Shown piece after piece: positions 1-64,000 of a DNA stretch of 64,000 nucleotides (positions within the stretch are counted from its first letter, which is position 1; every line of letters begins with the position of its first letter). This DNA is from Sphingobacterium sp. SGG-5. GTDB taxonomy: Bacteria; Bacteroidota; Bacteroidia; Sphingobacteriales; Sphingobacteriaceae. Both the position numbers and the translations under genes were made by a program. The stretch lies in the NCBI RefSeq assembly GCF_011043525.1, contig NZ_JAAKGO010000003.1:186001-250000 (forward strand), in the 5' to 3' direction. Below the pieces are notes generated by a model. The model was not told the origin of the DNA and did not search any database. It saw only the letters and a program-made list of their open reading frames with translations.

Positions 1-130
1 CGAATGAAAGCATTTTCGGGTCGGCCTTATCCTGAATATCATCTCCTTTTTTGCTACAACTACCTAAGGTCAGTGCAGCAACTGCTATCAAAAGATAGGA
101 TTTGAATGTGTTTAACTGTTTCATATTCAT
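1..130 (-). CDS. Lipoprotein, N-terminal part only (cut by window edge)
   Basis: The reading frame runs leftward off the window and only about 43 N-terminal residues are visible. It starts with a short basic stretch, a hydrophobic segment and a lipobox ending LGSC, followed by a charged KKGDD stretch, so it is an exported lipoprotein. An ATG lies at 130 and a second in-frame ATG at 124; either could be the start. It lies 5 bp downstream of the M16 protease gene on the same strand, so it is probably the next gene of the ECF/FecR/SusCD operon. The function cannot be told from this fragment. Confidence 0.7.
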   Translation of the reverse strand, partial: MNMKQLNTFKSYLLIAVAALTLGSCSKKGDDIQDKADPKMLSF

Positions 131-135
131 CTTAT

Positions 136-2988
136 TTAATCATTTATGTTATTTATTTCTGTCTGTAATGTTGTCGTGTTTTCTTCTGCATTTGCCCGAT
201 TAGCCGGATACAATATGGCTGTAACCAGAGGAACTTCTTCTATCTGTTGCCGGATAAATGCTGCCAATAGGGGAGCGGTTATCATGTTGAGTCTTTCGTC
301 ATATTCGCCCAGAAATTGAAAGGAGTCTTCGCCATTGAACAAGGAGTTCCGGATATAGCTACTCCAGAACGAATCCTTTTGCCGGTTCAATTCCATTTCT
401 TTACGGAGATTACTCTTCACGTCTACCAATGTGGCAGCAAAACTTTCCGGTTTTTCCACCATCTGTTTTAAACGATTTTGGATGGTTCGGATCAATAACT
501 CGGCATCTTCGGGCTTACAGCTAAAACGAATACTAGTCCGCGCCAAAGCATTTGGATGCTGTGTCGCACTACCCGATACACCGATGCTGTATATCATACC
601 CATATCTTCCCGTAACTCTTTCAGCAATTGTGTACGGATGGCAGCCGTGGCCATATCAACTTGTAATCCATAATCATGATACGCTAACGGGACGTTGTTT
701 GTCTGATAGGTTAGCCATACAGTCGCTTTAGGAGTATCGCCCTGATTTCTTTCAAATTTTGTAGCTGCAACCGGAGGGGGACGGTTATACCGATATGCCG
801 TATCGATTGCACCTGTCGGCAATCCGCCGAGATAAGTCAATACCAATTCCCGCAACTGCTCATCTTGTGGATCTGCAATGACGATAAATGTAAACCCCGC
901 AGCCGGTCCAAAGGCTCGTTCGAAAACTGGGAGAATGCGATCCTGATATAACTCTTCACGGATTACCGTGTCTGTCACTTCTTGTGTGGTATAATCCTTA
1001 CCGTTCAACAAATACCCCAGATCCCTGCCGAAAATCGCTGCGGGGGTCTTATTCGTATGACGATAGGCGTCTATAGCTTTTTCTTTGACTTGCGTAAAAA
1101 TCGTACTATCCACCCGTGGCGCTGTCCATTTTAGATAGATAAGCTGAAATAAGGTCTCCATATCCCGTTGTTCGGCACTACCGGCAATACCCGAGCGGGT
1201 TTTATCAATAAGGAAGCGAACCGAAGCCGAGTTGCCTGTGAGGTAGTGGCTCAGCGATTCCCGATTGATATCGCCTGCGCCACTCAATGCGGTGATCTGA
1301 CCTGCATATAGACCAGTGATGTAATCGGTAGAATCTAAAGCGTATAGACCTCCCTTACGGAATCCGGTAACCGTGATACGGTCTCTTTCGACGACAGGCT
1401 TACGGAAGATGACCCGCACGCCATTGGAAAGCAGTAATTCTTCAGCGTCTATCTGTGCCTTTTGTTCGGCTTGGACTATGGTAGCCGGAGAGGGAATATC
1501 TTCAATTAGTGCATTCACCATATCGAGCGCTTTGTGATACCTGGGCTGCACGGTCTTTTGTGCCGTTTTAAACCACTTCAACACGTCGGTCTCGCTTGGC
1601 AATAGCGGGGCGATCTGGGTATATCCTGTCAGTAGATAGTAGGCTTTGTCCGGATCATAGTCGCGCTGAAATTCGCGTAACAAGGATACCGAGTCAACCT
1701 GATCGATTGTTTTTTGATACCAGCTGTATTCTTGCTGCGCTGAGATTATGGGTTGACCTTTATAAAAATCATCATACAGTTCATCCATCAATAACGATGA
1801 GGGCGTGGGCTTTGTGCTGTTGGCCTTACGCTGCAGAGCGGATTCGTAACTTTTCTTCACCGTAGCGATTTCATTGCTGTCGAAACCAAATTGCTCCAAC
1901 TGCGCCATATGGGAAGCAAACTCCCTTATGGAAGAGTCTGGTTTATCAGGATTTATCCCCACATTGGCGATAAGCAGGCGCTTAGCGTTTAGAAAACTGG
2001 ATAGCTGTACACTTCCCTTCGTGTAAGTCGGATTTTTAAAAGACAGGTCGTTAAATCGTCTTCGCAACAGCATGCGTAACAGATCTGTTTGTAGATATCT
2101 GCCATAATCTTTTTGACTCAAAACTGGCTTAGGGAGATCCAATAACCGGATAATGTTAAGTTCAGCCTTCCGTTCACCGTCGTTGATAATTTTCTTAAAC
2201 GTGCTCCTTTTGTAATTCGGTATAGGCCAATTTTTCGGTTTTTTCCGATTAGCCGGAAGGGAACTGAATTTCTCTTTAATGCGTTGTGTAACCCATGCTG
2301 CATCCACGTCTCCCGTCACCGCCACCGCCATCAATGATGGTGTGTACCAATCCCGGTAGTAGCTTCTGATCTGTTCTGCAGGCGCTCGTAATATTACTGC
2401 GGTATCGCCGATAACTTTGCGGTCAGCATACCGGGAGCCATTTAGCAGGGCATTTAGAAAGGCATCTTGTGTTTCTTCGCCCGCTGTCTTCCGGGACAAC
2501 CATTCCGAATAGATGACAGAACGTTCTTTTTCAATTTCCACGCTGTCCAATGACAGTCCTCCCGCCCAATCGGCGAGGATAGTCAAGGTCTGATTGACCA
2601 GTGTAGTATCCTTTGATGGCAACTGCAATTTGTATACGGTTTCATTATAGGACGTATGTGCATTGAGATCTTTTCCGAATTTTGCCCCTTGTTGTTCCAG
2701 AAAACGGATCAACGAGTCGGCTGGAAAATGCTTAGATCCGTTGAAGGCCATATGTTCCAAAAAGTGGGCGAGGCCACGCTGTGCTTCCAGCTCACCAAGC
2801 GATCCAGTTTTTAGGAAAAGTCGATATACGGCCTCACCAGCCGGATAAGAGTTTGCACGGACATAATATGTCATTCCGTTTTTCAATGTTCCTTTTATTA
2901 AGGGAGATACAACGGACTGTGCAATAGCCTGTGGTAGTACAAAGAAACTGATGTAACTCCATATTAATATGTGCCCGATTTTGTACAT
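136..2988 (-). CDS. Periplasmic M16-family zinc protease (insulinase/PqqL-like)
   Basis: A 950-residue secreted metallopeptidase with a signal peptide ending AIAQ near residue 24. The inverted zinc motif HFLEH is at residues 75-79 (GLAHFLEHMAFNG), and the downstream acidic helix EIEKERSVIYSEW near 151-163 should give the third zinc ligand. The length fits two M16 halves, an active N-terminal half and a catalytically silent C-terminal half. It is the sixth gene of a minus-strand operon, with 5-bp spacing to the lipoprotein genes on both sides. Family members cut peptides up to small-protein size. Placed after a SusC/SusD pair it may process an imported or surface peptide; that role is inferred from context. 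Confidence 0.93.
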   Translation of the reverse strand: MYKIGHILIWSYISFFVLPQAIAQSVVSPLIKGTLKNGMTYYVRANSYPAGEAVYRLFLKTGSLGELEAQRGLAHFLEHMAFNGSKHFPADSLIRFLEQQGAKFGKDLNAHTSYNETVYKLQLPSKDTTLVNQTLTILADWAGGLSLDSVEIEKERSVIYSEWLSRKTAGEETQDAFLNALLNGSRYADRKVIGDTAVILRAPAEQIRSYYRDWYTPSLMAVAVTGDVDAAWVTQRIKEKFSSLPANRKKPKNWPIPNYKRSTFKKIINDGERKAELNIIRLLDLPKPVLSQKDYGRYLQTDLLRMLLRRRFNDLSFKNPTYTKGSVQLSSFLNAKRLLIANVGINPDKPDSSIREFASHMAQLEQFGFDSNEIATVKKSYESALQRKANSTKPTPSSLLMDELYDDFYKGQPIISAQQEYSWYQKTIDQVDSVSLLREFQRDYDPDKAYYLLTGYTQIAPLLPSETDVLKWFKTAQKTVQPRYHKALDMVNALIEDIPSPATIVQAEQKAQIDAEELLLSNGVRVIFRKPVVERDRITVTGFRKGGLYALDSTDYITGLYAGQITALSGAGDINRESLSHYLTGNSASVRFLIDKTRSGIAGSAEQRDMETLFQLIYLKWTAPRVDSTIFTQVKEKAIDAYRHTNKTPAAIFGRDLGYLLNGKDYTTQEVTDTVIREELYQDRILPVFERAFGPAAGFTFIVIADPQDEQLRELVLTYLGGLPTGAIDTAYRYNRPPPVAATKFERNQGDTPKATVWLTYQTNNVPLAYHDYGLQVDMATAAIRTQLLKELREDMGMIYSIGVSGSATQHPNALARTSIRFSCKPEDAELLIRTIQNRLKQMVEKPESFAATLVDVKSNLRKEMELNRQKDSFWSSYIRNSLFNGEDSFQFLGEYDERLNMITAPLLAAFIRQQIEEVPLVTAILYPANRANAEENTTTLQTEINNIND

Positions 2989-2993
2989 CTTTA

Positions 2994-3458
2994 TTATTTT
3001 ACTTTTGTGATAATAAATTTTTTCTGAAGTTGATCTGGTCCCGGTAAACCCAATGTAATTCCCTGATTGTTGCTGACAAGTTCAATAGTCAATGTATTAT
3101 CTTTATTGGCGTCTAATGCCGGATTAGCGATCCAGCGTACCCGTATCGGCATGTCGTAAATTCCCGGCAGAAAGATCAAGGTATTGCCTGGTGTTACCAT
3201 TTCATAATCCACACCTTCCCTTAAGCCATTTCCGGCTGTGACCTGAAAGTTGACTTCCAAGTTTTCCGTCAATGGCCTCGAACTGAGATAAATGTTATAC
3301 GTCCGGATCGAATTGGCCATATAGTTCACAGTCTCCGAAGACGAATTGTTGCTCATAATATGCAGAAATGGTTGGTCAAAGGGCTTCTGTTCTTCCTTTC
3401 CGCACGCTGTCCAAAATAGCATGATCCATGCCGTACTGTATAATAGTATTCTTCTCAT
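2994..3458 (-). CDS. SusD-linked small lipoprotein
   Basis: A 154-residue protein with an N-terminal hydrophobic segment and lipobox WTAC, so it is lipid-anchored. The rest reads as alternating beta strands (YNIYLSSRPLTENLEVNFQV, NTLTIELVSNNQGITLG), like the small beta-sandwich lipoproteins of the DUF4843/Calx-beta-like kind that often follow SusD genes. I recognise the style of the family, not a specific function. It lies 10 bp downstream of susD and 5 bp upstream of the M16 protease gene, so it is almost certainly co-transcribed. A surface accessory role beside the SusCD transporter is likely. Confidence 0.75.
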   Translation of the reverse strand: MRRILLYSTAWIMLFWTACGKEEQKPFDQPFLHIMSNNSSSETVNYMANSIRTYNIYLSSRPLTENLEVNFQVTAGNGLREGVDYEMVTPGNTLIFLPGIYDMPIRVRWIANPALDANKDNTLTIELVSNNQGITLGLPGPDQLQKKFIITKVK

Positions 3459-3468
3459 TGCTGTATTA

Positions 3469-4953
3469 TTAATTATTCACCGTCGGGTTGGGTTCCATAT
3501 TCGGGTTAGCATCCAGCTCCCGTTGCGGAATGGGTAATATAAAATAGTCACTCGGATAAGTCAGTTCCTGAACGGTCGAGGTCGTTGTTGCATCCCGTAC
3601 AAGGTTCTGCTTCCTTCGCGTTATATCGAACAGCCGGTGTCCCTCCAAGGCTAATTCACGCAGGCGTTCCTGATAGACGATGTTGGTCATCGCATTCAGA
3701 TCCGATTCAGGTAAAGTAATACCAGACGACGTTGTGCCAAGAGCCCGTGCTTGTATTGCCTTGATGTCGGCCGCAGCTTGTTCGGGTTGCTTTTTCCCAA
3801 TGTAAGCTTCCGCCCGGTTGAGATACATTTCCGATGTCCGTAAGATCAACGGGTTGACATGTTGCTTACCTTTTTCAGTCGATGTCTGCACAGCATCGAA
3901 CTTGCGCGTCACAAAGTAGAAACCGGGTCCTACGTCTATCTTTAAGAGCAAATTAGTCTTGCGTATATCATCCTCGTCTTCATAGCTGTTCAAAAGCTTG
4001 TTAGCGGGTGTGCCTGAAGGGTAGCCCACCGTTTCTGCGGAAACCCGAAAATTATAGAACCCGAAAATGCTCGAACCCTTATCTTCGCCGTTCAACCGAA
4101 AGATAGTTTCGGTTTCCGGTCCTGTCAGATTAAAGAACATGTCAGTATAGGCATCACCTTGTGCCAAAGGTAACTCTTTGATAACCTCTCCGGCATAATA
4201 AATAGTTTGATCCCAGTCTTCCATATAGAGATAGACCCTGGACAATAGCGCCTGTACAGCTTCTTTCGAGACAAAATAAGGTCGTTGCTTGGCGCTGCGC
4301 CATATGGGGGTGCTGTTGTAAATCCGTTCAGCTTCTTTGAGGTCGTTAAGAATAAATTCATACACTTTTCCAACGGACTGCCGTGAAACGTTATCATCAG
4401 GGCTCGGCGTCTGTGATAAGATCGGGACACCTAGATGTGTAGCGCCTGCTGTATACGTATAAGGCTGAGCATAGGCTCTGCAAAGATCAAAATGCCCCAG
4501 TGCCCGCAGAAATAATAATTCGGCTTTGTAGATATCCAGTTCGTTTCTGTTCGCCGGAAACTTCTCTTTCAGCGAAGGAATATAAAATAGGGCATTGTTC
4601 ACATTAGCAAGTGCAGCCAATATATCCGACCATATTTTTGCCGATGGTGCTGCTTCCTGATCTGGAATGGAGCTAAAATTATAGATATTGATCTGTCCCT
4701 CATTGATCAGCGATAAATCAGGATTTAGGAGATCGCCTGCCAATTCCGGATAGATATAAAAATGACTGGAATAATAATCGTATGTTTTGGCATATGCTCC
4801 AGGAATAGCGGCCCGGATACCGTCCATATCCGAAAAAAGGACCGGGATAGTCGTCTGTCCTACAGGCATGACATTCAAAAACTTCTTACACCCACTGAAG
4901 CTGAGTAGTAGCAGGGCGAAAAGGCCATATCGTGTTATCTTTTGTGTGTTCAT
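3469..4953 (-). CDS. SusD/RagB-family substrate-binding lipoprotein
   Basis: A 494-residue lipoprotein with lipobox SFSGC, followed by KKFLNVMPVGQTT, the usual SusD start. The central helical (TPR-like) repeats are visible, for example ELLFLRALGHFDLCRAYAQPY and AVQALLSRVYLYMEDWDQTIYYA. The C-terminus has the typical YQERLRELALEGHRLFDITRR stretch and an ILPIPQRELDANPNM ending. SusD proteins sit on the outer membrane as a lid over the SusC transporter and capture ligand. The gene follows susC by 12 bp. With an ECF/FecR pair upstream and a protease downstream, the ligand could be a peptide or chelate as well as a glycan. Confidence 0.95.
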   Translation of the reverse strand: MNTQKITRYGLFALLLLSFSGCKKFLNVMPVGQTTIPVLFSDMDGIRAAIPGAYAKTYDYYSSHFYIYPELAGDLLNPDLSLINEGQINIYNFSSIPDQEAAPSAKIWSDILAALANVNNALFYIPSLKEKFPANRNELDIYKAELLFLRALGHFDLCRAYAQPYTYTAGATHLGVPILSQTPSPDDNVSRQSVGKVYEFILNDLKEAERIYNSTPIWRSAKQRPYFVSKEAVQALLSRVYLYMEDWDQTIYYAGEVIKELPLAQGDAYTDMFFNLTGPETETIFRLNGEDKGSSIFGFYNFRVSAETVGYPSGTPANKLLNSYEDEDDIRKTNLLLKIDVGPGFYFVTRKFDAVQTSTEKGKQHVNPLILRTSEMYLNRAEAYIGKKQPEQAAADIKAIQARALGTTSSGITLPESDLNAMTNIVYQERLRELALEGHRLFDITRRKQNLVRDATTTSTVQELTYPSDYFILPIPQRELDANPNMEPNPTVNN

Positions 4954-4965
4954 GTTGTTGCTTAC

Positions 4966-7900
4966 TTAGAGTTTTATATTTAGTCCTGCAGAAACGGTTG
5001 TTTCCATCGGATACCCCGACATGGTTTGCTTGTAAGAATTTCTATCCGCTTTGTCATAAGGAGTCCACACGCCGAGGTTGTCGGCGAGCAGGGAAACACT
5101 TGCTCCCTTCAATCCGATCCTTTGTGTCCATGTTTCTGAAAGCTCGTAGGTCAGATATATGTTCTTCAACCGAATAGAGGACGCATTCTGCAAATATCTG
5201 GTCGAGTTCATCGTGGAGCTCGCGTTCGTGAGTTGCCACAAGGGCTTCGGTGATAAAGCGAGATCGCCTGGTTTCTGCCACCGATCCAGTTGGTTTACCG
5301 ACTGGTTGCTTTCCATGAGATTTAGTCCGTCGGAAGAGGCATCACGTCCAAACGAGGTAAATTGGTATCCGCCTGCAGAGTAGACCGCTAAAAAGCTTAA
5401 TGTCCAGTCTTTGTATTGGAATGTGTTTGTAAGGCCTCCGTAAAACCATGGGGTAGAATTTTTGTTGGGTACCCGGTTCGCATTGTTATAAGTCCGGGTT
5501 ACATTGCCGTTGATATCGTACCAGAGCGGTGCGCCATCCCGTGGATCGACACCGGCCCATTGTACAAGAAAATACGTGCCGAGATCATAGCCCTCCATCC
5601 AAATCGTCCGGTCTCTGGTCTGCGGGATTCCTTGATAAAGTTCAAGCAGCTTGTTTTCATTCCTTGAAATATTAGCTGTGGTGCGCCAGCTGAAGTCTTT
5701 TCGCTGGATATTGATGGTTTCGATGTTCATTTCTATTCCTCGGTTTTGTGTCGAGCCTATATTCCGACTCACCCGGGTATCACCGGTCGTTCTCGATACA
5801 TCCTGCTCCTGCAGGAGATCGACGGTCTTTTTGTAGTAGACATCCACATCCACATCCACTCGGTTACCGAAATTAGCGCGTAAGCCTATATTCGTCATGT
5901 AAGATTGCTCCCAACTTAACTTACGGTTCCACACGCTAGCCATGGTAGAGCCGCTTTGACCGGCGTAATTGCTCGACGTTCCGTATGTGTATAAACCCTG
6001 TGCACGTAGATTGCCCAATCGAGAGTTACCCAATGTGCCATAAGAGGCTTTGAGTTTCAAGACTTTTAACAGGTCACTTTGGAAGAAATCTTCATTGTGA
6101 ATGTTCCAGGACGAACCTATAGACCAGAAATTTCCCCATTGCGAATCTTCCCCGAAATCTGAGTTGCCATCTGAACGCCAGTTCAGGTTAAGATAATATT
6201 TGCTATCGTAATTGTATCCCCCCTGACCAAAGAAGGAAGAACGCCGGACTCTGTTGGATGAGCTGCTGCCATTCTCGCGCACAGCGGCATAGGAAATTTC
6301 CTTGATATGATCGTTGGCAAAGCCATTTCCATAGGCAGATAAACTCTTGTTATCTTGAGAGCTGGCTTCAAACCCCAATAATGCCGTCACACCATGCTTT
6401 CCAAATTGTCGGTTGTAATTCAGTCGCTCAATGACAGACCACAGCAAGAAGTTAGCATGTGCGCGCGTAGCGTAACCCCGAGGCTCACCCTGCAAACTAA
6501 TGCCAGACCAATTGCTTCTTGCTTGGTACATTTCTTCGTGACTGCTTTGGATATTGGCGCCCAGTTGGCTGGTGAATTTTAGACCAGGTACAATCTGATA
6601 ATCCAAGAGAAGGTTATTCACAGAATAGAAGCCGCGTTGCACATAGTCATTTTCTTCACGTTCAGCTACGCTATTGAAAAATTTACGGGAGACGACACTA
6701 GGTACGAAATCGCCTGTTGTAGCGTCCTGAAGCGGAAGTATCCGATCATACCAAAGCCGCATTGACCCATCTTCGTTGTAAGGAGCGAGAATAGGTAATG
6801 TTGCATAGAAATCTGTACTGGGATTAAAAATATCGTTTACATTATACGAACCTGACATCTGTAGTCCTAGGTTCAGCTTATCTGTGATCTTGAAGTCGAT
6901 ATTACTGCGCAACGAAAAACGATCTTGCTGATTGCCCTTTATAGTGGACTGATTCGTGAAGTACTCGCCTGATACAAAATAGTCCACAGCCTCCGTGCCA
7001 CCGCGGATATTGATGTTATTTTGCGAATAGATACCTGTACCGTAGTATACGTCATACCAGTCCGTGTTTGTTGCACTGTAAGCATTGTTTGGAAGATCCT
7101 GATACGGAAAAAAAGCCATATTATTACTTGGTACATTTAAGTAAGATTCACGAGCAAGCTCCATATATTGTTCTGCATCTAATACTTTAAACCGCGTGGA
7201 GTTGTTGATCTGTGCCAAGCCATATCGCGAGGTAACGCTGAGTGATGGTGCACTCTTGGTACCTTTCTTTGTTGTAATCAATATGACACCATTCGCACCG
7301 TCTGCCCCGTAGATGGAGGCCATAGTGGCATCTTTTAAAACCGTAATGCTCTCTATATCATCTGGATTGAGGTAGGAGAGTGGACTTACCGCGGTGTTCA
7401 TGCCCGGAATCATATTAGTACGGTCACCTGTAAATACCCGGATACCATCCACGATCCACAGCGGTTCGTTGGAAGCAGATAATGATGCTGTTCCGCGTAC
7501 ACGTAGATTCATGCGTGGACGTGTGCTGCTCGCCTGATCGGTGTTAAAGTCCACCTGTAGACCCGGAACCAACCCTTCCAGCATTTTATCCACACGTTGT
7601 GCGGGTAGGTTTTTAATCTGTTCGCTGTTTACCTGAAAGGCACTCCCCACCATATCCATGCGCTTTTGAATAGTTCCATATCCCCCAACAATGACTGTTT
7701 CTTCCAATATGTTATCTGCTGGGGCAAGCTGTACGTCCACTATGTTTTGTGTACCTAGCGTGACTTCTCGTGCAACCATACCAACGTACGAGAAAACCAG
7801 CACAGGGCTGGTTAGAGAGGAGGGGATGGTTATTTCGTATCGGCCTTGATCGCCTGTTTGAGCCACACTCCCAGGCGCCTCCTTGACATAAATCGTCGCA

Positions 7901-8331
7901 CCTGCTAAAGGAACACCTGAGTCATTAAGCACCCGGCCTTTGATTATTCGCTCTTGTTGACTGTTCAAAGCATTCGTTTTTCGGTTCTGTGTTTCAGCTT
8001 TGCGCACGATGATGACCTTGTCGTCGATTTCATACCGTAGCCCGGTGGATTTAAAAAGTTGAGCTAAGACAAGATCAAGGCTTTGATCTTTTACATCTAA
8101 TTTGCCTGAGCGCAGATTTTTGACCTCCTCCTTCTTGTAGAGAAAAGTGTATCCGCTCTGTTTTTCCAATTGTGTGAAGACCGTTTCCAAGGATAGGCCA
8201 GTAACCGAAAGGCTTATTTTTACACGAGCTATCGGTTGAGCACTTGCCAATAGCGGGTAATCCACCAAAACGAGCAAAGTAGCCAGTAAACAAGTTGTCT
8301 TCAGAATTTGTGTTAAAAATCGATGATTCAT
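4966..8331 (-). CDS. SusC/RagA TonB-dependent outer-membrane transporter with STN signalling domain
   Basis: A 1121-residue TonB-linked porin. Domains in order: signal peptide (about 1-32); secretin/TonB short N-terminal (STN) domain (about 36-110, LSLETVFTQLEKQSGYTF); a carboxypeptidase-regulatory-like beta domain (about 128-215, IIKGRVLNDSGVPLAGATIYV); the plug (about 220-355, with LWIVDGIRV and SITVLKDATMASIYGADGANG); then a 22-strand beta-barrel. The STN domain is the part that signals to a FecR anti-sigma factor, and fecR lies directly upstream (15 bp). This is therefore a transporter that reports substrate binding to the ECF sigma factor of its own operon. The substrate is unknown. Confidence 0.96.
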   Translation of the reverse strand: MNHRFLTQILKTTCLLATLLVLVDYPLLASAQPIARVKISLSVTGLSLETVFTQLEKQSGYTFLYKKEEVKNLRSGKLDVKDQSLDLVLAQLFKSTGLRYEIDDKVIIVRKAETQNRKTNALNSQQERIIKGRVLNDSGVPLAGATIYVKEAPGSVAQTGDQGRYEITIPSSLTSPVLVFSYVGMVAREVTLGTQNIVDVQLAPADNILEETVIVGGYGTIQKRMDMVGSAFQVNSEQIKNLPAQRVDKMLEGLVPGLQVDFNTDQASSTRPRMNLRVRGTASLSASNEPLWIVDGIRVFTGDRTNMIPGMNTAVSPLSYLNPDDIESITVLKDATMASIYGADGANGVILITTKKGTKSAPSLSVTSRYGLAQINNSTRFKVLDAEQYMELARESYLNVPSNNMAFFPYQDLPNNAYSATNTDWYDVYYGTGIYSQNNINIRGGTEAVDYFVSGEYFTNQSTIKGNQQDRFSLRSNIDFKITDKLNLGLQMSGSYNVNDIFNPSTDFYATLPILAPYNEDGSMRLWYDRILPLQDATTGDFVPSVVSRKFFNSVAEREENDYVQRGFYSVNNLLLDYQIVPGLKFTSQLGANIQSSHEEMYQARSNWSGISLQGEPRGYATRAHANFLLWSVIERLNYNRQFGKHGVTALLGFEASSQDNKSLSAYGNGFANDHIKEISYAAVRENGSSSSNRVRRSSFFGQGGYNYDSKYYLNLNWRSDGNSDFGEDSQWGNFWSIGSSWNIHNEDFFQSDLLKVLKLKASYGTLGNSRLGNLRAQGLYTYGTSSNYAGQSGSTMASVWNRKLSWEQSYMTNIGLRANFGNRVDVDVDVYYKKTVDLLQEQDVSRTTGDTRVSRNIGSTQNRGIEMNIETINIQRKDFSWRTTANISRNENKLLELYQGIPQTRDRTIWMEGYDLGTYFLVQWAGVDPRDGAPLWYDINGNVTRTYNNANRVPNKNSTPWFYGGLTNTFQYKDWTLSFLAVYSAGGYQFTSFGRDASSDGLNLMESNQSVNQLDRWQKPGDLALSPKPLWQLTNASSTMNSTRYLQNASSIRLKNIYLTYELSETWTQRIGLKGASVSLLADNLGVWTPYDKADRNSYKQTMSGYPMETTVSAGLNIKL

Positions 8332-8346
8332 TATATACAGGTATTA

Positions 8347-9525
8347 TTAATCTTGAGGAGTATTTTTTATTTGCTTGGCCAAAATCTGATTTCCAAAGGA
8401 TTCAAATTGAATATCACCTAGCTTTTCAAACTTTCGTAATACATCTTGGACATCGGAATAGAGTAAGATTTTTCCGCTGGCCGATACTTTATGTAGAGAT
8501 GGTTCTGCCAATGCGATTTCTAGGTTGTACCAACGACCGACTTGGCGCAGTATTTCATCCATCGGCCTATTATCAAATGCTAGCCAACCGTCTTTCCAAT
8601 TTGCGGCTATCTCAGGGTTTACCGAGGAGACTACCGTTCTATTTGTTGTTTGGTCGTAGTTGGCTTGATTTCCCGGCTGGAGGAATAATTCCTTTTCTGA
8701 GTCCTGTGTTTTCAGTGAAATTCGACCCTCTATAAGTGTGGTATAATGGATAGGTTCATCGCGATAGGCTTTTACATTGAACACTGTGCCGTATACACGT
8801 ATTTGTTGTTGGCCCACCTTTACGACAAATTGTTTTGTCGGCATAGGAGTAACCTCAAAAAAGGCCTCGCCTTCTAACTGTACCTCCCGGTCGTTGACCC
8901 CGAAAGAAGCGGGGAAAGAAAGAGTTGAGCCAGCATTAAGAAATACTTTAGAACCATCGGAAAGAATGACCTGATATTTTTTCTTATAAGGTACAATGAT
9001 TTTGTGCATCGCGGAAGACTGCGTTTTCTGGAGTGCCTGAATACTCAGAATACCGTTGTCTCCTGTAAATTCCGTTTCGTTGGCCTGAAGAAAAGATAAG
9101 GTATCTGTCCGGATCCGTTCCCCCGTTGCTAAAACTAATTGTACGCCTTCCGTTGTGTCTTGTTGCGTAATAAGAATTTCGTGCGCTGTATCGACAGGTA
9201 ACAGAAAAAAGCGGTATAATATCGCTGCCATAGCGACTAAGGCTATACTTGCCGCAATCCATCTATAATAAACCCGTGAAAGACGTTTTGGTGGATAAAC
9301 ATGCTCCAAAGCTTGAGCGTAGGCTTGCTTCGTGTCAAATTCAGCCAACCGTTGGAGCTCCTGACTGACCAACTCGGGGTTGTTCAGCTCTTCTATAAGG
9401 ACTTTTAACTTCGGATCGGCCGTTATCTCTTTCTCCAATGCATCCTGTTCCGTCTGATTTAGCTCATCGGTATGGTATAAAAATATTTTTTCCGCAAGTT
9501 TAAACGGATCCTTCTCATTAGCCAT
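8347..9525 (-). CDS. FecR-family anti-sigma factor
   Basis: About 392 residues. A cytoplasmic N-terminal part is followed by one membrane segment near residues 90-110 (WIAASIALVAMAAILYRFF), then the periplasmic FecR domain (KYQVILSDGSKVFLNAGSTLSFP) and a C-terminal DUF4974-type domain (FDNRPMDEILRQVGRWYNLEI). I chose the ATG at 9525 (MANEKDPFKL) because the cytoplasmic domain normally starts there; an upstream in-frame ATG would add ten residues. It lies between the ECF sigma gene and the STN-bearing SusC. Known members hold the sigma factor inactive until the SusC/FecA STN domain touches the periplasmic part. Confidence 0.93.
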   Translation of the reverse strand: MANEKDPFKLAEKIFLYHTDELNQTEQDALEKEITADPKLKVLIEELNNPELVSQELQRLAEFDTKQAYAQALEHVYPPKRLSRVYYRWIAASIALVAMAAILYRFFLLPVDTAHEILITQQDTTEGVQLVLATGERIRTDTLSFLQANETEFTGDNGILSIQALQKTQSSAMHKIIVPYKKKYQVILSDGSKVFLNAGSTLSFPASFGVNDREVQLEGEAFFEVTPMPTKQFVVKVGQQQIRVYGTVFNVKAYRDEPIHYTTLIEGRISLKTQDSEKELFLQPGNQANYDQTTNRTVVSSVNPEIAANWKDGWLAFDNRPMDEILRQVGRWYNLEIALAEPSLHKVSASGKILLYSDVQDVLRKFEKLGDIQFESFGNQILAKQIKNTPQD

Positions 9526-9595
9526 TTTGGAGGTGTTTATGGTGTAAACAAACAACTCTTCAAAAAGGATTAGTGGATATTGAAGTTTTTTATAT

Positions 9596-10165
9596 TTATT
9601 GGAAAGTTTCCCAAAGGATCAATGCTACTAATGGGTATAGATCTTTTAATGTGTGTTGTAAAGCTTTTTTTGCGTTATTTTTATGTACTTTAACTGTATT
9701 AATGCTAATGGACAATAGCGCTGCTATTTCCGGATTAGACTTTTGTTCCAGGAAGGCCAGTTTAAACACCTGCGCTGTTTTATCCGGCAACAAGGATACC
9801 GCATCTAGAATACGTTTGTACAGCTCCGCTTTCACAATGGTGTGAAAGTGATCGTCTTGGAGGTAAATTTCGGGGTTTCGGTCCGCCAATCCTTTCAATA
9901 TCCGGGAATGATTAGATTCCGCGTTCAATTCGTTGACCGCGGCATTACGTACGCTTTTAAAAAGATAATTACGGATGTGTTGAAGATCCGTAAACTCCAT
10001 TTTTTCCTGCCAAAGTTTCACAAGTACCGATTGGACAACATCCTGAGCCTTTTGTCGATCGTCTAAGATGGTATCTGCAAAATAACAAAGCGATTGGTAG
10101 AAACGTTCATAAATGAACTCCCACCTTTTTTTCTCATCCTGTAAATGGTTAAAGTCGATTTGCAT
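9596..10165 (-). CDS. ECF RNA polymerase sigma factor (FecI-like)
   Basis: A 189-residue sigma-70 of the extracytoplasmic-function group. Region 2 is seen as FYQSLCYFADTILDDRQKAQDVVQSV and VLVKLWQEK. Region 4 is seen as LLPDKTAQVFKLAFLEQ plus the helix-turn-helix SNPEIAALLSISINTVKVHKNNA. The start is set at ATG 10165 (MQIDFNHLQDEKK); a longer frame to 10243 adds 26 residues not typical of the family. It is the first gene of the minus-strand operon, followed after 70 bp by fecR. It probably drives this operon in response to the SusC substrate. Confidence 0.92.
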   Translation of the reverse strand: MQIDFNHLQDEKKRWEFIYERFYQSLCYFADTILDDRQKAQDVVQSVLVKLWQEKMEFTDLQHIRNYLFKSVRNAAVNELNAESNHSRILKGLADRNPEIYLQDDHFHTIVKAELYKRILDAVSLLPDKTAQVFKLAFLEQKSNPEIAALLSISINTVKVHKNNAKKALQHTLKDLYPLVALILWETFQ

Positions 10166-10407
10166 ACCTTTCCAAGCAGTACCGTTGTATAGGTGGATCC
10201 TATCCAACTCAATTTGAATGTAAATATAGGTCTTTTTGCTCAAATAATGTATTTTAATACGATGATAATGCAGTCTAATATGATTTTTATCTTAGGAGCA
10301 CTCATTGTTTAGCTATCCTATGAATTTCAATTTGCCTACCTATATACATTCTATTTATGATAAAATGTTGGAATAAGAGGATAACTTATGGAACAAATCA
10401 GTTACAA

Positions 10408-10430
10408 TTTTGATAGATATTTGTGATTAT
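10408..10430 (+). promoter_or_regulatory. Possible relative of the PUL regulatory box
   Basis: In the 286-bp region between the divergent ECF sigma and isomerase genes, the stretch TTTTGATAGAT followed by ATTTGTGATTAT matches bases 17787-17808 of the glycan-locus control region (TTTTGATAAAT then CTTGTGATTAT) with two mismatches and one gap. The ATGTTGGA part of the box is also present upstream (near 10364-10371) but not at the same spacing, and no TAnnTTTG element sits 29 bp downstream. This is weak, but suggests that the sugar operon may answer to the same regulator. Confidence 0.25.
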
Positions 10431-10451
10431 AATAACCAAGTATAATATCTC

Positions 10452-12059
10452 ATGGAAACAATAGATTCAAAACAAGTAGTTGTAGTTTGCAGTGGAGACC
10501 TTAGACCTTCTGCCAATTTGAATTGCTGGCCTATGCAACAGCAGATGGAAGAGAAGCTAAATGGTGCTTTAGCAAATTTGGGCTGGTCGTCCAAGCGTGC
10601 ACATGGCTACGATGAAGAAAAGGGACACGGCTTTATCGATTATCAGCATGTAGGCGTAAAGATATTTAGAGGTATTGATAAAAAGGCTCCGCTCATTGTT
10701 GCCGAAAGCGTGTGGCAATACAGTCATCATGTTTTAGCCGGCTTGATTGCACACGAGGGTCCTATTCTAGTGGTAGCCAATTGGGATGGTACTTACCCTG
10801 GCTTAGTGGGCGCTTTGAATCTGGTGGGATCATTGACGAAGGCCGAAGTCGAATACAGCTTCTTATGGAGTAAAGATTTTAGCGATGATTTTTTTAATTC
10901 CAAGCTTAAAGAATGGTTGGAAACAGGTGCGGTTACACACGATTATTCGCATGTAAAACCTTTTGATAGTCAATTTATTTCAAAAGAAGATAATGCCGTG
11001 GCTGAAAAGTTTGCACATCAAATAAAGCATGACCGCGTCATTATGGGAGTATTCGACGAAGGCTGTATGGGCATGTTCAACGCTATTGTGCCGGACGCTC
11101 TTATTCATCAATTGGGTATATTTAAGGAGCGTTTGAGCCAATCCACCTTATATGCCAAAATGTTGACCGTCTCCGACGAAGAAGCGCATGTTATTTTGGA
11201 CTGGATGTTGGCAAAAGGTATGAAGTTTGATTGGGGTACCGATCCCGTAAATGAGCTGACCAAAGACCAGACGTTGGAGCAATGTAAAATGTATATTGCT
11301 GCTCTGCGTCTTGCTGATGAGTTTGGCTGTGATACCATCGGTATACAATATCAGCAAGGGTTAAAAGATCTGGTTCCCGCAAGTGATCTGGTAGAAGGGT
11401 TGTTGAATAATACCGAAAGACCTCCCGTCCGTGATGAGAAAGGAAAAGAATTGTATGCCGGTGAGGCTTTACCCCATTTTAATGAAGTAGACGAGTGCGC
11501 AGGTATAGATGGCTATGTGACGTATCACTTATGGCGGCAACTTGGTCTGAATGGTGATAATACTTTACATGACTTGCGCTATGGCGAAAACTTTATCGTC
11601 GATGGCCAGGAAGAGTTCGTATGGGTATTTCTGATTTCGGGTGCTGCTCCAGCCTCACATTTTATTGGTGGGTATGCAGGTGCCGACAGTTTGCGCCAGC
11701 CGCCCATGTTCTTTAAAAAAGGTGGAGGAACATTACGCGGTGTCAGTCGTCCCGGCAAAATTGTCTGGAGCCGTATCTATATAGAGAATAATGAATTATG
11801 GTGTGATATCGGTACAGGAAAAGTGGTAGAATTACCGCAGGAAGAAACCGAGCGGAGATGGAATCTTACCGATAAGCAGTGGCCGATTATGCACGGTGTA
11901 TTGGATGGTGTGAGCAGAGATCAGATGATGGCAAAGCATAAGGCAAATCATATCCAAGTGGTTTATGTAGATGGAGATTATGATGTGCGGAGAGCCGCCG
12001 GCATGAAAGCAGCGACGTTGCAAGCATTGGGGATCAAGGTTAATTATTGTGGAGGCTAA
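10452..12059 (+). CDS. L-fucose/L-arabinose isomerase-superfamily protein
   Basis: A 535-residue soluble protein that resembles the fucose isomerase fold group: an N-terminal Rossmann-like part (VVVVCSGDLRPSANLNCWPM), a middle part with EGPILVVANWDGTYPGLVGALNLVG, and a C-terminal barrel with acidic and histidine residues that could bind a metal (MGVFDEGCMGMFNA, EFGCDTIGIQYQQG, GAAPASHFIGG). Family members convert aldoses to ketoses with a divalent metal. It is the first gene of a five-gene plus-strand operon, 9 bp before a carbohydrate kinase, so an isomerase-then-kinase pathway is likely. The exact sugar is not shown by the sequence; it is not a close copy of classical FucI or AraA. Confidence 0.8.
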   Translation: METIDSKQVVVVCSGDLRPSANLNCWPMQQQMEEKLNGALANLGWSSKRAHGYDEEKGHGFIDYQHVGVKIFRGIDKKAPLIVAESVWQYSHHVLAGLIAHEGPILVVANWDGTYPGLVGALNLVGSLTKAEVEYSFLWSKDFSDDFFNSKLKEWLETGAVTHDYSHVKPFDSQFISKEDNAVAEKFAHQIKHDRVIMGVFDEGCMGMFNAIVPDALIHQLGIFKERLSQSTLYAKMLTVSDEEAHVILDWMLAKGMKFDWGTDPVNELTKDQTLEQCKMYIAALRLADEFGCDTIGIQYQQGLKDLVPASDLVEGLLNNTERPPVRDEKGKELYAGEALPHFNEVDECAGIDGYVTYHLWRQLGLNGDNTLHDLRYGENFIVDGQEEFVWVFLISGAAPASHFIGGYAGADSLRQPPMFFKKGGGTLRGVSRPGKIVWSRIYIENNELWCDIGTGKVVELPQEETERRWNLTDKQWPIMHGVLDGVSRDQMMAKHKANHIQVVYVDGDYDVRRAAGMKAATLQALGIKVNYCGG

Positions 12060-12068
12060 TATTGCATA

Positions 12069-13700
12069 ATGAACAATAAACTAGTCATAGGAATGGATTT
12101 CGGTACAGATTCCGTAAGGGGAATACTAGTTAATCCATACAATGGGGAAATCCTTTCCAAATCTGTTTCTTATTTTAAGCGATGGCAACGGGGGTTGTAT
12201 TGTAAGCCCGCGGAGGATCAATATAGACAACACCCGTTGGATTATATGGAGTCTATCGAAGAGATATTTACGGGGCTGTTTCAGGATATCGATCCGGATC
12301 TGATTAAGCAAGTAGTTGCTATCGGAACGAATACAACGGGTTCGACGCCGGTTGCGGTGGATGAGTACTGTCGTCCTTTGGCTTTGTTGGAGGAGTTTAA
12401 AGACAATCCCAACGCGATGTTTATTCTTTGGAAAGATCATACCGCAATACAGGAATCCGATGAAATCAATGCCTTGGCTAGGAAATGGTCCATAGACTAT
12501 ACCCAGAGCAGTGGCGGTATCTACTCTTCGGAATGGTTTTGGTCCAAGATATTGCATACCAATAGGAAAGATCCGCAGGTTCAGCGAAGTGCATTTACTT
12601 GGTTGGAGCAATCCGACTGGATTCCCACCTATTTGACAGGAACAGATAAACCGGCAGCAATTAAACGAAATCGCTGTGCAGCAGGTCACAAAGCCATGTG
12701 GAATGCCGATCACGGTGGATTACCGTCTTCCGAGTTTCTCTGTTCCTTAGACCCTTCTTTTTATCACCTTGTTAACCGGTTTTATACCACCACTTACACG
12801 TCTAACGAGACTTTTGGGACAATTTCACCTTATTTTGTCGAAAAATATGGTTTTGATTCCAATACGATTATTACTGTTGGGGCTCTTGACGCCCACCATG
12901 GGGCAGTGGGATCGGGGAGTGCACCGTATACGTTGGTGAAAGTTATCGGTACCTCCACCTGCGATATGTTGGTCGTTCCTAAAACGGATAATCCACCATT
13001 GGTCGAAGGAATATGTGGGCAGGTTGACGGCTCCATAGACCCGGGTATGATCGGCTTTGAGGCAGGACAATCCGCTTTTGGCGATATTTACAACTGGTTT
13101 AAAAAGATGATGCTTCAACCCGCGCATGCTATTTTAAACGATCAGTTGACCACCGAGCAAAAGCAATGGTTGGATGATGGTTTTTTTAACTATATTACAA
13201 AAGAGGCAGCCGCCTTACCCGTTACAGAAAATGATCTTGTCTTTACAGATTATCATAATGGGAGGCGAACACCCGATGCTGATTTTACCAAAGAATCAGC
13301 CGCTTATGGTTTTACTTTAGCGACCCATGCCGGCCATATCTTTAAGGCGCTGGTCGAATCGACAGCATTCGGGTCTAAGGCTATTATTGACCGTTTTAAA
13401 GCATTTGATGTGCCGATAAAAGCTGTCATTGCTACAGGAGGTATTCCCAATAAATCGCCGTATATCATACAGGTTTTGGCCGATGTATTAGCTTGCGATA
13501 TTCAGGTCGTGGACAGCGATCAAACCTGCGCGTTAGGATCGGCCATATTTGCTTCACTGGCTGGTAGAATTTACGACGATATCGGAGAAGCGAAGCAGGT
13601 CATGGCAGCGAAGGTAGTCAAAACCTATAGCCCGAATACGGCAAACCAGGAAGTTTACGAAGTTTTGTATAAAAGATATAACACATTAGCTACCCTATAA
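12069..13700 (+). CDS. FGGY carbohydrate kinase, ribulokinase-like
   Basis: A 543-residue sugar kinase of the FGGY family. The N-terminal phosphate motif is DFGTDSVRGILVN (residues about 10-22). The mid-protein motif is VGALDAHHGAVGSG, and the C-terminal half has ATGGIPNKSPYIIQVLADVLACDIQ, a pattern close to ribulokinase (AraB). It should phosphorylate a ketose made by the isomerase encoded just upstream; the two genes are 9 bp apart. The symporter gene follows after 7 bp. No cognate epimerase or class II aldolase follows, so the pathway is not plain L-arabinose or L-fucose use. Substrate unknown. Confidence 0.88.
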   Translation: MNNKLVIGMDFGTDSVRGILVNPYNGEILSKSVSYFKRWQRGLYCKPAEDQYRQHPLDYMESIEEIFTGLFQDIDPDLIKQVVAIGTNTTGSTPVAVDEYCRPLALLEEFKDNPNAMFILWKDHTAIQESDEINALARKWSIDYTQSSGGIYSSEWFWSKILHTNRKDPQVQRSAFTWLEQSDWIPTYLTGTDKPAAIKRNRCAAGHKAMWNADHGGLPSSEFLCSLDPSFYHLVNRFYTTTYTSNETFGTISPYFVEKYGFDSNTIITVGALDAHHGAVGSGSAPYTLVKVIGTSTCDMLVVPKTDNPPLVEGICGQVDGSIDPGMIGFEAGQSAFGDIYNWFKKMMLQPAHAILNDQLTTEQKQWLDDGFFNYITKEAAALPVTENDLVFTDYHNGRRTPDADFTKESAAYGFTLATHAGHIFKALVESTAFGSKAIIDRFKAFDVPIKAVIATGGIPNKSPYIIQVLADVLACDIQVVDSDQTCALGSAIFASLAGRIYDDIGEAKQVMAAKVVKTYSPNTANQEVYEVLYKRYNTLATL

Positions 13701-13707
13701 TTTTACT

Positions 13708-15264
13708 ATGAACAATTTACCAATAATAGACCTATCGGTAATAGCAATTTATCTCCTGGCCATGGTTTTGGTGGGTTTCTATTTTTCGAGAAAAAACACT
13801 TCTTCGGATGCTTTCACCAAAGCTGCCGGAAATATTCCAAGTTGGGCAATAGGTATTTCCCTTTACGCTACATTTTTAAGTTCAAACACCTTTTTAGGTG
13901 TGCCCGGAAAGGCTTATGGAGCAAATTGGAACGCTTTTGTGTTCAGTCTTTCCATGCCCTTGGCGGCTTATATTGCCGCAAAATATTTTGTGCCCTTTTA
14001 CCGTAAACATACAGAAGTATCTGCTTATACAAATTTGGAGAATCGGTTTGGCACCTGGGCCAGAAGTTATGCGGTAATATGTTTCCTGCTGACACAGGTG
14101 GCGCGGATGGGATCGATATTTTTCGGTATTTCACTTACCCTACAAGCCTTGACGGGACTCGATATGTCGATGATTATGCTTGTTACAGGCGTGTGTATCA
14201 TTATCTACACGGTTTTAGGCGGGATGGAAGCCGTGATCTGGACGGAGGTATTTCAGGGGATATTGTTGACTTTCGGCGCTTTGGTTGTTATCGGTACGTT
14301 AATTTATAACATCCCGGGTGGCACGAGTACCATTGTTGATATCGGTCTGCGGGATGATAAGTTTAGCTTGGGGTCCTTTTCGCTGACGGATTTTTCCTCG
14401 TCAACTTTCTGGGTGATTCTGCTTTACGGGTTTTTCATGAACCTGACGAATTTCGGGATGGATCAAAACTATGTACAACGCTATCATGCTGCGCCGAATG
14501 CCAAAGAAGCAGCGAAGTCAGTTTGGTTATGTACGTGGTTATACATACCTATTTCTTTATTGTTTTTTATTATCGGCGTCTGTTTATATGCGTATTATGA
14601 TGTTAATCCAGATTTATTACATACCGTAAAAGAACAGGCTGCTTTAGAACGAATAGGTGCAAGTGGTGCCGATCTCACAGGTGTCATTAACGCGCTAACA
14701 CCTGCGGATTATGGTGATAAGGTGTTGCCACATTATATGGTAAATCATATACCCACGGGGATTTTGGGGTTGATCGTTTCGGCCATATTAGCAGCGGCAA
14801 TGAGCACGATCAGCTCTGGAATGAATGCTTCAGCAACTGTTTTTACCGAGGATATCTACAAACGCTATATCAATCCATCGGTGTCAGACAAAGGTAATCT
14901 GCGTATACTTTTTATCGCCACCGGAGTTTTCGGTGCTATAGGCATGTTTGCAGGTATTGCAATGATCGGTGTACAGAGCATCCTGGACATTTGGTGGACG
15001 TTGTCGGGCATTTTTGCAGGTGGTATGTTAGGACTGTTTTTGTTGGGTATTACCAATAAGAAGGTCGGCAACAGTGACGCTATACTTGGGACCGCTTTTG
15101 GGATAGCTGTTATTTTATGGATGACATTCTCCTATTTACTGCCGGAACAATATGCGTTTCTGCGGAATATGCTCCACGCCAATATGATTATCGTCGTTGG
15201 GACAATAGCGATTCTATTGGTGGGGAATCTGAGTCAGCAGTTGAGAAGGAAAAAAATAAACTAA
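13708..15264 (+). CDS. Sodium:solute symporter (SSS family)
   Basis: A 518-residue inner-membrane transporter with about 13 hydrophobic helices, starting with LPIIDLSVIAIYLLAMVLVGFYFSRK. Typical SSS features are the TFLSSNTFLGVPGKAYG stretch in the first unwound helix, the GGMEAVIWTEVFQG segment and AAAMSTISSGMNASATVFTEDIYKRY near the sodium site. SSS members import sugars, sialic acid, amino acids or carboxylates with sodium. Lying between the kinase and aldolase genes, it probably imports the monosaccharide that the operon breaks down. Confidence 0.93.
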   Translation: MNNLPIIDLSVIAIYLLAMVLVGFYFSRKNTSSDAFTKAAGNIPSWAIGISLYATFLSSNTFLGVPGKAYGANWNAFVFSLSMPLAAYIAAKYFVPFYRKHTEVSAYTNLENRFGTWARSYAVICFLLTQVARMGSIFFGISLTLQALTGLDMSMIMLVTGVCIIIYTVLGGMEAVIWTEVFQGILLTFGALVVIGTLIYNIPGGTSTIVDIGLRDDKFSLGSFSLTDFSSSTFWVILLYGFFMNLTNFGMDQNYVQRYHAAPNAKEAAKSVWLCTWLYIPISLLFFIIGVCLYAYYDVNPDLLHTVKEQAALERIGASGADLTGVINALTPADYGDKVLPHYMVNHIPTGILGLIVSAILAAAMSTISSGMNASATVFTEDIYKRYINPSVSDKGNLRILFIATGVFGAIGMFAGIAMIGVQSILDIWWTLSGIFAGGMLGLFLLGITNKKVGNSDAILGTAFGIAVILWMTFSYLLPEQYAFLRNMLHANMIIVVGTIAILLVGNLSQQLRRKKIN

Positions 15265-15282
15265 ATATATAAAATTAAAATA

Positions 15283-16236
15283 ATGATTCGGAAGGATAAA
15301 AAATTTGTTCCTGTAATGCTTATGCCTTTTCAGGAGGATGGAAGTATTGATTATAATGCATTGGAGAAACTGGTAGACTTCTATTTAGAGGCGGGTGCAG
15401 GGGGGCTGTTTGCCAACTGCCTGTCCAGCGAGATGTACCAATTATCACCAGAAGAAAGGATAGCGTCGGTATCGTTCATCGTGAAGCACGTAAACGGACG
15501 AGTACCTATTGTGGCGACAGGGACTTTTGAGGATACCATTGAAAACCAGGCACAGTTTGTTAAAGCGATGTATGCCACCGGTGTCGATGCTGTTATTGTG
15601 ATAACCGGTTTGCTGGCTAAAGAAGACGATAGCGAAGAGGCTTTCCGTGCCAACGTAGAGGAGCTGCTCGCTCTGACAGACAATGTGCCGTTAGGATTTT
15701 ACGAATGTCCGGTTCCCTATAAAAGGGTCATATCTGCGGATTTTTTAGGGCAACTGGTAAAAACCGGCCGTATCAAATACCATAAAGATACGTCTCTGGA
15801 TATCAACGGTATCCGTGCAAAAATTGCAGCGACAAGAGATGAAGAGAGTTTTGGATTGTATGACGCGTATATGGCCCACGCTGTAGAAACATTGAAAGCG
15901 GGCTCCGCAGGTTTATCATGTATACAGGGTAACTATTTTCCGGAAATGGTCGTCTGGTTATGTGCTAATTTTGATAATACCGACAAACAAGAAGAAGTTG
16001 GTTTAGTGCAGCAGTTTTTGATTGACAATATGGATGTTATGCACGATACTTATCCTGTATCAGCGAAGTATGTGCTACAGAAGTTAGGACATTCTATCCA
16101 GCTTTATAGCAGATGCCAAGATATTCAGGTGTTGGATGCAGGTACGAAAAGCGAATTGGATGTATTGATTGAAGATTATAAAGATCTCGACAAGCAGATC
16201 CATACATCTTATGTAAACACAGCGTTTAACCGGTAA
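15283..16236 (+). CDS. DHDPS/N-acetylneuraminate-lyase-family aldolase
   Basis: A 317-residue TIM-barrel protein of the dihydrodipicolinate synthase family, whose members cleave or form 2-keto acids through a lysine Schiff base. The likely catalytic residues are Tyr140 (GFYECPVPY) and Lys165 (RIKYHKDTS). The usual GTTGE carboxylate-binding motif is replaced by NCLSSE (residues 45-50), so the substrate is probably not the standard one. It is 18 bp downstream of the symporter gene. Together with an isomerase and a kinase it may split a keto-deoxy sugar acid, or a related compound from the neighbouring glycan locus. This is an inference; it is not a clear NanA or DapA. Confidence 0.85.
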   Translation: MIRKDKKFVPVMLMPFQEDGSIDYNALEKLVDFYLEAGAGGLFANCLSSEMYQLSPEERIASVSFIVKHVNGRVPIVATGTFEDTIENQAQFVKAMYATGVDAVIVITGLLAKEDDSEEAFRANVEELLALTDNVPLGFYECPVPYKRVISADFLGQLVKTGRIKYHKDTSLDINGIRAKIAATRDEESFGLYDAYMAHAVETLKAGSAGLSCIQGNYFPEMVVWLCANFDNTDKQEEVGLVQQFLIDNMDVMHDTYPVSAKYVLQKLGHSIQLYSRCQDIQVLDAGTKSELDVLIEDYKDLDKQIHTSYVNTAFNR

Positions 16237-16315
16237 TATTGTCTATCAGGACTATAAGGACGGGAAGATAAATACGAGCAGGATTTCGTAGGTTATAAGG
16301 AAAGTTATCATTACA

Positions 16316-17671
16316 ATGGCAAAGAGAATCATTACAGCCAGTCTGTGTAGGATACATCGGTACAGATTAAATGTTCTGTGTCTAGCAATTCCTTTATTTT
16401 ATTTACAAAGTTGCATGAATAACCAAGAGAAAAATACCAATACAAGCGAAATTACGATGTTGACAAGCTCGGATATGGGGCATACCATCCACCACAGTAA
16501 TGCGTTTTCCAAAGATGACGAATGGATCGTATTTGACGGTCGAAACGATGATACAAAAATCGGCGAGACCGCGACCATTGGAGTTGTTAATATCGAGACT
16601 GGAGAAGAAAAGATCATTTATCAAACACAACATCAAACGATTTATGGTCCGGGAGTGGGGGCAGTATCATTTAGTCCCACAGCCGATCATGTTATTTTTA
16701 TCCATGGATTGAATAATGCCGATTCCGTGAAACCCTATGCCATGAGTAGACGGGTGGGGGTAGGAATAGACTTGACTTCGCCAATGCAGGCATTTCATTA
16801 TGATGCCCGGGATGTGCTGTCGCCTTATGTGCCTGGATCTTTGCGTGGGGGCACACATTCGCATGGTTGGAGTGGGGATGGACAGTTGATCAGTTTTACG
16901 TACAACGACGAATTTGTTGATCCGGATCTGCGGACGGTTGGCGTCATGGTACCGACGAGTAGTCCTGTTGTTGTGGAAAAGCATGTCGCGAATAACGACG
17001 GCGAGATGTACGCTGCTATTGTAACGGACGTTGTACGTGATCCCAAATGGGGTTCGGATGAAATATCCAAAGCCTTTGATGAATGCTGGGTAGGCGATAA
17101 GCATACTATCGCTTTTCAGGGCCATACAAAGAATGAACAAGGAGAAACAATCACAGAGATATATGTAGTCGATATTGATGAAGAGGTGGTTAAAGCGGAT
17201 GCGGTAGCCGTAGGTGGTGAAGGTGAACGTCCTCGTGTGCCTCAAGGTATCAGGCAAAGAAGACTGTCACACACGAAGAAAGGTTTATCGGATCTCCGGC
17301 ACTGGCTTCGTTCCAGCGCTGATGGTCAATATATTTATGCGCTCGCGAAGGACGAACACGAAAGAAATCAGATTGTACAGTGTAATGTACAGACAGGAGC
17401 GTTGGATTATATCTCTACATTTGATTTTTCGGTAAGTTCTCCAATCAATATAAGTTATAGCAAGGATAAGATTACCTTTATTGCCAATAATAATGTATAC
17501 CTATTTGATATCGCGAGTAGAGAGGTTAGGCAGTTGACCAGCTACGAGGCGGGAGATTTACCGTTGGTAGGGGCTCCGGTATTTTCGAGAAAGGATGATA
17601 GGATAGCTTTCAATCAGTTTGTGCATATCAACAATCAGGAAAATGTACAGATTAAGCTTATAAAATTATAA
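16316..17671 (+). CDS. DUF3748-type propeller lipoprotein
   Basis: A 451-residue exported protein with a long N-terminal basic/hydrophobic stretch ending in lipobox LQSC near residue 33. The rest looks like a WD40/TolB-like beta-propeller: TIHHSNAFSKDDEWIVFDGRND, VSFSPTADHVIFIHGLNN and LRHWLRSSADGQYIYALAKDE are blade-like repeats. The HHSNAFS start and GGTHSHGWSGDGQLISF resemble DUF3748 (YidR-like) proteins. It is the last gene of the isomerase-kinase-symporter-aldolase operon, 79 bp after the aldolase gene, and is followed by a strong terminator. Function unknown; a surface or periplasmic sugar-acid lyase or binding role would suit the context but is not proven. Confidence 0.75.
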   Translation: MAKRIITASLCRIHRYRLNVLCLAIPLFYLQSCMNNQEKNTNTSEITMLTSSDMGHTIHHSNAFSKDDEWIVFDGRNDDTKIGETATIGVVNIETGEEKIIYQTQHQTIYGPGVGAVSFSPTADHVIFIHGLNNADSVKPYAMSRRVGVGIDLTSPMQAFHYDARDVLSPYVPGSLRGGTHSHGWSGDGQLISFTYNDEFVDPDLRTVGVMVPTSSPVVVEKHVANNDGEMYAAIVTDVVRDPKWGSDEISKAFDECWVGDKHTIAFQGHTKNEQGETITEIYVVDIDEEVVKADAVAVGGEGERPRVPQGIRQRRLSHTKKGLSDLRHWLRSSADGQYIYALAKDEHERNQIVQCNVQTGALDYISTFDFSVSSPINISYSKDKITFIANNNVYLFDIASREVRQLTSYEAGDLPLVGAPVFSRKDDRIAFNQFVHINNQENVQIKLIKL

Positions 17672-17706
17672 ATATACTCCGATACGACCAGATCGCGTAT
17701 AAATAT

Positions 17707-17735
17707 AATGCGAAGCGTAAAGCTTCGCATTTTTT
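17707..17735 (+). terminator. Intrinsic terminator of the sugar-use operon
   Basis: A perfect 10-bp stem (AATGCGAAGC at 17707-17716, GCTTCGCATT at 17722-17731) with a five-base loop is followed by a T-run. It lies 35 bp after the stop of the DUF3748 gene and separates this operon from the glycan locus. Confidence 0.93.
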
Positions 17736-17772
17736 GTTGTGTTTCGGGTACCTAAACCCAAGTGTCTATGAT

Positions 17773-17834
17773 AATATGTTGGATGTTTTTGATAAATCTT
17801 GTGATTATTTCGGTAGATGGATTGCCTACCTTTG
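17773..17834 (+). promoter_or_regulatory. Control region of the glycan locus: 25-bp box plus -7 element
   Basis: A 25-bp box (17773-17797, core ATGTTGGATGTTTTTGATAA) is followed 29 bp later by TACCTTTG (17827-17834), which fits the Bacteroidota -7 consensus TAnnTTTG. No good -33 element is present, which suits an activator-dependent promoter. The identical box at the identical distance occurs before the ECF sigma gene at 37575-37636. GTAGAT (17813-17818) is also shared. Transcription should start near 17840, giving a leader of about 50 bases before the first gene at 17893. Confidence 0.75.
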
Positions 17835-17892
17835 ATTTAACCAAAGGAACTAATGTATCTTATTTTATTACTTTAAATAAATCTAAAAAGCT

Positions 17893-18537
17893 ATGAGACC
17901 ATTTTTAATTATTTTATTCAGCATTGTGGCCCAATTGACCTATGGCCAGCTTGTCACGTGGAATTTAGGAGGTCCTGCCCCGACTACAGGCCGGGAAAGC
18001 GCAGTCTCTCCTGCCTTTGTCAAAGAAGGACTAAAAGTTAGCGACCTAACCAAAGGACCGCTGGTGCGAAGTAAACAGGGAAATGCCAGGGGTTTTAGTG
18101 GACATTTGGCTAAAAATGTACGGACATTCGACGAAGCCGTTAAGAGCGATGCCTATTTTGAATTCACCGTCGCTGTCGAAAAAGGGTATACCGCATCGTT
18201 GTCGCTTTTGAAAGCCAGATTACGCGTTCAGGAATTTTCCGCGAAGAACTTTCAATGGACATACAGCATAAAAGGCGATGACTTTAAGAAATTGCATGAG
18301 GAGCCTATTTATATGAGTGACCTCAATAATTCCGGCACGAACCAGCCTAATTTAGACCTGAAGAAAGTAAGCGATTTACAAAACATTAAATCGAATAGTA
18401 AGGTGACATTTAGGCTGTATGTATGGGGAAATGACAATGCACAAGACAAAGGAAAAATTTCTGTAGGATTTGGGAAATCAAATGCCAAAAGTAATAGCCC
18501 TATCTTAAAATTAGAAGGCAGCGTTGTAAAAAACTAA
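17893..18537 (+). CDS. Secreted stand-alone beta-sandwich protein
   Basis: A 214-residue protein with a signal peptide ending LTYGQ (about residue 19) and then one beta-rich domain. It contains ARGFSGH, AYFEFTV, FQWTYSIKGDDFKKL and VTFRLYVWG. The same order of motifs is found in the C-terminal domains of the SGNH esterase (30940) and, more distantly, of both sialidase-like proteins (25321, 29159) of this locus. It is the first gene after the promoter, 8 bp before susC. A glycan-binding (CBM-like) or surface scaffold role is my inference; I do not recognise a named family. Confidence 0.8.
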   Translation: MRPFLIILFSIVAQLTYGQLVTWNLGGPAPTTGRESAVSPAFVKEGLKVSDLTKGPLVRSKQGNARGFSGHLAKNVRTFDEAVKSDAYFEFTVAVEKGYTASLSLLKARLRVQEFSAKNFQWTYSIKGDDFKKLHEEPIYMSDLNNSGTNQPNLDLKKVSDLQNIKSNSKVTFRLYVWGNDNAQDKGKISVGFGKSNAKSNSPILKLEGSVVKN

Positions 18538-18544
18538 AGAATTC

Positions 18545-21500
18545 ATGATGATGAATAAGCAGTTGTTATTGGTCTTGTTGTTGACACTGACCGTAACGTT
18601 TTCGTATGCGCAACGGCGACAGTACACCGGAGTCGTTGTAGACTCAAGTACAAATGAAGTGATGGTGGGCGTGGTTGTCCAAAACACAAATACCCCCAAC
18701 TTCAATGATCGAACCAACCAATCCGGGGAATTTACCATAGAAGCCTATCGAAGGGATATTGTTTCATTCTCCTTCGTAGGTTATGAAACCGTCAATTTTA
18801 TGGCCCAGGCAATACCCAAACAAATTGTCATGAGGCCTTCCTCCACGAATATTGATGAAGTGGTGGTAATCGGGTATGGTACGGTCAATAAAGAAGATTT
18901 TACCGGATCCTTGTCTTCCGTCGATGTAGAGGATATCAATCGGGCTCCTGTTCCGAATGTTGCACAAGCTTTAGCTGGTCGTGTCGCCGGATTGCAGGTC
19001 AACGCCACATCCGGTCAGCCGGGTGAAGAATCGGATATTATTATCCGGGGAGGGAACTCCATCACGCAGGATAATTCGCCGCTCTATGTGGTAGATGGCT
19101 TTCCTATGGAAGGATTTAGTCTGTCTTCCATCAATCCCGAAGAAATTGCAGAGATACGGGTGCTGAAAGATGCTTCGGCCACCTCAATTTATGGTAGCAG
19201 AGGAGCGAATGGAGTCGTCATTATCGAAACCAAGAAAGGCAGTGAAGGCGTACCGACGATCACCTATAACTTAGATTTTAGTGCACAGAAACCGGTGAAG
19301 ATGATGGATATGATGGATCCTTACGAGTTTGTGAAATACCAAATAGAAATGGATCCGGATGACGCAACGAAAGTTTATCTGACTCAACAAGATCGGGTAC
19401 TGGAGGATTACAAAAACATTGAAGGACATGATTGGCAGGACATGTTGTTCAGAACCGCGCTTATGCATAATCATAATCTATCCTTAAGAGGGGGCAGCCG
19501 TGGCACAAAATATTCCTTCTCCGGAAACTTGATTAACCAAGACGGCGTAATCATCGAATCTGGATTTAGCCGATATCAAGGGCGCGCGCGCGTGGATCAG
19601 GAGATCAATAAAAATCTAAGCGTTAATTTTAATGTCAGCTATTCGAAAGACAAAAACTATGGACAGCTGACTAATGAGCAGGCGTCGGGTAATAACTCTT
19701 ATGCGACTTATATCATGTACCGTACCTGGGGCTACCGACCTATTTCTACCGGAGGCGATCTCACGGAAATGTTATTCGATGATGGCGGGGATGACGGTGA
19801 AACCTTATTGGTGATGAATCCGATTATTTCGACTCGAAACGAATTTAGAGAGCAGAATAGGACATTCTTCACGGGGAATTTGGGCCTTGATTATAAATTG
19901 CCTTATAATTTGCTGTTGAATGTTCGCGGAGGGTACCGATGGAGAATGTATAGAAATGAAGCTTTTAACAATTCGAAAACATACAGAGGTTTTCCGCATC
20001 CAAATAATGCCAATGGTGTAAACGGTAGCTATTCCGAAAATACATATACCGACTGGATGAATGAAAATACGTTGACCTACAAAAAACAATGGAATAAGGT
20101 TCATCGTTTCGATGCTTTGGTGGGGTTGACGATGCAAGGTCGCCTTACAGATAGATACGCATTCACGTCTATACAAATTCCAAATGAAGAATTGGGATTG
20201 CGGGCATTGGAATATGGTAATATCAAATCCCCTGTTTCCACTGCATCTCCCAATACGCTGATGTCCTATTTAGGACGGGTTAACTATAATTACAAGAGTA
20301 GATACTATTTAACAGGTAGCTTTCGGATAGACGGTTCGTCAAAATTTTCTCCACAGCATCGCTGGGGTTATTTTCCGGCATTTGCAGTGGCTTGGCGATT
20401 GGGTCGTGAGGAATTTATCAAGGATATATCTTTTATCAGTGATTCAAAACTGCGAGCCAGCTGGGGAGCAACAGGTAATAACCGGGTGAGTGACTTTGCG
20501 ACAGCTAATATCCTTACTTTAGATGATCGCTATGGTATTGGCACCGGAGGATCTACGCCTGATTATGGTACGATCATAAACAGCTTTGGAAATAAAGATC
20601 TACGTTGGGAGACTACGTACCAATGGGATATCGGTTATGAGTTGTCTTTATTCAAAAATCGATTAAATTTTGTGGTGGATTATTATAACAAAGATACCAA
20701 GGATCTGTTGCTCAACGCTAATGTACCTTATAGCGTCGGTTTGCAACGTATCTATCGAAATATCGGCTCGATCCGTAACCGAGGTTTTGAAATTGAAGTC
20801 AGTTCCATCAATATCAATAAGAAGGATTTCAGATGGAGTTCCAGTTTTAATATTTCCTTTAACCAAAATAAAGTATTGGGATTAACAGACGACGAAAAGA
20901 CGATGTTCAGCAATGCGCGATTTACCGCAAGTTGGAACAGCTCAAACTTGTATATCACCAAAGTGGGAATGCCAGTATCATCTTTTTATGGTTTGCTATG
21001 GGATGGCGTATATCAAGTCTCCGATTTCAACCAGTTATCCAATGGTTCTTATGTGCTTAAAGACGATGTGGTATCTCTGGAAGAAGATAGAACCAGCACG
21101 CAACCCGGTGACGTCAAATATAGAGATGTTAATGGGGATCTTGTCATCGATGACAATGACAAGGTGATTATGGGGCGTACTCTGGCTAAACATTATGGTG
21201 GGCTCAATAATAATTTCAAATATAAAAATGTGACGCTGAATGTGTTTTTTCAATGGAATTATGGTAATCAGATTATGAACGCCAACCGACTCATGTTCAA
21301 TGGAAACAGTACCGGGCGACGTGGTTTGAATCAATTTGCGTCTTATACTGACCGTTGGACCTTTGAGAACCCTTCAAATGAACATTTTAGAACCAGAGGC
21401 TATGGCCCTATAGGATATTATTCGACCAAAGACCTGGAAGACGGTTCCTATATCCGCTTGAAAACTGTCGAGTTGGCCTATCGTTTACCAAAGCATTGGA

Positions 21501-21679
21501 TACCGAGTGTATCGCGTGTGGATGTCAGCGTGGCTGCACAAAACCTGTACACCTGGTCAAACTATTCGGGTTTGGATCCAGAGGTTTCCACACAAAATTC
21601 GATTTTAACACCTGGTTTTGATTATTCAGCATATGCACAGAATCTGACGTTATCGTTTGGTGCTAAGGTTACCTTTTAA
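18545..21679 (+). CDS. SusC/RagA TonB-dependent outer-membrane transporter (no STN domain)
   Basis: About 1044 residues. Signal peptide (to about 22, FSYAQ), carboxypeptidase-regulatory-like domain (about 27-105, TGVVVDSSTNEVMVGVVVQN), the DEVVVIGYGTVNKEDFTGS junction, and the plug (about 125-230, IIIRGGNSITQDNSPLYVVDGF, IRVLKDASATSIYGSRGANG). The large beta-barrel follows and ends in an aromatic-terminated strand (LSFGAKVTF). There is no STN domain, in agreement with the absence of a FecR gene here. It takes up oligosaccharides in partnership with the SusD encoded next. The start could be any of three close ATG codons at 18545-18551. Confidence 0.96.
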   Translation: MMMNKQLLLVLLLTLTVTFSYAQRRQYTGVVVDSSTNEVMVGVVVQNTNTPNFNDRTNQSGEFTIEAYRRDIVSFSFVGYETVNFMAQAIPKQIVMRPSSTNIDEVVVIGYGTVNKEDFTGSLSSVDVEDINRAPVPNVAQALAGRVAGLQVNATSGQPGEESDIIIRGGNSITQDNSPLYVVDGFPMEGFSLSSINPEEIAEIRVLKDASATSIYGSRGANGVVIIETKKGSEGVPTITYNLDFSAQKPVKMMDMMDPYEFVKYQIEMDPDDATKVYLTQQDRVLEDYKNIEGHDWQDMLFRTALMHNHNLSLRGGSRGTKYSFSGNLINQDGVIIESGFSRYQGRARVDQEINKNLSVNFNVSYSKDKNYGQLTNEQASGNNSYATYIMYRTWGYRPISTGGDLTEMLFDDGGDDGETLLVMNPIISTRNEFREQNRTFFTGNLGLDYKLPYNLLLNVRGGYRWRMYRNEAFNNSKTYRGFPHPNNANGVNGSYSENTYTDWMNENTLTYKKQWNKVHRFDALVGLTMQGRLTDRYAFTSIQIPNEELGLRALEYGNIKSPVSTASPNTLMSYLGRVNYNYKSRYYLTGSFRIDGSSKFSPQHRWGYFPAFAVAWRLGREEFIKDISFISDSKLRASWGATGNNRVSDFATANILTLDDRYGIGTGGSTPDYGTIINSFGNKDLRWETTYQWDIGYELSLFKNRLNFVVDYYNKDTKDLLLNANVPYSVGLQRIYRNIGSIRNRGFEIEVSSININKKDFRWSSSFNISFNQNKVLGLTDDEKTMFSNARFTASWNSSNLYITKVGMPVSSFYGLLWDGVYQVSDFNQLSNGSYVLKDDVVSLEEDRTSTQPGDVKYRDVNGDLVIDDNDKVIMGRTLAKHYGGLNNNFKYKNVTLNVFFQWNYGNQIMNANRLMFNGNSTGRRGLNQFASYTDRWTFENPSNEHFRTRGYGPIGYYSTKDLEDGSYIRLKTVELAYRLPKHWIPSVSRVDVSVAAQNLYTWSNYSGLDPEVSTQNSILTPGFDYSAYAQNLTLSFGAKVTF

Positions 21680-21686
21680 AATAGAT

Positions 21687-23294
21687 ATGGGTATGAAAGA
21701 TATAATTAAAAAAATAGCTATAGTAAGTGTTCTTTATTTAGCAACATCCTGTCACGACCTGTTGGACATCGATCCGGCAAAATATGCGATGGTCAAGGAT
21801 GATTATTATACGACGGAAGCTGAGTTGAATTATGCCTTGAATGGTGTCTATGCAGCGCTAGCTGATGGTAATCTATACGGCAATAATATGTTAGGCAGAA
21901 TGGGATTAGAAGCAGATGAGGCTTATGAAGATTACAGTACAGACGAGAATTCAGTCGGTGATTATAATGTAACACCAACCGATCCGAAAATTCAGAACTA
22001 CTGGCGTTCCTGCTATGTAGGTATCGACCGGGCAAATAATCTATTGGCCAACGTTGACAATGCAGCGATCGAAATCGATGAGTCCAGACGAAATGATATC
22101 CGAGGACAGGCCTTGTTCCTGCGGGGATATTATTATTTTATGTTGGTGACACGTTTTCAAGGCGTTCCGCTGGTATTAACACCGATAAAAAATGCAACTG
22201 CTGAGGAATTACAACATCCGCGGGCAACAGGAAGGGAAGTGTATACCCAAATCCTAAAGGATATGGAACAAGCTGCTGCTTGGGTAAGACCGGCGAGCGA
22301 GGTCGGTACGGGCGGACGTGTTTCTAAATCAGCCGTATGGGGTATACTGGCTCGGGTGAATCTGTATTTGGCAGGTTATCCGTACAACGAAGGAGAAAGA
22401 TATGAAGATGCCATGTTATATGCGGGCCGCGTGATCAATGAAGGGTTTCATGCATTGAATCCATCCTACAAACAGGTCTTTATCAACTACGCACAGGATA
22501 AGTACGATATACAGGAAAGTATCTTTGAGGTAGAATTTCATAGCGATGGAACAGCGGTTTATCCCACAGCAGGAATGGTGGGAAGGAATAACGGAATCAG
22601 AAACCCGGTAATCGATAATATAATTGGCTTGTCCATCGGTGTATTGCGGTCTACAGATTATTTGTACGACTTATATGATGCCAATGATGAGCGTAAAAAT
22701 TGGAATGTCGCACCATTCTATTATACGAATGTAGAGGGAGTTGCGACGAAAACAGAATGGGGCGTAAATGATTCAAAGTACCAACGGTTTTGCGGTAAAT
22801 TCAGAAGAGAATATGAGACCGTGCTTCCCAAGCTGAACTCGCAGACTCCGCAAAACTTCCCATTGCTGCGGTACTCGGATGTACTATTGATGTATGCCGA
22901 AGCATACAACGAGGTTTATCAAGGGGTCAATGACGATGCGATAGAATACCTCAACATGGTTCAACGCAGGGGACTGGGGTTAGATCCTACTGTGGCTAGT
23001 CCGTCGACGGACTTTACGGATAGAAACTATGCCGACTTTAAGAAAGAGGTTCGGGATGAAAGACCACGGGAATTATGTTTCGAAATGCTGCGTAAGAATG
23101 ATGTAATACGCTGGGGTGTATTTTACGATAATATGGTTGCGAGAGAGGCCGAAACGCCGCAGACGTTTACCTCTTCCTACTATGTGCGTGCACGCACCTA
23201 TTTCCGAAGTGTAGAACGCAGAGATCAGTGGTGGCCAATCCCATCGTATGAAATGGGCGTAAATAAAAAATTAGTTCAAAACCCAGGATGGTAA
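21687..23294 (+). CDS. SusD/RagB-family glycan-binding lipoprotein
   Basis: About 535 residues with lipobox LATSC and the usual HDLLDIDPAKYA start. TPR-like helices are visible (RGQALFLRGYYYFMLVTRFQGVPLVLTP, AVWGILARVNLYLAGYPYNEG) and the C-terminal part has RDERPRELCFEMLRKNDVIRWG. I set the start at ATG 21687 (or 21693), just after the susC stop; an upstream ATG at 21657 would overlap susC and add an atypical N-terminus. It forms the outer-membrane SusCD complex with the upstream gene. Confidence 0.95.
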   Translation: MGMKDIIKKIAIVSVLYLATSCHDLLDIDPAKYAMVKDDYYTTEAELNYALNGVYAALADGNLYGNNMLGRMGLEADEAYEDYSTDENSVGDYNVTPTDPKIQNYWRSCYVGIDRANNLLANVDNAAIEIDESRRNDIRGQALFLRGYYYFMLVTRFQGVPLVLTPIKNATAEELQHPRATGREVYTQILKDMEQAAAWVRPASEVGTGGRVSKSAVWGILARVNLYLAGYPYNEGERYEDAMLYAGRVINEGFHALNPSYKQVFINYAQDKYDIQESIFEVEFHSDGTAVYPTAGMVGRNNGIRNPVIDNIIGLSIGVLRSTDYLYDLYDANDERKNWNVAPFYYTNVEGVATKTEWGVNDSKYQRFCGKFRREYETVLPKLNSQTPQNFPLLRYSDVLLMYAEAYNEVYQGVNDDAIEYLNMVQRRGLGLDPTVASPSTDFTDRNYADFKKEVRDERPRELCFEMLRKNDVIRWGVFYDNMVAREAETPQTFTSSYYVRARTYFRSVERRDQWWPIPSYEMGVNKKLVQNPGW

Positions 23295-23296
23295 TT

Positions 23297-24244
23297 ATGA
23301 AAAGTAGTCCAATGAAAAAGTATTTAATTTTAATGAGCGTTCTGTTTGTCGTCATGTCTTGTCGCGACTCTTATGAAATTACAGAACCCCACTTAGATGT
23401 CTGGACAGACAAGGCCGTGTATAAGGTGGGCGATACCATTATCTTCCATATCGAAGGCAGTCCGGATATGATAACCTTCTACCCCGGTAGTTATGGCAAG
23501 GAATATCGGTATCAGGACGTCGAACGTATTTATGAATATATGCCGACGTTAGGTTTCAGGGCCGCAAAATTTGCAGGTAATAATGAAGACTGTGCAGAGC
23601 TGTTGTATACCACGGAATTCAACGAAAATTACGATTATACCAATGTGAGTGCGGTAAACTGGATTAATATATCGGATCGATTTGATATCCCGCCTATTGA
23701 TGGTACATCGGCAACCTTTTCGGATGCTGGAACTGCCGATGTCACGGACATATTTGAAGAAGGTAAGCCGGTATATTTCGCGTGGTATTGTAAGACAAAC
23801 GAAGCTTCACAACGGACGCGGTTTCAGGTAGCAGATTTCAATCTTAAAGGAATTGCTACGAATGAACCTGATATTTCGGGAATATTAGTTTCACAAGCAG
23901 CTATGGGCTTTCAATGGTCATTAAATCCAGAGGCTGCAGCACAGACTTCGAATCTACCGAGCATTACCAATTCCCTAATCTATTGGAATGGTATTTTCGA
24001 TAATACTGCTGGCCTCTTGAAAGAAGGATATGCTGTTAGCGGTCCGATCACTTTGCCTGATCAGATGAATTTGGGTAAAGATTATCCCATTGTGGTCAAG
24101 GGAATGCAAATGGAGAACATGACGGAGTACACCTATGCATTTGAGGAAGCCGGTGAGTTTGAAGTTACGTTTGTAGGTTTCAATGTGAATTTTGCGGGGA
24201 GGAAAGAAATTGTGAAGACGATAAAGCTGACGATCGAGGAATAA
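23297..24244 (+). CDS. DUF5017-type surface lipoprotein (first copy)
   Basis: About 315 residues, lipobox VMSC. An N-terminal beta domain has YKVGDTIIFHIEGSPDMITFYPGSYGKEYRYQD, the hallmark wording of DUF5017-type proteins, followed by a second beta region ending in an immunoglobulin-like AGEFEVTFVGFNVNFAGRKEIVKTIKLTI. It is a paralogue of the next gene. It starts at the susD stop (other ATGs at 23288 and 23312), so translation is probably coupled. These proteins occupy the position of surface glycan-binding proteins after SusD; glycan binding is therefore a reasonable but unproven role. Confidence 0.85.
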   Translation: MKSSPMKKYLILMSVLFVVMSCRDSYEITEPHLDVWTDKAVYKVGDTIIFHIEGSPDMITFYPGSYGKEYRYQDVERIYEYMPTLGFRAAKFAGNNEDCAELLYTTEFNENYDYTNVSAVNWINISDRFDIPPIDGTSATFSDAGTADVTDIFEEGKPVYFAWYCKTNEASQRTRFQVADFNLKGIATNEPDISGILVSQAAMGFQWSLNPEAAAQTSNLPSITNSLIYWNGIFDNTAGLLKEGYAVSGPITLPDQMNLGKDYPIVVKGMQMENMTEYTYAFEEAGEFEVTFVGFNVNFAGRKEIVKTIKLTIEE

Positions 24245-24278
24245 TAATATTCAGTAATGAATAATAAATGATATACAG

Positions 24279-25310
24279 ATGAAAGGTATAATAAAATATT
24301 GGATGGCACTGAGTATAGGTGTTATCTTGGCATGTAACGCCGACAGTGTAGAGGTTATCGAGTTGCCGAAGATTGATGTTGAAGATCCTACGGTAAAAGG
24401 AGCATTGGAGTTCGACGTAGAAGTAACCGAAATCGTGAAGGACACTGTGCGTTTCCAGCTGTCCGGTAATCCGGATTTAATTGATTTTTACTCGGGTACC
24501 TTTGGTAATGCGTATGATTATATAGACAAGGATCGATTTTATGATATCATGGCTAATCTAAGTTTTAGATCGGGTAAGTCTCCGGATAATGGAAGTCCCG
24601 AGAACTACGATTGTGCGGAATTATTATACTCTACCGATTTCAATGGCGAGCGCGAAGACATCAATGCTTATGCGAGTGTTAAAGCTGCTACATGGATACC
24701 TATTACCGATCGGTTTGAGTTGCCTCAAGGGAAACCTGAGGGGATTGCGGTATACAAAGAATCCGGAGTCAAAGATGTCTCTGATATTTTTGCCGAAGGC
24801 AAACCGGTTTATTTGGCGTGGCATTGTACAACTCAAGCCGAATCATCAAGAGTGCAGTTTAGGGTGATAGAGTCAAGCATTCAAGGGGTTGTGATTGACA
24901 ATAGCTCTTTGTCCACCGAGCTATACAAACAAGCTGAAATGGATTTCAAGTGGGTAGAGAATCAGGCGTCAGCGGAACAACCGGCTAGCAGACCTACTGT
25001 CAGTACCACGCAGGTAAACTGGAATGGTATTTTCAACAATAAAACCTCGAATACTAATTCCAGCCAACAACACCCTCGTTTGGGGCAATTCAAAGAGGGT
25101 TACGCCATTAGTAAAGCTTTAGAACTTCCCCGATTTAATGCAGGAAAGGACAAGCCCACACTCTTAACACCTAAGAATGACGGTAATTGGGGCGAATATG
25201 AGTTTATCTACGATAAGCCCGGTGTATATGAAGTCGTGTTTGTCGCATCGAACGTCAGGGATGGTGGTGAACCGATTATGAAAACCTTTACGGTGACGAT
25301 TGCAGAATAG
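24279..25310 (+). CDS. DUF5017-type surface lipoprotein (second copy)
   Basis: A 343-residue lipoprotein (lipobox VILAC) and a paralogue of the product of the gene before it. Shared blocks are FQLSGNPDLIDFYSGTFGNAYDY, NYDCAELLYSTDFNG, VKDVSDIFAEGKPVYLAWHC and the end GVYEVVFVASNVRDGGE. A Ser/Asn/Gln-rich insert near residues 253-267 (NNKTSNTNSSQQ) looks like a flexible loop. Two tandem copies suggest two binding specificities or two binding sites at the cell surface. Confidence 0.85.
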   Translation: MKGIIKYWMALSIGVILACNADSVEVIELPKIDVEDPTVKGALEFDVEVTEIVKDTVRFQLSGNPDLIDFYSGTFGNAYDYIDKDRFYDIMANLSFRSGKSPDNGSPENYDCAELLYSTDFNGEREDINAYASVKAATWIPITDRFELPQGKPEGIAVYKESGVKDVSDIFAEGKPVYLAWHCTTQAESSRVQFRVIESSIQGVVIDNSSLSTELYKQAEMDFKWVENQASAEQPASRPTVSTTQVNWNGIFNNKTSNTNSSQQHPRLGQFKEGYAISKALELPRFNAGKDKPTLLTPKNDGNWGEYEFIYDKPGVYEVVFVASNVRDGGEPIMKTFTVTIAE

Positions 25311-25320
25311 ATTACGTGGG

Positions 25321-27120
25321 ATGAAGAGTTGGCATACCAAGATCGTAGTTGTTTTATTTGTTGCACTGCTATTCGGATGCAAGAAGGTACCACCTATATC
25401 CGAGCAGGAGGACGACGGTGACTCGGTACAACAGACGTTTAATCCCTATCCGGGGACGATCGTCTTTGAGGTCGATGATCCCATCAACGATTATACGGTC
25501 CAATCACCGAGTGTTCTCGTACTGTCCAATGGGAATTATCTGGTCTCCTTTTTTTACGACGGAGGGACCAGTGTTTATATATCCAAAGACCAAGGAAAAA
25601 CCTGGACGCAGCATTCCCGAGTGTCACCATCCAATTTTGCGACCCTGTTTGAACATAATGGGAATGTATATCTTATGGGAACGTCAAAGGGGGGCAGGGG
25701 AGATATAGCTATTTATAAGTCTACCGATCAAGGTAAAAACTGGACAGTTCCGACGGATGCAAACAACGGTATATTATTTAAAGGGATGTTTCATACTGCC
25801 CCGGTTCCGGTCGTAAAACATAACGAGAAAATATGGCGGGCGTATGAAGAAATTTTTGATTCGGCGGAAAGCCGGGACTTTTATGCGTTTGCTGTCTGTG
25901 CCGATGAAGATGCTGACCTGTTGAAAGCATCCAGTTGGAAGCGAACCAATAGCATTCGTTTTGATGAGTCCTGGATTAACGCCCGGCGTCCGAATTGGTT
26001 GGAAGGGAATATCGTGGCCACCCCTGAAGGTAAACTGATCAATTTTATGCGCTTGGAAACCTGGCCGGGATCAGGCATCGCCTATGAGATTCAAGGTGCT
26101 GCAAGTGGTAAACCTCGGCATGAGGTTGCTGCATTTCTGGATGTCGACGCAGAGAATATGACCATAGCATTCAAGAATGAAGCTCGAAATTACATTCATT
26201 TTCCCGGAGCTGAAAGCAAATTCACCATCCGTTATGATACCCAATCTCAATCGTATTGGACGATTACCAATAAGATTACGACTTTTGTCAATACAAGTGG
26301 TACGCATGATCTGAGTACCCATCAGCGCAATGTTCTGGTCTTGATGCAGTCTGAGGATCTGGTCCATTGGAAGGTGAAACGGAAAGTGTTGCGGTGGAAT
26401 GAGGGAGCAAAGCTAAAAACTTGGGATACATTTGGCTTTCAATATGTGGATTGGCAATTTGATGGGGAAGATATTGTCTTCGCAAGTCGGACATCCTGGT
26501 ATGGTAAACGTTACCATGATGCCAATATGATCACCTTTCACCGTGTTAAAGATTTCAGGAACACTTCGGGAGAAGAGTCGGAGGATCTATTGAAATATAC
26601 GCAGCATCCGAAGCTGTTTGATATACCAATTAAGGGTATTAAAAATGGAGATTTAACATTTGGTGATTTTGAGGTGGCTGTTTCTATAGGAGACGGGATT
26701 GATATCGATGAGGAGGGGCATATCACTTTGAAAAACCAGTTGATCTCTAACGATGAAAACCAAGCGATGAAAGCCTTTCGATATGTTGAGCTAAAGATAG
26801 TAAATCATAAAGGGGATAATTTTTCGCTTGAAACGCTGCAAGCATCCATTAAAGGGAACAACAGAAGTTTTAGGTTGAAATGGGTGTACAGTATAGACGG
26901 CAAGACTTTTCATCCGATTACCGATTATTTGCACCGTGTAGAGGGGATTAATGGAGTAATCTTTGATAACCCACCGTTGTACCTGCCTGTATATAGGCCA
27001 CTAAATAAGGTTAAGGGGAGAGATGGAGCCATATTGCGCTGTGTGTTTGTTAATGGAGATGATGGTGGTAGCTATGTGAAATTTGATGACAAGATTACGG
27101 TAGGAGGAAGGATTTTGTAA
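25321..27120 (+). CDS. Sialidase-like beta-propeller lipoprotein with C-terminal beta-sandwich (copy A)
   Basis: 599 residues with lipidation Cys20 (LLFGC). Asp boxes SKDQGKTW (88-95) and STDQGKNW (134-141) mark a BNR/sialidase-type propeller. Blocks shared with the 29159 copy are ARRPNWLEGN, FPGAESKFTIRYD and SRTSWYGKRYHDANMITFHR. The FRIP motif of true sialidases is replaced by VQSPSV, so the first arginine of the triad is absent. The last 150 or so residues form the locus-specific beta-sandwich (LKWVYSIDGKTFHPI, LRCVFVNGDDGG). The start is ATG 25321, since an upstream ATG would overlap the preceding gene. Probably an exo-acting glycosidase or lyase on an unusual sugar; substrate unknown. 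Confidence 0.85.
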   Translation: MKSWHTKIVVVLFVALLFGCKKVPPISEQEDDGDSVQQTFNPYPGTIVFEVDDPINDYTVQSPSVLVLSNGNYLVSFFYDGGTSVYISKDQGKTWTQHSRVSPSNFATLFEHNGNVYLMGTSKGGRGDIAIYKSTDQGKNWTVPTDANNGILFKGMFHTAPVPVVKHNEKIWRAYEEIFDSAESRDFYAFAVCADEDADLLKASSWKRTNSIRFDESWINARRPNWLEGNIVATPEGKLINFMRLETWPGSGIAYEIQGAASGKPRHEVAAFLDVDAENMTIAFKNEARNYIHFPGAESKFTIRYDTQSQSYWTITNKITTFVNTSGTHDLSTHQRNVLVLMQSEDLVHWKVKRKVLRWNEGAKLKTWDTFGFQYVDWQFDGEDIVFASRTSWYGKRYHDANMITFHRVKDFRNTSGEESEDLLKYTQHPKLFDIPIKGIKNGDLTFGDFEVAVSIGDGIDIDEEGHITLKNQLISNDENQAMKAFRYVELKIVNHKGDNFSLETLQASIKGNNRSFRLKWVYSIDGKTFHPITDYLHRVEGINGVIFDNPPLYLPVYRPLNKVKGRDGAILRCVFVNGDDGGSYVKFDDKITVGGRIL

Positions 27121-27158
27121 CGACCTTGGAGAGAATTTATAAAAAATAAAATAAAAAT

Positions 27159-29132
27159 ATGTTGAACAGAATCCTTTTTATTTTGGTTCTTTTGATGAAC
27201 CAGTTGCATATTCTTGCTCAGCAAGCAGAAAGTACATTTGTAAGCGGAGAGCCCATCAAAAACGGTTCTGCCGATGGAATAGGGCATTTTGCGTTGCCCT
27301 CTATTACAGGAGCGATTATGGGCATGGCCATCGTAAATGATGATGAATATCCAGACCTTTTTCTGCAATCAGATAACAGGGCACCGGGTACTTACCTGTA
27401 TTACTTCAAAAAATTAACAGAGAAAGGCGAACCTGTATTCTCACAGGGCGTAAAAATAAAACTTCCTTTTGAAGATACAGGAAGAAATAGGGGGACTGTC
27501 ATCCAAACCTCGGATAAACAGATTCATGGATTTTGGCGATTTGGGGGAAAAGCAATCAAAACATCGGTTTTTGATAAATCAAGCACTTCTTTTGACGAAG
27601 CGAAATCAATAACTGTTAATGGTTTGCCAAGAGGATTTTCCACTTTTGGTGTGGTAAAAACACCGGAAGGAAAATATCTTTTCCTGTTTACCATAGCAAA
27701 GGTATCCACTTCTCCTGTGATAAAAATGCAGTTCGACAGCCTTTATTACACACCCGAAGGATTCTGGCCCAATGAACTAACCGAAGTGGGTATTTACGGA
27801 GCATTGGTAAATGATCTGGAGAACCTCAAACAACTGGAAGCAAAACCTTTGACCGAGTTGAACCAAACTTATTTCGGTATCAGCGGTTATACCGGTTATG
27901 AAACAAAAAGCAAAGAAAAATATGTAATCTGCGGAACTAGGATGGGAAATATACACGCCTATCCGATAGATGAAAACGGATTATACCCTACGAAATACGT
28001 AGTCGATAAAAACCATATTATACAGCGAACACCAACGGTAAACGGTTATCCTACTTATTTTAAAGGTCCCGGGCAAACGGAAGGTCTGTTGCTCTCGGGA
28101 GAGGGGGGTATTTTCTTCTATCAGAACACGAAACAAAAAGATAAAAACGGTAATCTGGTTTTTGAAGATCCCGCTTATATTTTACAGGAGAATCCTACCC
28201 TTTATGGAGGTTCTTTGGTAGTTCCCAGTCTTACAGACTGGGATGGGGACGGTGTGCTGGATATTGTCTCAGGAAACTCTGCAGGTAACATTTTGTTCTT
28301 TAAAAATACAGGCACCAACATAAAACCAGCTTATCAGAATCCGGTTGCTTTAGAAGCAGGAGGCGTAAAAATTCATGTTCAACCTGGTTATCGCGAAGAT
28401 ATACAGGGGCCACATGAAGCTCGCTGGGGTTATACCTGTCCGGTAGTTTACGACTGGAACAAAGATGGTTTACCCGATATTCTGACCGGAGACAGCAGAG
28501 GAAAATTTATGGTGTACGTCAACAAAGGAACAAAATCAAAGCCAGCGCTTGAATCTGAACACCCACTTTACATCAAAGGATTGAATGTACATGGCGGTTG
28601 GCGTTCCATTCCTGGTGTGGCAGAAATGGGTGGCAAAGATGTATATATAATTTTAGATAGAGACAATGATTTTCACCTGTATTATAAAACAGATACTTAC
28701 AATATAGACGATGCTGGAAAATTAAAGTTAACAGATGGTAAAAACATACACGGGCACCGCCGAAAAGGAGGGCAATATGGCAGGGCAAAAACGCATATAG
28801 TTGATTGGGATGGGGATGGGGTAAAGGATATGTTGATTGGTACAGGCAGGGGAGCAGCTATACCAAATCCGATGACGGGCTTGCCTTATAATCGCAAGAT
28901 AAAAAACGAGGGAGCGGCTGTATTATTTTTGAGAAATGCCGGAACCGACGCAGAACCGATTTTTGAATTTCCCAAGATGATGAAGTTTAAAGGTGAAGAT
29001 ATTCTTTTGGGAGCGCATGAATGCGCGCCGACAACAGGTTATATAGGGGGAGATGGAAAAACGCTTAATCTGATCGTAGGTACGGAATATGGGACTTTTA
29101 TTTATTATGATAGGAAAGATTTGAGCTGGTAA
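27159..29132 (+). CDS. Secreted FG-GAP/VCBS beta-propeller protein (copy A)
   Basis: 657 residues with a signal peptide ending HILAQQ. Calcium-loop FG-GAP repeats are visible: DWDGDGVLDIVSGNSAG, DWNKDGLPDILTGDSRG and DWDGDGVKDMLIGTGRG, and less perfect ones earlier. Block EDIQGPHEARWGYTCPVVYDW and the end GAHECAPTTGYIGGDGKTLNLIVGTEYGTF are repeated almost exactly in the 33099 protein, its paralogue. The fold should be a seven-bladed propeller. Such folds include several lyases and glycosidases, and the conserved HEC motif could be catalytic, but no activity can be assigned. It lies between the two sialidase-like genes. Confidence 0.82.
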   Translation: MLNRILFILVLLMNQLHILAQQAESTFVSGEPIKNGSADGIGHFALPSITGAIMGMAIVNDDEYPDLFLQSDNRAPGTYLYYFKKLTEKGEPVFSQGVKIKLPFEDTGRNRGTVIQTSDKQIHGFWRFGGKAIKTSVFDKSSTSFDEAKSITVNGLPRGFSTFGVVKTPEGKYLFLFTIAKVSTSPVIKMQFDSLYYTPEGFWPNELTEVGIYGALVNDLENLKQLEAKPLTELNQTYFGISGYTGYETKSKEKYVICGTRMGNIHAYPIDENGLYPTKYVVDKNHIIQRTPTVNGYPTYFKGPGQTEGLLLSGEGGIFFYQNTKQKDKNGNLVFEDPAYILQENPTLYGGSLVVPSLTDWDGDGVLDIVSGNSAGNILFFKNTGTNIKPAYQNPVALEAGGVKIHVQPGYREDIQGPHEARWGYTCPVVYDWNKDGLPDILTGDSRGKFMVYVNKGTKSKPALESEHPLYIKGLNVHGGWRSIPGVAEMGGKDVYIILDRDNDFHLYYKTDTYNIDDAGKLKLTDGKNIHGHRRKGGQYGRAKTHIVDWDGDGVKDMLIGTGRGAAIPNPMTGLPYNRKIKNEGAAVLFLRNAGTDAEPIFEFPKMMKFKGEDILLGAHECAPTTGYIGGDGKTLNLIVGTEYGTFIYYDRKDLSW

Positions 29133-29158
29133 TAAACTATAAAACGATAAAAATATAG

Positions 29159-30943
29159 ATGATGAAAAAAATAAATGTTTTTAAGTTCCTTATTATAATT
29201 TGCTGTACATTTTTCCTAAATACGGCCTTTAGTCAACGATTTAATCCCTTTCCGGAAAGTGTGGGTACGGTTGTGTTCGAATCAGAAGAAGATCCTATCG
29301 TTAAAAAAGTGGCCTCACCCAGTATTGTCATCTTATCCAATGGAGACTATTTGGTTTCGCATGATTTTGACCGGGGTACAAGTGTGCATGTTTCCAAAGA
29401 TAGAGGCAAAACATGGAACCTTCTTTCTCGTGTAGCCCCTTTGATCTGGGCCAATATCTTCGAGCATAATGGCGATGTCTATCTTATGGGTACCTCCAAG
29501 GGGTGGGGCAATATTGTCATTTATCGATCCACTAATCAGGGTAAGACTTGGTCTGAACCAAAGGATGAGTTTACAGGGATATTAGCTAAGGGTATGTTTC
29601 ATACCGGACCCGTGCCTATTGTTAAACATAAGGGAAAGATATGGAGAGCCTATGAGGAGGCTTTTGATGCCAAAAACCGACGGGATTTTCATGCTTTTGC
29701 GATTTGTGCGGATGAAGATGCGGACTTACTACAGGCATCGAGCTGGAAAAGAACGACCAGTATCCGCTTTGATGAGAAGTGGATAAATGCCAAACGACCA
29801 AACTGGCTAGAAGGGAATCTGGTTGTTACGCCAGAAGGAAAATTGGTAGACTTTATCCGATTGGAGACCTGGGCAGGTAAAGGTGTTAATTATACCATTG
29901 AAGGAGCTGCAAAAGGTAAGCCCCGGAATGAAATTGCGGGCCTCATCGATGTCGATGAGGAGCATATGAAGATGATTTTCAAGAATGAAAAGCGAAATTT
30001 TGTGCATTTTCCCGGTGCCGAGACTAAGTTTACCATTCGCTACGATTCCCTATCAAAACAGTATTGGACAATCACCAATAAAATTTCGTCGTTTCGAAAT
30101 ACGAATGGGAGAACACATGATGGCAACTGGCACCAACGGAATGTGTTAGTATTGATGAGTTCGAGTGATCTGATGAATTGGACAATTAAGAAAAAAATAT
30201 TGAAGTGGGGAGAAGGGATGCATCTCCGGACGTGGGATACTTTTGGCTTCCAGTATGTCGATTGGGTATTTGATAGCAATGATATTGCTTTTGTCAGTCG
30301 GACTTCTTGGTACGGTTTCCGTTACCATGATGCGAATATGATTACTTTCCATCGGATTTCCGATTTCAGGAAAAGCAATACGAATATGGAGCCGGAAGAT
30401 TTGAGAAAATATACGAAGCACCCTGTTTTGGTCGCTATACCTCAGGCGAACTTAAAGAAAGACCGTTCTAAAATAGGGGATTTTGATATTGTGACAAGGC
30501 TGGGTAAAGGTTTGGTACAGAATGCCCGTGGCGAATTGAAGTTTGCAACGAAAGATAAGCCTGCAAAAAATGAGAAGCAAGCCTTAGCTTTGGGACGGTA
30601 TTTTGATGTTGAGATTAGGAATAGCAAGATGAAGAATTTTTCGGTAGAGGCGTTGACCTATACGCCGGTAACAAATAGCGGGAATATGAAGATTAAATGG
30701 ACTTATAGTACCAATGGCTTGTTGTTTGATCCGATTACGCGGTACCTGCTGAATGTGGAGAACCGGGTTACGGATACGTCTCCCGAAGAAGAAAGGACTT
30801 TATATCTGCAGGTGTATAGGCCGCTGAATAGTGTATCAGCGCAGGAAGGTATTGTTCTGCGTTGTTATATCGTCGGAGGGAGCGAAGAGGATGTTATGTT
30901 TAATTTTATGGATCAAATTGTTATTGGAGGGAGAAAACTATGA
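29159..30943 (+). CDS. Sialidase-like beta-propeller protein with C-terminal beta-sandwich (copy B)
   Basis: 594 residues with a signal peptide ending TAFSQ; unlike copy A there is no lipobox, so this copy is probably soluble. It has one clear Asp box (SKDRGKTW) and a second STNQGKTW. Blocks AKRPNWLEGN, FPGAETKFTIRYD and SRTSWYGFRYHDANMITFHR match copy A. The sialidase RIP motif is again missing (VASPSIVILS). The C-terminal domain has IKWTYSTNGLLFDPI and VLRCYIVGGSEED. Its stop overlaps the start of the esterase gene by 4 bp, so the two are translationally coupled. Confidence 0.85.
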   Translation: MMKKINVFKFLIIICCTFFLNTAFSQRFNPFPESVGTVVFESEEDPIVKKVASPSIVILSNGDYLVSHDFDRGTSVHVSKDRGKTWNLLSRVAPLIWANIFEHNGDVYLMGTSKGWGNIVIYRSTNQGKTWSEPKDEFTGILAKGMFHTGPVPIVKHKGKIWRAYEEAFDAKNRRDFHAFAICADEDADLLQASSWKRTTSIRFDEKWINAKRPNWLEGNLVVTPEGKLVDFIRLETWAGKGVNYTIEGAAKGKPRNEIAGLIDVDEEHMKMIFKNEKRNFVHFPGAETKFTIRYDSLSKQYWTITNKISSFRNTNGRTHDGNWHQRNVLVLMSSSDLMNWTIKKKILKWGEGMHLRTWDTFGFQYVDWVFDSNDIAFVSRTSWYGFRYHDANMITFHRISDFRKSNTNMEPEDLRKYTKHPVLVAIPQANLKKDRSKIGDFDIVTRLGKGLVQNARGELKFATKDKPAKNEKQALALGRYFDVEIRNSKMKNFSVEALTYTPVTNSGNMKIKWTYSTNGLLFDPITRYLLNVENRVTDTSPEEERTLYLQVYRPLNSVSAQEGIVLRCYIVGGSEEDVMFNFMDQIVIGGRKL

Positions 30944-33075
30944 TGAAGCGTGTCATTTTAGGAGTACTATTTTTATGTGTTGTATTTGGACAGGTCTTTG
31001 CACAGGTCACATTCCCATCTATATTTTCGGATGGAATGGTATTGCAACAACAAACCGATGTTCAGATTTGGGGTTGGGCTAAAAGCAAGTTGGTAACGAT
31101 TTCCACTTCGTGGAATAAGAAAACATATCAAGTCCCTGTAAATGCTGATGGATCGTGGAGGACGAAGGTAGCTACCACTAAGGCTGGTGGGCCCTATACT
31201 ATGGAATTAAAGGATGATAAAAGTTCTTTGGTGCTATCGGATATTCTGTTGGGCGAAGTCTGGCTGGCTTCCGGTCAATCCAATATGGAAATGCCATTAA
31301 AGGGCTTCAAAAATCAGCCTGTAACAGGCTCCGAAGAGATCGTTTCGAATTCAGAAAATTCAAGCATACGCTTTTTTAATGTGAAGAATAAAAGTTGGGC
31401 AAAACCATTGGATGATGTGGAGGGCGAATGGTTGTCGGCATCTCCGGCAACAACCTCCAACTTTAGTGCAACCGCCTATTTTTTTGCTAAAGAGTTACAT
31501 GAAAAAATGAATGTTCCGGTAGCTATTGTCCAATCCGACTGGGGAGGAACTTTGGTGCAAGCATGGATGAGCGGTGATGCACTAAAGGCTTTTCCTCAAG
31601 TGAATGTGAAAACATCTGCGGATTCAATGTATTCCAATAAAAATGAATCTACGGGATTGTATAATGCCATGATCCATCCTATAGTTGGTTATGGAATAAA
31701 AGGAGCTATCTGGTATCAAGGCGAACAGAATAGACATGAACCAGAGTTATATAGCAAACTCTTCCCAGCCATGGTAAAGCAGTGGAGGACAGAGTGGAAT
31801 GTAGGCGATTTTCCATTCTATTACGTACAAATAGCGCCGTATATCTTCCGAACACCTGATAAGCTGTCTACCAAATTAGCCCAATTGAGACCTTATGTTC
31901 CGTATCTGCGGGAGGCGCAAATGCAGGCAGAAAATGTGATTCCAAATTCTGGAATGGCAGTATTGATGGATGTCAGTTCGCAGTTTACCATACATCCACC
32001 CGATAAACAATCCGTAGGAAAGCGCTTGTCATACCAAGCGCTGAACAAAAGCTACGACTTCAAGGATGTGGCTTACGCCGGACCGGTGTACAAAAAGATG
32101 GAAGTGAAAGGCCCATCCGCTATCCTCCACTTTGATCATGCAGATGGTTTGTATCTGAAAGATAAAGCATCGGTCAATTTTATCATTGCAGGAGCAGACA
32201 AGGTCTTTTATCCAGCTACCGCGATAATAGAGGGAAAGACCGTCCGTGTAGAATCTGACAAAGTAAAAAATCCGGTTGCCGTGCGGTATGCTTTCGATGC
32301 ATGGGTAATTGGAGATTTATTCAATAAAGAAAATCTTCCGGCATCTTCTTTCAGAACCGATAACTGGGCGATCGGAGAAGCAAAAAACACAGAAATAAAG
32401 GCACCGGTGGAGGACTATGTCGCGCCGAAAACGTCATATAGAAATATAATAGCTATTAAAACGACCGGAAACCAACTACTGGCTTGGCAGTTTGCTCTTC
32501 CCACACAGTCTAATGGTAGGGAAACAACGGCTAATGCCACTGCAGTCCACGCGAATTTAGAAGCTTCGGCGTTGAAAAGAGGACCCGGAGTGACAGTGCA
32601 AGCGGGTAGTGCACGCGGCTTTAATGGACACTTCCCTACGAATAAAGATTTTAAATCGGCAGAAAAATCGGGTGCTTATTATGAGTTCACAGTTAAAGCA
32701 AAACCGGGAGAAAAAGTGTCATTGCATAAATTGGATGCGGTACTGAGAAGACAGAGTGGGTCTGCCTATATCTATCGTTGGGTTTATAGCACGGATGGCA
32801 CTAATTTTAATAAAATCGGTGCCAAAGATATGGAGGTAGCCAGTCTGTCCAATAATGGGGAAAAACAACCCTCCGTAGATCTCTCGGGCTATAAAGACCT
32901 TCAGAAGGTCCCTTCATCGAAGACTATTACGTTGCGTTTATATGCGTGGGGTGGTACCTCAAAAGATAGGAAAACTTCCGCTTTCGGATTCGGGAAGTCC
33001 ACCTCACAGGGGAGTATCGTACTGAACTTAGAAGGGGTCGTAACAGGAGTATCATCAGAAGCCTTGCAGAATTAA
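30940..33075 (+). CDS. Sialate O-acetylesterase-like SGNH esterase with C-terminal beta-sandwich
   Basis: 711 residues with signal peptide VFGQVFAQ and then the usual SIAE N-terminal beta domain (FPSIFSDGMVLQQQTDVQIWGWA). The SGNH nucleophile Ser114 lies in LASGQSNMEMPL; AIWYQGEQNRHEPELY and IHPPDKQSVGKRLSYQAL supply the later blocks, including the catalytic histidine. Family members remove O-acetyl groups from sialic acids or from plant polysaccharides such as xylan and pectin. From about residue 515 an extra domain (ARGFNGH, YRWVYSTDGTNFNKIG, LRLYAWGG) is homologous to the whole 17893 protein. It overlaps the upstream gene by 4 bp. Confidence 0.9.
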   Translation: MMKRVILGVLFLCVVFGQVFAQVTFPSIFSDGMVLQQQTDVQIWGWAKSKLVTISTSWNKKTYQVPVNADGSWRTKVATTKAGGPYTMELKDDKSSLVLSDILLGEVWLASGQSNMEMPLKGFKNQPVTGSEEIVSNSENSSIRFFNVKNKSWAKPLDDVEGEWLSASPATTSNFSATAYFFAKELHEKMNVPVAIVQSDWGGTLVQAWMSGDALKAFPQVNVKTSADSMYSNKNESTGLYNAMIHPIVGYGIKGAIWYQGEQNRHEPELYSKLFPAMVKQWRTEWNVGDFPFYYVQIAPYIFRTPDKLSTKLAQLRPYVPYLREAQMQAENVIPNSGMAVLMDVSSQFTIHPPDKQSVGKRLSYQALNKSYDFKDVAYAGPVYKKMEVKGPSAILHFDHADGLYLKDKASVNFIIAGADKVFYPATAIIEGKTVRVESDKVKNPVAVRYAFDAWVIGDLFNKENLPASSFRTDNWAIGEAKNTEIKAPVEDYVAPKTSYRNIIAIKTTGNQLLAWQFALPTQSNGRETTANATAVHANLEASALKRGPGVTVQAGSARGFNGHFPTNKDFKSAEKSGAYYEFTVKAKPGEKVSLHKLDAVLRRQSGSAYIYRWVYSTDGTNFNKIGAKDMEVASLSNNGEKQPSVDLSGYKDLQKVPSSKTITLRLYAWGGTSKDRKTSAFGFGKSTSQGSIVLNLEGVVTGVSSEALQN

Positions 33076-33098
33076 TTTAATTGGAAATAAATAAAGCG

Positions 33099-35063
33099 AT
33101 GAAATACGGTATAACACACATCATTGTCTGTGTAATATTTCTCATTAGTGGTCAAGCTCTCGGGCAAGCGTCTGGAAATAAACTGGTCAGTGGGCAGAGC
33201 ATTCCGAATGGAAGTGCGCCAGGAGCAGGTTTTTTCTGCATGCCTTCCTATCAAGCTGGTATCATGGGGTTGGCCGATGCTAATGACGACGGTGTATCCG
33301 ATTTATGGATACAAAGTACCAATCATTCGGCAAGAGGCGTGTTTTTATACCTCTTTAAAACGTATGCAGATGATGGTACGCCGGTTTTTGCCGAACCTAT
33401 AAAAATTAAGGCACCATTTGATGATAAAGGAAAAAATCAAGGCACTATTTTTCAGGATGCTGATGGAAGCATATATGGGATATGGCGTTTTGGCGCTACG
33501 TTGCAGTGGAGCGTGTTCGATAGATCCCAACAGGCTTTTCAACCTTTTTCCAATAGAACGATTACCGGTTTGCCTGCCCGTATATCGGACTGGAACTTAC
33601 TGAATAACGGTGGAAGCACTTTCTTTGTATTTGGGGTACGCGACAAAGGTGTATTTGGACCAAACACCCCTTGGCCTCGTGTGGTTTCTTATAGCCCGGA
33701 GGGTTTCTGGCCTTATCCTATCGTCCAGGTCGGACTGTCCGGATATCATGCGGAAAGTTGGAAAGATGCAAAAATTGAAGCTACACCGCTGACGGATTTG
33801 GATCAGACGTCTTATACATTACGAAGCCTGAGTATGATGCAACAAAAAAAACAGTCATTTGTGTTAGCTGGTTCTCGTTTGGGCAATATGATTGTTTATC
33901 CTTTGCAGGGCAATTTTTCGTTGGGTGAGAAAAAATATATAGCGGATGTGGAAGGTAATTTAATGCGTCATCCCTCTGTGCAAAATTCGGTGTGCTATTT
34001 TGAAGGAACGGACGGCCGTTCGGGTATTATCGCGCAAGGAGAAGGCGGGATATTTTTCTATAAAGATCGGTTTGAAACCAGTAAGAACGGTAACTTGGTG
34101 TTTGAAAGTCCGGTACCGTTGCTACAAGAAAATCCAGACTTATTCGGAGGCTCACTCGTGATCCCCAATTTGGTGGATTGGGACGGTGACGGCATGTTGG
34201 ATATCATTTCGGGAAGTTCAGCAGGATACATCGAGTTTTTCAAAAATGCAGGAACGAATGAAACTCCTCGATTTCAAAACCCTGTTCGCCTGACAGCATC
34301 AGGGCAGGAAATACATATACAGGCAGGATACCGTGGCAGTATTCAGGGACCGCAGGAAGCCCGTTGGGGGTACACCTCTCCAAACGTTACCGATTGGAAC
34401 GGAGATGGATTGCCGGATATTGTGCTGGGAGATATTAGGGGTGTTTTTACGGTGTATCTCAATGCCGGAACCAAGACCACCCCGGAACTTAAAGCACCTA
34501 AACCTATTTATCACATGGGATTGGATATGTTTGGTTCGTGGCGGGTGCGGCCGGGTATCGGTACGTTAGGTGGAAAAATGGCATTTATCAATCAGGATTC
34601 AGAGGATGAACTGCATTTGTATTGGCAGATTGATGATTATAATGTATTGGACGGCGGAAAGCTGCGATTGGAAGACGGTTCCCCTATCAAAGGTGCGAGA
34701 TTGCCAGCAGGTGCTGTTGGTCGGACAAAGATCGAAATTGTGGATTGGGACGGCGATGGTATCAAAGACCTTGTGCTCGGTACGTATGGAAAGCAATCTA
34801 TTCCCGAACCAAAAAATGGTTATCCATTCCATTTTCCAAAAAGAGGGTCTACACCATTGTTCTTAAAAAATGTCGGCACAGAAGAAAATCCGATATTTGC
34901 TTATCCAAAACCGATTATGTTTAAAGGAAAGCATATTCTGCACGGGGGGCATGAATGCGGTGTCGCTGTCGGGCATCTCGGATCGGGTAACACCTTGAAT
35001 ATGATTGTTGGAGAGGAAAATGGAAGATTTGTCTTCTATGAGCGAAAAGACTTAAGTTGGTAG
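33099..35063 (+). CDS. Secreted FG-GAP/VCBS beta-propeller protein (copy B)
   Basis: About 654 residues, signal peptide ending ALGQA. It is a paralogue of the 27159 protein along its whole length: VSGQSIPNGSAPGAGF, GTIFQDADGSIYGIWRFG, RGSIQGPQEARWGYTSPNVTDW, DWDGDGMLDIISGSSAG, DWNGDGLPDIVLGDIRG and the ending HGGHECGVAVGHLGSGNTLN. The start is set at ATG 33099 (MKYGITHIIV); the ATG at 33081 would add six residues before the signal peptide. Together with copy A it suggests duplication of a sialidase-like plus FG-GAP unit inside the locus. No activity can be assigned. Confidence 0.82.
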   Translation: MKYGITHIIVCVIFLISGQALGQASGNKLVSGQSIPNGSAPGAGFFCMPSYQAGIMGLADANDDGVSDLWIQSTNHSARGVFLYLFKTYADDGTPVFAEPIKIKAPFDDKGKNQGTIFQDADGSIYGIWRFGATLQWSVFDRSQQAFQPFSNRTITGLPARISDWNLLNNGGSTFFVFGVRDKGVFGPNTPWPRVVSYSPEGFWPYPIVQVGLSGYHAESWKDAKIEATPLTDLDQTSYTLRSLSMMQQKKQSFVLAGSRLGNMIVYPLQGNFSLGEKKYIADVEGNLMRHPSVQNSVCYFEGTDGRSGIIAQGEGGIFFYKDRFETSKNGNLVFESPVPLLQENPDLFGGSLVIPNLVDWDGDGMLDIISGSSAGYIEFFKNAGTNETPRFQNPVRLTASGQEIHIQAGYRGSIQGPQEARWGYTSPNVTDWNGDGLPDIVLGDIRGVFTVYLNAGTKTTPELKAPKPIYHMGLDMFGSWRVRPGIGTLGGKMAFINQDSEDELHLYWQIDDYNVLDGGKLRLEDGSPIKGARLPAGAVGRTKIEIVDWDGDGIKDLVLGTYGKQSIPEPKNGYPFHFPKRGSTPLFLKNVGTEENPIFAYPKPIMFKGKHILHGGHECGVAVGHLGSGNTLNMIVGEENGRFVFYERKDLSW

Positions 35064-35112
35064 TAAACTGGGTAGTAATCTAAAATAAATAACAGATAAA
35101 TCAATAAAAAAC

Positions 35113-37095
35113 ATGTATATAAAAAACTCCTTTTCAGCCGTTTTACTCCTGTTAAACATCGGCTTATGTGCTCAAACCTCTACACAAAATACAGATGACT
35201 TACAGTTTTTAAAATACAATAATCCCGACTTGGTAGTCGACCTGGGTGTCGGTCTATGGGCATGGCCGTTGCCGATCGATTATGATAACGATGGGGATAT
35301 GGATTTGGTCGTATCCAGCCAAGGTAGACCATTTAACGGCGTCTATCTGTTTGAGAATACCTCGGGCGATGAAAAGCCTGTATTTGCCAAACCGAAATGG
35401 TTGCATAAGTCGGTAAAGGACATTCAGCTTACCTATCACAACGACCAGCCTGTATTTAGCGGTCCGGGGGTGATATACACCGATTTCCTGAAAAGCTATA
35501 CCAAAAAGAAGAAAAAAGTCTTTGATATTGATATTATTAAGAAAGAAATCAATGGACGTAGTCGATTTAATCAATGGAAGCATGTGGATTATGACAATGA
35601 TGGAGATTTGGATGTCATTGTAGGCATCGATGAATGGGGGGATTATGGCTGGGATAATGCATTCAACAGTCATGGGCAGTGGACGATGGGGCCCTTGCAC
35701 GGTTATGTGTATCTTATTGAGAACGTGGATGGCGAGTACGTTAACAGAGGACGGTTGAAAGACCAATATGGAAAAACAATTGATGTATATGGTGCGCCTA
35801 CACCCAATATGGCCGATTTTGACGGCGACGGTGATCTGGATTTGATCTGTGGTGAGTTTTTGGATAAATTGATCTATTTTGAAAATATTGGAACACGCGA
35901 GAACCCTATATTTAAGGAAGGGCAATATGTCTATAACAATCAGGGGATTGTGAAAATGGATCTGGAAATGATCATACCCGTTGCAGTCGATTGGAATAAG
36001 GATGGACATGTGGATTTGATCGTAGGTGACGAAGACGGACGGGTAGCATATATTAAGAATACGGGCGAAATCCGCAACGGTATGCCACAATTTGAAAATC
36101 CGTATTACTTTCAGCAGGAAGCGGACAATGTTAAATTTGGTGTTTTGGTCACGCCGGTAAGTGTGGATTGGGATAATGATGGGGATGAAGATCTGATCGT
36201 CGGCAACTCTGCGGGACGCTTTGCTTTTATTGAGAACCTCGGTATATATGACGGTGCTCCGCGTTGGGCGAAACCAAAAACATTGGAAGTGGAAGGTGAA
36301 GAAATTCGGATCATGGCGGGATATAATGGTTCGATACAGGGACCGGCAGAACAAAAATGGGGCTACACGACACTCTCTGTGTCGGATTGGAACAACGATG
36401 GAAAGCTTGACCTGATTGTGAACTCTATTTTTGGTGAAGTCGTATGGTATGAAAACATAGGAACAAAAGAGAAAGCCGTGTTGGCAAAGCCTAAACCGGT
36501 TTTGGTGGACTGGAAAAGTACCGATGTGCCCAAACCGTTTTGGGTATGGTGGACCCCTAAGCCATCAAGTTTGGTGACGCAATGGCGTACGACACCGTTT
36601 ACCATGGATTGGAACAAAGATGGATGGAATGATCTGATCATGATGGATACAGCGGGCTATCTGGTTTATTTTGAACGGGATGCGAAGAGTGTGGGTAAAT
36701 TGCTGAAAGAGCCACAGCGGATTTTTTATTCGGTTAACGAATCGGCTTTTGATCAAAAGCATGCTGTAGTAGACAGTTTAGCGGGGCTATTGCGGCTAAA
36801 TGCCAAGCAGCATGGACAGAGCGGAAGACGTAAGTTTACGATAGGTGACTGGAACGGTGATGGTAAAAATGATATTATTGTGAATAGTAAGAACGCAACA
36901 GTACTGGAATTTGTACGGGCGAAGAAAGGGCTTAACTACTATCAAAATCAGGATCCTGTGGCCGCGTTGGTGCTTGCTGGACATGATACCAGTCCGACAT
37001 TGGTCAATTGGCATAATTCCAAATATAAGGATCTCCTGATAGGTGCGGAAGATGGCCATTTTTATTATCTTAAGAATCCTAAAAACAACGAATAG
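35113..37095 (+). CDS. Secreted FG-GAP/VCBS beta-propeller protein (divergent, calcium-loop rich)
   Basis: 660 residues, signal peptide ending GLCAQ. It has at least eight clear calcium-binding loops of the DxDxDGxxD type: DYDNDGDMDLVV, DYDNDGDLDVIVG, DFDGDGDLDLICG, DWNKDGHVDLIVG, DWDNDGDEDLIVG, DWNNDGKLDLIV, DWNKDGWNDLIM and DWNGDGKNDIIV. The block NGSIQGPAEQKWGYTTLSVSDW relates it to the other two FG-GAP proteins of the locus, but it is more distant. It is the last gene of the glycan locus; the stop codon touches the repeat array that follows. Function unknown, likely an extracellular or surface carbohydrate-active or binding propeller. Confidence 0.82.
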   Translation: MYIKNSFSAVLLLLNIGLCAQTSTQNTDDLQFLKYNNPDLVVDLGVGLWAWPLPIDYDNDGDMDLVVSSQGRPFNGVYLFENTSGDEKPVFAKPKWLHKSVKDIQLTYHNDQPVFSGPGVIYTDFLKSYTKKKKKVFDIDIIKKEINGRSRFNQWKHVDYDNDGDLDVIVGIDEWGDYGWDNAFNSHGQWTMGPLHGYVYLIENVDGEYVNRGRLKDQYGKTIDVYGAPTPNMADFDGDGDLDLICGEFLDKLIYFENIGTRENPIFKEGQYVYNNQGIVKMDLEMIIPVAVDWNKDGHVDLIVGDEDGRVAYIKNTGEIRNGMPQFENPYYFQQEADNVKFGVLVTPVSVDWDNDGDEDLIVGNSAGRFAFIENLGIYDGAPRWAKPKTLEVEGEEIRIMAGYNGSIQGPAEQKWGYTTLSVSDWNNDGKLDLIVNSIFGEVVWYENIGTKEKAVLAKPKPVLVDWKSTDVPKPFWVWWTPKPSSLVTQWRTTPFTMDWNKDGWNDLIMMDTAGYLVYFERDAKSVGKLLKEPQRIFYSVNESAFDQKHAVVDSLAGLLRLNAKQHGQSGRRKFTIGDWNGDGKNDIIVNSKNATVLEFVRAKKGLNYYQNQDPVAALVLAGHDTSPTLVNWHNSKYKDLLIGAEDGHFYYLKNPKNNE

Positions 37096-37096
37096 A

Positions 37097-37369
37097 TGGA
37101 ATTATCCCGAGGTATTGGCGAAATTCTCTAAGGGGTTAGCAAAACACCCCTAAGGGTTTTCAAAACCTTCCGGTTGCGACGCCGGATTCGCCAGAGGGTG
37201 TTGGAATTTCCTTGGGGGATCGGCAAAACCCTCCTAAGGGGTTTGGAAATCTCCCGAGTGCCCCGCAAGATTCTCCAAATGGTGTTGGAGTTCCCCCGAA
37301 GGACCATCAAAATCCCCCTAAGGGTTTTCGGAAATTCCCGAGGGGACAACAAAATTCCCCTCGGTTTTG
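37097..37369. repeat. Array of about thirteen 21-bp quasi-palindromic repeats
   Basis: From just after the last stop of the glycan locus the sequence repeats with a 21-bp period (42 bp between the best matching units). Clear units begin at 37203, 37245, 37287 and 37330, each with GGAA followed by a C-run, a short A/G-rich middle and a G-run. The intermediate units read CAAAACCCTCCTAAGGGGTTT or similar. Each unit is close to an inverted repeat (AAAAyCCCCTAAGGGGTTTT). Open frames on both strands across this array are a side effect of the period being a multiple of three. The last two units form the terminator. Confidence 0.8.
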
Positions 37370-37375
37370 TTTTTT
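37338..37375 (+). terminator. Intrinsic terminator of the glycan locus
   Basis: CCGAGGGG (37338-37345) and CCCCTCGG (37357-37364) form a perfect 8-bp GC-rich stem with an 11-base loop, followed by TTTTGTTTTTT. It is built from the last units of the 21-bp array and ends the 17893-37095 operon. Confidence 0.9.
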
Positions 37376-37470
37376 GTGTAAAACCGGAAGGATAAACATA
37401 AAAAACTCTGTTTAAATATAATTAAATCCTGTTTATTTGTTGTTTAGATCGAATTTTTACGGCAAAAAAG

Positions 37471-37528
37471 GGGTAAAATCCTGCCAAAATGATTTTTGTG
37501 CTTCCCGAATTTTGGCAGGATTTTACCC
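37471..37528. repeat. Perfect 20-bp inverted repeat with 18-base loop
   Basis: The left arm at 37471-37490 (GGGTAAAATCCTGCCA...) and the right arm at 37509-37528 are exact reverse complements over 20 bp, separated by 18 bases. There is no T-run after it on the plus strand. On the minus strand the hairpin is followed by CTTTTTT, so it could stop transcription entering from the right, or act as a protein-binding or RNA element. It lies 46 bp before the regulatory box of the ECF sigma gene. Confidence 0.85.
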
Positions 37529-37574
37529 TATATATATCCAAACAATTTTGTAGGACTCTATATAGATTTTTGAC

Positions 37575-37636
37575 AATATGTTGGATGTTTTTGATAAATG
37601 ATGAGATGAAGATTGTAGATAGATTTTCTATCTTTG
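37575..37636 (+). promoter_or_regulatory. Control region of the orphan ECF sigma gene: 25-bp box plus -7 element
   Basis: The 25-bp box at 37575-37599 is identical to that at 17773-17797 and is again followed after exactly 29 bp by a -7 element, here TATCTTTG (37629-37636). GTAGAT (37615-37620) and further scattered bases between box and -7 element are also shared. The predicted transcript starts near 37643, about 30 bases before the TTG start codon. Confidence 0.75.
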
Positions 37637-37672
37637 GGATATATCTTCGTACGATAATAAACCTGTATTCTA

Positions 37673-38233
37673 TTGGATACGCTATATACAGATAAAGAAC
37701 TGATTCAGTTGCTGAAGCTCGGCAATAAATCCGCTTTGGATGAAATCTACAAGCGGTTTCATGGCGTACTCTATAGCCATGCTTATCGCCGGTTGCCGGA
37801 TAGAGAAGAAGTACGGGATATTCTTCAGGAAATTTTTATCTACCTATGGAATAACAGAAAAACAGTGGAAATTTCGAATCTGTCGGCTTATCTGTACACA
37901 TCCGTACGAAGCCGTATACTGAATGCATACCGAAATAAGAAAGTGAGAGAGCGGTATACACAATCCTTGCAGGACTTTATCAATAGCGGAGCGGATACTG
38001 TTGAAGAGCACATTCGGGAGAAAGAGCTTGTTGCTTTGGTAGAACAGGAAGTTTCCGCTTTGCCACCTCAGATGCGCTTGATTTTCGAGATGAGCCGCTT
38101 TCAGGATAAGAGCCACAAAGAAATCGCCGAAGAGCTGAATATAAGCCCGCAAACGGTGCGTACACAAGTCCGTAATGCCCTTCGGGTATTACGGCTGAAG
38201 TTAGGAGCCAGTATTTTTACGTTGTTTTTTTGA
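37673..38233 (+). CDS. Orphan ECF RNA polymerase sigma factor
   Basis: A 186-residue ECF sigma factor. Region 2 is seen in RFHGVLYSHAYRRLPDREEVRDILQEIFIYLW and region 4 in LPPQMRLIFEMSRFQDKSHKEIAEELNISPQTVRTQV. The start is TTG 37673: an in-frame stop lies at 37658-37660 and no ATG occurs before the conserved N-terminus. No fecR gene follows; the next gene is murI on the opposite strand. It shares its promoter architecture with the glycan locus, so it is probably induced together with it. Whether it drives part of that locus or a distant target is unknown. Confidence 0.9.
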   Translation: MDTLYTDKELIQLLKLGNKSALDEIYKRFHGVLYSHAYRRLPDREEVRDILQEIFIYLWNNRKTVEISNLSAYLYTSVRSRILNAYRNKKVRERYTQSLQDFINSGADTVEEHIREKELVALVEQEVSALPPQMRLIFEMSRFQDKSHKEIAEELNISPQTVRTQVRNALRVLRLKLGASIFTLFF

Positions 38234-38459
38234 GTGTTAACTTATTTTTTGTTCATCATTTACAAAAATTGAGACAATAGCCACGCTTGTATATGTTTGA
38301 TCCCGTCTTTTTGTGGTTCGTGTAATTCTCGCGCAAAAAACCTAGCTGAGGCACATGTCCATCCCAAAAATTATACCGTCTAAGCGAATCGAATTTTTCG
38401 TCCATACTCGAAACTTTTGCTATAAAACATATACATAGATGCCAGCAAAATGGAACCTC

Positions 38460-39275
38460 TTACACCTTAATATGCGAAGCCTTGACCTTCCTCTCGAAAA
38501 AAACCTCTGCTTTCTCCTCAAAATCCCTTGGATCGTCGGTGGTGTAAAACTGGAGCTGTCCTTCTTTGGAGCAGTTACTTTCGACTTCGGGATGACGTTG
38601 CAGGTAGTCTGCCAAGCTATTAGCGACCAGTGCTCCTTGGGCAAGCACTTTTATGCCTTTTGGTACATACTTTTCAATGATTGGTAGAAGTAAAGGGTAG
38701 TGGGTACACGCTAATACGATGCTGTCAATATCGGGCGACTGTGCCAGTAGGCGTTCAATATCACTTTTGACAAAATAATGTGCGCCCTCACTGTGGATAT
38801 CATTATTTTCCACCAAAGGTACCCAAAAGGGACAAGCCTGTTGGTATACGGCTATCTCCGGATGAAACTTGTTGATTTCGATGGGATAGGAATTGGAACG
38901 TACTGTCCCCTCCGTGGCCAGAATACCTATGTTGTTGGTATGCGTGTAATGTTCAACACGTTCGGTCGTCGGACGGATAACACCCAACACCTTCTTTCCT
39001 GCTGGGAGATCGTGTTGCTGGATGGTGCGTAAGGCCTTTGCCGAAGCGGTGTTGCAGGCTAAAATAACGAGATTACATCCCAAGTCAAAGAGTTTGAATA
39101 CGCATTCTTTCGTGAAGGTATAAACAGCTTCAAAGGACCGGGTTCCGTAGGGTACGCGGGCATTGTCTCCTAGATAAATGTAGTCATATTGCGGTAACGC
39201 CTGATGTATTTCCTTGAAGACTGTCAGGCCACCATAACCCGAATCAAATATACCTATAGGCCCTTTGCTATTCAT
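38460..39275 (-). CDS. murI: Glutamate racemase
   Basis: A 271-residue cytoplasmic enzyme that makes D-glutamate for peptidoglycan. It starts with PIGIFDSGYGGLTVFKEI; the two catalytic cysteines are Cys74 (LACNTASAKAL) and Cys190 (LACTHYPLLLPII). LGDNARVPYGTRS is also typical. The length is normal for the family. It is convergent with the orphan ECF sigma gene and divergent from the helicase gene. The 226 bp between 38234 and 38459 contain no gene I can support. Confidence 0.96.
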   Translation of the reverse strand: MNSKGPIGIFDSGYGGLTVFKEIHQALPQYDYIYLGDNARVPYGTRSFEAVYTFTKECVFKLFDLGCNLVILACNTASAKALRTIQQHDLPAGKKVLGVIRPTTERVEHYTHTNNIGILATEGTVRSNSYPIEINKFHPEIAVYQQACPFWVPLVENNDIHSEGAHYFVKSDIERLLAQSPDIDSIVLACTHYPLLLPIIEKYVPKGIKVLAQGALVANSLADYLQRHPEVESNCSKEGQLQFYTTDDPRDFEEKAEVFFERKVKASHIKV

Positions 39276-39306
39276 TGCGATGTGCGCTTAATCTCACGCA
39301 AAGATA

Positions 39307-39336
39307 TTGCATTTCCTTGTATATTTTGTATCTTTA
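39307..39336 (+). promoter_or_regulatory. Bacteroidota-type promoter of the UvrD/PcrA helicase gene
   Basis: TTG (39307-39309), 19 bp, then TATCTTTA (39329-39336), which differs from the TAnnTTTG consensus only at the last base. It lies 35 bp before the TTG start codon of the helicase gene. Confidence 0.6.
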
Positions 39337-39371
39337 CGGTTTATTTTCTAACGGATAAAAACAAGATTACT

Positions 39372-41639
39372 TTGGATTATTTAGCAGGATTAAACCCCTC
39401 ACAACGTGCTGCAGTAGAGCAGACCGAAGGTCCTGTCATGATTGTGGCCGGTGCGGGTTCGGGGAAGACGAGGGTGATTACATACCGGGTAGCCCACCTG
39501 ATACAAAAAGGGGTAGACCCCTTCCGTATACTGGTGCTTACGTTTACAAATAAGGCGGCAAAGGAAATGCGGGAACGCATTATGAAGGTAGTGGGTGGTG
39601 AAGCCAAAAATATCTGGATGGGGACATTTCACTCTGTTTTCGCCCGTATTCTTCGGGTAGAGGCGGAACTGATCGGGTATCCCCGGAATTTTACCATATA
39701 CGATACGGACGATAGCAAGAGCCTATTGCGAACTATATTGAAAGAGTTAAACTTGGATGATAAGTTATATAATGTCAACCATGTCTTTGGACGCATATCG
39801 GCGGCAAAGAATAACCTGATATCGCCGCAGGAATATAATAAGAATGATGCCCTCTTGGCGGAGGATAGGGAAAATGGACGGAGCATGCTCGGACAGATCT
39901 ATATGACATATGCACAGCGCTGCTACCGGGCAGGGGCGATGGATTTTGATGACCTCTTGTTTAAAACCAACGTGCTGTTGAATAAGTATCCCGAAACACT
40001 TTACAAATATCAACAGCAGTTCAGATACCTGATGGTGGATGAGTATCAGGATACCAACTTTTCCCAATACCTGATCGTAAAACGTCTGGCAGCAGTCAAT
40101 GAGAATATCTGTGTGGTGGGGGATGATGCGCAAAGTATTTATGCCTTCCGCGGAGCCAATATCCAGAATATACTGAACTTCCAAAAAGATTATCCGGATG
40201 TCAAGGTCTTCAAATTGGAACAGAACTACCGCTCGACGAAAACAATCGTAAAGGCAGCAAATAGCATTATCGCGAATAACAAAAATCAATTGGAGAAAAA
40301 TGTATTTTCGGATAATGAGGATGGAGAAAAGATTAAGGTAGCCCGTGCTTTCTCGGACAATGAGGAAGGCAAGATTATTGCGGAAGAAATCGTTCAGGAG
40401 AAATCATTAAAAAGTCTGAAATATAAAGACTTTGCTATATTGTATCGGACGAATGCACAGTCCCGTGCTATGGAGGAATCCTTGCGTAAACTGGGCGTGC
40501 CGTACAAAATCTACGGTGGCACGTCGTTCTACCAACGGAAGGAGATTAAAGACCTTATTGCGTATTTCCGTCTGACCTACAACCCCAATGATGAAGAGGC
40601 GTTGAAGCGGGTAATCAACTACCCCCGGCGGGGAATAGGAGATACCACAGTGGAGAAGATTATTGTAGCAGCAGATCAGAAGCAGGTACGGTTATGGGAT
40701 GTCGTGGCGAATGCTCAGCTGTTTTTGGATGGTCGTAGTGCGGCTGCGGTGGCAGGTTTTGCCTTGATGATACAGAGCTTTCAGGCGATGGGTAACAGCC
40801 ATAATGCTTTTGATACGGCCATGCATATTGCACAACATTCCGGGATTTTGAAAAATCTCTACGAAGATAAATCAGTCGAAGGGCTGAGCCGTTATGAGAA
40901 TATCCAGGAGTTGCTGAACGGTATTAAGGAGTTCTCCGAGCGGGAGGATATCGAAGAGCATAGTCTGGATGTTTTTTTGCAAGATGTAGCGCTGTTGACG
41001 AATGATGATAACGATAAGAATCCGGATGCCGATACAGTGTCTCTTATGACGATACATTCGTCCAAAGGACTGGAATTTCCGCATGTTTTTATTGTCGGAC
41101 TGGAGGAGAATCTATTTCCTTCACAGCTCTCGCTGAACTCCCGCTCGGACCTGGAAGAGGAGCGGAGGTTGTTTTATGTGGCTGTAACCCGAGCGGAAAA
41201 GAAGTTACACCTATCGTATGCGACGTCGCGATACCGCTGGGGGACACTGAATAACTGTGAGCCCAGCCGCTTTTTGGATGAATTGAATCCGGCTTGTCTG
41301 GAGTTGGATTTTAAGTCGAGGATGCCGGTCCAGGAGGAACAGGGTTTCGGTACGGAGCGGATAGCCTGGCAGCAGAAAGATATGTTCTCCAAGCCTAAAC
41401 CTAAGGTACGGAAGACGACATCTATTTTACCGAAAGCACACACGCCTTCGGCGGGGTTTGCGCCTTCGGATACCAGTGGCCTGGCTGTGGGTATGGAAGT
41501 CGAACACGAACGCTTCGGTTATGGGGAAGTAGTGGAACTGGAAGGTAATAAACAGGATATTAAAGCAACAATTCTTTTCAAAGAGTTGGGACAGAAACAA
41601 TTGTTGCTTAAATTTGCCAAATTAAGAATTGTACAGTAA
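39372..41639 (+). CDS. uvrD: UvrD/PcrA-type superfamily 1 DNA helicase
   Basis: About 755 residues. Walker A is GAGSGKTR (27-34), motif II is VDEYQDTNFSQY, followed by VGDDAQSIYAFRGANI, LEQNYRSTKTI and VSLMTIHSSKGLEFPHVF, all in UvrD/PcrA order. The C-terminus carries the small basic PcrA-like tail domain (GMEVEHERFGYGEVVELEG). I chose TTG 39372 as start because the protein then begins MDYLAGLNPSQ, as in relatives. The ATG at 39204 would add 56 unrelated residues and overlap murI. It unwinds DNA in repair and in clearing replication forks. Confidence 0.95.
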   Translation: MDYLAGLNPSQRAAVEQTEGPVMIVAGAGSGKTRVITYRVAHLIQKGVDPFRILVLTFTNKAAKEMRERIMKVVGGEAKNIWMGTFHSVFARILRVEAELIGYPRNFTIYDTDDSKSLLRTILKELNLDDKLYNVNHVFGRISAAKNNLISPQEYNKNDALLAEDRENGRSMLGQIYMTYAQRCYRAGAMDFDDLLFKTNVLLNKYPETLYKYQQQFRYLMVDEYQDTNFSQYLIVKRLAAVNENICVVGDDAQSIYAFRGANIQNILNFQKDYPDVKVFKLEQNYRSTKTIVKAANSIIANNKNQLEKNVFSDNEDGEKIKVARAFSDNEEGKIIAEEIVQEKSLKSLKYKDFAILYRTNAQSRAMEESLRKLGVPYKIYGGTSFYQRKEIKDLIAYFRLTYNPNDEEALKRVINYPRRGIGDTTVEKIIVAADQKQVRLWDVVANAQLFLDGRSAAAVAGFALMIQSFQAMGNSHNAFDTAMHIAQHSGILKNLYEDKSVEGLSRYENIQELLNGIKEFSEREDIEEHSLDVFLQDVALLTNDDNDKNPDADTVSLMTIHSSKGLEFPHVFIVGLEENLFPSQLSLNSRSDLEEERRLFYVAVTRAEKKLHLSYATSRYRWGTLNNCEPSRFLDELNPACLELDFKSRMPVQEEQGFGTERIAWQQKDMFSKPKPKVRKTTSILPKAHTPSAGFAPSDTSGLAVGMEVEHERFGYGEVVELEGNKQDIKATILFKELGQKQLLLKFAKLRIVQ

Positions 41640-41727
41640 TCACACTAAACTTTAACTATATTGTACACAATAACAATAGAATATCAATCTAACAATACAA
41701 AGAGACGGTTTATAACGTCATAAACAC

Positions 41728-42438
41728 ATGCATATGAATTTTGACTATAATAGTACCCGACCTCAGCTTATTTTGGCGGAGTACGGAAGAAACGTGCAGA
41801 ATATGGTGGACTATATTTGCACAGTGCCTTCAAAAGAGGAAAGAAACAGACTGGCACAGGTCGTTATCGATATGATGGGGGTCCTGAACCCACATTTACG
41901 GGATGTGTCGGATTTTAAACATAAGTTGTGGGATCACCTCTACATCATTTCGGATTTTAAGATTGATGTCGATTCGCCATTTCCGGTACCGACGAAAGAA
42001 GAAATCCGACATAAACCCGAACCGATTGCTTATCCGCAAAATCGTATTCGTTTTAAACACTATGGACATGTCGTCGAACGGATGATCCAAAAAGCACTTG
42101 GAATGGGTCAGGAAGAACATCGGACTAAAATGGCGATTGCTATTGCGAATTTTATGAAGATGGCGTATCTCACATGGAATAAGGATTCGGTCAATGATCT
42201 GCAGATTATCCACGACCTGTCCGATTTGTCGGGGGGAGTATTGCGGTTGCCGGAAGATACGGTGCTGACGAAACTGGATTTTAAGACACCTCCTCCGGGA
42301 AGCCGTGTGAAAAGTCAGAGTGTAGCCAGTAGCAATCATAAAAACGGAGGCAAAAAGCAGCATGGGGGACCTGGCAAGAAGAAACCGTCGTTTTCCAATG
42401 GCAAAAAAAGCTATCAACACAGTAATTATAAGAAATAG
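41728..42438 (+). CDS. DUF4290-family protein
   Basis: A 236-residue cytoplasmic protein of unknown function, recognised as DUF4290 from MNFDYNSTRPQLILAEYGRN, LAQVVIDMMGVLNPHLRDV and HKLWDHLYIISDF. The last 45 residues are a low-complexity basic tail rich in Lys, Gly, Ser and Asn. It is followed after 30 bp by murA, a neighbourhood commonly kept in Bacteroidota, which hints at a link to cell-wall synthesis. The second ATG at 41734 is an equally good start. Confidence 0.88.
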   Translation: MHMNFDYNSTRPQLILAEYGRNVQNMVDYICTVPSKEERNRLAQVVIDMMGVLNPHLRDVSDFKHKLWDHLYIISDFKIDVDSPFPVPTKEEIRHKPEPIAYPQNRIRFKHYGHVVERMIQKALGMGQEEHRTKMAIAIANFMKMAYLTWNKDSVNDLQIIHDLSDLSGGVLRLPEDTVLTKLDFKTPPPGSRVKSQSVASSNHKNGGKKQHGGPGKKKPSFSNGKKSYQHSNYKK

Positions 42439-42468
42439 GGACGCAGCAGCTAATACGTATACATATAT

Positions 42469-43794
42469 ATGAACGCATTCGAGATTCAAGGCGGAAAACC
42501 GTTGAAAGGTGAAATTATTCCTCAGGGAGCAAAAAATGAGGCGTTGCAGATATTATCTGCGGTATTGCTTACCGATCAGAAAATGACGATCAGCAATGTT
42601 CCCGATATTAAGGATGTGAATAATCTGATCGATCTTTTACGTTCATTGGGTGTGAAGGTAAGTCGTATCAGTCCGGATACGTACGAGTTTGAAGCGGCTT
42701 CTATCCGTCTGGATTATTTTACCTCGGAGGAGTTTAAACAGAAGGGGAGTGGACTGCGCGGTTCGATCATGATTGTAGGTCCTTTATTGGCCCGCTTCGG
42801 GAAAGCAGCGATACCGAAACCAGGAGGGGATAAAATTGGCCGTCGTCGGTTGGATACGCATTTTCTGGGATTTGAAAAGCTGGGAGCGAAGTTTGTATAT
42901 AATGCGGAAAAGCATTTTTTTGACATCGATGCACATGCTTTGAAAGGGGCTTACATCTTGTTGGATGAGGCTTCGGTGACGGGGACGGCTAATATCGTCA
43001 TGGCTGCCGTCTTGGCAAAAGGTGTCACGACAATTTATAATGCGGCGTGTGAGCCCTATTTGCAACAGCTGTGTAAGATGCTGAACCGCATGGGCGCTAA
43101 AATATCGGGTATTGGCTCAAATTTGCTGACGATCGAAGGTGTGGATAAGCTAGGCGGTACGACGCATCGAATGTTGCCCGACATGATCGAAATAGGTTCC
43201 TTTATCGGCTTAGCTGCTATGACAGGTTCCGAAATTACAATCAAGGATGTATGCTATGCCGAACTGGGTATTATCCCTTCTGTATTTGCCCGTCTGGGTA
43301 TCAAAATGGAATTAAGGGGGGATGATATTTTTATTCCAGCACAGGATTCGTACGAGATCGACACGTTTATCGATGGGTCTATTCTAACCGTATCGGATGC
43401 GCCATGGCCCGGATTTACACCCGATTTATTGAGCATTGTATTAGTAACGGCCATTCAAGCAAAGGGAAATGTACTTATTCATCAAAAGATGTTTGAAAGC
43501 CGTTTGTTTTTTGTCGATAAGTTGATCGATATGGGTGCACAGATTATTTTGTGCGATCCGCACAGAGCAACCGTTATTGGTCTGAACAAGCAGACCCAGC
43601 TACGTGGGATACAGATGTCCTCGCCCGATATACGGGCAGGAGTTTCCTTGCTTATCGCCGCATTATCAGCGCAGGGAAGATCGACCATCCTCAACATTGA
43701 GCAAATTGAACGTGGTTATCAGCACATTGAAGAACGTTTAAAAGCACTGGGAGCAGATATAAGAAGGGTGGATGCCCAACCTACAGGTCACTGA
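42469..43794 (+). CDS. murA: UDP-N-acetylglucosamine 1-carboxyvinyltransferase
   Basis: 441 residues. MurA transfers enolpyruvate from PEP to UDP-GlcNAc, the first committed step of peptidoglycan synthesis. Lys22 in QGAKNEAL and the repeated inside-out barrel motifs (LRGSIMIVGPLLARFG, SPDIRAGVSLLIAAL) are present. At the position of the usual active-site cysteine (PGGC in E. coli, Cys115) this protein has Asp121 (PGGDKIGRRRLDTH). Asp at this site is known to keep activity and to prevent fosfomycin alkylation. It follows the DUF4290 gene closely. Confidence 0.96.
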   Translation: MNAFEIQGGKPLKGEIIPQGAKNEALQILSAVLLTDQKMTISNVPDIKDVNNLIDLLRSLGVKVSRISPDTYEFEAASIRLDYFTSEEFKQKGSGLRGSIMIVGPLLARFGKAAIPKPGGDKIGRRRLDTHFLGFEKLGAKFVYNAEKHFFDIDAHALKGAYILLDEASVTGTANIVMAAVLAKGVTTIYNAACEPYLQQLCKMLNRMGAKISGIGSNLLTIEGVDKLGGTTHRMLPDMIEIGSFIGLAAMTGSEITIKDVCYAELGIIPSVFARLGIKMELRGDDIFIPAQDSYEIDTFIDGSILTVSDAPWPGFTPDLLSIVLVTAIQAKGNVLIHQKMFESRLFFVDKLIDMGAQIILCDPHRATVIGLNKQTQLRGIQMSSPDIRAGVSLLIAALSAQGRSTILNIEQIERGYQHIEERLKALGADIRRVDAQPTGH

Positions 43795-43907
43795 TCGGGA
43801 TTGTCGGGGAAATGTTAATAAATCAAAAATGTACTTTTTTCTTAAATAATTTTGCCTTATTTTGCAGATTAAAGTTTAAACATATATTTTAACGTAGAAC
43901 ATTAAAC

Positions 43908-44540
43908 ATGAAAAAACTTATTTTATTCTCTGCTGCGGCAATGATGATCTTAGCTTCTTGTGTGGGCAATCCCGAAGGAAAGAAAGCTGAAACAGCGGAT
44001 TCGGTCGAAACTACGGATGCCGTAGTCGGTGCTGAATATACGGTAGACGCTGCACAATCTAAAGTGGAATGGACAGGAACGAAAGTTACCGGCCAACATG
44101 AAGGTACCGTAGCTATAAAAAGCGGTTCGATCCATGTAGACAATGGTGTAGTCACAGGCGGAAACTTTGTATTGGATATGAACAGCATCGGTTCGACAGA
44201 TTTGCAAGGGGAATATAAAGATAAACTAGATGGACATTTGAAATCAGATGACTTTTTCGGTGTGGAAACCTATCCAGAAGCTGTATTTACCATTACAGGT
44301 GTAACACCAAGTGTGGACAATGCTGGTGTTATTCAGGTTTCGGGCAATCTGACGATTAAAGATATTTCGAAGAATATCACGTTTGATGCTACAGTTGATG
44401 AGCTTACAGACACGACGGTGAAAGCTACGGCAGATTTCAATATCGCTAGAGGTGACTGGGGTGTAAACTACGAAGGTAAGCAGGATGATCTGATTTCGAA
44501 GGAAATTAACTTTAATGTGAGCTTGGTAGCTACTAAATAA
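43908..44540 (+). CDS. YceI-family lipoprotein
   Basis: A 210-residue protein with lipobox ILASC, then a YceI lipocalin-like beta-barrel: AAQSKVEWTGTKVTGQHEGTVAIK at the front, GHLKSDDFFGVETYPEAVFTIT in the middle and GVNYEGKQDDLISKEINFNVSLVA at the end. YceI proteins bind isoprenoid-type lipids in the periplasm; the physiological role is poorly defined. It stands alone, with a bidirectional terminator after it. Confidence 0.92.
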   Translation: MKKLILFSAAAMMILASCVGNPEGKKAETADSVETTDAVVGAEYTVDAAQSKVEWTGTKVTGQHEGTVAIKSGSIHVDNGVVTGGNFVLDMNSIGSTDLQGEYKDKLDGHLKSDDFFGVETYPEAVFTITGVTPSVDNAGVIQVSGNLTIKDISKNITFDATVDELTDTTVKATADFNIARGDWGVNYEGKQDDLISKEINFNVSLVATK

Positions 44541-44570
44541 AGTTGTGCATAACGCACAATTCTACAAATA

Positions 44571-44605
44571 AAAAAAAGCTGTATCGCCTCGATACAGCTT
44601 TTTTT
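44571..44605. terminator. Bidirectional intrinsic terminator
   Basis: A perfect 16-bp inverted repeat (44571-44586 and 44590-44605; core GCTGTATCG, loop CCT, CGATACAGC) flanked by A-run and T-run, so it works on both strands. It lies between the convergent YceI and DUF3078 genes. Confidence 0.94.
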
Positions 44606-44627
44606 GTAGGAATAAAATAATACGGTT

Positions 44628-45515
44628 TTAAAACTTATAGGTTACGCCTGCACCCAGAATTTGCTTCACCTGAAGCTTTGGACTGCTGCTGACCTCTACA
44701 CCGTTTTCAATCGTCGGTATTTTTGTGTTATCATCGTAGACGAGCTGTACACCTGCATTAACAGTAATGAACTCATTGACTTTCATAAATAGATTGGCGG
44801 TATAGTCGATGTCTACATTCTGTGGATTATCCAGGTAGTTGGAATATAACCGTAAAATATTTTCGAAAGACACATTTTCTACGATTGGTGTTTTATAGTA
44901 GGCATCCAATGAAGCACCGAATTCGGTTCTCGATTTTTTGCCGTCATCTAAACCGTACAGGGTTTCATCGATATCGGGATTGGTGACAAAGATGAATCGT
45001 GCAGCTGCAGGGGATAAGTTGATCTTGAAGTTGTCGGATTCTTTAAATGCAATACCGGGGCCCAGGCTAAGATAGGCCGGCGCAAATCCCGAAGATGTCA
45101 ATGTTCCGTTACCATCGCCGTCGTACTTGTAGCCCGGGGTAAATTGGGTGTTGAAATTAAGAAAAAAGGTGTAAAGCCATTTCTTATCCATTTCATAGCC
45201 CAAAAGAGAGTTGTAAGCAAAACGATCATCGTTTTTACGCCAGTCTGTCTCTTTCTGAAAGGTTTGTCCATAGGCTGCCAATACTTTATTGTCCCAATTC
45301 CATTTGTCTTTTTTGTAATTGAAATCATAGTTGAAGATCAGATTGCCGGCAAATGAATTAACGCCACCTGCAGCCCAGTTTGTAAACGAACTTTGGTTGA
45401 TCAGAAAGGTATTTTCTCCTGTTATTATCCAGTTTTTTGTGGTGTCCTCTTGAGCTGTTGTCGAAGCCACCGCCAGACACAGCGCAGAAAAAGTAATTAA
45501 TAGTTGTTTTTTCAT
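44628..45515 (-). CDS. DUF3078 outer-membrane beta-barrel-like protein
   Basis: 295 residues with a signal peptide ending ASTTAQ. The mature part starts with NWIITGENTFLINQSSFTNWAAGGVNSFAGNL, a pattern I associate with DUF3078 of Bacteroidota, and continues as alternating beta strands ending in VKQILGAGVTYKF, with a C-terminal phenylalanine as in outer-membrane barrels. The start is ATG 45515, directly before the signal peptide; the longer frame upstream overlaps rlmH. Function unknown, probably an outer-membrane protein. Confidence 0.87.
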   Translation of the reverse strand: MKKQLLITFSALCLAVASTTAQEDTTKNWIITGENTFLINQSSFTNWAAGGVNSFAGNLIFNYDFNYKKDKWNWDNKVLAAYGQTFQKETDWRKNDDRFAYNSLLGYEMDKKWLYTFFLNFNTQFTPGYKYDGDGNGTLTSSGFAPAYLSLGPGIAFKESDNFKINLSPAAARFIFVTNPDIDETLYGLDDGKKSRTEFGASLDAYYKTPIVENVSFENILRLYSNYLDNPQNVDIDYTANLFMKVNEFITVNAGVQLVYDDNTKIPTIENGVEVSSSPKLQVKQILGAGVTYKF

Positions 45516-45554
45516 GTCGCAAAAATAATAAAGTTTTTTAGCTTTACCCGTGCG

Positions 45555-46028
45555 ATGAAAATTAGTCTTATTTGTATAGGAAAAACAGACGATAAGTTTA
45601 TTCAGGAAGGAATTGATAAGTACCTGAAGCGGCTTAAGCATTATATCGGTTTTCAGCTGGTCGTATTACCGGACATCAAAAACGTGAAGAACCTTTCTGA
45701 AAGTCAGCAGAAAGAGAAAGAGGGGGAGCAGTTTTTTAAATATTTAGGCCCGTCTGATCATGTCGTGTTATTGGACGAAAGAGGGAAGTCCTTGCGGTCA
45801 GTCGAATTTGCGGGGTATATCGAACAGAAAATGCTGACGAGCGTGCAACACATTGTTTTTTTGATAGGAGGTCCATATGGTTTTTCAGCAGATGTGATCA
45901 AGAGAGCCAACGATACGCTTTCGTTGTCCAAGATGACTTTTTCGCATCAGATGGTTCGCCTCTTTTTTGTGGAGCAGGTATACCGCGCATTTACTATCTT
46001 GAAGGGGGAACCTTATCATCATGAGTAA
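45555..46028 (+). CDS. rlmH: 23S rRNA (pseudouridine1915-N3)-methyltransferase
   Basis: 157 residues, the normal RlmH size, starting MKISLICIGKTDDKF. The SPOUT-fold SAM-binding knot is seen in VVLLDERGKSLRS, LIGGPYGFS and SLSKMTFSHQMVRLFFVEQVYRA, with the conserved ending GEPYHHE. It methylates a pseudouridine in helix 69 of 23S rRNA. I chose ATG 45555; an upstream ATG would overlap the divergent DUF3078 gene. Only 39 bp separate the two starts. Confidence 0.96.
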   Translation: MKISLICIGKTDDKFIQEGIDKYLKRLKHYIGFQLVVLPDIKNVKNLSESQQKEKEGEQFFKYLGPSDHVVLLDERGKSLRSVEFAGYIEQKMLTSVQHIVFLIGGPYGFSADVIKRANDTLSLSKMTFSHQMVRLFFVEQVYRAFTILKGEPYHHE

Positions 46029-46104
46029 TTAATCTGTCCTATTTTTATTAAATTTATGAAGAATTAGCATGAATTTTGCATCATTTAGATAAAAGGAGTA
46101 CATC

Positions 46105-46236
46105 ATGGATATGAATAAATATAAACGCGATTATAAATATAAAAGTGCAGAAGGGGAGGAAAGCGGAAAGAATTTAAAGTGGTTGATTATTATCACGGCC
46201 ATCATTATTGGAATCATAGCGTATATTTTCAGGTAA
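46105..46236 (+). CDS. Small 43-residue single-pass membrane protein
   Basis: A short frame with a strong ribosome site AAAGGAG (46092-46098) six bases before its ATG, which is unusual for this genome and supports translation. The N-terminal 26 residues are charged and Lys/Tyr-rich (KYKRDYKYKSAEGEE). Residues 27-42 are a hydrophobic helix (LIIITAIIIGIIAYIF), followed by a terminal Arg and stop. It lies 76 bp after rlmH and is followed by a hairpin. It is too short for a family call; a tail-anchored inner-membrane peptide is the best description. Confidence 0.6.
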   Translation: MDMNKYKRDYKYKSAEGEESGKNLKWLIIITAIIIGIIAYIFR

Positions 46237-46240
46237 AAAA

Positions 46241-46271
46241 TTAAGGCGAATTCGGAGAGAAATCGCCTTAA
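46241..46271 (-). terminator. Terminator-like hairpin after the NUDIX gene
   Basis: TTAAGGCGA (46241-46249) and TCGCCTTAA (46263-46271) form a 9-bp stem. On the minus strand it is followed by a T-run (TTTTTT), so it most likely ends transcription of the NUDIX gene, and it may also protect the end of the small membrane-protein mRNA. Confidence 0.65.
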
Positions 46272-46384
46272 AATCACACTAACTATTAATATAAAAAGAC
46301 CTATGGAACTAGGTGCTTTTCGATCCTAAATTACATTTTTCTTTTGATATTCCAAATAATTTATGTAAAATTAGTAGCAGACAA

Positions 46385-46837
46385 TTATTTCTCAAGTAAT
46401 TTTTGAAAGGTCTGCCACGCGATCTGATCTGTTTTGAATGTCAGATCGTCAGGACGCAGCACCGAAGTTCCCACCAAACGAAAAGCTTCCTGCTTATCAA
46501 CAAGTATATCCGCGTTAAAATCAAAAGGCTTGTCTTTGATATCCAATTGTACCGTGTTCAAGGCTTTAACCTGGTAGTAGATCGAGAGTATCTGACTGTT
46601 ATTGAAGCTGGACTTTTCATAAAAATCAGTGGTATATACATGGGTTACGATGTCGATCTCCATGTTACATTCTTCTAAAAATTCGCGTTTGAGCGCATCT
46701 ATCAACCCCTCACCGTATTCTAATCCACCCCCGGGGAATTTCGTGAAAGACACATTTTGGGTGCGTTCATCACTAATGAGGACACGATCGTATTCATCAA
46801 CCAGAATACCATAAACTCTTACATTAAATAAATACAT
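46385..46837 (-). CDS. NUDIX hydrolase
   Basis: 150 residues. The Nudix box is GGLEYGEGLIDALKREFLEECNM, matching Gx5Ex7REUxEExGU except that the last Gly is Asn. The front (VYGILVDEYDRVLISDERTQNVSFTKFPGGG) is typical. Family members hydrolyse nucleoside diphosphates linked to another group; the substrate cannot be told here. The start is ATG 46837; the frame is open to 47152 but that part overlaps the divergent E1 gene and has no Nudix character. It is transcribed divergently from the E1 gene. Confidence 0.88.
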   Translation of the reverse strand: MYLFNVRVYGILVDEYDRVLISDERTQNVSFTKFPGGGLEYGEGLIDALKREFLEECNMEIDIVTHVYTTDFYEKSSFNNSQILSIYYQVKALNTVQLDIKDKPFDFNADILVDKQEAFRLVGTSVLRPDDLTFKTDQIAWQTFQKLLEK

Positions 46838-46913
46838 GGAATATATAATAAAGAGAGTAAAGCTACATAATTCCACTGTATAATTTAAAGAGATTAATGA
46901 ATTTATACTTATA

Positions 46914-46940
46914 TTGTAAAAAGTAATTTTTGTATTTTTG
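46914..46940 (+). promoter_or_regulatory. Bacteroidota-type promoter of the E1 gene
   Basis: TATTTTTG (46933-46940) matches TAnnTTTG exactly and lies 19 bp before the ATG at 46960. A TTG at 46914-46916 could be the -33 element, although the 16-bp spacing is a little short. Confidence 0.5.
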
Positions 46941-46959
46941 CTAAAATTGATTTCCGATA

Positions 46960-49374
46960 ATGTTAGATACGAATTTGAATGTTTCTGCTGATTTGATACC
47001 GTCCCGACTAAGTTTTGAAGATTTCCGCCAGATAATTTTGGAGGATTATAAATTGGCGGTGCAAAGCAGAATCGTGAGTTTGATCGGCAGGAAGGAAGTC
47101 TTAACCGGTAAAGCAAAGTTCGGTATTTTCGGTGACGGGAAGGAGGTTGCACAGATTGCCTTATCCAAAGTGTTTAACAAAGGGGACTGGCGATCAGGGT
47201 ACTACAGAGATCAAACGTTGGCCTTTGCAACGGGGATGAGTTCCGTTTACCACCTGTTTTCACAGCTGTATGCAAATCCCGATCTGGAAGCGGATATATC
47301 TTCGGGTGGACGCCAGATGGTGTCTCACTTTTCGACACAACAGGTAGATGAGCAAGGGAACTGGAAAAACCAGACGGAGCAGGTCAACTCCGTATCGGAC
47401 ATCTCGACGACGGGAGGGCAGATGTCACGGTCATTGGGTCTGGGACTGGCTTCTAAGTTATATCGTGAAAATTCAGATCTGTCTTATCTCAACTATTTTT
47501 CGAATAACGGTAATGAAGTCGTTTTTTGTACCGTAGGGAATGCGTCGACTTCAGAGGGTGTGTTTTGGGAAACGGTCAATGCGGCCGGTGTCAAACAAAT
47601 CCCGTTGGTTATTTCCATTTGGGATGATGGGTATGGTATCTCCGTGCCGAATGAGATACAGACGACAAAAGCAGATATATCGGAGGCCTTAAAAGGATTT
47701 CAACGCGATGAGAATGGGGAAGGCTTCGAAATATTTAAGGTCCGAGGATGGGACTATCCCGGCCTATGTGAAGCCTATGAAAAGGCCACTAAAATAGCAC
47801 GTGAGCAACATATTCCATGTATTGTACATGTAACGGAGTTGTCGCAGCCGCTGGGACACTCTTCTTCGGGGTCGCATGAGCGGTATAAGAGTACCGAACG
47901 ACTGGCGTGGGAGAAGGAGTTCGATTGCAACATGCAGATGCGGAGTTGGTTATTGGATGCGGGTCTTGCTACAGAAGAACAGCTTGTAATCCTAGAGCAG
48001 GAAGCGAAAGATTTTGTGAAATCCGAACAACGCAGGGCTTGGTCGGATTATCGGAAAACCATTCAGGTCGATTTGGATGAGGCTATACAGATGCTGGAGC
48101 AATTTGATCAGGAAGATGTACAGCTTTCGCTACAAACACTGAAATCGATATCAGAACCTTCATTAAAGGAAATATATTCCACCGTGCGTTTGGTGTTACG
48201 TGAGCTACGCTTTGTTGATTCACCAGCAAAAGCACAACTTTTGGAATGGTACCGGACCCGTCAGGAGATCAATACCGGCCGGTATAATGATAGCTTGACT
48301 TCTCCGTTTGATGCATCAACCTTAGACCTATCCATTACGCCGGAGTACGGCGAAAATCCGAAGATTGTCGATGGGCGGGAGGTGCTGAATGCTTGTTTTG
48401 AAGCGAACTTCCGACAGAATGACCGCTTGTTGGCATTTGGTGAGGATGTGGGTAAGATCGGGGATGTCAATCAGGGGTTTGCCGGATTACAAGATAAATT
48501 TGGTGAACAACGTGTTTTCGACACTGGTATTCGGGAGTCGGCTATTATAGGAAAGGGCATGGGCTTGGCTATGCGCGGACTACGGCCTATCGCCGAAATA
48601 CAATATTTGGATTATTTGATCTATGCACTGCCGGTGCTGAGTGATGATCTGGCTTCCTTGAGCTACCGGACCAAAGGACAACAACGTGCACCTTTGATTA
48701 TCCGTACGCGAGGTCATCGGCTGGAGGGTATATGGCACTCTGGATCGCCGATGTCGGTCATCTTGGGGAGCCTGCGCGGATTGCACATCTGCGTACCCCG
48801 GAATATGACGCAAGCGGCAGGTATGTACAATACTCTGCTGAAAGTGAATGACCCGGCATTGGTCATCGAATGCTTGAATGGTTATCGGCTCAAGGAGAAG
48901 TTACCCGAGAATGTGGGCGAGTTTACTGTCCCTATAGGGGTTGCAGAATTAATCCGGGAGGGGCAGGATGTTACCGTCGTATCCTACGGCTCTACCTTAC
49001 GGGTTGTGCAAGAAGCTGCCTTGGAATTGGAGCGAGTAGGCGTGTCGATCGAGGTGATTGATATTCAGTGCCTTTTGCCGTTCGATAAGGAGCATTTGTG
49101 CGCACATTCGTTACGGAAAACCAACCGGCTGCTTGTTGTGGACGAAGATTTGCCGGGTGGTGCATCTGCCTATATTCTACAAAAAATTCTGGAAGAGCAA
49201 AGTGGTTATTTCTCGCTGGATAGCCAGCCGAGGACGTTAAGTGCCAAAGCACATCGCCCGCCTTACGGATCAGATGGTGATTATTTCACCAAGCCTTCGG
49301 TGGATGATGTCGTAGAGATGGTGTATGAGATTATGAGCGATGGTAATCCACAGCGATATCCTGCTATATTCTAA
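46960..49374 (+). CDS. Fused E1 alpha/beta component of a 2-oxo-acid (branched-chain type) dehydrogenase
   Basis: 804 residues, a natural fusion. The alpha half (about 30-400) holds the thiamine diphosphate region VGNASTSEGVFWETVNAAGVKQIPLVISIWDDGYGIS and the GHSSSGSHERYKS phosphorylation-loop-like stretch. The beta half (about 455-795) holds AFGEDVGKIGDVNQGFAGLQDKFG, DTGIRESAIIGKGMGLAMRGLRP and the C-terminal transketolase domain (VTVVSYGSTLRVVQEAALEL). The enzyme decarboxylates 2-oxo acids, probably from Val, Leu and Ile, and passes the acyl group to an E2 lipoyl protein not present in this window. Fused E1 proteins are common in Bacteroidota. Confidence 0.93.
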   Translation: MLDTNLNVSADLIPSRLSFEDFRQIILEDYKLAVQSRIVSLIGRKEVLTGKAKFGIFGDGKEVAQIALSKVFNKGDWRSGYYRDQTLAFATGMSSVYHLFSQLYANPDLEADISSGGRQMVSHFSTQQVDEQGNWKNQTEQVNSVSDISTTGGQMSRSLGLGLASKLYRENSDLSYLNYFSNNGNEVVFCTVGNASTSEGVFWETVNAAGVKQIPLVISIWDDGYGISVPNEIQTTKADISEALKGFQRDENGEGFEIFKVRGWDYPGLCEAYEKATKIAREQHIPCIVHVTELSQPLGHSSSGSHERYKSTERLAWEKEFDCNMQMRSWLLDAGLATEEQLVILEQEAKDFVKSEQRRAWSDYRKTIQVDLDEAIQMLEQFDQEDVQLSLQTLKSISEPSLKEIYSTVRLVLRELRFVDSPAKAQLLEWYRTRQEINTGRYNDSLTSPFDASTLDLSITPEYGENPKIVDGREVLNACFEANFRQNDRLLAFGEDVGKIGDVNQGFAGLQDKFGEQRVFDTGIRESAIIGKGMGLAMRGLRPIAEIQYLDYLIYALPVLSDDLASLSYRTKGQQRAPLIIRTRGHRLEGIWHSGSPMSVILGSLRGLHICVPRNMTQAAGMYNTLLKVNDPALVIECLNGYRLKEKLPENVGEFTVPIGVAELIREGQDVTVVSYGSTLRVVQEAALELERVGVSIEVIDIQCLLPFDKEHLCAHSLRKTNRLLVVDEDLPGGASAYILQKILEEQSGYFSLDSQPRTLSAKAHRPPYGSDGDYFTKPSVDDVVEMVYEIMSDGNPQRYPAIF

Positions 49375-49402
49375 CGTCTACCGCTGGGGATAATATCATG
49401 TT

Positions 49403-50488
49403 TTATCGATAAGCTTGCTGTTTGAGCAGGTGATCTGCAATAACAAGAGCAGCCATAGCCTCGACGATAATCACGGCACGGGGTACTACACAGGGGTCGT
49501 GTCTTCCTTTACCTGAGATTGTTGTTTCTTCACCGGCCTGATTCAAGGTCTGCTGATCGCGCATAATGGTGGCCACAGGTTTGAACGCTACCCGAAAAGT
49601 AATGTCCATCCCGTTGGATATTCCACCTTGTATGCCCCCCGAATAGTTGGTCCGCGTGATGACTTTATCATCTTCATGTGTGAAGATGTCATTATGCGCG
49701 GTACCTCTTAATCTGGATCCTTCAAATCCCGAACCATATTCAAAACCGTGTACCGCATTGATGCTCATCATAGCCTTTGCCAGATCAGCATGTAATTTGT
49801 CAAACACCGGTTCGCCCAGTCCTACAGGCACATGACGAATGATAGTCGAGATACGTCCTCCGACGGTATCACCGTCTTTGCGTACGCCATCGATAAAAGC
49901 GATCATCTCCTGGGCTGTTGCCGGGTCGGCACAACGCACAATATTGCTTTCACGTGTTTCCAGTAGCGTATTTAAATTTGATGAATCCACATTCGGAGCT
50001 TCGATGTCTCCAACACCGGAGACATGTGCGAAAATTTCAATACCGTGTTTTTTCAAAAACAGCTTTGCAACAGCACCCGCAGCTACACGGGCCGCTGTCT
50101 CCCTGGCTGATGAACGTCCGCCACCCCGATAATCGCGGATGCCGTACTTCATTTGATAGGTATAATCGGCGTGCGATGGGCGGTATTTATCACTGATATG
50201 GGAATAGTCTTTGGAACGTTGGTCTTCGTTGGGAATGATGATAGCTATAGGCGTTCCGGTAGATTTTCCTTCAAAAACCCCCGATAGGATCTGAGCGGTA
50301 TCACTTTCTTTACGCTGCGTTGTGATCTTCGATTGCCCCGGTCTCCGCTTATCCAGTTCGGACTGAATAAAAGCTTCATCGATTTCGATGTTGGAGGGAC
50401 ACCCATCCAGAATGACTCCTATGGCCTTGCCATGTGATTCGCCAAAGGTGCTGATCTTAAATATATCTCCAAATGTATTTCCTGCCAT
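49403..50488 (-). CDS. aroC: Chorismate synthase
   Basis: 361 residues starting [25 protein letters not shown]. Conserved blocks are [48 protein letters not shown] and [22 protein letters not shown]. It makes chorismate from EPSP using reduced FMN. ATG 50488 is the start: the frame continues upstream only through intergenic repeats. It is the last gene of the pheA-DAHPS/CM-aroA-aroC order, 89 bp after aroA. Confidence 0.97.
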
Positions 50489-50501
50489 TTTCTTATTTTT
50501 A

Positions 50502-50556
50502 GTATTGCGATGTGCGTATTTCGTATTGCGATGTGCGCCTGCCTGCGGTAGGCAGG
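50502..50556. repeat. Intergenic tandem repeat and small inverted repeat before aroC
   Basis: GTATTGCGATGTGCG occurs at 50502-50516 and 50523-50537 (21-bp period). ATTGCGATGTGCGC is found again at 39274-39287, at the murI start. Directly after the second copy lies CCTGCCT-GCGGT-AGGCAGG (50538-50556), a 7-bp hairpin. These look like dispersed intergenic repeat units. Confidence 0.75.
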
Positions 50557-50577
50557 TATTGTGATTTATATGGCGAA

Positions 50578-51825
50578 TTATTGAATTAAAAAACCTTGCT
50601 GCTGCAGGTGGTCCCAATAGGCCGGATACGATTTTTCGACGACCTGCGGTTCTTCGATATGAACACGGTCAAAGACTAATGCCAAAGGTGCGAAGGCCAT
50701 GGCCATACGATGATCTTCATAGGTCGCTATGCTTATATGTTCAGGTTGAAACACTTGACTGCTGTCCAAATGATAAACAGCATTGTCTTCCGTCAAGACT
50801 GCTCCGAATTTGCCAATTTCATTTTGCAAAGCCGCAATACGGTCCGTTTCTTTGATCTTTAATGTTTCCAGTCCAGTAAAGGATACGTTTTTTCGTAAGG
50901 CTGCCGCAACGACGACAACGGTTTGGGCCAGGTCGGGACATTCTTTAAAGTCAAATAAGGTTTTATCTGATGATGCTTCCGTCTTCTTTAAATAGATGCC
51001 TTTTTCTTCAAATACCGTTTCCACACCGAAATGCTGCATGATATCTACAATGGCGATGTCGCCCTGAAGACTGTTTTTTTTCAAGCCCGGCAATCGGATT
51101 TCTCCGTTCTCCGACAAAGCAACCATAGCATACCAATACGAAGCTGCGCTCCAGTCCGGTTCGATATAAAGCGTTGCTTCTTTTGCCTTTTGCGGCTGTA
51201 TCTGTATCTGCTGACCGACCCAGTTGTGTTGTATACCTGCTTCGGCGAGCATATGGAGTGTCATGGTGACGTACGGTCTGGATGTTAGCTCGCCATCGAT
51301 TTCCAGCGTGAGTCCTTTCTTTAATGAAGCAGCGCTCAGTAGCAAAGACGAAATATATTGGCTGCTGATATTGCCTTTTATCCTGACCGTGTCTTTATGT
51401 TGAAACAGCTTGCCTTCAATATGTAAGGGTGGAAAACCGGATTTTTTCTGGTAATGTATATCTGCCCCGATTTCTTTCCAGGCATCGACCAATATACCAA
51501 TCGGACGCTGCTGCATGCGCTCCGTGCCGGTCAGTATAAAGTCGCCCGGCAATAAGTTGAGGTACGACGTCATAAAACGCATCGCCGTACCCGCCGGACC
51601 GATATCAATGACAACCTGTCCTTTCCCGGCTTCGTTGGCTGCCGCGATGGCACGCGTCAATAATACCGTATCATCCGCTTCCGACAGATTGGCAATCTGC
51701 ACTTTCCCCTCGCTTAAGGCTTGGATAATCAGTGCACGGTTGCTCTCGGATTTCGAACCCGTAAGCTGCACCGTGCCCTTGATCTCCTTTGCAGGATGTG
51801 TAAGCTTTATGCTCGTTTGGCTCAT
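50578..51825 (-). CDS. aroA: 3-phosphoshikimate 1-carboxyvinyltransferase (EPSP synthase)
   Basis: 415 residues. Key regions are [13 protein letters not shown] near the N-terminus (catalytic Lys), [16 protein letters not shown] (PEP-binding loop), [52 protein letters not shown] and [15 protein letters not shown]. It joins PEP and shikimate-3-phosphate. The C-terminal end is a few bases from the intergenic repeats before aroC, and its start is 4 bp from the stop of the DAHP synthase gene, so the two are in one operon. Confidence 0.96.
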
Positions 51826-51829
51826 TATG

Positions 51830-52936
51830 TTATGCCTCCGTTGCTGTTTTTTCGTTCATGACCTCATTCTGCTTGCGGATAGACTCATTGTGCAATAGCT
51901 CTAAATATTTCACGGTGAAATCTTCGCCCAGGTTCAATGCTTTGGCCAGTTGGACTCTTTTTTGAACAATTTCATCCCAGCGTGAAACTTGAAGGATGGT
52001 GACGTTATTGTCGCGTTTATATTCACCGATTTTCTCGGCAATCTTCATGCGGTCACCGATTTGTTTGATGATCTGATCGTCCAATTTATCGATTTGCTTA
52101 CGGAGCTCGGCCAGTTTATCTTCAAACGCCGGATTGTTTGATTCGGCATGGCGAATGGCCAGATTGTCCAATAATTCGGCTAATGCTGCCGGGGTAACTT
52201 GTTGCTTGGCATCGGTCCAGGCTACGGATGGATCAATATGGGATTCGATAATCAAACCTTGCATATCCATATCCATCGCTTTTTGTGTGATGTAAGGAAT
52301 CAACTCCCGGTTACCACAGATATGGCTAGGGTCATTGATGATCGGTAAATCCGGAGCAATTGTTTTTAATTGGATCGCTAAATCCCACATCGGCTCATTA
52401 CGGAAGGCTGTTTTCTCGAAAGAAGAGAAGCCCCGGTGAATGGCACCTATTTTCTTGATACCTGCACGGTTGATGCGTTCGAGCGCACCGATCCATAAAG
52501 ATAGATCAGGGTTGACCGGGTTTTTCACCAAAACAGGAACATCTACACCTTGTAGAGCGTCTGCTATCTCTTGTACGGTAAAAGGATTTGCCGTAGAACG
52601 AGCGCCTACCCAAAGGATATCTACACCTGCTGCTAAAGCTTCTTCTACATGCTTTGCGGTAGCCACCTCGGTAGCGGTTAGCAATCCTGTTTCTTCTTTC
52701 GCTCTTTTTAACCACTGCAAACCGATGTTGCCGATACCTTCGAATTCACCCGGACGGGTGCGTGGTTTCCAAATACCCGCACGCAGTACGTGAACTTTCC
52801 CGGTATTCGCCAGCAAATGAGCCGTCGATACCACTTGCTCTTCGGTCTCTGCACTGCATGGACCCGCTATGATTAAGGGTTGGTCGCCTGTATCTATCCA
52901 AGAACTAAGCGGAAGGATTTCTAATGAATGTTTCAT
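51830..52936 (-). CDS. Bifunctional DAHP synthase / chorismate mutase
   Basis: 368 residues. The N-terminal part (about 1-265) is a type I-beta, KDSA-like DAHP synthase: PLIIAGPCSAETEEQV, LRAGIWKPRTRPGEFEG, WVGARSTANPFTVQEIA, PVLVKNPVNPD, IHRGFSSFE, DPSHICGNRELI and GLIIESHIDP. The C-terminal part (about 275-360) is an AroQ-type chorismate mutase (LAELRKQIDKLDDQIIKQIGDRMKIAEKIGEYK). It thus carries the first step of the shikimate pathway and the step to prephenate. It lies between pheA and aroA and probably depends on the pheA attenuator. Confidence 0.95.
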   Translation of the reverse strand: MKHSLEILPLSSWIDTGDQPLIIAGPCSAETEEQVVSTAHLLANTGKVHVLRAGIWKPRTRPGEFEGIGNIGLQWLKRAKEETGLLTATEVATAKHVEEALAAGVDILWVGARSTANPFTVQEIADALQGVDVPVLVKNPVNPDLSLWIGALERINRAGIKKIGAIHRGFSSFEKTAFRNEPMWDLAIQLKTIAPDLPIINDPSHICGNRELIPYITQKAMDMDMQGLIIESHIDPSVAWTDAKQQVTPAALAELLDNLAIRHAESNNPAFEDKLAELRKQIDKLDDQIIKQIGDRMKIAEKIGEYKRDNNVTILQVSRWDEIVQKRVQLAKALNLGEDFTVKYLELLHNESIRKQNEVMNEKTATEA

Positions 52937-52954
52937 ATCTTATACTATAAATTT

Positions 52955-53008
52955 GTAACTCTATAACTACGTAACTCCATAACTGTGTAACTACGTAACT
53001 CTGTGACC
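52955..53008. repeat. 8-bp tandem repeat between pheA and the DAHP synthase gene
   Basis: Seven consecutive 8-bp units of the form (G/A)TAACTnn, the last degenerate (GTGACC), fill most of the 74-bp gap between the two genes. Exact units include GTAACTCT, ATAACTAC, GTAACTCC and ATAACTGT. No coding or terminator function is apparent. Confidence 0.8.
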
Positions 53009-53010
53009 AA

Positions 53011-53835
53011 TTAAACCTTTTCGTTCTTAATATATTCTCCCATGATGCTGAAGTTGACCGTATGTTTCAATACTTTACGGATAGCGGCATCATAGTCGGA
53101 TTGCTTTTTCCATTCCACATCGACGTAAAAGTCGTATTCATTCCGACGGCCGACGACCGGCATAGACTGGATCTTGCTCAGGTTTACATTTTGCTCTGCA
53201 AAACATTGTAAGACCGTAGCGAGAGCACCCACCGCATTTCCGGTCTGAAAAGATAACGATGCCTTATTGGCATTCTTCTGTTCCACCACTTCGTTGGAAA
53301 GGATCAAGAACCGGGTTGCATTTTTCTTATGCGTTTCGATACGTTTCTCCAAAATCTGCAAACCATAGGTTTTGGCAGCATACTCACTGGCAATCGCTGC
53401 TGTCGTGGTGAGTTTTTCCTCCATAATCTTTTGGGCACAGCCCGCGGTATCCATTCCTTCCTTAACTTCCCAATCCGGGTGGTCGCTCAAGAACTCGTCA
53501 CATTGACGGATGGCGATCGGGTGGGATTCCACGGTTTTAATGTCACTCAACTTGACTCCCGGCAGGGCGAGCAGATTCTGTTGGATAATCAGATGCACTT
53601 CCCCGATGATGTGAAACCGATAATCACGCAAAAGATTATAATTTGGTAAAATGCTTCCCGCAATAGAATTCTCTATGGCCATGACCACGTAATCGGCTTT
53701 GCCTTGCTTGAGCATCTCGCAGGTTTGTTTGAACGAACTGCACTCGATGGTTTCGATATCGTCCCCGAAAAATTTGAATGCTGCTTCTTCATGAAAAGAG
53801 GCTTTTACACCTTGTATTGCTATTTTAGTACTCAT
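53011..53835 (-). CDS. pheA: Prephenate dehydratase
   Basis: 274 residues. The prephenate dehydratase domain (1-180) has ASFHEEAAFKFFG, VMAIENSIAGSILPNYNLL, VESHPIAIRQC and the catalytic NATRF motif (TRF 174-176). A C-terminal ACT domain follows (about 195-274); its GALV motif is GALA (203-206) and the ESRP motif, which binds Phe, is replaced by QSMP (223-226). It makes phenylpyruvate. ATG 53835 is the start, since the frame upstream runs through the attenuator hairpin. It is the first structural gene of the aromatic operon, preceded by a Phe/Tyr leader peptide. Confidence 0.95.
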   Translation of the reverse strand: MSTKIAIQGVKASFHEEAAFKFFGDDIETIECSSFKQTCEMLKQGKADYVVMAIENSIAGSILPNYNLLRDYRFHIIGEVHLIIQQNLLALPGVKLSDIKTVESHPIAIRQCDEFLSDHPDWEVKEGMDTAGCAQKIMEEKLTTTAAIASEYAAKTYGLQILEKRIETHKKNATRFLILSNEVVEQKNANKASLSFQTGNAVGALATVLQCFAEQNVNLSKIQSMPVVGRRNEYDFYVDVEWKKQSDYDAAIRKVLKHTVNFSIMGEYIKNEKV

Positions 53836-53856
53836 TTGTCTCGTTTTTAGCCATAA

Positions 53857-53888
53857 AAAAAGTCCCAGATTTTCATCCGGGACTTTTT
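53857..53888 (-). terminator. Attenuator terminator of the pheA operon
   Basis: On the minus strand AAAAAGTCCC (53888-53879) and GGGACTTTTT (53866-53857) form a 10-bp stem with a 12-base loop, followed by more U residues, 21 bp before the pheA start. The 5' arm can pair instead with the end of the leader reading frame (CCGGGATT, 53922-53915, with AGTCCCGG, 53884-53877), which would be the antiterminator. Confidence 0.88.
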
Positions 53889-53912
53889 GTTTATGTATGT
53901 ATACAAAACCTA

Positions 53913-53978
53913 TCAATCCCGGCTCTTATTCTTAAAATAAAAGAAACCGAAGTAAAAATATGTCGTGTATTTTTTCAT
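53913..53978 (-). CDS. Phe/Tyr-rich leader peptide of the pheA operon
   Basis: A 21-codon frame on the minus strand starting MKKYTTYFYFGFFYF and ending in a basic/acidic tail with TGA. Residues 4-15 contain five Phe and four Tyr. The stop codon sits on the sequence (CCGGGATTGA) that can pair with the 5' arm of the terminator. A ribosome stalled at Phe or Tyr codons would leave this sequence free and prevent termination; a ribosome reaching the stop would cover it and allow termination. The arrangement matches classical pheL-type attenuation. Confidence 0.85.
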   Translation of the reverse strand: MKKYTTYFYFGFFYFKNKSRD

Positions 53979-53996
53979 GTCTCGAATATTACAGTC

Positions 53997-54027
53997 CAAA
54001 AGTAAGTCTAATATTTTATATCTGCAA
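53997..54027 (-). promoter_or_regulatory. Promoter of the pheA attenuator transcript
   Basis: On the minus strand TTG (54027-54025), 20 bp, then TACTTTTG (54004-53997), an exact TAnnTTTG element. Transcription would begin about 12 bases before the leader-peptide ATG at 53978. Confidence 0.75.
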
Positions 54028-54335
54028 GAATATTTTAAAAAATATTGCTTTTTATCATGTTTTTTTTGGCTTAAAATTACTGGATAAAACAAGTGTTTTT
54101 GCGTAAAAAAAATCCTGTTTTTTTAAGTGTTTAAGTTGTAAAATTCGTTTTAATCGGCTTAAATGCATTTTTATATAAAAAAATACTCATATTTTGTTTC
54201 GTTTTAATGTGTGTTTTTATGTGGTTTTTTTACGTAAAAATATGCTTGAAATACATCTATATTTATTGCTATTTCTTTATTTATTTTGGTGGATAAATGG
54301 AAATGCGCGAAACATTTCGTAGAATTGGGGCTATA
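54028..54335. other. AT-rich intergenic region without a recognised gene
   Basis: About 300 bp, very rich in A- and T-runs, between the pheA promoter and the EamA gene. A 14-bp palindrome TTTTTACGTAAAAA lies at 54227-54240, and a similar TTTTTGCGTAAAAA lies near 54094-54107. These may be binding sites, but the base bias makes chance matches likely. I see no clear TAnnTTTG promoter for the EamA gene. Confidence 0.5.
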
Positions 54336-55196
54336 ATGTGGTATGTATTATTCAGTGTTATCTGCAGTGTGACCGTTTCGGTTATCCTTAAGATGGGTAA
54401 GCGAAAGGGATTCAAACATTTGCATCTTATTGTATGGAATTATCCGGTAGCTGCTGCGGCAACTTTCTTTCTGCTGTCTCCGGAATTTCCGGATATACCC
54501 GTTCGCGATCTACCATGGGGACTTTATAGTGCACTCGCCGTACTTTTGCCGGTTATATTTATATGTATTGCGTATGCGATTGAATTCAGCGGTATCGTAA
54601 AAACCGAAGTAGCACAGCGGCTTTCCTTATTTATTCCTTTAATGGCTGCTTTTTTTATTTTCCATGAAGATATTGGATCAGGCAAATTAATCGGTATAGC
54701 CGTGGGGCTGTTGGCCATTGTATGTTCGATCGGTTGGAATAAACAAAGGGATAACACATCATCTTCGGGAAAATGGCTGTTTCCGGCATTGGTATTCGTC
54801 GGTATGGGTATCATCGATATCCTGTTCAAGAAAGTGGCGCTTTATCAGGAGACTTCCTATGCGTTTTCGATGTTTGTGATTTTCATTTTAGCGATGTTTG
54901 TGGCTACAGGAATGCTGCTGTACAAGGTATGGAGGTACAAAGAAGTGATCAAGAAGGGTACGATGGTATGGGGCATAGCGTTGGGACTATTTAATTTTGG
55001 TAATATTCTGTTCTATATGAAGGCACATCGGGCTTTACCCGAAAGCCCTTCTGTTGTATTTACAGGAATGAATATCGGTGTTATAGTTGTAGGAGCGTTG
55101 GTCGGGCTGGCTTTCTTTAAGGAGAATCTGACATTGTTGAATAAGGTTGGTTTAGCTTTAGCCCTTGTTGCTGTCTTAATTATCGCCTATCTATGA
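54336..55196 (+). CDS. EamA/DMT-family membrane transporter
   Basis: 286 residues with about ten hydrophobic helices arranged as two EamA repeats: MWYVLFSVICSVTVSVILKMGK opens the first, KWLFPALVFVGMGIIDILFKKVAL opens the second. The end FTGMNIGVIVVGALVGLAFFKENLTLLNKVGLALALVAVLIIAYL is typical of small-molecule exporters. I start at ATG 54336, where the first helix begins; ATG 54297 would add 13 residues. Substrate unknown. It overlaps the next gene by 4 bp (ATGA). Confidence 0.86.
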   Translation: MWYVLFSVICSVTVSVILKMGKRKGFKHLHLIVWNYPVAAAATFFLLSPEFPDIPVRDLPWGLYSALAVLLPVIFICIAYAIEFSGIVKTEVAQRLSLFIPLMAAFFIFHEDIGSGKLIGIAVGLLAIVCSIGWNKQRDNTSSSGKWLFPALVFVGMGIIDILFKKVALYQETSYAFSMFVIFILAMFVATGMLLYKVWRYKEVIKKGTMVWGIALGLFNFGNILFYMKAHRALPESPSVVFTGMNIGVIVVGALVGLAFFKENLTLLNKVGLALALVAVLIIAYL

Positions 55197-55810
55197 GTTT
55201 ATTTGAGGATACGTACTTAACGGTAGAGAAGCCTTCGGAAGGAGTGTTTCGGGATAAGGGAAGTAAATTTATTGCCTATGCCTATCCTTTTAAAGGAGAG
55301 GCCGGGCTGAAGGACATTGTGGCAAATGTTAAATCCCAACATCCGAAAGCCAGGCATCATTGCTGGGCATACAGACTGACCACGGATCGCTCGGTGTTTC
55401 GGATCAACGACGATGGCGAACCTTCGGGTACGGCAGGCAGGCCTATACTGAACGTCTTGTTATCGAAAGATGTAACGAATATACTTGTCGTAGTGGTTCG
55501 TTATTTTGGAGGCACCCTGCTCGGCGTGCCGGGATTGATCCATGCCTACAAGACGGCGACACAAGAGGCATTGGACAGTGCAGCGATTGTAGAAAAAACA
55601 GTGAACGATATCTATCGTGTAGATTTTGATTATGTGCAGATGAATGATGTGATGCGTTTGGTGAAGGAGGAAAATTTGTCTATCGTCAAGCAACAATTTG
55701 ATAATACCTGTGTTATTGAATTCGCTGTGCGGCAACAGTATGTAGAAGCAATACTGAAGAAAATGAGACAGATAGAGAATGCCGATATCCGATATTTATA
55801 TACGTTGTGA
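55193..55810 (+). CDS. YigZ/IMPACT-family protein
   Basis: 205 residues. The N-terminal UPF0029/IMPACT domain has SKFIAYAYPF, HPKARHHCWAYRL, NDDGEPSGTAGRPILNVL and VVVRYFGGTLLGVPGLIHAYKTAT, the family signature; the C-terminal DUF1949 part follows. Relatives are implicated in translation control, but the bacterial role is not settled. It starts within the stop of the transporter gene, so the two are translationally coupled. It converges with rodA, 11 bp away. Confidence 0.93.
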   Translation: MSLFEDTYLTVEKPSEGVFRDKGSKFIAYAYPFKGEAGLKDIVANVKSQHPKARHHCWAYRLTTDRSVFRINDDGEPSGTAGRPILNVLLSKDVTNILVVVVRYFGGTLLGVPGLIHAYKTATQEALDSAAIVEKTVNDIYRVDFDYVQMNDVMRLVKEENLSIVKQQFDNTCVIEFAVRQQYVEAILKKMRQIENADIRYLYTL

Positions 55811-55821
55811 CGGTATAGCCA

Positions 55822-57096
55822 TCAGTTGGAAAGTCCCTTTCTTGCAGAGTCGAAGCGAAGCAACAAAAACAATAAGATCGTAAAACTCCATAAGGAGGAT
55901 CCGCCATAACTGATAAAAGGTAGCGGGATTCCGATAACGGGGACTATGCCAATAGTCATTCCAATGTTGATGAAGAAATGAAAGAATAGGATAGAGGCCA
56001 CCCCATAGGCATATATGCGGGCAAAGACGGTCCGCTGTCGCTCGGCAATATGGACAATGCGCATCAGTAGTACGAGGTACAGTAGGATGAGGACCACAGA
56101 GCCCATAAACCCCCATTCTTCGCCGATCGTACAAAAGATGAAATCCGTACTTTGTTCTGGAACAAAATTATACTTGGTTTGGGTGCCCTGTAAGTAACCT
56201 TTTCCGAATAACTTTCCAGATCCTATGGCAATTTTAGACTGATTTAAGTTGTAACCCTGTCCTCGGGGGTCATCCATTTTCCCTAATATAATGTCAATAC
56301 GGTTACGCTGATGAGGTTGCAGGATATTTTCATAAGCAAAATCCACACATAAAATATAAACTGCCGAAGCAAGGTAAAGGAAAATGATTCGGAGAATGTA
56401 TTTCCGCTTTCGACGCATGAAATAGGCTGCTGCAGCGCAGAGCAACGTTATCCCCGCCACGAGTAGCCATTGGTTGGGAATAAGCAAAGCGAGAACGAAA
56501 AGCAAAATAGCCAGTGCAATGAATATTAAAACCGAGTTGCTTACGTAACCTTCCCGGTAAAAAACAAATATCAGTGAAAAGAAGGCCAGTGCTGAGCCTG
56601 TATCCGGCTGTAACATGACAAGAAATACCGGCAAAAGAATAATACAACATCCTACCATTAAGGTATTGAGATTCGGTGTTTTATTGGTTTGGGTGTTGAG
56701 GTAATAAGCTAACAGTAAACAAGTTGCCAGCTTACCGAATTCGGAGGGCTGCAGCCGGAAGCTACCGAGGGGTATCCATGCCTGGTTACCTCCCACATTG
56801 CGTCCGATAACCAAGACAGCTACCAATAAGAGAATAACAAGTATATAGAAGAATGGGGTAGTGGAGATAAAAAAGCGTTGATCGATGATCAGTATGGCGA
56901 ATCCGATGATGATGGCCGTAAATATGTAGAGCGACTGTTTTCCATAGTTTGTCTCCAGGCTGAACAATCCTGGATGTGCCGGGTCATAGACAGCTGCCCG
57001 AATATTAAACCAGCCTATCACACACAATATAAACCAGAGACAGACAGTCATCCAATCCAGATTACCTAAAAAGTTGCTGTGTCTCATTCTAGTCAT
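55822..57096 (-). CDS. rodA: Rod-shape-determining glycosyltransferase RodA
   Basis: 424 residues of the SEDS family (FtsW/RodA/SpoVE) with about ten membrane helices. Signature regions are AWIPLGSFRLQPSEFGKLA, LVMLQPDTGSALAFF, NQSKIAIGSGKLFGKGYLQGTQT, FVPEQSTDFIFCTIGEEWGF and GIPLPFISYGGSSLW. It polymerises lipid II for the lateral wall with PBP2, whose gene is directly upstream and overlaps by 8 bp. It is the last gene of the mre cluster. Confidence 0.96.
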   Translation of the reverse strand: MTRMRHSNFLGNLDWMTVCLWFILCVIGWFNIRAAVYDPAHPGLFSLETNYGKQSLYIFTAIIIGFAILIIDQRFFISTTPFFYILVILLLVAVLVIGRNVGGNQAWIPLGSFRLQPSEFGKLATCLLLAYYLNTQTNKTPNLNTLMVGCCIILLPVFLVMLQPDTGSALAFFSLIFVFYREGYVSNSVLIFIALAILLFVLALLIPNQWLLVAGITLLCAAAAYFMRRKRKYILRIIFLYLASAVYILCVDFAYENILQPHQRNRIDIILGKMDDPRGQGYNLNQSKIAIGSGKLFGKGYLQGTQTKYNFVPEQSTDFIFCTIGEEWGFMGSVVLILLYLVLLMRIVHIAERQRTVFARIYAYGVASILFFHFFINIGMTIGIVPVIGIPLPFISYGGSSLWSFTILLFLLLRFDSARKGLSN

Positions 57097-59050
57097 ATTG
57101 GCGTCTTATTTGGCTATGATGTACAAGTAGATTAGGCGTATGATCTGGGGATAAAGTATGTTTGTGATCGCTACGTGTGGATGCTGTAGTGCTTACCTTT
57201 GTTTCCTGCGATGGTGGTTTTGACAACGTTTTCGGTAATAGGTCAGCATTATAAATACGGTCCTGAATGTACTTCGGAAGTGAAATCGTGTCGTTGATGT
57301 ATTTCTCAACGAGCATACTGGCTATAGGTGCAGCCCACACCCCGCCGTAGCCGGCATTTTCAACAAATACAGCAATGGCTATCTTGGGATTGACACGGGG
57401 GGCAAAAGCAAAGAATACGGCGTGATTTTCCCCATGTGGGTTTTGCACCGTACCGGTCTTTCCGCACATTTCGATGTCTTTTATTTTTGACCCTGCTGCC
57501 GTCCCGCTTGATACGGCTCTGCTCATCCCTTCGATGACGGGCTCATAGTGCTTTTCATCTACACCGGCCCAGATTTTTTCGGTAAATTCTTCTTTTACGA
57601 TCTGCTTTTCTCCGATACCCTTGATGAGGTGAGGACGGTAATAAAAACCTCTGTTGGCCACTATAGCCATGAGATTGGCCATTTGTAATGGTGTTATTCC
57701 CAATTGTCCCTGCCCGATGGAAAGTGAGATCGTAAAGCTGGAGCCCCACTTCTCGTTACCGTAATTTTTGGTGTGATAGCTTGCGCTGGGCAGGAAACCT
57801 CCTTTTTCACCGGGTAGATCTATGCCGAGGGGAGCACCCAGACCAAATTTTGTCAACCCTTCCCGCCACAGATCATAAGCCTTAGGGCCCGACATTCCTC
57901 TCGAATCGATCATTTTTGCATAGACGTGACCGTAGTACGTATTGCACGACCGTTGGATGGATTTCACTAAATCGGTAGGGCCATCCACATGTGTACAGCG
58001 CATGATCGCTCTTCCACCGCCATAACGATAACCACCCGGGCAATTGAATATGGTATGCGGCGTGATCACACCTGCTTGTTGCGCTATCAATGCCGATACG
58101 ACTTTGAAGACCGATCCGGGTGGATAAGAAGCCTGGATGGGGCGGATGAATAAGGGTTTAGTCGGGTCATGTAGGAGTTCCATGTAATTGTTGCCACGTT
58201 CTTTTCCGACCATAAGGTTGGGGTCGTATGCCGGACTGCTTACAAACGTCAGGATTTCACCCGTAGAAGGTTCTATAGCGACGACAGACCCCATTTTGTT
58301 CTTCATCAACCTCTCGGCGAGGAGCTGCAGATCTTTATCCAGTGAGGATACCAGTCCTTCACCCGACACGGCCAGTGTATCATACTTACCGTCCATGAAG
58401 ACACCCTTAGGGCGATTGAGCGCGTCTACCATTAGGTTTTTAACACCTCGATGTCCACGTAATAATTCTTCGTAAGAACGTTCTACACCACTAGCACCAA
58501 TATAATCGCCCGGACGGTAAAAACCGTTGGAACGCTCAATATCCCTATCATTAACTTCCTGAATATAGCCCAGAAAGTGAGCCGCCAGGCTATCGGGATA
58601 GCTGCGAACAGTCCGGTTCTGTACATAGAAACCCTTAAATTTATATTGATGTTCCTGAAATCGAGCATACGTTTCAGTAGAAACCATTTTTTCAAAAGGG
58701 GAACTCCTGTAGGGAGAATGCGCACGTGCTTTGTCCATTCTTTCCTGAAAATCGTTCCTATCCATATCTAACAGCTGACATAAAAGGGCAGTATCCAAAT
58801 CCTTAACCTCCCGGGGGGTGACGAGGATATCATATACCGGTTCATTCTGAACCAAGATCTTCCCATTACGGTCGAGTATAATGCCTCGGGCCGGATATAC
58901 AGCGATCTTGCGTACCACATTGTTATTGGCCGATAAAAGGTAGGAATCATCGATGATCTGTAGGTAAAATAGCCGCGCAACAATGACGATTGCTATCGTG
59001 ATAAAAATACCCAGAATAACATATTTTCGTTCAAAAAAGCTATTACCCAT
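57089..59050 (-). CDS. mrdA: Penicillin-binding protein 2
   Basis: 653 residues. One N-terminal membrane helix (about 10-32), then the dimerisation domain, then the transpeptidase: SVFK with Ser313, SCN (368-370) and KTG (531-533). It crosslinks peptidoglycan during elongation and pairs with RodA. It overlaps rodA by 8 bp and follows mreD by 8 bp. The C-terminal 35 or so residues are a low-complexity Ser/Thr/Lys/His tail. Confidence 0.96.
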   Translation of the reverse strand: MGNSFFERKYVILGIFITIAIVIVARLFYLQIIDDSYLLSANNNVVRKIAVYPARGIILDRNGKILVQNEPVYDILVTPREVKDLDTALLCQLLDMDRNDFQERMDKARAHSPYRSSPFEKMVSTETYARFQEHQYKFKGFYVQNRTVRSYPDSLAAHFLGYIQEVNDRDIERSNGFYRPGDYIGASGVERSYEELLRGHRGVKNLMVDALNRPKGVFMDGKYDTLAVSGEGLVSSLDKDLQLLAERLMKNKMGSVVAIEPSTGEILTFVSSPAYDPNLMVGKERGNNYMELLHDPTKPLFIRPIQASYPPGSVFKVVSALIAQQAGVITPHTIFNCPGGYRYGGGRAIMRCTHVDGPTDLVKSIQRSCNTYYGHVYAKMIDSRGMSGPKAYDLWREGLTKFGLGAPLGIDLPGEKGGFLPSASYHTKNYGNEKWGSSFTISLSIGQGQLGITPLQMANLMAIVANRGFYYRPHLIKGIGEKQIVKEEFTEKIWAGVDEKHYEPVIEGMSRAVSSGTAAGSKIKDIEMCGKTGTVQNPHGENHAVFFAFAPRVNPKIAIAVFVENAGYGGVWAAPIASMLVEKYINDTISLPKYIQDRIYNADLLPKTLSKPPSQETKVSTTASTRSDHKHTLSPDHTPNLLVHHSQIRRQYD

Positions 59051-59058
59051 CCCCTTCG

Positions 59059-59583
59059 TTAATTTGCCAAACGCGATTTGCGCCGATATGTAATTACACT
59101 GATGATAAAAATTAAGATAATGGTGAAGATACTACTCAAAATTGCACCGAACAAGGTGTATGCAAAATTTCTGAAAGAGAAAACTTCGACCAGAAACAAA
59201 ACAGTGTGGTGGATTAAAGTGCTGAACACCACATATGTTCCAAACCATTTAAAACCCATGTTACCCCAGGATGGGGTAGAGGATGACTCTTGTGCGTCTA
59301 TATCTAGTGTGATGCGATGAAAAAATATACGGAACCAGGCCAGCATGACACATGCGGCGGCATGTACACCTATGCTGTCGTAAAAGGCATCGACGGTAAG
59401 ACCGGTGATAAGGGCGATTACGAATAAGGAAAAATTAGAAATCCCAATAGGTAAAAGCAGAATAAATAAGATATAGGGCAGCGGGATGGCTAAATTATAA
59501 TAACCCATATTTTTGAATAATCCTACTTGTATTAAAATGAGGATTAGAAAGCGTAAGAGGTTAGAAATAAAATTATTATTCAT
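59059..59583 (-). CDS. mreD: Rod-shape-determining membrane protein MreD
   Basis: 174 residues with about five membrane helices. It is recognised by position and by PYILFILLLPIGISNFSLFVIALITGLTVDAFYDSIGVHAAA, which matches the MreD core. It joins MreC, RodA and PBP2 in the elongasome. It overlaps mreC by 8 bp. Confidence 0.9.
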   Translation of the reverse strand: MNNNFISNLLRFLILILIQVGLFKNMGYYNLAIPLPYILFILLLPIGISNFSLFVIALITGLTVDAFYDSIGVHAAACVMLAWFRIFFHRITLDIDAQESSSTPSWGNMGFKWFGTYVVFSTLIHHTVLFLVEVFSFRNFAYTLFGAILSSIFTIILIFIISVITYRRKSRLAN

Positions 59584-60415
59584 TTTCTTTATGCGATGCT
59601 TCTAGTGAAACCTTCTCTTCAGCCAATTTATCTTTTACAACATATACATGGTGCAGTTTTGCAAAATCAGTTGTCAACAATACCCGTATATCTTTAAAGC
59701 TTTCGCCCGACGTTACCTCAGGTTCGACGACATGCCCTACTTTAATTCCCTTTGGAAACAGCGTAGAATAGCCAGAAGTAAATATAGGTTGCCCAATACG
59801 AATTTTAACATGATTGGGGATGTCTCTAACCATCGCAAACCGCGAATCGGTATTGCTGCCCCATACCAGCGAACCAAAGGCGTCGCTCACACTATCTAAG
59901 CTTACCGAAATCCGGATATCCGGATGTAACAGCGAGCGGACCGTACTGAAATTCTCCGACACCTGTTGTACGATACCCACCACACCATTGGATGTAATGA
60001 CACCCATATTCGGATGTATACCTTCCCGGCTTCCCTTGTCCAGTGTTATATAATTGCTGCGTTGGTGTATGCTGTTGTTCACGACCGTGGCCACGGTGAA
60101 TGTGTACCGGTCCTGTTCGATGCTATCCACCAAATGCACATGGACAGTGGTGTCAATTGCCCTGAAGTTTTGTAATTGCTTCCTTAAATGTGCGTTTTCC
60201 TCCAATAGTGCTTTATTGTCGTCTGCCAGAGCCAGGTAGGCTTTCCAGGAGTTGATCTTTTCAAAATAGGAACCTACAACTACATTCGATGAATTGATGA
60301 AGGAAGCGCGTTGAAAATTGTTGTTGCGGATAACTAAGACAATAGAAAACATGAAAAACAGGATAAACAAAAAAAATGCGTTATATCTGACCAGAAAAAG
60401 CCAAAGGTTTCTCAT
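59576..60415 (-). CDS. mreC: Cell-shape-determining protein MreC
   Basis: 279 residues: a short cytoplasmic part, one membrane helix (about 8-28), a coiled coil (about 55-90, LADDNKALLEENAHLRKQLQNFRAI) and a periplasmic double beta-barrel (NYITLDKGSREGIHPNMGVITSNGVVGIVQQVSENFSTVRSLLHPD). It links MreB inside the cell to PBP2 outside. The gene lies between mreB and mreD; a hairpin sits between mreB and this gene. Confidence 0.94.
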   Translation of the reverse strand: MRNLWLFLVRYNAFFLFILFFMFSIVLVIRNNNFQRASFINSSNVVVGSYFEKINSWKAYLALADDNKALLEENAHLRKQLQNFRAIDTTVHVHLVDSIEQDRYTFTVATVVNNSIHQRSNYITLDKGSREGIHPNMGVITSNGVVGIVQQVSENFSTVRSLLHPDIRISVSLDSVSDAFGSLVWGSNTDSRFAMVRDIPNHVKIRIGQPIFTSGYSTLFPKGIKVGHVVEPEVTSGESFKDIRVLLTTDFAKLHHVYVVKDKLAEEKVSLEASHKENE

Positions 60416-60446
60416 ATTAAAACAATATGTCGTTTATTCGATAAAA

Positions 60447-60484
60447 TATACAGTAGAGTAAGCCATACTTTGCTCTACTGTATA
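60447..60484 (-). other. Intercistronic hairpin between mreB and mreC
   Basis: TATACAGTAGAG (60447-60458) and CTCTACTGTATA (60473-60484) form a perfect 12-bp stem with a 14-base loop. No strong T-run follows on the minus strand (only ATTTTATC), so this is more likely an mRNA stabilising or partial termination element than a full terminator. Confidence 0.65.
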
Positions 60485-60510
60485 CGTGAATTTTTGTCGG
60501 GGTGCCAGCG

Positions 60511-61533
60511 CTATTGCATCAGGAACTTAAACCTACCAATGTTTTTCAATGCAATACCTGTCCCGCGGACCACTGCACGTAGCGGATCCTCAGCAACGTG
60601 TACAGGGAGTTTCGTTTTTGCCTGAATACGTTTATCTAACCCCCGAAGTAAAGCTCCACCTCCCGTAAGGTAAATACCTGTCTGATAGATGTCGGCCGAT
60701 AGTTCGGGTGGTGTTATCTCCAAGGCTTTCAATATCGCTTCTTCAATCTTGGAAATAGATTTATCGAGACAATGCGCGATCTCCGTATAAGAGACCGTAA
60801 TCTGTTTCGGAATACCTGTCATCAGGTCTCTTCCCTGTACAGCGAAGTCCTCTGGTGGATCCTGTAATTCAGGCAATGCTGCACCGACTTCTATTTTAAT
60901 TTTTTCGGCCGTACGGTCACCGATCATAATGTTGTGCTGGCGACGGATATACTGCACGATATCGGAATCAAAATTGTCACCCGCCACGCGGATAGACTGA
61001 TCACACACAATACCTGACAGGGCGATGACGGCGATTTCTGTTGTACCTCCACCGATATCGATAATCATATTTCCCACAGGCTCTTCCACATCTATCCCGA
61101 TTCCCACGGCAGCCGCCATCGGCTCGTGGATCAGATAGACCTCTTTTGCGCCTGCTCTTTCGGCCGAGTCACGGACGGCGCGTTTTTCTACTTCTGTAAT
61201 GCCCGAAGGAATACATACGACCATTCTTAACGACGGGAAAAACCACGATTTCCCACCGTTTACTAACTTGACCATTCCCCGGATGAGGTGTTCTGCAGCG
61301 GTAAAATCTGCAATAACGCCGTCCCGTAGGGGGCGGACGGTCTTTATGTTGTCATGCGTCTTACCTTCCATTTGCATGGCCTGCCGGCCAATGGCAATGA
61401 CTTTATTTGTTGTACGGTCGAACGCGACGATGGACGGTTCGTCGACAACAACTTTATCGTTATGAATTATTAATGTATTTGCAGTACCTAAGTCTATTGC
61501 AATTTCTTTCGTAAACCAATTAAATAACCCCAT
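60511..61533 (-). CDS. mreB: Rod-shape-determining actin-like protein MreB
   Basis: 340 residues of the MreB actin family. Phosphate-1 motif EIAIDLGTANTLII, then the VVCIPSGITEVEKRAVRDSAERAGA stretch, phosphate-2 IDIGGGTTEIAV and adenosine motif LTGGGALLRGLDKRI. It forms membrane-bound filaments that guide the elongasome. ATG 61533 (MGLFNWFTKEIAI) is the start; a frame to 61611 gives an atypical front. First gene of the mre-mrdA-rodA cluster. Confidence 0.97.
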   Translation of the reverse strand: MGLFNWFTKEIAIDLGTANTLIIHNDKVVVDEPSIVAFDRTTNKVIAIGRQAMQMEGKTHDNIKTVRPLRDGVIADFTAAEHLIRGMVKLVNGGKSWFFPSLRMVVCIPSGITEVEKRAVRDSAERAGAKEVYLIHEPMAAAVGIGIDVEEPVGNMIIDIGGGTTEIAVIALSGIVCDQSIRVAGDNFDSDIVQYIRRQHNIMIGDRTAEKIKIEVGAALPELQDPPEDFAVQGRDLMTGIPKQITVSYTEIAHCLDKSISKIEEAILKALEITPPELSADIYQTGIYLTGGGALLRGLDKRIQAKTKLPVHVAEDPLRAVVRGTGIALKNIGRFKFLMQ

Positions 61534-61568
61534 TTGGTGTGTCCTTGTCTTAGATGTGTATTTTATTG

Positions 61569-61576
61569 CAAACCTA
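61569..61576 (-). promoter_or_regulatory. -7 element of the mreB promoter
   Basis: On the minus strand TAGGTTTG (61576-61569) matches TAnnTTTG exactly, giving a leader of about 30 bases before the mreB start at 61533. The -33 element is not clear. Confidence 0.55.
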
Positions 61577-61722
61577 ATGAAAAAAAATCGTTTATGGTAA
61601 GGTATAAACACAAAAAAACAAGGGCATACAACAGCAGTAGGATATAGGTAAAGCGTGTGAAAATATAGTTAAATCTATGTCGTTGTATTGAAAAATACAG
61701 AAGAATGTTGCATTTTTATCGC

Positions 61723-62994
61723 ATGGATTATTCGAGAAGATCTTTTATCAGATCTAGTAGCATGTTGTTGGGTGGTCTTCCTTTAATTTCTATGCAGGTG
61801 GGAGCCATAAACGATAAAACGATCCGAGTAGGATTGGTAGGATGCGGTGGAAGGGGTAACGGTGCAGCTATGCAGGCTCTCGCAGCCGATCCGCAGGTGA
61901 AGATTATCGCATTGGGAGACATCTTTCCCGATCAACTCATGCGGAGTTTAACGCTGTTGCAACGAAAAGATACAGCCCGGGTAGATGTTCCCGAAAAACG
62001 TCAATTCATCGGTTTTGATGCCTACCGAAAAGTTATCGATTCGGGAGTAGACGTCGTCTTGCTTTGTAGTCCGCCAAACTTCCGGCCCGAGCATCTGGAC
62101 TACGCGGTGCGGGCAGGAAAACATATTTTTTGTGAGAAACCTGTAGCCGTGGACATCCCCGGATTAAAAAGAGTGATGGCGAGTATAGCGCTGTCCAAAA
62201 CAAAGGCGATCAATTTGGTGTCCGGTTTTTGCTTTCGCTATTCGCAGCCCAATCGTGAAATTGTATCCCGTATACATCAAGGGACGATTGGTGCTGTCAA
62301 ATCGATCACCACTTTTCGTTATGGCGGAGAGCTGACCTATAAGGAGCGGGATGATAGCTGGTCCGAGATGGTTTACCAACTGAAGAACTGGTATTACTTC
62401 CGACGGTATGCTTCGGATATGATCGTCGAGCAGTCGATACATTCTGTGGATTATATGAATTGGATCATGGGTAATAAACTGCCCCTTTCCATAAGTGCTA
62501 CCGGCGGCCGACAATCCAGACCTTGGGATGGGGTAGGGAACACCTTCGATCATTTTGCTGTAGAATTTGACTATGGTGAAGGTTTGAAAGGGACACACTT
62601 TTGCCGGCAGCAGAATGGCACCGAGCCTCGGAATTCGGTCGAAGTCATGGGAACAGACGGTTATGCGGAGGTCAATATTATGAGGAACTACGATATCAAA
62701 GGAGCAACACCCTATAGCTATCGCGACCCCATAAACAATATGTACCAGACACAGCACGATGAGCTGTTTGCGGCTATCCGCGATCGACGTCAGGTAAACG
62801 ACGGTGATTTTATGATCAATTCTACTTTATTGGCGCTATGGGCGAAGCTGTCGGCGTATTCCGGCAGGAGGCTGACCTTAGAGCAGGTTATGAATTCCAC
62901 AGAGGAGCTCGGCCCGCTGTCGGATAGCTATCATTGGGATATGGCGCCCGACACATTGCCGATTGCAAAGCCGGGGTTGACATCTTTCATCTAA
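61723..62994 (+). CDS. Gfo/Idh/MocA-family oxidoreductase with Tat signal
   Basis: About 423 residues. The start at ATG 61723 gives MDYSRRSFIRSSS, a twin-arginine signal (RRSF) followed by a hydrophobic stretch, so the enzyme is probably exported already folded. The NAD-binding fold is RVGLVGCGGRGNGAAMQALAADPQVKIIALGD, and the family motif CEKPVAVD follows. Family members oxidise or reduce sugars, or act as NAD-dependent glycosidases in the GH109 style. The next gene, 6 bp after, is another member. Substrate unknown. Confidence 0.92.
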   Translation: MDYSRRSFIRSSSMLLGGLPLISMQVGAINDKTIRVGLVGCGGRGNGAAMQALAADPQVKIIALGDIFPDQLMRSLTLLQRKDTARVDVPEKRQFIGFDAYRKVIDSGVDVVLLCSPPNFRPEHLDYAVRAGKHIFCEKPVAVDIPGLKRVMASIALSKTKAINLVSGFCFRYSQPNREIVSRIHQGTIGAVKSITTFRYGGELTYKERDDSWSEMVYQLKNWYYFRRYASDMIVEQSIHSVDYMNWIMGNKLPLSISATGGRQSRPWDGVGNTFDHFAVEFDYGEGLKGTHFCRQQNGTEPRNSVEVMGTDGYAEVNIMRNYDIKGATPYSYRDPINNMYQTQHDELFAAIRDRRQVNDGDFMINSTLLALWAKLSAYSGRRLTLEQVMNSTEELGPLSDSYHWDMAPDTLPIAKPGLTSFI

Positions 62995-63000
62995 TAAATA

Positions 63001-64000
63001 ATGAAGATTAATAGGACTAAAATTAAAATTTTAGTGGTAGGCTGCGGCAATATGGGTGCCTCACATGCGTACGCTTATCACCATATGGATGATTTTGAAA
63101 TCGTAGGATTGGTGTCACGGGGCGTGAGTAAACAGACGCTTCAGGAGGAATTGGGGTCAGATTACCCCCTCTTTAACAACTACGAAGACGCTTTAAGAGA
63201 AAGCCGGCCCGATGCGGTGTGTATTTCTACTTATCCGGATACACATGAGGAATATGCGATCATGGCGATGGAGCATGGTGCACATGTATTTGTCGAAAAA
63301 CCTTTAGCGGATACTATCACCGGTGCCCGCCGTGTTGTGGAGACAGCAGTGAGGACCCATAAAAAGCTGGTCGTCGGCTACATCCTTCGGTATCATCCGT
63401 CCTGGGTCCAATTTATTGGAGAAGGCAGGAAGCTGGGTCACCCCTTAGTCTTCCGAATGAATCTGAATCAGCAAAGTCAAGGATATATGTGGGATGTACA
63501 CCGGAGCCTGATGAAGAGCTGTAGCCCGATAGTCGATTGTGGTGTGCATTACATCGATGTGATGTGCCAGATGACGGATGCCAGGCCGATAAGTGTTTCA
63601 GCGATAGGTGCCCGGCTTACCGATGACATTCCGCTGGATAATTATAATTACGGTCAATTACAAATACGGTTTGACGACGGGAGTGTGGGGTGGTACGAGG
63701 CCGGATGGGGACCGATGGTTAGCGAAACTGCCTTTTTTATTAAGGATGTGTTTGGTCCCCGGGGGGCCGTTTCGATCGTCGCGAAAGAAGCATCGCGGTC
63801 GGGGCAATCCGACTCGGTAGAAGCACATACCCGCACGGAAGCCATCCGTATACATCATGCCGATATCGATGCCGACAACAGGTTCACAAGGCCCGATGAA
63901 TGGATTGATCTGGAAGATGAGCCCGATCACCATGAATTGTGCAAAAGAGAGCAACTCTTTTTCTTAGCCGCTATACAGCAGGATATGGATTTAACCAAGT
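63001..64000 (+). CDS. Gfo/Idh/MocA-family oxidoreductase, cut by window end
   Basis: The frame is open from ATG 63001 to the last base (333 codons) with no stop. It begins KIKILVVGCGNMGASHAYAYHH, a Rossmann fold, and has the family motif VEKPLAD. The C-terminal part includes CGVHYIDVMCQMTDARP, close to the catalytic histidine region of sugar dehydrogenases of this family. There is no signal peptide, so it is cytoplasmic, unlike the preceding protein. The two genes are 6 bp apart and must be co-transcribed. Confidence 0.9.
   Translation, partial: MKINRTKIKILVVGCGNMGASHAYAYHHMDDFEIVGLVSRGVSKQTLQEELGSDYPLFNNYEDALRESRPDAVCISTYPDTHEEYAIMAMEHGAHVFVEKPLADTITGARRVVETAVRTHKKLVVGYILRYHPSWVQFIGEGRKLGHPLVFRMNLNQQSQGYMWDVHRSLMKSCSPIVDCGVHYIDVMCQMTDARPISVSAIGARLTDDIPLDNYNYGQLQIRFDDGSVGWYEAGWGPMVSETAFFIKDVFGPRGAVSIVAKEASRSGQSDSVEAHTRTEAIRIHHADIDADNRFTRPDEWIDLEDEPDHHELCKREQLFFLAAIQQDMDLTK

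Follow-up and report, generated by a model that had tools for sequence, protein, structure and literature searches.

What controls the operon headed by pheA in Sphingobacterium sp. SGG-5? Ahead of this gene, on the minus strand of the window (the whole stretch of 64,000 nucleotides that was analysed), a short reading frame dense in Phe and Tyr codons is followed by a hairpin and U residues, and the original prediction took this arrangement for a complete Phe/Tyr attenuator. The elements of the leader region and the genes behind it are as follows.

53997..54027, minus strand: promoter-like element TTG-N20-TACTTTTG (TTG at 54027-54025, spacer of 20 nt, TACTTTTG at 54004-53997), read directly from the sequence
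53913..53978, minus strand: leader reading frame MKKYTTYFYFGFFYFKNKSRD with its stop codon, read directly and translated
53923..53943, minus strand: leader-internal (1:2) hairpin, CUUUUAUU at 53943-53936 with AAUAAGAG at 53930-53923, from folding and covariation
53915..53922, minus strand: 5' strand of the antiterminator (segment 2), CCGGGAUU, from folding, covariation and arm swaps
53877..53884, minus strand: segment 3, AGUCCCGG, common to antiterminator and terminator
53855..53887, minus strand: intrinsic terminator, AAAAGUCCCGGAU-GAAA-AUCUGGGACUUUU and the remaining U-run, from folding and covariation
53011..53835, minus strand: pheA, prephenate dehydratase (PF00800, E 1.8e-59)
51830..52936, minus strand: second gene, DAHP synthase fused to chorismate mutase (PF00793 and PF01817)
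50578..51825, minus strand: third gene, aroA, EPSP synthase (PF00275)
49403..50488, minus strand: fourth gene, aroC, chorismate synthase (PF01264)

All structural elements named in the original prediction could be located. The promoter-like TTG-N20-TACTTTTG is readable at 54027-53997, and we take it to be of the Bacteroidota -33/-7 type, the consensus of which is TTG and TAnnTTTG. The leader comprises 21 codons and a TGA (start 53978, stop 53915-53913) and holds the five Phe and four Tyr that had been counted in residues 4-15: Phe stands at residues 8, 10, 12, 13 and 15, Tyr at 4, 7, 9 and 14, so that nine aromatic codons are clustered in codons 4-15 of the predicted peptide. The 10-bp terminator hairpin with its U residues corresponds to a core of 10 pairs (AGTCCCGGAT/ATCTGGGACT), including one G-U, within a fold that reaches 14 pairs because some of the U-run is paired with an A-run; U residues continue to 53855. 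Folding and covariation thus place an intrinsic terminator between the leader and the first gene. The next upstream ORF (54297-55196) points away from the leader, hence the terminator is not that gene's. A simple terminator scan of the window returned 0 sites, the pheA terminator included; this is probably because the stem absorbs the U-run, and was not counted as contrary evidence. The alternative pairing of 8 bp, one of them G-U, joins 53922-53915 to 53884-53877 and is mutually exclusive with the terminator. As predicted, the leader stop codon lies on the antiterminator strand: segment 2 ends on the first base (T) of TGA, and this 5' strand is placed where the position of a ribosome could control it. 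The fold extends the 1:2 hairpin by UUCGG (53951-53947) against CCGGG (53922-53918). With this hairpin inside the leader, the region has the full classic 1:2 / 2:3 / 3:4 layout. The leader-internal hairpin was absent from the original prediction, as were the spread across the class, the tandem copies and the leaders for Trp, Thr and His elsewhere in the genome (see below).

The operon had been said to hold both pheA and the first shikimate enzyme, and the Pfam matches bear this out, with the DAHP synthase/chorismate mutase fusion in second place. The ACT domain match of pheA fell under its cut-off. The order pheA-aroG-aroA-aroC was seen by eye, from the first residues, in 9/9 loci listed, of 110 family loci (see below). 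The top match to tyrA (prephenate dehydrogenase) in the genome is on another contig, i.e. outside the operon. Control by Phe and Tyr fits an operon that feeds both, tyrA's absence notwithstanding. Two of the intergenic gaps contain short tandem repeats, at 52945-53004 (pheA to the gene for DAHP synthase) and at 50498-50537 (aroA to aroC).

Conservation of the leader and hairpins among relatives, the check that the original prediction had proposed, was addressed in 80 pheA loci (the best of 217 in a named genome collection) and 30 from a second genome set with the genome itself included; some genomes are present in both sets, and the resulting 110 family loci hence contain duplicates. A leader was defined as an ATG-started ORF with at least 5 Phe/Tyr within 12 residues. 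Leader, promoter box and hairpin are kept in the family, and the lack of conservation that would have spoken against the original prediction was not observed. An aromatic leader precedes pheA in 110/110 loci, the own one included, and the script placed a terminator in 101/110. For one locus (L059) it chose a wrong upstream terminator, and the correct hairpin is visible in the alignment; nine others (L047-L053, L055 and L057) have a long hairpin before pheA that lacks a clean U-run. Reduced to 93 distinct regions, each covering 250-300 nt upstream, leader and terminator occur together in 84/93, compared to 2/465 dinucleotide shuffles. A leader alone appeared in 39/465 shuffles, and a correctly placed terminator thus matters. 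In 91 of the 93 regions a TAnnTTTG box is present no more than 80 nt from the leader start, at a median of 18 nt before the ATG, and in 89 of them a TTG stands 18-22 nt before the box. From residue 2 to the last aromatic residue, 76 family leaders contain about as much Tyr as Phe (280 vs 290 of 1035 residues). A covariance model (R1) built from the 91 distinct rows of alignment A1, itself from the 110 loci, matched 183/201 family genomes at E <=0.001, some of which supplied training rows; pheA was likewise found in 183/201. The lists of genomes without an R1 match and without pheA differ by one entry each: G005 is without pheA, its top match being a plain terminator, and G032 has pheA and an aromatic leader that can be read, its match being weaker (E 0.002). 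In the five rows compared by eye (G000, G127, G137, G160 and G196) the match was directly upstream of pheA.

The same arrangement is found beyond the family. Among genomes of other families in the same class, presumably Bacteroidia, pheA was found in 53, and the comparison covered every one of them; a PF00800 match was absent in 114/158 genomes of the class sample. The same script recovered leader and terminator in 36/53 of these genomes and in 0/265 shuffles. Reading by hand added three more, one with a GTG start (L161) and two with YFWFY leaders (L217 and L231), which gives 39/53, and these leader-bearing genomes fall in 15 family codes by our own count. By these criteria a leader was not found in 14/53; in seven of the 14 (L144, L154, L157, L159, L196, L220 and L228) pheA starts less than 100 nt from an upstream same-strand ORF and may thus sit inside a longer operon. 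In other classes of the phylum 1/37 genomes (L174) passed, compared to 0/185 shuffles. Three of the 53 class genomes (L149, L153 and L230) carry two aromatic leader-terminator units in tandem before pheA. All six units have a possible antiterminator of -8.3 to -24.2 kcal/mol, as calculated after lengthening the arm by 12 nt and with no swap control.

The three helices were then compared with 500 column shuffles each, a procedure that ignores relatedness, and the covariation scores of 1:2, 2:3 and 3:4 were all above every shuffle. Helix 1:2 is paired in 94.2% of cells, and 33 of its cells are double-changed where shuffles average 13.1 (0/500 reaching this value); the number of its pairs changed on both sides was 2, no more than in shuffles (1.9), 427/500 of which reach 2. 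Its strongest pair, columns 84/94, is UA in 54 rows and CG in 29, and couples the wobble position of a Tyr codon (TAT/TAC) with an A/G change slightly further along the leader, within a few codons. Covariation at this position, within a coding leader, is a sign of selection on the RNA. Helix 2:3 is paired in 88.1% of cells and has 6 pairs changed on both sides compared to 2.4 in shuffles (0/500); unpaired rows, out of 91, number 22 for pair 101/165, 19 for 102/164 and 24 for 110/158. Helix 3:4 (90.7% paired) has 129 double-changed cells as compared to 48.4 (0/500), more than either of the other helices. RNAalifold run on alignment A1 recovered the terminator alone, as expected when the alternatives overlap.

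None of the eight pairs listed reached significance in tree-aware single-pair tests, which are underpowered. Among independent pairs, changes in the same and the opposite way numbered 3.9 and 0.1 of 5 for 84/94, 3.8 and 0.0 of 8 for 158/184, 1.7 and 0.0 of 4 for 157/185, and 1.5 and 0.0 of 3 for 164/178 (G/A), and these four lean in the expected direction. The trend for 165/177 (2.2 and 1.1 of 6) appears to point weakly the same way. The tests of 102/164 (0.8 and 0.2 of 7), 106/160 (1.0 and 0.0 of 8) and 166/176 (about 1 and 1 of 3) say little.

Segment arms differ across the class (e.g. TCCCGG, GCCTCG and TCCTGAT), and the antiterminator pairing is retained despite these changes, in line with the compensatory changes that had been suggested as a check. 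This was quantified by swapping arms among 124 leaders, 36 from the class and 88 from the family. The class leaders exclude family genomes, the genome of another class (L174), the GTG-started leader (L161) and the two with fewer Phe/Tyr (L217 and L231); from the family set the nine loci without a clean U-run were left out. In the class, the native 2:3 pairing averaged -12.68 kcal/mol as compared to -8.16 kcal/mol for swapped arms, and it was stronger than its own swap mean in 35/36 leaders, best or tied-best in 12/36, with 0/5000 permutations as low. In the family it was stronger than the swap mean in only 65/88 and best or tied-best in 15/88, again with 0/5000 permutations. Segment 2 begins at a median of 9 nt past the last aromatic codon in class and family alike, which, judged by the ribosome footprint, presumably corresponds to the edge of a ribosome stalled at that codon. 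This spacing is tighter than with swapped arms in the class (SD 2.5 vs 6.9) and no tighter in the family (1.8 vs 2.0). All 124 leaders hold both Phe and Tyr, selection having been on the Phe+Tyr sum, and Trp is present in 14/36 class and 20/88 family leaders.

On the anatomy, its conservation, and the mutually exclusive pairings with their covariation, we consider it very probable that ribosome-mediated transcription attenuation takes place in this region, with charged tRNA-Phe and tRNA-Tyr as the sensed signals and the pheA-aroG/CM-aroA-aroC operon as the target. Promoter use is deduced from the box, and stalling, termination, read-through and the response to Phe/Tyr from the trp and pheL attenuators. 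RNA polymerase would start about 10-15 nt ahead of the leader, as estimated from the promoter box. With plentiful Phe-tRNA and Tyr-tRNA the ribosome would reach the stop codon on segment 2, leaving segment 3 free for segment 4, and transcription would end near 53855. Scarcity of either tRNA would stall the ribosome on leader codons 4-15, which would open the 1:2 hairpin and expose segment 2; the latter would pair with the emerging segment 3 before segment 4 exists, allowing read-through into pheA. If the leader is untranslated, the 1:2 hairpin would mask part of segment 2 and termination would be the default. Calculated folding energies are -17.3 kcal/mol for the isolated antiterminator and -19.9 kcal/mol for the stretch from 9 nt past the leader stop, terminator included, and at equilibrium the stretch freed by a stalled ribosome still adopts the terminator fold. 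As thermodynamics favour the terminator even with segment 2 free, antitermination must win kinetically, by forming first. Kinetic read-through is usual in known attenuators.

The equilibrium fold and the 129 double-changed cells of helix 3:4, the most of the three helices, would fit a constitutive terminator, the hairpin insulating or dampening pheA without sensing and the leader ORF being incidental. Such a hairpin leaves unexplained the aromatic leaders in 110/110 family loci and 36/53 class genomes, as well as an antiterminator pairing that persists across changed arms (35/36 class leaders), and we regard it as very improbable. A leader could alternatively act on translation of pheA, either through reinitiation or by exposing the start site, instead of on transcription termination. 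According to PMC4833913, leader genes near a start are proposed to boost translation by reinitiation. That the U-run is not clean in nine family loci would suit such a device. The peak in leader-gene distance that the same source gives also for Bacteroidetes is at 11-14 bp, whereas the leader stop of the present locus lies 77 nt from the pheA start, and the hairpin ends about 20 nt from the start codon with the U-run behind it; translational control is thus judged very improbable.

Riboswitches and T-boxes likewise have a terminator/antiterminator architecture, and a ligand-binding riboswitch or T-box could in principle take the place of the ribosome sensor. The leader ORF, however, fills the space ahead of the antiterminator, and what is conserved are aromatic codons and a short hairpin. 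Moreover, no Rfam 15 family reaches its curated gathering threshold in the window, in agreement with the original prediction, which was aware of no named RNA family for this element in Sphingobacteriaceae. A riboswitch or T-box is accordingly considered hardly credible. With E values of up to 10 allowed, the leader region gave 26 weak matches, among them MicC, rli38, Thr_leader and Phe_leader, all below gathering, which were judged to be chance or a shared hairpin.

Ribosome-mediated attenuation would make the pheA leader a known kind of mechanism; what appears unusual is its breadth and the dual Phe/Tyr sensing suggested by the codons. Phe_leader (RF01859) is the pheL-type attenuator of enterobacteria. 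The present leader resembles it in having a Phe-rich leader peptide, a terminator and an antiterminator before pheA, and would work alike; its score of 20 bits (E 0.36, gathering 55) places it outside that family, and it differs in that Tyr is as common as Phe and that the operon holds DAHP synthase, aroA and aroC. Thr_leader (RF00506) has the same attenuator architecture and was matched at 22.2 bits (E 0.035), also under its gathering score of 55. No report of a Bacteroidota pheA attenuator was met among the open PMC titles and abstracts listed. Work by Lopatovskaya et al. from 2010 is likely prior art and reportedly may touch Bacteroidetes. A comparable case is the uORFC-13-1 motif before aroF (PMC8632094), where a DAHP synthase gene is preceded by a terminator and a predicted uORF containing one or more Phe codons; it is described there solely for Acholeplasma and for environmental sequences. 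The histidine leaders found ahead of hisS/hisZ paralogues in bacilli (PMC2965389) are likewise leader-peptide attenuation outside Proteobacteria and Actinobacteria and differ in amino acid, gene and phylum; the main text of that paper has no occurrence of 'Bacteroid'. For B. thetaiotaomicron, PMC7366714 mentions 5' UTR sORFs that bring leader peptides to mind; its main text has no occurrence of 'pheA'.

Leaders for other amino acids are present in the same genome. A Trp leader, MMNMNKYQYWWRPEHNMLGN, precedes trpE (L194, C50 ~157031-157200, minus strand) together with a terminator and a possible antiterminator of 7 pairs. A thrA-type gene (L264, C52:73800-75400), whose frame of 818 residues contains a homoserine dehydrogenase domain, is preceded by the GTG-started Thr/Ile leader VNYNTIISTIIITTGDTIRRK, a terminator and a possible 8-pair antiterminator. 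The His leader before hisG (L191), MAALLLSHMHFHHRRCGDM, has a strong hairpin overlapping the leader end; a U-run terminator was looked for here and not found, and this leader may act by another route. Upstream of the two ilvD copies and the tyrA candidates of this genome, no leader was found in the stretch examined. Secondary R1 matches in 15 relatives, in which thrA-like genes were named from their first residues, include ATG-started Thr/Ile leaders before such genes in L247-L250, L252, L254 and L255, and a GTG-started one, read by eye, in L251. We take their composition to be thrL-like. Seven other secondary matches (L245, L253 and L257-L261) were discarded, as they resemble simple terminators.

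Taken together, we think it fairly likely that ribosome-mediated attenuation is an old and general control of amino acid operons in class Bacteroidia, with pheA preceded in many families by a dual sensor of Phe and Tyr (in some cases of Trp as well), occasionally by two in series, and with sister Trp, Thr and His leaders. If true, this would imply transcription-translation coupling at Bacteroidia leaders, in a phylum where, to our knowledge, translation initiates largely without Shine-Dalgarno sequences. As attenuation needs a ribosome close behind RNA polymerase, coupling in Bacteroidota becomes directly testable. The leader would moreover be a specific mechanism by which these bacteria regulate the synthesis of aromatic amino acids, none having been described for the phylum in the part of the open literature surveyed. 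A new Rfam family could be started from the alignment, genomes with tandem copies provide a natural experiment on what two attenuators in series do, and the leader would provide a defined control point for Phe/Tyr pathway engineering in these bacteria.
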